From a bacterium (GTDB taxonomy: Bacteria; UBA9089; JASEIO01), in contig JASEIO010000036.1 in NCBI GenBank assembly GCA_030017475.1, positions 1 to 15,056 on the forward strand: DNA of 15,056 nucleotides, given 5' to 3'. The first letter of the stretch is position 1. Every line of letters begins with the position of its first letter. The notes beneath the pieces were generated by a model. It was not told the DNA's origin and did no database searches. It saw only the letters and a list, made by a program, of their open reading frames with translations. Position numbers and translations under genes: made by a program. This document shows positions 1-15,056 of this stretch, piece by piece.

Positions 1-83
1 GGTCTATTTAGGGTTCATTTTTGATTCCACATTATGAGATTAACCAAACTTTTGCGATCTACTGATAATAGGAATTATTATCT

Positions 84-213
84 GCATAACGATTGAACTC
101 ACCTGCCAAAAACCTAAGCAGGTAAACGATAGATAAATCACAAAACTTTGATGGCAGTATAACCTTTGAAAAACCACAGCGGGTTTTGGATCAGGTGCAG
201 CGATTTGTTAGAC
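84..213 (-). repeat. attC-like integron recombination site
   Basis: On the minus strand this 130-bp element begins GTCTAAC (213-207), which fits the R'' consensus RYYYAAC, and ends GTTATGC (90-84), close to the R' consensus GTTRRRY. Just inside the ends, CACCTGA and CAGGTGAG can pair as L''/L' arms. The flanks AAATCGCTG and AGTTCAATC carry the imperfect complementarity typical of the extrahelical bases of attC. The central 80-90 nt is long, within the range known for long attC sites. The orientation (TAACAAATCG first) would place the DUF362 and DUF167 genes, on the same strand and immediately upstream, in the cassette position. No integrase gene is in the window. It could instead be an isolated or decayed attC, or a chance inverted repeat. 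Confidence 0.55.
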
Positions 214-242
214 AAAAGTTCCCATTTTCAAGTTTCAAGGGC

Positions 243-272
243 TGACCCCATTATTTATGACCCCATTATCTA
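243..272. repeat. Two tandem copies of a 15-bp unit
   Basis: The unit TGACCCCATTATTTA is followed directly by TGACCCCATTATCTA, with one mismatch. It lies between the end of the DUF167 gene and the attC-like element. On the other strand it reads GGGGTCA twice. Such GGGGTCA-bearing motifs are often seen beside REP/IS200-type (Y1 transposase) sequences, but no transposase is visible here, so the origin is unknown. Confidence 0.5.
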
Positions 273-328
273 TTACATTCTCTGATATCCCTAAATCCCA
301 ACGCTTTCTTTGGACATTTATTATACAC

Positions 329-538
329 TCAGTCTATCTCTACAATCTTTTCTCTTCGCATCTTTCCCGAAATAATACTTATCTTGGCTTTAAAGTGTTT
401 GGAAAGTATCTTGACTACTGCCTTATTGGCTTTGTTTTTTTCAGGTGGTGCCTTTACTCTTACTATCAGTGGGTCTCCTTCGCTTATCTCTTCTCTCTTT
501 GAGTTAGGAATAACTTTTATCCTTAAGGTTCTCCCCAT
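329..538 (-). CDS. DUF167 (UPF0235/YggU-like) protein
   Basis: A 69-residue protein of the DUF167/UPF0235 family, whose biochemical role is not established. What shows this: an N-terminal beta strand followed by VIPNSKREEI, then the family hallmark APPEKNKANKAV (the usual APPxxGKAN with N in place of G), and a C-terminal SGKMRREKIVEI matching the conserved SGxxxRxKxxxI. The length is slightly short for the family, which commonly runs 70-110 residues, but nothing looks truncated. The start at 538 has an AGAGG sequence about 7 nt upstream. It lies 57 nt downstream of the DUF362 gene on the same strand, so the two are probably co-transcribed. An ORF on the opposite strand overlaps it and shows no protein-like features. 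Confidence 0.85.
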   Translation of the reverse strand: MGRTLRIKVIPNSKREEISEGDPLIVRVKAPPEKNKANKAVVKILSKHFKAKISIISGKMRREKIVEID

Positions 539-595
539 TTTTAAACCTCTTGCTTAGTGTAAATATTCTACCTCTCTTTGGTAAAGTGGGTTAGG

Positions 596-1765
596 TTAAC
601 CTGAGACTATCCTTCCTAACCACGGTTGTTTCAAGTCAATAGCCTTCTCTGGGCATACTTCATAACAGCAATAACAGTGAATACATGCCTTTTCATCTAT
701 CTTCGCCTTCCCTTTGACAATTGTAATTGCATCTTGAGGACAGACATCTCTACAGTTACCACAACCAAGACAGGCATTAGGGTTAGGCATTGGTCTTAGA
801 GTAAGAAGTCTTTTGAAGAAAGGTCGCATAAGATTCTGAAAGAAGGTGAGGTTTTCCCGATTAAATCCTTCCATGGTTGCTATACCAGTGGCTGGTTTAA
901 AATCAGAAATAAAGACCTCATATAAGGAGGCACCAACTATCTCAATATCTTCTAATCTACCAGAGATCAATCTTCGTTTTACTGCTGTCCTGAGGATAGG
1001 AGTACTCATTGGTAAAATCCCAACCAGCTTACAGGCTACAAAATCAAGTGCCAGACTGTCGGTGCTACTCAGGATTACACCTATCTTGCGTTGAGAACCC
1101 TGCTTCCAATCACCTTCTAAACCAACAATCCCATCCATTATATTAAGTATATTAAGTTTTTGTTTGAGAAAGGTAAAGATATCAATCCACATCCTGGATA
1201 GATTTTCAATATTCTTCAACATCCCATGATAACCGGCTTTGGTACAACCAGGAACAAGACCAAAGAGATTTTTACATGCTCCAGTAAAAACAGCCGAAAC
1301 ATGGGTTTTTAGTTTGGGTAAATTAATGATTGTATCTACATCTAAGACTACCTTGATCAAAGTCAACATCTTCATTAGATCCCCTTCAGGATAAGAAAGA
1401 TTGATCGATGAAGTGTCATAATTGAGCTTGGCTCCTGTCTCTTTTGCCACTTCAATAAGACCACACTTTGCATAGACCTTCTTAAGACAAGCCTTGGTGT
1501 ATGGAAGAGCAGGGCTATCGCCAATAATTACTTGTCCACCTGCCTGATTCACTAACCGAGCTACTGCTTCAACAACTGCAGGATGGGTAGTGACTCCCTC
1601 TTCGGGTGAAGATGCTCGGAGTAAATTTGGTTTAAGGAAGACCTTATCACCTGGCTTGATATAACCTATCAACCCACCAATTAAATCTAAACCCTCTCTT
1701 ACTGCACAAAAGACCCTTTCTTTATCATAGTCCGAACATCTTACAATAGATACCTTAGAAGCCAT
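596..1765 (-). CDS. DUF362 protein with C-terminal 2[4Fe-4S] ferredoxin domain
   Basis: A 389-residue cytoplasmic iron-sulfur protein. Residues about 15-300 are the DUF362 domain, with GDKVFLKPNLL, THPAVVEAVARLV, GDSPALPYTK and INLPKLKTHVSAVFTGACKN as recognisable conserved blocks. From about residue 330 there is a bacterial-type ferredoxin with two clusters: CLGCGNCRDVCP and CIHCYCCYEVCP, both CxxCxxCxxxCP. DUF362 proteins are thought to be redox proteins or metal-cofactor reductases; the substrate here is unknown. I chose the ATG at 1765 over an in-frame ATG at 1837 because AAGGTG lies 6 nt upstream and MASKVSIVR begins the family-like N-terminus, whereas the extra 24 residues do not resemble the family. 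The gene is divergent from the glycan operon and is followed 57 nt later by the DUF167 gene. Confidence 0.88.
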   Translation of the reverse strand: MASKVSIVRCSDYDKERVFCAVREGLDLIGGLIGYIKPGDKVFLKPNLLRASSPEEGVTTHPAVVEAVARLVNQAGGQVIIGDSPALPYTKACLKKVYAKCGLIEVAKETGAKLNYDTSSINLSYPEGDLMKMLTLIKVVLDVDTIINLPKLKTHVSAVFTGACKNLFGLVPGCTKAGYHGMLKNIENLSRMWIDIFTFLKQKLNILNIMDGIVGLEGDWKQGSQRKIGVILSSTDSLALDFVACKLVGILPMSTPILRTAVKRRLISGRLEDIEIVGASLYEVFISDFKPATGIATMEGFNRENLTFFQNLMRPFFKRLLTLRPMPNPNACLGCGNCRDVCPQDAITIVKGKAKIDEKACIHCYCCYEVCPEKAIDLKQPWLGRIVSG

Positions 1766-1881
1766 TGAGTTCACCTTACAAGTGTACTTCGGCTTCGAAC
1801 GCATGGGCAGCAGAACCCAGTGCAAAGTTCCTTTCAAGAAAAAGGGCGAACCAGCCGATAATAAATTCTGCGGCTCTTTAA

Positions 1882-1910
1882 ATTGTAACCGAGATATGTA
1901 AGAATTGCAA
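1882..1910 (-). promoter_or_regulatory. Candidate sigma70 promoter for the DUF362-DUF167 pair
   Basis: Reading the minus strand, TTGCAA (1910-1905) and TACAAT (1887-1882) are separated by exactly 17 nt. Each hexamer has few mismatches to TTGACA and TATAAT. Transcription would begin near 1875, leaving a leader of about 110 nt before the ATG at 1765. AT-rich sequence throws up such matches often, so this is a moderate call. Confidence 0.4.
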
Positions 1911-1996
1911 GAAAAAAACTTTTTGAAGGGAGAAGCCTTGTAAAAATCAGACCTATGGATGGCATTATAAGATATATGGAGAAATTTTATTTCCTA

Positions 1997-2025
1997 TTGA
2001 CAAGCATTTTGTCTTCTGATATATT
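1997..2025 (+). promoter_or_regulatory. Strong sigma70-type promoter of the glycan operon
   Basis: TTGACA (1997-2002) is a perfect -35 hexamer. TATATT (2020-2025) is a -10 hexamer with one mismatch, and the spacer is exactly 17 nt. The predicted start is near 2032, giving a leader of about 24 nt that contains AGAAGAGG (2041-2048), a ribosome binding site 7 nt before the ATG at 2056. No other promoter this good was seen within the overlapping gene string downstream, so it may drive most of the operon. Confidence 0.7.
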
Positions 2026-2055
2026 TTACAAGCTCGATAGAGAAGAGGTTGGTAA

Positions 2056-3708
2056 ATGAAAATCTTAGGGAGGGGAACCAAAGTCAAAAGGATATTATTG
2101 ATAAGATCAGCGCCAATAGGTCAAACAAGAACCACTATTGAATTACTTAAGAGTAACTTCCCTGAAGCCAAGATTACTCTTTTTGTACAACCTGAGGTCT
2201 CCAAAATATTTACTAAGGACGTCTCAGAAATAATCCTTTATGAAGATAAGCCGTTTAAGTTCTATAGATTTAAGGGATTAAATAGGATAAGGCGGGCATG
2301 TTTTGATTTGGTAGTTGTTTTATATAATAATCCTAAGGGAGTAGGTTATCTTCATGTAGAACTCCTTTCGTTTTTCGTAAGAGCTAAATATAGAATTATT
2401 TATGACACTATGCTTAACAACCACCCATTAACCTTGAGATCTTGGCTTCGCAGGATTCTATTCAATAACCAATTGGCTATAAACTGGAGTTATTCTCTTA
2501 TCCCAAAATGGAATACATGCCTTATCTTTTTATTTTTAGGAATGGCTTATTTAAAAGAGGGACTGAAACCCTTTATATCATCTAAAAGTAAGCGAGGGAA
2601 TAAAAAAGGATATCGGGTCTTATATATGATACCTTATTTAGACATTGGAGGGACACAGAGTCAGTTAATCAAAACGCTTCAATATATAGATAAAGAGAGA
2701 TATGAGATTGAGGTAGCCTGTTTAAGGGGGGGGATGTATGTTGAAAGGATAAAAAGGATGGGTGTTAGGGTTACCATCCTTAACGAGAATCCAGATTTTC
2801 CTAATATCTTGAAGATATATAGTTATATTAAAAGAGGTCGCTTTGATATGGTCCATCTTTGGCTTATCCAGGTTCATGTTGTAGGTGCTATTTGCGCAAG
2901 ATTAGCCGGGGTTCCAATTATCATATCTTCTATAAGATGTGAGAACTCAAAAGACGTTAATCTAAGATGTTGGTTTAGATTGGCTGATATATTGAGTGTT
3001 AGATTTAATACAAAGATAATTGCCTGTTGTGAAGCAGTAAAAAGGGATTATATGAAATGGGCAAAGATAAATGGAGGTAAAATCTCTGTAATTCATAATG
3101 CTATTGATTTGGATGATTTTAATATCTATGTAGACATCCCTTCAAAGAGGAAGGAATTTAGACTAAAGGAAAATCCACTAATTGGCTTAATTGCACGCCT
3201 TTCGTTAGAAAAGGATCACCTTACCTTTCTTGAGGCAGCATCCATGGTTATTAAATCTATCCCGGAAAGTAGATTTTTAGTAGTTGGCGAAGGGGAATTA
3301 ATGGAAGAATTGAAATCCACAGCTCAAAGGATGAATCTTTTCCAAAATGTAATCTTTACTGGTGTTCGTGCGGATATCCGGGAGATTATTTCTATCTTAA
3401 CTACAGTTGTTCTTCCTTCTGTGAGTGAAGGTCTGCCAAATGTTATCTTAGAGGCTTACGCTTGTAAAAAGCCAGTTGTAGCTACACGAGTTGGTGGTAT
3501 TCCTGAATTGGTTATAGATAACCACACTGGAATCTTGGTAGAGCCAAGAAATCCCGCCGATTTGTCTTCAGCGATTATTAAGATTTTAAAAAACAAAGAC
3601 TTGGCTCGAATGTTTGGTACGGCAGGATATAATATAGTCAAAGAATCCTTCACATTTCGTAAAAACATTGGCATGCTTGAGAAGCTCTATAAAGAGGTTT
3701 TGGTATGA
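2056..3708 (+). CDS. GT4 glycosyltransferase with extra N-terminal GT9-like half domain
   Basis: A 550-residue protein, longer than a usual 360-400 residue GT4 enzyme. Residues about 12-117 (ILLIRS, NFPEAKITLF, CFDLVVVLY, GVGYLHVELL) resemble only the first Rossmann half of GT9 heptosyltransferases. A hydrophobic stretch follows near 153-170 and could anchor the protein to the membrane. The GT4 domain runs from about 187 to 548. GGTQSQLIKTL is the N-terminal glycine-rich loop, IACCEAVKRD and VIHNAIDLDDF are typical GT4 segments, and EGLPNVILE supplies the EX7E pair (E458, E466) that binds the donor nucleotide sugar. The likely role is transfer of a sugar from an activated donor to a growing surface glycan at the inner face of the membrane; donor and acceptor are unknown. 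It is the first gene of the operon and overlaps the next gene by ATGA. Confidence 0.87.
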   Translation: MKILGRGTKVKRILLIRSAPIGQTRTTIELLKSNFPEAKITLFVQPEVSKIFTKDVSEIILYEDKPFKFYRFKGLNRIRRACFDLVVVLYNNPKGVGYLHVELLSFFVRAKYRIIYDTMLNNHPLTLRSWLRRILFNNQLAINWSYSLIPKWNTCLIFLFLGMAYLKEGLKPFISSKSKRGNKKGYRVLYMIPYLDIGGTQSQLIKTLQYIDKERYEIEVACLRGGMYVERIKRMGVRVTILNENPDFPNILKIYSYIKRGRFDMVHLWLIQVHVVGAICARLAGVPIIISSIRCENSKDVNLRCWFRLADILSVRFNTKIIACCEAVKRDYMKWAKINGGKISVIHNAIDLDDFNIYVDIPSKRKEFRLKENPLIGLIARLSLEKDHLTFLEAASMVIKSIPESRFLVVGEGELMEELKSTAQRMNLFQNVIFTGVRADIREIISILTTVVLPSVSEGLPNVILEAYACKKPVVATRVGGIPELVIDNHTGILVEPRNPADLSSAIIKILKNKDLARMFGTAGYNIVKESFTFRKNIGMLEKLYKEVLV

Positions 3709-5579
3709 AGACAGTAGGGGTCTGTTATGCTGGATATATGGCTCGGCATATAGATAGTGGTAAAGAGAAAAGTTGGTTTGCACCCAAAACAATTTGGGAT
3801 GACTTAGAAGGGGAACCTGTCCTAATTAGGACAAAGGATCAGGTTGAAAAGGCCTGTTCAATCAATGATATCCTTTTCTTCATCCAGGATAGAGCGGAGA
3901 ATAAACCTGCTATTGATTTAGCTAAAGAGTGGGGATTAGGGTTAATTTTGGTAGATGATATAGAATGTTTTGAAGCCTATCTACGATTTTTTCTTGAAAA
4001 TTCTGTAGATATAATGGTTCGATTTTCACCAGTTATTCCCTTACTTGACCCTCGTATTATTGATCAAATGGTAGAGTACCTGATTAAAGAGAAGGTAGAT
4101 TTGGTAATCCCTAATGGTTTTACACCTGGTACTACTCCTAATTTTGCCATAACCAATGAAGGATGGGGAAAATTAGTAAGGTTTGAAAGGTTGAATTATA
4201 AAAAGGGGGAGTTGTGGCAATCTCTGTTTCTGCAACCACATATCTTCAAATCCGCAGTTAAAATAAGGTATTTAATTAGGGAGGATCCTAAAAATATAAA
4301 TTTGGAGATAGACAATAGGGTAAAGCTATATCTCGTGAGAAAGGCTTATAAAAAGAATAGATCTTTAGAAGCTAAGGATGTATTAAAGTGTTTTGAAGAA
4401 GACCCTTCGTTTTGGTTAAATGATAAATTCCAGATAGAGTTAGAACTAACAAACGATTGCAATTTAGGTTGCCTTTATTGTCCAAGGAGTAAAATGACAA
4501 GGCAGATTGGGTATATGAGTCTTTCGTTGTATAAAAAGATCGTTTCAGAATGTTCACGCCTTGGCTTTTCAATCTGTCTATCAGGATTTGGTGAACCATT
4601 ACTACATCCTGAATTTTCAAAAATGATTGAGTATGCAAAGGATAGAGGACTTAAGATTTGTTTATATACAAATGGAGTTAACTTAAATGGGGAGAAGGCA
4701 AAGGTCGTATTAGGATATATAGATGAACTATTTATTTCATTAGATGCAGAAGGAGAAGAGGTATATCATAAGATAAAAGGTAGTCCGGATTTTACCTTGG
4801 TGGTTTCAAATATCCATAAATTCTTATCCTTAAAGAAAGAGAAAATAGGAAAGGCAGAAGATTTTACGGATTGGGTCAAGCCAGTTATAATCTTACAGCT
4901 AATTAAGATGAAGGAAAATGAAAAGGAGATAGATACCTTTTGGAAGAGATGGGATCAGTCAACTCGTGTAAAAAGGATGGTTAGAGATGAATTGAACAAA
5001 GACTTCCGTGAATTTATGCCCACTGTAAATATGGAGATATTTAAGATGAAAGAGCGGGATTTTGAGATAGAGGAGATAGAATTTGTGCCAAGATACGAGA
5101 AATTTGAAGACAAGATAAAGAGGTTAGTGGCGCTTCAATTGAAAAGAAATGAGGTTTATGATAAAGAAGATAGGATAGAGATTGATTATGAAGAAAATCA
5201 CTTTTGGATAGATTACTATAGAAGATATCTAAACAGATTCTACAAATCTTCTGACTTACCTATCGAATGGGTAGTTATTCAAAGATTTAATGATTTTGCA
5301 GGAGAAATAAGGGATAGGAAACCCGTTGATTATACACCCAAAAAAAGATGCTATTGCAGGAATCTAAAAGGTGGTATCTCGGTTTTTTGGGATGGTAGAG
5401 TAGTAAGATGTAGAGTGGACTTTGACGGACGGGACATTTTGGGAGATTTAAATCATCATACCATGGATGAAATCCTATCAAATGAAAGACTCAACGAGAT
5501 TAGAAGAAAACAAAGGAGTGGACAATTTGATGAAATCTCCATATGCTCAAACTGTAAGGAATGGTACTATACGGCTTGA
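3705..5579 (+). CDS. SpsF-like nucleotidyltransferase domain fused to radical SAM/SPASM enzyme
   Basis: A 624-residue fusion. Residues about 1-230 resemble SpsF/CMP-sugar synthetase-type cytidylyltransferases: AIDLAKEWGLGLILVDD, then VDIMVRFSPVIPLLDPRIID, then a segment like the SpsF C-terminus (INLEIDNRVKLYLVRKAY). The usual N-terminal nucleotide loop (RxGSxRLPGK) is not intact; the region reads YMARHIDSGKEKSW. The GDCPLxD metal motif has become SPVIPLLD, so this half may be inactive. From about 240 a radical SAM domain follows, with C252, C256 and C259 (CNLGCLYC) for the SAM-binding [4Fe-4S] cluster and GFGEP (294-298) for SAM. A SPASM-like region with C549, C551, C569, C614 and C617 would hold auxiliary clusters. 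The architecture recalls the spiro-SPASM proteins of spirochaetes, from memory only. The substrate is unknown. The gene starts in an ATGA overlap. Confidence 0.83.
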   Translation: MKTVGVCYAGYMARHIDSGKEKSWFAPKTIWDDLEGEPVLIRTKDQVEKACSINDILFFIQDRAENKPAIDLAKEWGLGLILVDDIECFEAYLRFFLENSVDIMVRFSPVIPLLDPRIIDQMVEYLIKEKVDLVIPNGFTPGTTPNFAITNEGWGKLVRFERLNYKKGELWQSLFLQPHIFKSAVKIRYLIREDPKNINLEIDNRVKLYLVRKAYKKNRSLEAKDVLKCFEEDPSFWLNDKFQIELELTNDCNLGCLYCPRSKMTRQIGYMSLSLYKKIVSECSRLGFSICLSGFGEPLLHPEFSKMIEYAKDRGLKICLYTNGVNLNGEKAKVVLGYIDELFISLDAEGEEVYHKIKGSPDFTLVVSNIHKFLSLKKEKIGKAEDFTDWVKPVIILQLIKMKENEKEIDTFWKRWDQSTRVKRMVRDELNKDFREFMPTVNMEIFKMKERDFEIEEIEFVPRYEKFEDKIKRLVALQLKRNEVYDKEDRIEIDYEENHFWIDYYRRYLNRFYKSSDLPIEWVVIQRFNDFAGEIRDRKPVDYTPKKRCYCRNLKGGISVFWDGRVVRCRVDFDGRDILGDLNHHTMDEILSNERLNEIRRKQRSGQFDEISICSNCKEWYYTA

Positions 5580-7011
5580 AGGTAATTATAAGAGAATTCT
5601 TATCCTCCGCTCTTCTGGAGATTTGTTTAAGCGAGCCATTCGATTTATAAAGGAGAGATTTTCAGATGCTTCGCTTTATGCCTTAATACCAGAAGAGGTA
5701 AAAGATCAAGTTTTAGATTTTGAATTTGAAGAGGTAATTATCTATAATAAGGCTAAAAGATTTAATGTTATAAAAGCTGGGTATAGATTTATAAGATCAT
5801 TAAGAAAGAGGAGATTTGATTTAATCCTCATTTTATATGGAGGTGAGGAGTTAAATTACTTAAATGTTATGTTATTTGCCTGGTTAATCGGTAAGAGAAA
5901 GGTTGCCTATACCTTTGAAAATCGAGTTTTTGTATTAACCCATGGATACTTGATTAAAAGGATAATTAAGAGACTTATCTCGAGAAAAAGTAGAATATTG
6001 TCTATGAATAAAAGAATAAACAGATTGGAATTTCAGTCAAAGCGACATCGCCTTTTCTCTATGCCAAAGGTGGCATTTTTTGAAATAACAAATAGATGTA
6101 ATATCCGGTGTGTGATGTGTGGCAGGGAACTTGGAAATTTCCAATCTGGAGATATGTCTCCTTTAATCTTACGAAAATGCAAACCCCTTTTTCCATTTTT
6201 AGAGATTGCAATACCAACTGGCTGGGGAGAACCATTATTAGCTAAAGATATGTTATTTGAGATTTTAGACTTAGCCAAGGAATATCCTCGCTTAAAGACA
6301 AATATTACTACTAATGGGACTTTACTAAATGATGATATAACAGAAAGATTAGTACAAAGTAGACTAACGAGTATAACCATCTCCTTTGATGGAGCTACCA
6401 AGGAAACCTTTGAAGAGATAAGAGCTGGTGCAGATTATGATAGAATAATCGAAAATATAAAAAGAATAAACAAGATAAAAGAGTTACGAAAACTATCTAA
6501 TCCAACCCTAAACCTTGAATTTGTAGCTATGAGAAAAAATATTGAGGAGCTCCCTTCACTTTTGGAGTTGGCTCGGATGTTGGATATATCCTCTATAATT
6601 GTGGTCTATTTAGTAGTACATACAGAAAGACTTAAACACCAATCTCTATACTATTATCAGGAACTTTCTAATAGAATCTTTGAAGAGAGCAAAAGGAAGG
6701 CTCAAGAATTAGGAATAAATCTTAATCTTCCAGATTTCTTTGGGTCTAAAGACAGGATTAAGGAAAAAGGTCAGTGTAGCGCCCCCTGGACTACTATCTA
6801 TATCCGTTGGAATGGAGAGGTATTACCTTGCTGCTTTATGCCCCGGGTTATGGGAGATTTAAAGACACAAAATATTCAAGAGATATGGAATGGAGAAAAA
6901 TATAGATCCCTAAGGAAGGAAATAGGTTCTAAAGATTTACCAGAAAGATGCAGAAACTGTTATGGAAGTGAAATGGATGTAAATCGAGAGAGGAGCCATA
7001 TCCAGGTATGA
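5530..7011 (+). CDS. Radical SAM/SPASM protein with N-terminal GT9-like half domain
   Basis: A 493-residue protein. Residues about 22-130 (RILILRSSGDLF, RRFDLILILY, NYLNVMLFAWL) match the N-terminal module of the operon's first gene. From about 180 there is a radical SAM domain: FFEITNRCNIRCVMC has C190, C194 and C197, and GWGEP (231-235) is the SAM-binding motif. The C-terminal SPASM region carries C416, C434, C435, C474 and C477, with the typical WNGEVLPCC, MGDLKTQNIQEIW and CRNC signatures. The family modifies peptides, sugars or cofactors by radical chemistry; the substrate here is unknown. I chose the ATG at 5530 because AAAGGAG (5512-5518) precedes it. The in-frame ATG at 5467 lies deep inside the upstream gene and has no visible binding site. 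The resulting overlap with the upstream gene is 50 nt. Confidence 0.85.
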   Translation: MKSPYAQTVRNGTIRLEGNYKRILILRSSGDLFKRAIRFIKERFSDASLYALIPEEVKDQVLDFEFEEVIIYNKAKRFNVIKAGYRFIRSLRKRRFDLILILYGGEELNYLNVMLFAWLIGKRKVAYTFENRVFVLTHGYLIKRIIKRLISRKSRILSMNKRINRLEFQSKRHRLFSMPKVAFFEITNRCNIRCVMCGRELGNFQSGDMSPLILRKCKPLFPFLEIAIPTGWGEPLLAKDMLFEILDLAKEYPRLKTNITTNGTLLNDDITERLVQSRLTSITISFDGATKETFEEIRAGADYDRIIENIKRINKIKELRKLSNPTLNLEFVAMRKNIEELPSLLELARMLDISSIIVVYLVVHTERLKHQSLYYYQELSNRIFEESKRKAQELGINLNLPDFFGSKDRIKEKGQCSAPWTTIYIRWNGEVLPCCFMPRVMGDLKTQNIQEIWNGEKYRSLRKEIGSKDLPERCRNCYGSEMDVNRERSHIQV

Positions 7012-8066
7012 TAAGTAAAATAGCTTATCTTTTGATATCTGTATCCCTATTAGGCCTTATTCTAATAGGCAATATCTTTGCAAAATTTCTACCTTCCAAA
7101 AGGGATGAAGGCATAAAAGGAGACTTTGAGAAAGGTCTTACGTCAATCATTATGTTAAATTATAACGGCGAAGAGATTATGCATATAATTATGAAAGGTA
7201 TTGAAGCCATCCTATCTCAAAGTTATCCCAAACTGGAGTTGATTGTAGTAGATGATCATTCAGAAGACCAGAGTTTAAGGCTTCTAAGAGAGCTGAGCGA
7301 AAAATTGGGTGATGGAAGGATGAGGGTAGTATCTTCAGAAAAAAGAAGAGGTGTTGCTGGTGCAAGAAATATTGGCCTACGAGAGGCGAAGGGTGAGTTT
7401 ATTGCATTTATCGATAGTGATGCTATCCCAGAAAGGGATTGGATCGAGAATTTAGTTAATAGATTGAAATCGAATATAGATCATGGGGCTTGCGTCCCAA
7501 AATTGGTTTTTCTTACGTGCCCAAACCTAATAAATGGATTTGGTGCTGCAATAAATAGATTAGGGTATGGCGTCCCAATTGGAGCAAACAAAGAAGAGAA
7601 TGGTTTCAGATATCCAAAAGAGGTAATGTACGGGGCTGGATGTGGGATACTTGTAAAGCGTGAGGTTTTTCGTAAAATAGGTCTATTTGATGAAGGGTTT
7701 TTGTTTTATGGACAGGATGACTCTGATTTAGGAGTGAGGATGAGGGATGCAGGTTACAAAATCTTTGTAGTACCAGAATCAAGAGTATTTCATAAGTCCT
7801 TCCATTCTAATACCCAATTTGATGCCAACTTTTGGAACAATAGGAACACAATTAGGTTTGTCTTAAAACATTATTCTATGCAAGATTTAATAAGATGGTA
7901 TAGATGGAAATGGAGAGAATTCCTTTTAATCGAACATAAAACACCCCAGATTAAATGCTGGCTTTCTAATTTTTGGGAGATACCTTCTATCTTAAGATTT
8001 AGAAGAGAGAATACCGGTTTAGGCAGTTTCTTAGATAGATATGAGCGATTTATGAGAGAGATATGA
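7008..8066 (+). CDS. Membrane-anchored GT2 glycosyltransferase
   Basis: A 352-residue family 2 (GT-A fold) glycosyltransferase. Residues about 5-24 form an N-terminal membrane anchor, followed by a charged linker. The catalytic domain starts near 45 (TSIIMLNYNGEE), with LIVVDDHSEDQS for nucleotide binding, GVAGARNIGLREAKGEFIAF and then D136-S-D138 as the metal-binding DXD. FYGQDDSDLGVRMRDAGYKI is the acceptor-side acidic motif region seen in rhamnosyltransferase-like GT2 enzymes. It probably adds a sugar to a lipid-linked intermediate at the cytoplasmic face of the membrane; specificity cannot be read from sequence. Both ends overlap neighbours by ATGA, implying translational coupling. Confidence 0.88.
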   Translation: MISKIAYLLISVSLLGLILIGNIFAKFLPSKRDEGIKGDFEKGLTSIIMLNYNGEEIMHIIMKGIEAILSQSYPKLELIVVDDHSEDQSLRLLRELSEKLGDGRMRVVSSEKRRGVAGARNIGLREAKGEFIAFIDSDAIPERDWIENLVNRLKSNIDHGACVPKLVFLTCPNLINGFGAAINRLGYGVPIGANKEENGFRYPKEVMYGAGCGILVKREVFRKIGLFDEGFLFYGQDDSDLGVRMRDAGYKIFVVPESRVFHKSFHSNTQFDANFWNNRNTIRFVLKHYSMQDLIRWYRWKWREFLLIEHKTPQIKCWLSNFWEIPSILRFRRENTGLGSFLDRYERFMREI

Positions 8067-10081
8067 AGATATGTTATATCTCACCAGGAAGAGGCACGCA
8101 CATTCGTCGTCTTACAGAATGGTTTGCAAAGAGGGGTCATGATATATATCTTATTACAGATAGTGATATCTCTATTAAAGATGTAAGGATTTACAATTTA
8201 ACCCAATCTAATTCAGATATTGAGGGAATAAGGTATGCAATAGATGAGATCAAACCAGATATCCTTCATTTACAGACACTCCTTTACCCATCTTATCTAT
8301 CTCTTTTTCTCTCTTTTAAACCCACAGTAGTTACTCCATGGAATGGCGATGTTCTATGGGATGCTGAAACTTCACCTGCCCACAAAATGATGGTTAGATT
8401 TATTCTTAAGAATGCAGATTTAATTACTTGTAATTCAAGGGAAATGGTAAATACTTGTATTTTGCTTGGTGCCGATCCAAATAGGACATACCTGATACAG
8501 GATGGAGCTGATTTAAGATATTTTCATCCCAGGATAGAAGTAGAAGATTTAAGACGTGATCTATCTCTAAATGGTTATAAAATAGTACTAAGTACTCGTT
8601 CATTGGGAGAAAATTATAATATAGATATAATTATTAAATCCATACCATTGGTTTTAAAAAAGGTCCCACATGTTAAATTCATCTTTATCTGGGAGCAGGA
8701 AGATACAGGTTATAAATGCAGATTAAATAAATTGATTCAGGAATTACATGTAGAGGATAATATATTATTTGTTGGTAGTATAAAGGATTACAGAACAGTT
8801 GCTAAATATTATGTCTTAAGTGACGTCTTTATTTCTATCTCCTCTTACGATTCCAAACCAACATCCCTCTTAGAGGCAATGGCTTGTGGTACTCCTCCTA
8901 TAGTTGGAGACATCCCTGCAGTCCGAGAATGGATAGAGGATAAAAGGAATGGATACATTGTCCATCCGAGAGATCCTTACAAGTTGTCTCAAGCAACAAT
9001 AAGGCTTCTGAATAGTTCGTCGATTGGTAAAAAATTTACTAAGGAAAATTTGGACTTGGCAAAGAAGGCAGATTTCTCAAAAAATATGGAAGGAATGGAA
9101 AGGTTATACCTATCCTTATCTAATCCCTCTCCCAAGCCACATAAAGTTCCAAAATCTACCTTCTATTATCTCTATGGACTATACTGGGATCTGGAGGATG
9201 ATTTAAAAAAGGCTGCATATTATTATAGAAAGGCTATACAGACAAAACCCAATCTTAGTGAAGCCCATTATCTCTTAGGGGTTAGTTATAGAAAACAAGG
9301 AAGGATTAGACAGGCTATTTATGAAGGAGAAAAGGCCGCAGGATTAGACGAAGGGATATCAGAATATTTTTCCTTTTTGGGTACTGTGTATGATAAGATG
9401 GGTAGGGTAGGGGAGTCCACAAAATTTTTCAAAAGGGCCTTATCAATCGATCCTAAGAATATAGAGGCGACCTACTATCTAAAGGCTTACAAGATAATGG
9501 GTTTAGTAAATTATATCAACAATGGATATGTAAATTTTGGTCCAAATGAGGTATATTTAGTGCCAAAGATTTTGGTAGAGAAAGGCTTTTTTAATGAAGC
9601 ATTTAAGGAAATTGAAGATATAATCAACTCCTTCTTTTACGAACCAGAGGATTTTTATTTTGAATTTGGTATCCTACTCTTAAATGAAAACTTGATTAAG
9701 GGAGCCGCAGAAACATTCAAAAGATTGATCTCTATAAACCAGAACCACATCAAGGCACATTTTAATTTAGGTGTTTGTCTTGAGAATCTTGGCCTATTTA
9801 AAGATGCCATAAAGTCATTTCAAAAGGTGATTGAATTTGAACCGGATAACGCTCTTGCCCATTATAACTTAGGTTCTTGTTTTGAGAAAGAAGGAAGGTT
9901 AAAAGAGGCAGAAAGGGAGTTTTCACAAGTCATTTCATTAACCAAGGGATTGCTTAGTGGTGCCTATTACCATTTAGGAATAATAAAACACGAAAAGGAA
10001 CTATTTAAAAAATGCCTAAAGATCAATCCTACCCATAAAATGGCTAAAAGGTTTTTAGAAGTTAATGAAGGAAATACATAA
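8063..10081 (+). CDS. GT4 glycosyltransferase fused to C-terminal TPR repeats
   Basis: A 672-residue fusion. Residues 1-350 are a GT4 enzyme: THIRRLTEWFAKRGHDIYLI at the N-terminus, VVTPWNGDVLW, ITCNSREMVNTC, and a donor-site segment DSKPTSLLEAMACG (from D263). In the EX7E pair the first acidic residue is Asp (D263) and the second is Glu (E271), a conservative departure. From about 365 to 660 there are tetratricopeptide repeats, for example AHYLLGVSYRKQGRIRQAI, IKAHFNLGVCLENLGLFKDAI and ALAHYNLGSCFEKEGRLKEAE, with a less regular stretch at about 480-560. TPRs commonly bind partner proteins, so this enzyme may scaffold the others; that is inference. It starts in an ATGA overlap and overlaps the next gene by 17 nt. 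Confidence 0.86.
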   Translation: MKICYISPGRGTHIRRLTEWFAKRGHDIYLITDSDISIKDVRIYNLTQSNSDIEGIRYAIDEIKPDILHLQTLLYPSYLSLFLSFKPTVVTPWNGDVLWDAETSPAHKMMVRFILKNADLITCNSREMVNTCILLGADPNRTYLIQDGADLRYFHPRIEVEDLRRDLSLNGYKIVLSTRSLGENYNIDIIIKSIPLVLKKVPHVKFIFIWEQEDTGYKCRLNKLIQELHVEDNILFVGSIKDYRTVAKYYVLSDVFISISSYDSKPTSLLEAMACGTPPIVGDIPAVREWIEDKRNGYIVHPRDPYKLSQATIRLLNSSSIGKKFTKENLDLAKKADFSKNMEGMERLYLSLSNPSPKPHKVPKSTFYYLYGLYWDLEDDLKKAAYYYRKAIQTKPNLSEAHYLLGVSYRKQGRIRQAIYEGEKAAGLDEGISEYFSFLGTVYDKMGRVGESTKFFKRALSIDPKNIEATYYLKAYKIMGLVNYINNGYVNFGPNEVYLVPKILVEKGFFNEAFKEIEDIINSFFYEPEDFYFEFGILLLNENLIKGAAETFKRLISINQNHIKAHFNLGVCLENLGLFKDAIKSFQKVIEFEPDNALAHYNLGSCFEKEGRLKEAEREFSQVISLTKGLLSGAYYHLGIIKHEKELFKKCLKINPTHKMAKRFLEVNEGNT

Positions 10082-10565
10082 TATTTTACTTTTAAGGACT
10101 GCTTCTAAAGATGTGTGTGAAAAGGCGCTAGAATTTCTTAAAGTCATGTTTCCTGAGGCTAAAATCACGATTATTTCCCCAAACAAGATTGAATTAGAAG
10201 GAATATATAAAGTAATAGTTTATGATTGGGGAGATAAGATAAGTATTTTTAGGGTAAAAAGACTTAATCAAATATTAAGAGATAAAGAATTTGATCTGAC
10301 CCTATGTTTATGGGAGAATAGAAAAGGTTTAGGGTATTTGAATGTTGACCTATTGCTTTTTTATATAGGCAAAGATAGATATGCCTTTACAAAAGAAGGG
10401 GATTTTATAGAACTTACCAAAAGAAGATTTTTAAAGAAGTTATTCCATGAACTTTCCCTTTTGCCTTTAAAATTTCTCCTAATTATAACCTTAACCTTAA
10501 TCCTTGGTATAACTTATGTCTACTGTCTTTTAGAAAGAATCCTTCTTGACATTAGGAAAATATAA
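10065..10565 (+). CDS. Free-standing GT9-like half domain with C-terminal membrane helix
   Basis: A 166-residue protein with no catalytic domain that I can recognise. Residues about 5-110 (HNILLLRTASKD, MFPEAKITII, EFDLTLCLW, KGLGYLNVDLLLFY) align with the N-terminal modules of the genes at 2056 and 5530. A strongly hydrophobic segment at about 134-157 (LLIITLTLILGITYVYCLL) should span the membrane and ends in a basic tail. The first gene of the operon has a similar hydrophobic segment after its module, so the two share more than the domain alone. The protein lacks the second half that GT9 enzymes need for donor binding, so it is unlikely to be a glycosyltransferase by itself. It overlaps the previous gene by 17 nt and has no strong ribosome binding site, which suggests reinitiation. 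It could also be a truncated relative of the first gene. Confidence 0.7.
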   Translation: MKEIHNILLLRTASKDVCEKALEFLKVMFPEAKITIISPNKIELEGIYKVIVYDWGDKISIFRVKRLNQILRDKEFDLTLCLWENRKGLGYLNVDLLLFYIGKDRYAFTKEGDFIELTKRRFLKKLFHELSLLPLKFLLIITLTLILGITYVYCLLERILLDIRKI

Positions 10566-10670
10566 AAAACTACGGATTTGCCCAGATATCTGTAAATTAT
10601 CCGTGATTATATCATTTGTAACAACAGGTGATAATCTGGGGTTAAATTTTCTTGAATAATTGAGGGATAG
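10566..10670 (+). promoter_or_regulatory. Structured gap with interleaved inverted repeats
   Basis: This 105-nt spacer is the only real gap in the operon. ACGGAT (10572-10577) pairs with ATCCGT (10599-10604), and CCCAGAT (10581-10587) pairs with ATCTGGG (10634-10640). The arms interleave, which is H-type pseudoknot topology. GATTAT (10605-10610) can alternatively pair with ATAATC (10631-10636), competing with the second stem. TTAAATTTT follows the last arm. This could be an attenuator, a weak terminator or chance. A good ribosome binding site, GAGGG (10662-10666), precedes the next gene. Confidence 0.3.
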
Positions 10671-11609
10671 ATGATATCTGTAATTATACCAAATTGGAAC
10701 GGAATGAATTTGCTTAAGGACTGTTTGCCTTCTTTAAAGAACCAGACTTATCAGGATTTTGAAATAATCTTGGTGGATAATGGATCTACGGATTCCTCTG
10801 TTGAATGGACTCGCATGAATTATCCAGAGGTAAGGATTATTGAATTAAAAGAAAATATGGGATTTAGTAAGGCTGTAAATTGTGGAATAAAGGAAGCCAA
10901 AGGAGATTTAATTGCCTTATTGAATAATGATACAATAGCGGATTCAAATTGGCTTTTTGAGTTAAATAAGGCATTAAGCACGCACCAAGTAGATTTTTGT
11001 GCAAGCAAGGTTTTGTTTTTAGGAAAGGATAATCTAATTAACTCATGTGGTGATTCGTATGGAGTAGATGGGAGAGCGAGAAATATTGGATTTAGGGAGA
11101 AGGATAATGGTCAATATAGAGAAAAAAGGCTAGTATTTGGGGCTTCAGCTTGTGCCTCTATTTATAAAAGGAGTCTGTTTAATAAAATAGGACTGTTTGA
11201 TCCCGATTTCTTCTTAGTTTATGAAGATGTTGATTTTAGTTTTAGGGCACAGCTTGCGGGTTTTAAGTGTTTATATGTACCAGAGGCTCGAGTCTATCAT
11301 TTATATTCTGTAACTCGACGCTTATTAGACCATATGGATGTGTATTATATTGCAAAGAACAATTTGAATGTATTGGTTAAGAATATGCCGAGCCAATTAT
11401 TTATGAAATACCTCTTTTTTATATTAAAGGGACAAATACGAGAGGCGACGTATTTTTCAAGCAATGGCTATCTTAGATATTTTCTATGGGGTAAGATTGG
11501 GGCCTTGTTCCAGCTTTTTAAAATGCTTTACAAAAGAGGAAGGATTCAAGCAAAAAGAGAGGTTTCCATAGAATATATAGATAGCATATTGGAGAAAAAC
11601 ATCCTCTAA
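10671..11609 (+). CDS. GT2 glycosyltransferase (rhamnosyltransferase-like)
   Basis: A 312-residue GT-A enzyme of family 2. MISVIIPNWNGMNLLKDCL, VDNGSTDSS and ENMGFSKAVNCGIKEAKGD are the classic rhamnosyltransferase-like blocks, and N85-N86-D87 (LLNNDT) stands where the DXD metal motif sits, as is normal in this subgroup. GASACASIYKRSLF and DPDFFLVYEDVDFSFRAQLAGF form the acceptor-side region. The C-terminal 70 residues are hydrophobic and basic, suggesting peripheral membrane attachment. It probably transfers a deoxysugar or hexose to a surface glycan precursor; the donor is not determined. GAGGG lies 4 nt before the ATG. The stop overlaps the next start as TAATG. Confidence 0.88.
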   Translation: MISVIIPNWNGMNLLKDCLPSLKNQTYQDFEIILVDNGSTDSSVEWTRMNYPEVRIIELKENMGFSKAVNCGIKEAKGDLIALLNNDTIADSNWLFELNKALSTHQVDFCASKVLFLGKDNLINSCGDSYGVDGRARNIGFREKDNGQYREKRLVFGASACASIYKRSLFNKIGLFDPDFFLVYEDVDFSFRAQLAGFKCLYVPEARVYHLYSVTRRLLDHMDVYYIAKNNLNVLVKNMPSQLFMKYLFFILKGQIREATYFSSNGYLRYFLWGKIGALFQLFKMLYKRGRIQAKREVSIEYIDSILEKNIL

Positions 11610-12238
11610 TGGAGAAAATCTTTAATCTATTAAGAGAAAGGTATAAGGTATCGGAATATAAGAATGAACCATTTCAAGTCTTAATTGGGACAATATTATC
11701 TCAGAGGACAAAAGATGAAAATACAGCCATTGCTTGGAAAAGTCTGTTTTCACATTATAAAACACCGAAGGATATAGCCAAGGCTCCGGAGAAGAAGTTA
11801 CGAGAGCTGATAAAGGTAGTTGGATTTTATAAGGTTAAGGCAGAAAGGATAAAGGAGGTTGCAAGGATATTGGTAGAAAGATATAAAGGGGAGGTACCGA
11901 GAGATATTTCGGAACTTTTGAAATTGCCAGGGGTCGGAAGAAAGACAGCTAATTGTGTATTGGCATATGGATTTGGGATTCCTGCTTTGCCTGTTGATAC
12001 CCATGTTCATCGCATATCAAACCGAATTGGCTTGGTTTCAACAAAAGACCCAGTAAAAACAGAAATCGAATTAAAAAAGGTTGTGCCAAAAAGATATTGG
12101 ATCTATTTGAATGAGCTATTGGTTAAATTTGGGAAAGATATCTGTAAACCAATCAATCCAAAATGTAATCTTTGTTTAATAAGAGAATTGTGCTTGACAG
12201 GAAGGATAAATAAATTACCTCAAGCTTTCATCCCCTAG
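11609..12238 (+). CDS. nth: Endonuclease III (DNA N-glycosylase/AP lyase)
   Basis: A 209-residue base-excision-repair enzyme that removes oxidised pyrimidines and cleaves the abasic site. The helix-hairpin-helix LPGVGRKTAN contains the catalytic lysine (K112, equivalent to E. coli K120). The catalytic aspartate is D130 in VDTHVHRISNR (E. coli D138). The C-terminal [4Fe-4S] loop C-x6-C-x2-C-x5-C is complete (C179, C186, C189, C195). The length matches the family. It overlaps the upstream glycosyltransferase by one base (TAATG) and has only a distant GGAG, so it is probably translated by coupling. Its presence at the end of a glycan operon looks like housekeeping read-through rather than a shared function. 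Confidence 0.95.
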   Translation: MEKIFNLLRERYKVSEYKNEPFQVLIGTILSQRTKDENTAIAWKSLFSHYKTPKDIAKAPEKKLRELIKVVGFYKVKAERIKEVARILVERYKGEVPRDISELLKLPGVGRKTANCVLAYGFGIPALPVDTHVHRISNRIGLVSTKDPVKTEIELKKVVPKRYWIYLNELLVKFGKDICKPINPKCNLCLIRELCLTGRINKLPQAFIP

Positions 12239-12430
12239 TCTCTAATGGAGTTTGTCATCCCAATGCAATTTGTTTAATATGGATTGCAAAGTACAATATT
12301 TGCTGGCTTTTTACATTGTAAGAGGGATTAGGAACAGAGTAAATCTCTGAAGGTTTTATTTAGGGGGTAAAGCCAGTATCCTTTTTAAAGTAAGTTTACA
12401 AGATGTTTAACATCAAGTTTACCACAATGA

Positions 12431-12452
12431 GCCGTTCTCTTAAGAGGACGGT
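12431..12452 (+). repeat. Near-perfect palindrome with TTAA centre
   Basis: CCGTTCTCTTAAGAGGACGG (12432-12451) folds into an 8-bp stem around TTAA with one G-U wobble, and a further G-U pair extends it at the ends. Only TTT follows, so it is a poor terminator. It may be a weak terminator for nth, a protein-binding palindrome or a mobile-element remnant. Confidence 0.35.
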
Positions 12453-12683
12453 TTAGGTGCCAAGTCCTGTTTACCGCTGTATCATTCCTCTGGGCCGTCT
12501 TCCATGATAGGCAATTGAGGACATGTTCTTTACATTTAAAAAATTATCTGGGGAGATTAAGACTGCTGTATAGGAGAGATAAGATAGAAGAAGCGTGGAT
12601 AAGGATTGGTAATTAGTATGGTGATCTTATATCGGATTTATAAAAAATTACTTGCAAATTGTTAAAGATATGTATTAATATAG

Positions 12684-12836
12684 ATATTGCTTCAGACCCT
12701 TTCAAGGAAAAAATTAAAACGCTCATGTTTTAAACTTTGTGCTTTAGAAATCTTGATATTTTGCCGATATAAAGGAATACAGAATACATCAGAGATTGCA
12801 AATGTTATGGAACTTCCTTACCAACGGGTTCAATGA
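12684..12836 (+). pseudogene. Helix-turn-helix-like gene fragment
   Basis: An open frame of 50 codons without a usable ATG start ends at TGA 12834-12836. Its last part reads CALEILIFCRYKG, then NTSEIANVMELPYQRVQ. This resembles the N-terminal winged-helix of Rrf2-type and related regulators, in which ALxxLxxL is followed by a segment like SEIAxxxxIPxxxLxKIL. It then stops where the recognition helix should continue. Judged by eye; it may be a regulator relic or a coincidence. Confidence 0.25.
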
Positions 12837-12881
12837 ACAGAAGATTATTGATAGACAAAGAGCCCCAACAGAGGAGTTTAA

Positions 12882-12922
12882 CATCTCTAAGATTGTAGCT
12901 TAGGCACAATCTTTGAGAGATG
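12882..12922 (+). repeat. 15-bp inverted repeat, long hairpin
   Basis: CATCTCTAAGATTGT (12882-12896) pairs fully with ACAATCTT plus AGAGATG (12906-12922), interrupted only by a 2-nt TG bulge. The loop is 9 nt. The downstream side on the plus strand is A-rich rather than T-rich, so it is not a standard terminator in either direction. It lies about 75 nt before the start of the exported protein gene and could form in its leader. Confidence 0.55.
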
Positions 12923-12940
12923 AGCCTAAAAATAAAAAAA

Positions 12941-12967
12941 TCCGATCAATCCGCTCAATCCGATTAC
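12941..12967. repeat. Three near-tandem 9-bp units
   Basis: TCCGATCAA, TCCGCTCAA and TCCGATTAC follow one another without gaps, directly after an A-rich tract. The first two differ by one base and the third by three bases from the first. The array sits 28 nt upstream of the next start codon. Function unknown. Confidence 0.5.
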
Positions 12968-12995
12968 AAAGTTATCTTAAGAGGAGATTGAAAAG

Positions 12996-15056
12996 ATGAC
13001 TACTCGAGCGCAGATTATTTTGATTATTTTACTTTTTTTCCTTATAACAGAAATAGCAACCCCTATAAATGCTTTTGCTAATGAAGTCCTTATTTTAGAT
13101 GATTTCAATGATGGAAACATGGTTAATAATTTTGGTGGCTCAGGAGGGGGATTCGATAGCTTTCCTGCAACCGGCACCTGCATTGCTAAAGTCTATAACG
13201 CTAACCCGGAAAATATTAGAGGGAAAAATGGTTTTTCGTTACAGTTGATATATGATGTCTCTAATTCAGAAAGTTTTTCGGGTTATTTCAGTAAATTGGA
13301 AGGACATAACCTGAGTAAGTTTAAATATCTATCATTCTGGGTTAAAGGAGGCACAGGTAGCGAACTTTTTAAGATAGAATTTAAAAATAATGGTACAGAT
13401 ACTAATAGAAACAGAGCCGCAGTTTATGTTACCGATTATCTGGATGGTGGTGTAACTACCCAATGGCAGAAGGTGGTTATCCCTTTAGATGCCTTTGCCA
13501 ACATCGATGATTGGACAAATATGAAAGAATTCGTGGTTGTCTTTGAAAATTATCAAAGTAACATAAATGGTAGCCCATTGAAGAGCACCATCTACATTGA
13601 TGATATTTTGTTTGGTACTTATTTCATTGGTTGTGTTCGGATAGATCATTATGGTGACAAATTAGGAATAAATGCACTGGGTGGGAATATGGGAAATATG
13701 GATAGCGAAGGTGGGTCAAAGACCTATTCTATTGCTACCTCCACTTATCACAATGCTCCTAATAGCTTATTGTCAGAGTATGATGTAACAAATGGTTGGG
13801 CAGGTGTGTTTAAAATATTTGGCGGTGGAGAAGATGGCTGGACGGCGATACCACATAATTTTAGTACTTACGATAAACTCACCTTTTGGGTAAAGGCAAA
13901 ATCAGGTAATGAGAATCCAAAAAAGATAAAGATAGAACTTGGAGATCAATACTGTAACTATAACAGATTCAATCGGATTGATAACATCACTACTGATTGG
14001 CAGAAATTTTCTTTATCGCTTAATGATTTTCCTCAACTAGATAAGGAAAGTATTAAACACATGAACTTTGTATATGAAGATTGGCAAGCAGATCACAAGA
14101 TTGGTGCTGTTTATATTGATGATGTCCAGTTTGAAAAAGAAGGATATGTTCCGGATACTACTTTCCCTATTGCACCAACTAATTTCAAAGCTAATGGAGA
14201 ACCTATAGCGGATGGGCATACCTTTGGGATGAAGAATCTCCTGACTGTCAACGCTGATTCTGGGGCAACAGATGAATCATTAGAGGGTGTTCGGTTTGAA
14301 TACTCTGATGATGGAGGAAACACCTGGCATACCATTGGGACTGACTATGAGCTAATTGACGATAGTTACGGGATAACATGGTATACCTCAGGGCTAATAT
14401 TAGATAAAAAATACTCCATAAGGGCAGTTGCTCAGGATTTTGCTGGAAATGAAACCCCAGGATACTCTTACCATAACTGTAAAATAGAATTTAAAGAGGG
14501 ATTAAATTATATCTTTGATAATTTCGATGACCAAAATATATCCTTTAATGACTTCTGTGGTAACCGAGGTGAACTCAATGGTGAGTATATAGAGGCAACC
14601 TTCTCTACTACTATTTTTTATGGCACTACAGGAGCCTCTCTTAAAATAACCTATAACCTACAAGAACCCGGAAGTTATACCGGCATCTGGGAATCTCTCT
14701 TTGGGCATTCGGACTACCCTGAGTATTGCCTGAATTTTAATGATATATATGGTTCTTTAAACGAGGGTAAAAAGGATTTCGATTTGATAACCTTTTGGGT
14801 TAGAGGAAGTGGTTCGACTAATAATCAGCATATCATTAGATTCGAACTAAAGGATAACCGTCCAAAGGATGAGAGGTATAATTACACCGCCTATAAATAT
14901 ATCTCCATAGATGATAAAAATACAGAATGGCAACCTATAGTTTTAGATGCAGATGTCACCAATTCTAAGTTTTGGTCATATAACCAATATCCCCCTGACC
15001 CTACCAGGATGAAAGAGATGGTCTTTGTCATAGAAAGTGATTATAATGAGACATCA
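12996..15056 (+). CDS. Exported modular protein with carbohydrate-binding-like domains (3' end cut by window)
   Basis: The frame is open for 687 codons to the window edge with no stop, so the C-terminus is missing. A Sec signal peptide is clear: a basic start (TTR), a hydrophobic core (IILIILLFFLI) and a likely cut after AFA at residue 28. Then come three copies of a beta-sandwich unit at about 32-205, 210-377 and 504 onward. Each has a start like ILDDFNDGN or IFDNFDDQN, a middle LSFWVKG, LTFWVKA or ITFWVRG, and a W-(Q)-KVVIPLDAF-like strand. The first two copies close with YIDDILF and YIDDVQF. They resemble CBM11/CIA30-type or related carbohydrate-binding modules. Between the second and third lies an Ig/fibronectin-like domain (about 380-495, VRFEYSDDGGNTW, IRAVAQDFAGNET). 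AAGAGGAG (12979-12986) supports the start. It probably binds or processes polysaccharide outside the cell; a catalytic domain could follow downstream. Confidence 0.8.
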   Translation, partial: MTTRAQIILIILLFFLITEIATPINAFANEVLILDDFNDGNMVNNFGGSGGGFDSFPATGTCIAKVYNANPENIRGKNGFSLQLIYDVSNSESFSGYFSKLEGHNLSKFKYLSFWVKGGTGSELFKIEFKNNGTDTNRNRAAVYVTDYLDGGVTTQWQKVVIPLDAFANIDDWTNMKEFVVVFENYQSNINGSPLKSTIYIDDILFGTYFIGCVRIDHYGDKLGINALGGNMGNMDSEGGSKTYSIATSTYHNAPNSLLSEYDVTNGWAGVFKIFGGGEDGWTAIPHNFSTYDKLTFWVKAKSGNENPKKIKIELGDQYCNYNRFNRIDNITTDWQKFSLSLNDFPQLDKESIKHMNFVYEDWQADHKIGAVYIDDVQFEKEGYVPDTTFPIAPTNFKANGEPIADGHTFGMKNLLTVNADSGATDESLEGVRFEYSDDGGNTWHTIGTDYELIDDSYGITWYTSGLILDKKYSIRAVAQDFAGNETPGYSYHNCKIEFKEGLNYIFDNFDDQNISFNDFCGNRGELNGEYIEATFSTTIFYGTTGASLKITYNLQEPGSYTGIWESLFGHSDYPEYCLNFNDIYGSLNEGKKDFDLITFWVRGSGSTNNQHIIRFELKDNRPKDERYNYTAYKYISIDDKNTEWQPIVLDADVTNSKFWSYNQYPPDPTRMKEMVFVIESDYNETS

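Follow-up and report, generated by a model that had tools for sequence, protein, structure and literature searches.

The closest described relatives of the domain reported here are the GT9 heptosyltransferases (HepI/WaaC, HepII 1psw and the Veillonella protein 3tov), in which the N-terminal domain is the acceptor-binding half (PMC5713226) and replacement of the catalytic aspartate of WaaC (D13A) lowers the activity 4688-fold (PMC5713226). A further GT9 homologue by profile (E 1.7e-7) is PnsB1, a stromal subunit of the plant chloroplast NDH complex (9grx, 7wff, 7f9o), which is a structural subunit contacting membrane subunits and Lhca5 (PMC12170339). Described enzymes related to the partners of the domain are the HpnJ-type cobalamin radical SAM proteins (TIGR03471), the spiro-SPASM proteins (TIGR04321) and the NTase-like radical SAM/SPASM fusions. 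Here we report a half-GT9 domain, hereafter the module, that occurs on three different proteins encoded within a 15,056-bp stretch of bacterial DNA (the window; contig JASEIO010000036.1 of assembly GCA_030017475.1) and on further proteins in at least three phyla. No earlier description of the module was found in literature searches.

The genes between positions 2056 and 10565 overlap or nearly abut, consistent with a single operon (Table 1). The GT4 partner in the gene at 2056 is complete and comprises two Pfam domains (PF13439, aa 197-353; PF00534, aa 364-526), with E-x7-E found in its sequence. The partner in the gene at 5530, for which an alternative open start exists at 5467, is a radical SAM/SPASM enzyme (PF04055 and PF13186) in which CNIRCVMC fits CxxxCxxC. 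The first-pass annotation of the window, made from the sequence alone, had thus correctly named the three partners as a GT4, a radical SAM/SPASM protein and a bare membrane helix, and both enzymes retain their own signature residues.

Table 1. Coordinates of the module-bearing genes, their parts and neighbouring genes in the window.
Feature	Position	Strand	Evidence
Gene 1: half-GT9 module + hydrophobic linker + GT4, 550 aa	2056..3708	+	ORF, Pfam, profile
Gene 1 module, ~aa 10-119	2083..2412	+	profile, AF2 model
Gene 1 moderately hydrophobic helix between module and GT4, ~aa 147-166	2494..2553	+	hydropathy 1.45, AF2 helix
Radical SAM/SPASM protein, spiro-SPASM-like, without module	3705..5579	+	ORF, Pfam/NCBIfam
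Gene 2: half-GT9 module + radical SAM/SPASM enzyme, 493 aa	5530..7011	+	ORF, Pfam
Gene 2 module, ~aa 20-130	5587..5919	+	alignment, profile
GT2 glycosyltransferase, same operon, without module	7008..8066	+	Pfam
GT4 glycosyltransferase with TPR repeats, same operon, without module	8063..10081	+	Pfam
Gene 3: stand-alone half-GT9 module + C-terminal transmembrane helix, 166 aa	10065..10565	+	ORF, profile, AF2
Gene 3 module, ~aa 4-116	10074..10412	+	alignment, profile, AF2 model
Gene 3 transmembrane part, aa 138-156 of continuous helix aa 119-165	10476..10532	+	hydropathy 2.43, AF2
GT2 glycosyltransferase, probable cluster end	10671..11609	+	Pfam

Several other features of the window were recorded. 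The GT4 protein encoded at 8063-10081 is joined to a long run of TPR repeats, and related clusters (L038, L039) contain GT2 proteins with TPR-like tails. Divergent from the operon, the minus strand encodes a DUF362 protein with a C-terminal ferredoxin-like 4Fe-4S domain (596-1837). An endonuclease III gene (11609-12238) lies upstream of a large open-ended protein (12996-15056) with a signal-like N-terminus and repeated carbohydrate-binding-like beta domains.

The three segments were found at the positions claimed for them in the first-pass annotation, and the order of blocks that it described is present in all of them: ILLIRS, FPEA, IILY, FDLVVV and KGVGYLHVELL in gene 2056; ILILRS, FSDA, VIIY, FDLILI and NYLNVML in gene 5530; and ILLLRT, FPEA, VIVY, FDLTLC and KGLGYLNVDLL in gene 10065. 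The near-identity of the first and third copies along KGxGYLxVxLL is evident from these strings. The hydrophobic segment said to follow the domain in the same two proteins is pronounced in gene 10065, with a mean of 2.43 over 19 residues, whereas gene 2056 has a weaker one (1.45); no such stretch follows the domain in gene 5530 (0.92). Smith-Waterman scores were 103 for the pair 2056-5530, 171 for 2056-10065 and 138 for 5530-10065 (z = 13, 26 and 17, respectively, relative to 2000 same-composition shuffles per pair with means of 32-35 and maxima of 59-67). When the 166-aa protein of gene 10065 was compared with its own 1.64-Mb genome by BLAST, the sole matches were the segments of genes 2056 and 5530 (E 2e-15 and 1e-10), and a three-row profile detected one further protein in that genome, a PMT_2-like transferase on contig C36. 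The segments also find each other by profile, and their homology is confirmed at the level of sequence. Pfam and NCBIfam contain no model that covers the segments of the window proteins.

The similarity of the module to GT9 enzymes was assessed with profiles and predicted structures. A profile of 14 modules matched six full-length GT9 proteins from the phylum of the window at a probability of 99.2% (hhalign; E 2.9e-19, 125 columns), the match being confined to the N-terminal half, and the single window segments matched the same region with E values of 5e-5, 4e-10 and 1e-15. With GT4 N-domains the same profile reached a probability of only 0.7%, and with B12-binding N-domains one of 0.4%, so the match to GT9 is not a generic Rossmann signal; chance Rossmann similarity was ruled out by these controls together with the shuffles. 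In a profile search of the PDB, GT9 proteins ranked top, with HepII (1psw) first (E 1.3e-4), and the NCBIfam heptosyltransferase III model weakly matched modules of relatives (best E 7e-4 to 9e-4). AlphaFold2 structures were predicted for two copies. The model of gene 2056 (aa 1-175; pLDDT 88) was most similar to 3tov (Z 11.2, rmsd 2.6, 115 aligned), and 1psw was among its best matches (Z 9.7, rmsd 2.4, 100 aligned). The model of the gene 10065 protein (pLDDT 93.5), in which the C-terminal helix (aa 119-165) is single and continuous, had the same two GT9 structures as top matches (3tov: Z 9.3, rmsd 2.7, 107 aligned; 1psw: Z 8.7, rmsd 2.4, 98 aligned). The module shares with GT9 heptosyltransferases the order of strands and helices, the fold of the N-terminal half and the I-L-x-I-R, FPxA and FDL blocks. 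The resemblance to the N-terminal half of GT9 noted in the first-pass annotation was thereby upheld, and both profiles and models support a derivation of the module specifically from the acceptor-side half of these enzymes.

Searches of all loci yielded 174 non-redundant matches, comprising 101 modules without the C-terminal half of GT9 (a few of them being a single protein seen incompletely in loci that overlap), 72 GT9 proteins having it, and one GT9 cut at a contig end. A candidate stand-alone module in L100/L143 was rejected as a full GT9 interrupted by the contig end. A profile of the GT9 C-terminal half matched the full GT9 proteins but none of the module-only proteins, in agreement with the earlier claim that the donor-binding half is absent. 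The Gly-Asp after strand 1, which is well conserved in 40 GT9 rows (G 95%, D 92%), is gapped in 101 of 101 modules; the missing aspartate corresponds to WaaC D13. The modules also lack the GT9 arginine after strand 4 and the later His-Glu. They retain the R-S after strand 1 and have a motif of their own after strand 4, YN-x3-GxGYxN (G 81%, G 92%, Y 93%), which is the same in N-terminal, C-terminal and stand-alone copies. The conserved non-aliphatic positions (R and S after strand 1, N and GxGY after strand 4, and G after strand 5) would, judging from the strand positions in the gene 2056 model, all map to the C-terminal edge of the sheet, which in a GT-B enzyme looks onto the cleft. No donor half follows the module; instead, a hydrophobic or membrane helix comes after it, or an unrelated enzyme is attached. 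With the GT9 active site lost from its sequence, the module is apparently inactive and non-catalytic. We consider it very improbable that the half domain completes an active GT-B enzyme in trans or together with a GT4 partner: GT-B enzymes do consist of two Rossmann halves, and one module directly precedes a GT4 domain, but the GT4 partners already possess both halves and E-x7-E, the catalytic aspartate is deleted, the window revealed no separate donor half, and most of the collected modules are on radical-SAM enzymes or stand alone rather than being attached to transferases.

Within the phylum of the window, the module occurs at the N-terminus of GT4 proteins (gene 2056, L039, L040 and L041), of a radical SAM/SPASM protein (gene 5530) and of a methyltransferase (L044), at the C-terminus of cobalamin-type radical SAM proteins (L042, L043) and of a PMT_2-like protein in the window's own genome (L047), and as a stand-alone form with a membrane helix (gene 10065, L038 and twice in L041). 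The radical SAM part of gene 5530 (aa 160-493) is 33-36% identical to proteins in L039 (36%) and L043. These have a different N-terminal domain, in whose place gene 5530 carries the half-GT9 module, which indicates domain exchange at this position. The C-terminal fusions of this phylum, Nitrospinota and Omnitrophota resemble HpnJ at superfamily level in their catalytic part; they score 130-157 bits with TIGR03471, far under the cut-off of 577.6, and differ by the additional C-terminal module. Two loci showed further arrangements. The PMT_2-like membrane protein on contig C36 (L047:9827-12136) has two half-GT9 copies at its C-terminus, and its gene lies beside one for a carbamoyltransferase-like protein, within a second cluster of glycan type. 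A polysaccharide-type cluster in another genus of the phylum (G008; L041:3363-7225) contains two stand-alone copies and one GT4 fusion.

Outside this phylum, the module was found in Nitrospinota and Omnitrophota. The three Nitrospinota module types matched the modules of the window's phylum with profile probabilities of 99.4-99.9%, and the architecture of module, membrane helix and GT4 is also present there (L137). Omnitrophota have stand-alone and radical-SAM forms (L054; L141 and L142 of G168); true modules were seen there in only two genomes (G020, G168), and most matches among the loci read were full GT9 proteins. The search beyond the three phyla consisted of two pattern-based scans of genome contigs, both of low sensitivity, which yielded no match in the first case and four loci in the second, two of them outside the window's phylum, and a scan of viral contigs and plasmids with limited sensitivity gave no module match. 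Because of this sensitivity, the true spread of the module may be wider.

Of 77 Nitrospinota genomes searched, 49 were tallied as module carriers. In this phylum, the module occurs in a cassette that consists of a radical SAM protein with a C-terminal module, a stand-alone module with a membrane helix, and a second radical SAM protein with a C-terminal module (e.g. L128:7913-12277, with the three genes at 7913-9697, 9877-10500 and 10508-12277), and both radical SAM proteins retain CxxxCxxC. By coordinates, the full trio lies side by side in 28 genomes. The stand-alone gene adjoins at least one module-bearing gene of about 600 aa in 40 of the 49 carriers and has no such neighbour in six; some of the incomplete cassettes lie near contig ends. 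A hydrophobic helix follows the module in 43 of 46 stand-alone copies vs one of 45 C-terminal copies. The genes next to the cassette encode FtsY and a VCBS-repeat-like lipoprotein and are not glycan genes; they thus give no evident sign of a shared glycan substrate in this phylum. In its composition, an anchored module beside enzymes that carry the same module, the cassette parallels the operon of the window, and the expectation that the module would recur on multiple partners within conserved operons held. No report on the two radical-SAM enzymes was found in the literature searched. In one genome (G049; L144:6862-8627), the cassette has seemingly collapsed: the stand-alone gene is missing, and a single radical-SAM frame, which resembles the first enzyme in its front part and the second in its rear part, is followed by a separate module fragment.

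In a tree of the modules, which is based on few columns and contains many weakly supported forks and long branches, C-terminal copies on radical-SAM enzymes from three phyla formed one clade (97/94), and the copies of genes 5530 and 10065 were placed with stand-alone copies from Nitrospinota and Omnitrophota (96/79); GT4-fused copies were unresolved near GT9. The copies thus group by role across phyla, and this pattern suggests that the sets are of old origin or were passed on as whole sets, and not that they arose by recent duplication. A recent duplication within the operon is unsupported, as the copies cluster, in this weakly resolved tree, with those of the same role in other genomes and phyla. 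These data also bear on the proposal that the module is a GT9 fragment that was fused several times by chance and kept only for folding or solubility. The loss of the catalytic pair and of the donor half would fit such a relic, as would the low identity between copies (23-39% to the first row of the module alignment), but the new motif hardly varies across the 101 copies, 28 genomes share the gene order of the trio, and copies from different phyla group according to role; we regard this explanation as unlikely.

The best explanation, to which we give slightly less than an even chance, is that the module is a non-catalytic, GT9-derived recruiting domain. It would act as an adaptor whose anchored copy (gene 10065 in the window) lies on the cytoplasmic side of the membrane and gathers the module-bearing enzymes, which would be the GT4 and the radical SAM/SPASM protein in the window and the two cobalamin radical-SAM proteins in Nitrospinota. 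Contact would be made through the face that lines the cleft between the halves in GT-B enzymes, and the gathered enzymes would process one lipid-linked substrate one after another. In the window, where the operon is rich in glycosyltransferases, this substrate is probably an intermediate of a surface glycan. The attachment of C-terminal copies to radical-SAM enzymes of the cytosol makes a cytosolic location of the module most likely in all cases; in the GT4 fusions, the hydrophobic linker would accordingly need to lead back to the cytoplasmic side. The suggestion of a common docking or acceptor-binding part, made when the window was first annotated, is strengthened by the Nitrospinota cassette, in which all three proteins carry the module.

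Docking and acceptor binding would use the same face, and we infer that docking is the favoured mode of contact. The alternative, that the modules independently bind one common substrate, lipid-linked or a glycolipid, and hand it to the enzymes fused to them, with the stand-alone copy as a membrane presenter or carrier, is possible with a smaller but substantial probability. The acceptor-binding role of the GT9 N-terminal domain (PMC5713226) speaks for it, as does the location of the conserved non-aliphatic positions at the edge of the sheet where GT-B acceptors bind, with one motif in all three kinds of copies. This placement of the motif counts against docking, because plain ligand binding explains it equally well. 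The six Nitrospinota genomes with a solitary stand-alone copy also argue against docking, and the GT4 fusions have a hydrophobic linker of their own and would need no separate anchor. On the other hand, the GT9 residues of that face (GD, R and HE) are lost, the chemistries of the partners differ widely, and an enzyme-less membrane copy beside soluble module-bearing enzymes is more simply understood as an anchor.

The reuse of a GT9 fold in an assembly likely has a precedent and parallel in PnsB1. A bacterial GT9 profile matched PnsB1 chains (9grx_1, 7wff_a, 7eu3_6) with E values of 1.7e-7 to 2e-5 over both halves, and the chloroplast NDH literature searched contained no word beginning with "glycosyl". 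PnsB1 differs from the module in that it matches both GT9 halves (profile positions 21-297), is eukaryotic and is part of a respiratory-type complex.

This study adds a module that is present on six kinds of proteins in three phyla and lacks a Pfam or NCBIfam model. In its broadest form, which we put forward tentatively, our proposal is that a glycosyltransferase acceptor half, once detached and stripped of its catalytic function, turned into a recruiting domain that can be plugged into other proteins, is present in at least three phyla and gathers radical-SAM enzymes, glycosyltransferases and methyltransferases on an anchored sibling; this would constitute an unrecognised type of membrane-bound assembly line, with a Nitrospinota version built around two cobalamin radical-SAM enzymes. 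Such a domain would be important because its presence would predict which enzymes work together, and because it would provide a handle on two radical-SAM enzymes that are conserved in most module-carrying Nitrospinota genomes. It would also illustrate a route from a catalytic GT-B half to a non-catalytic recruiter, to which PnsB1 of plants is a likely parallel.
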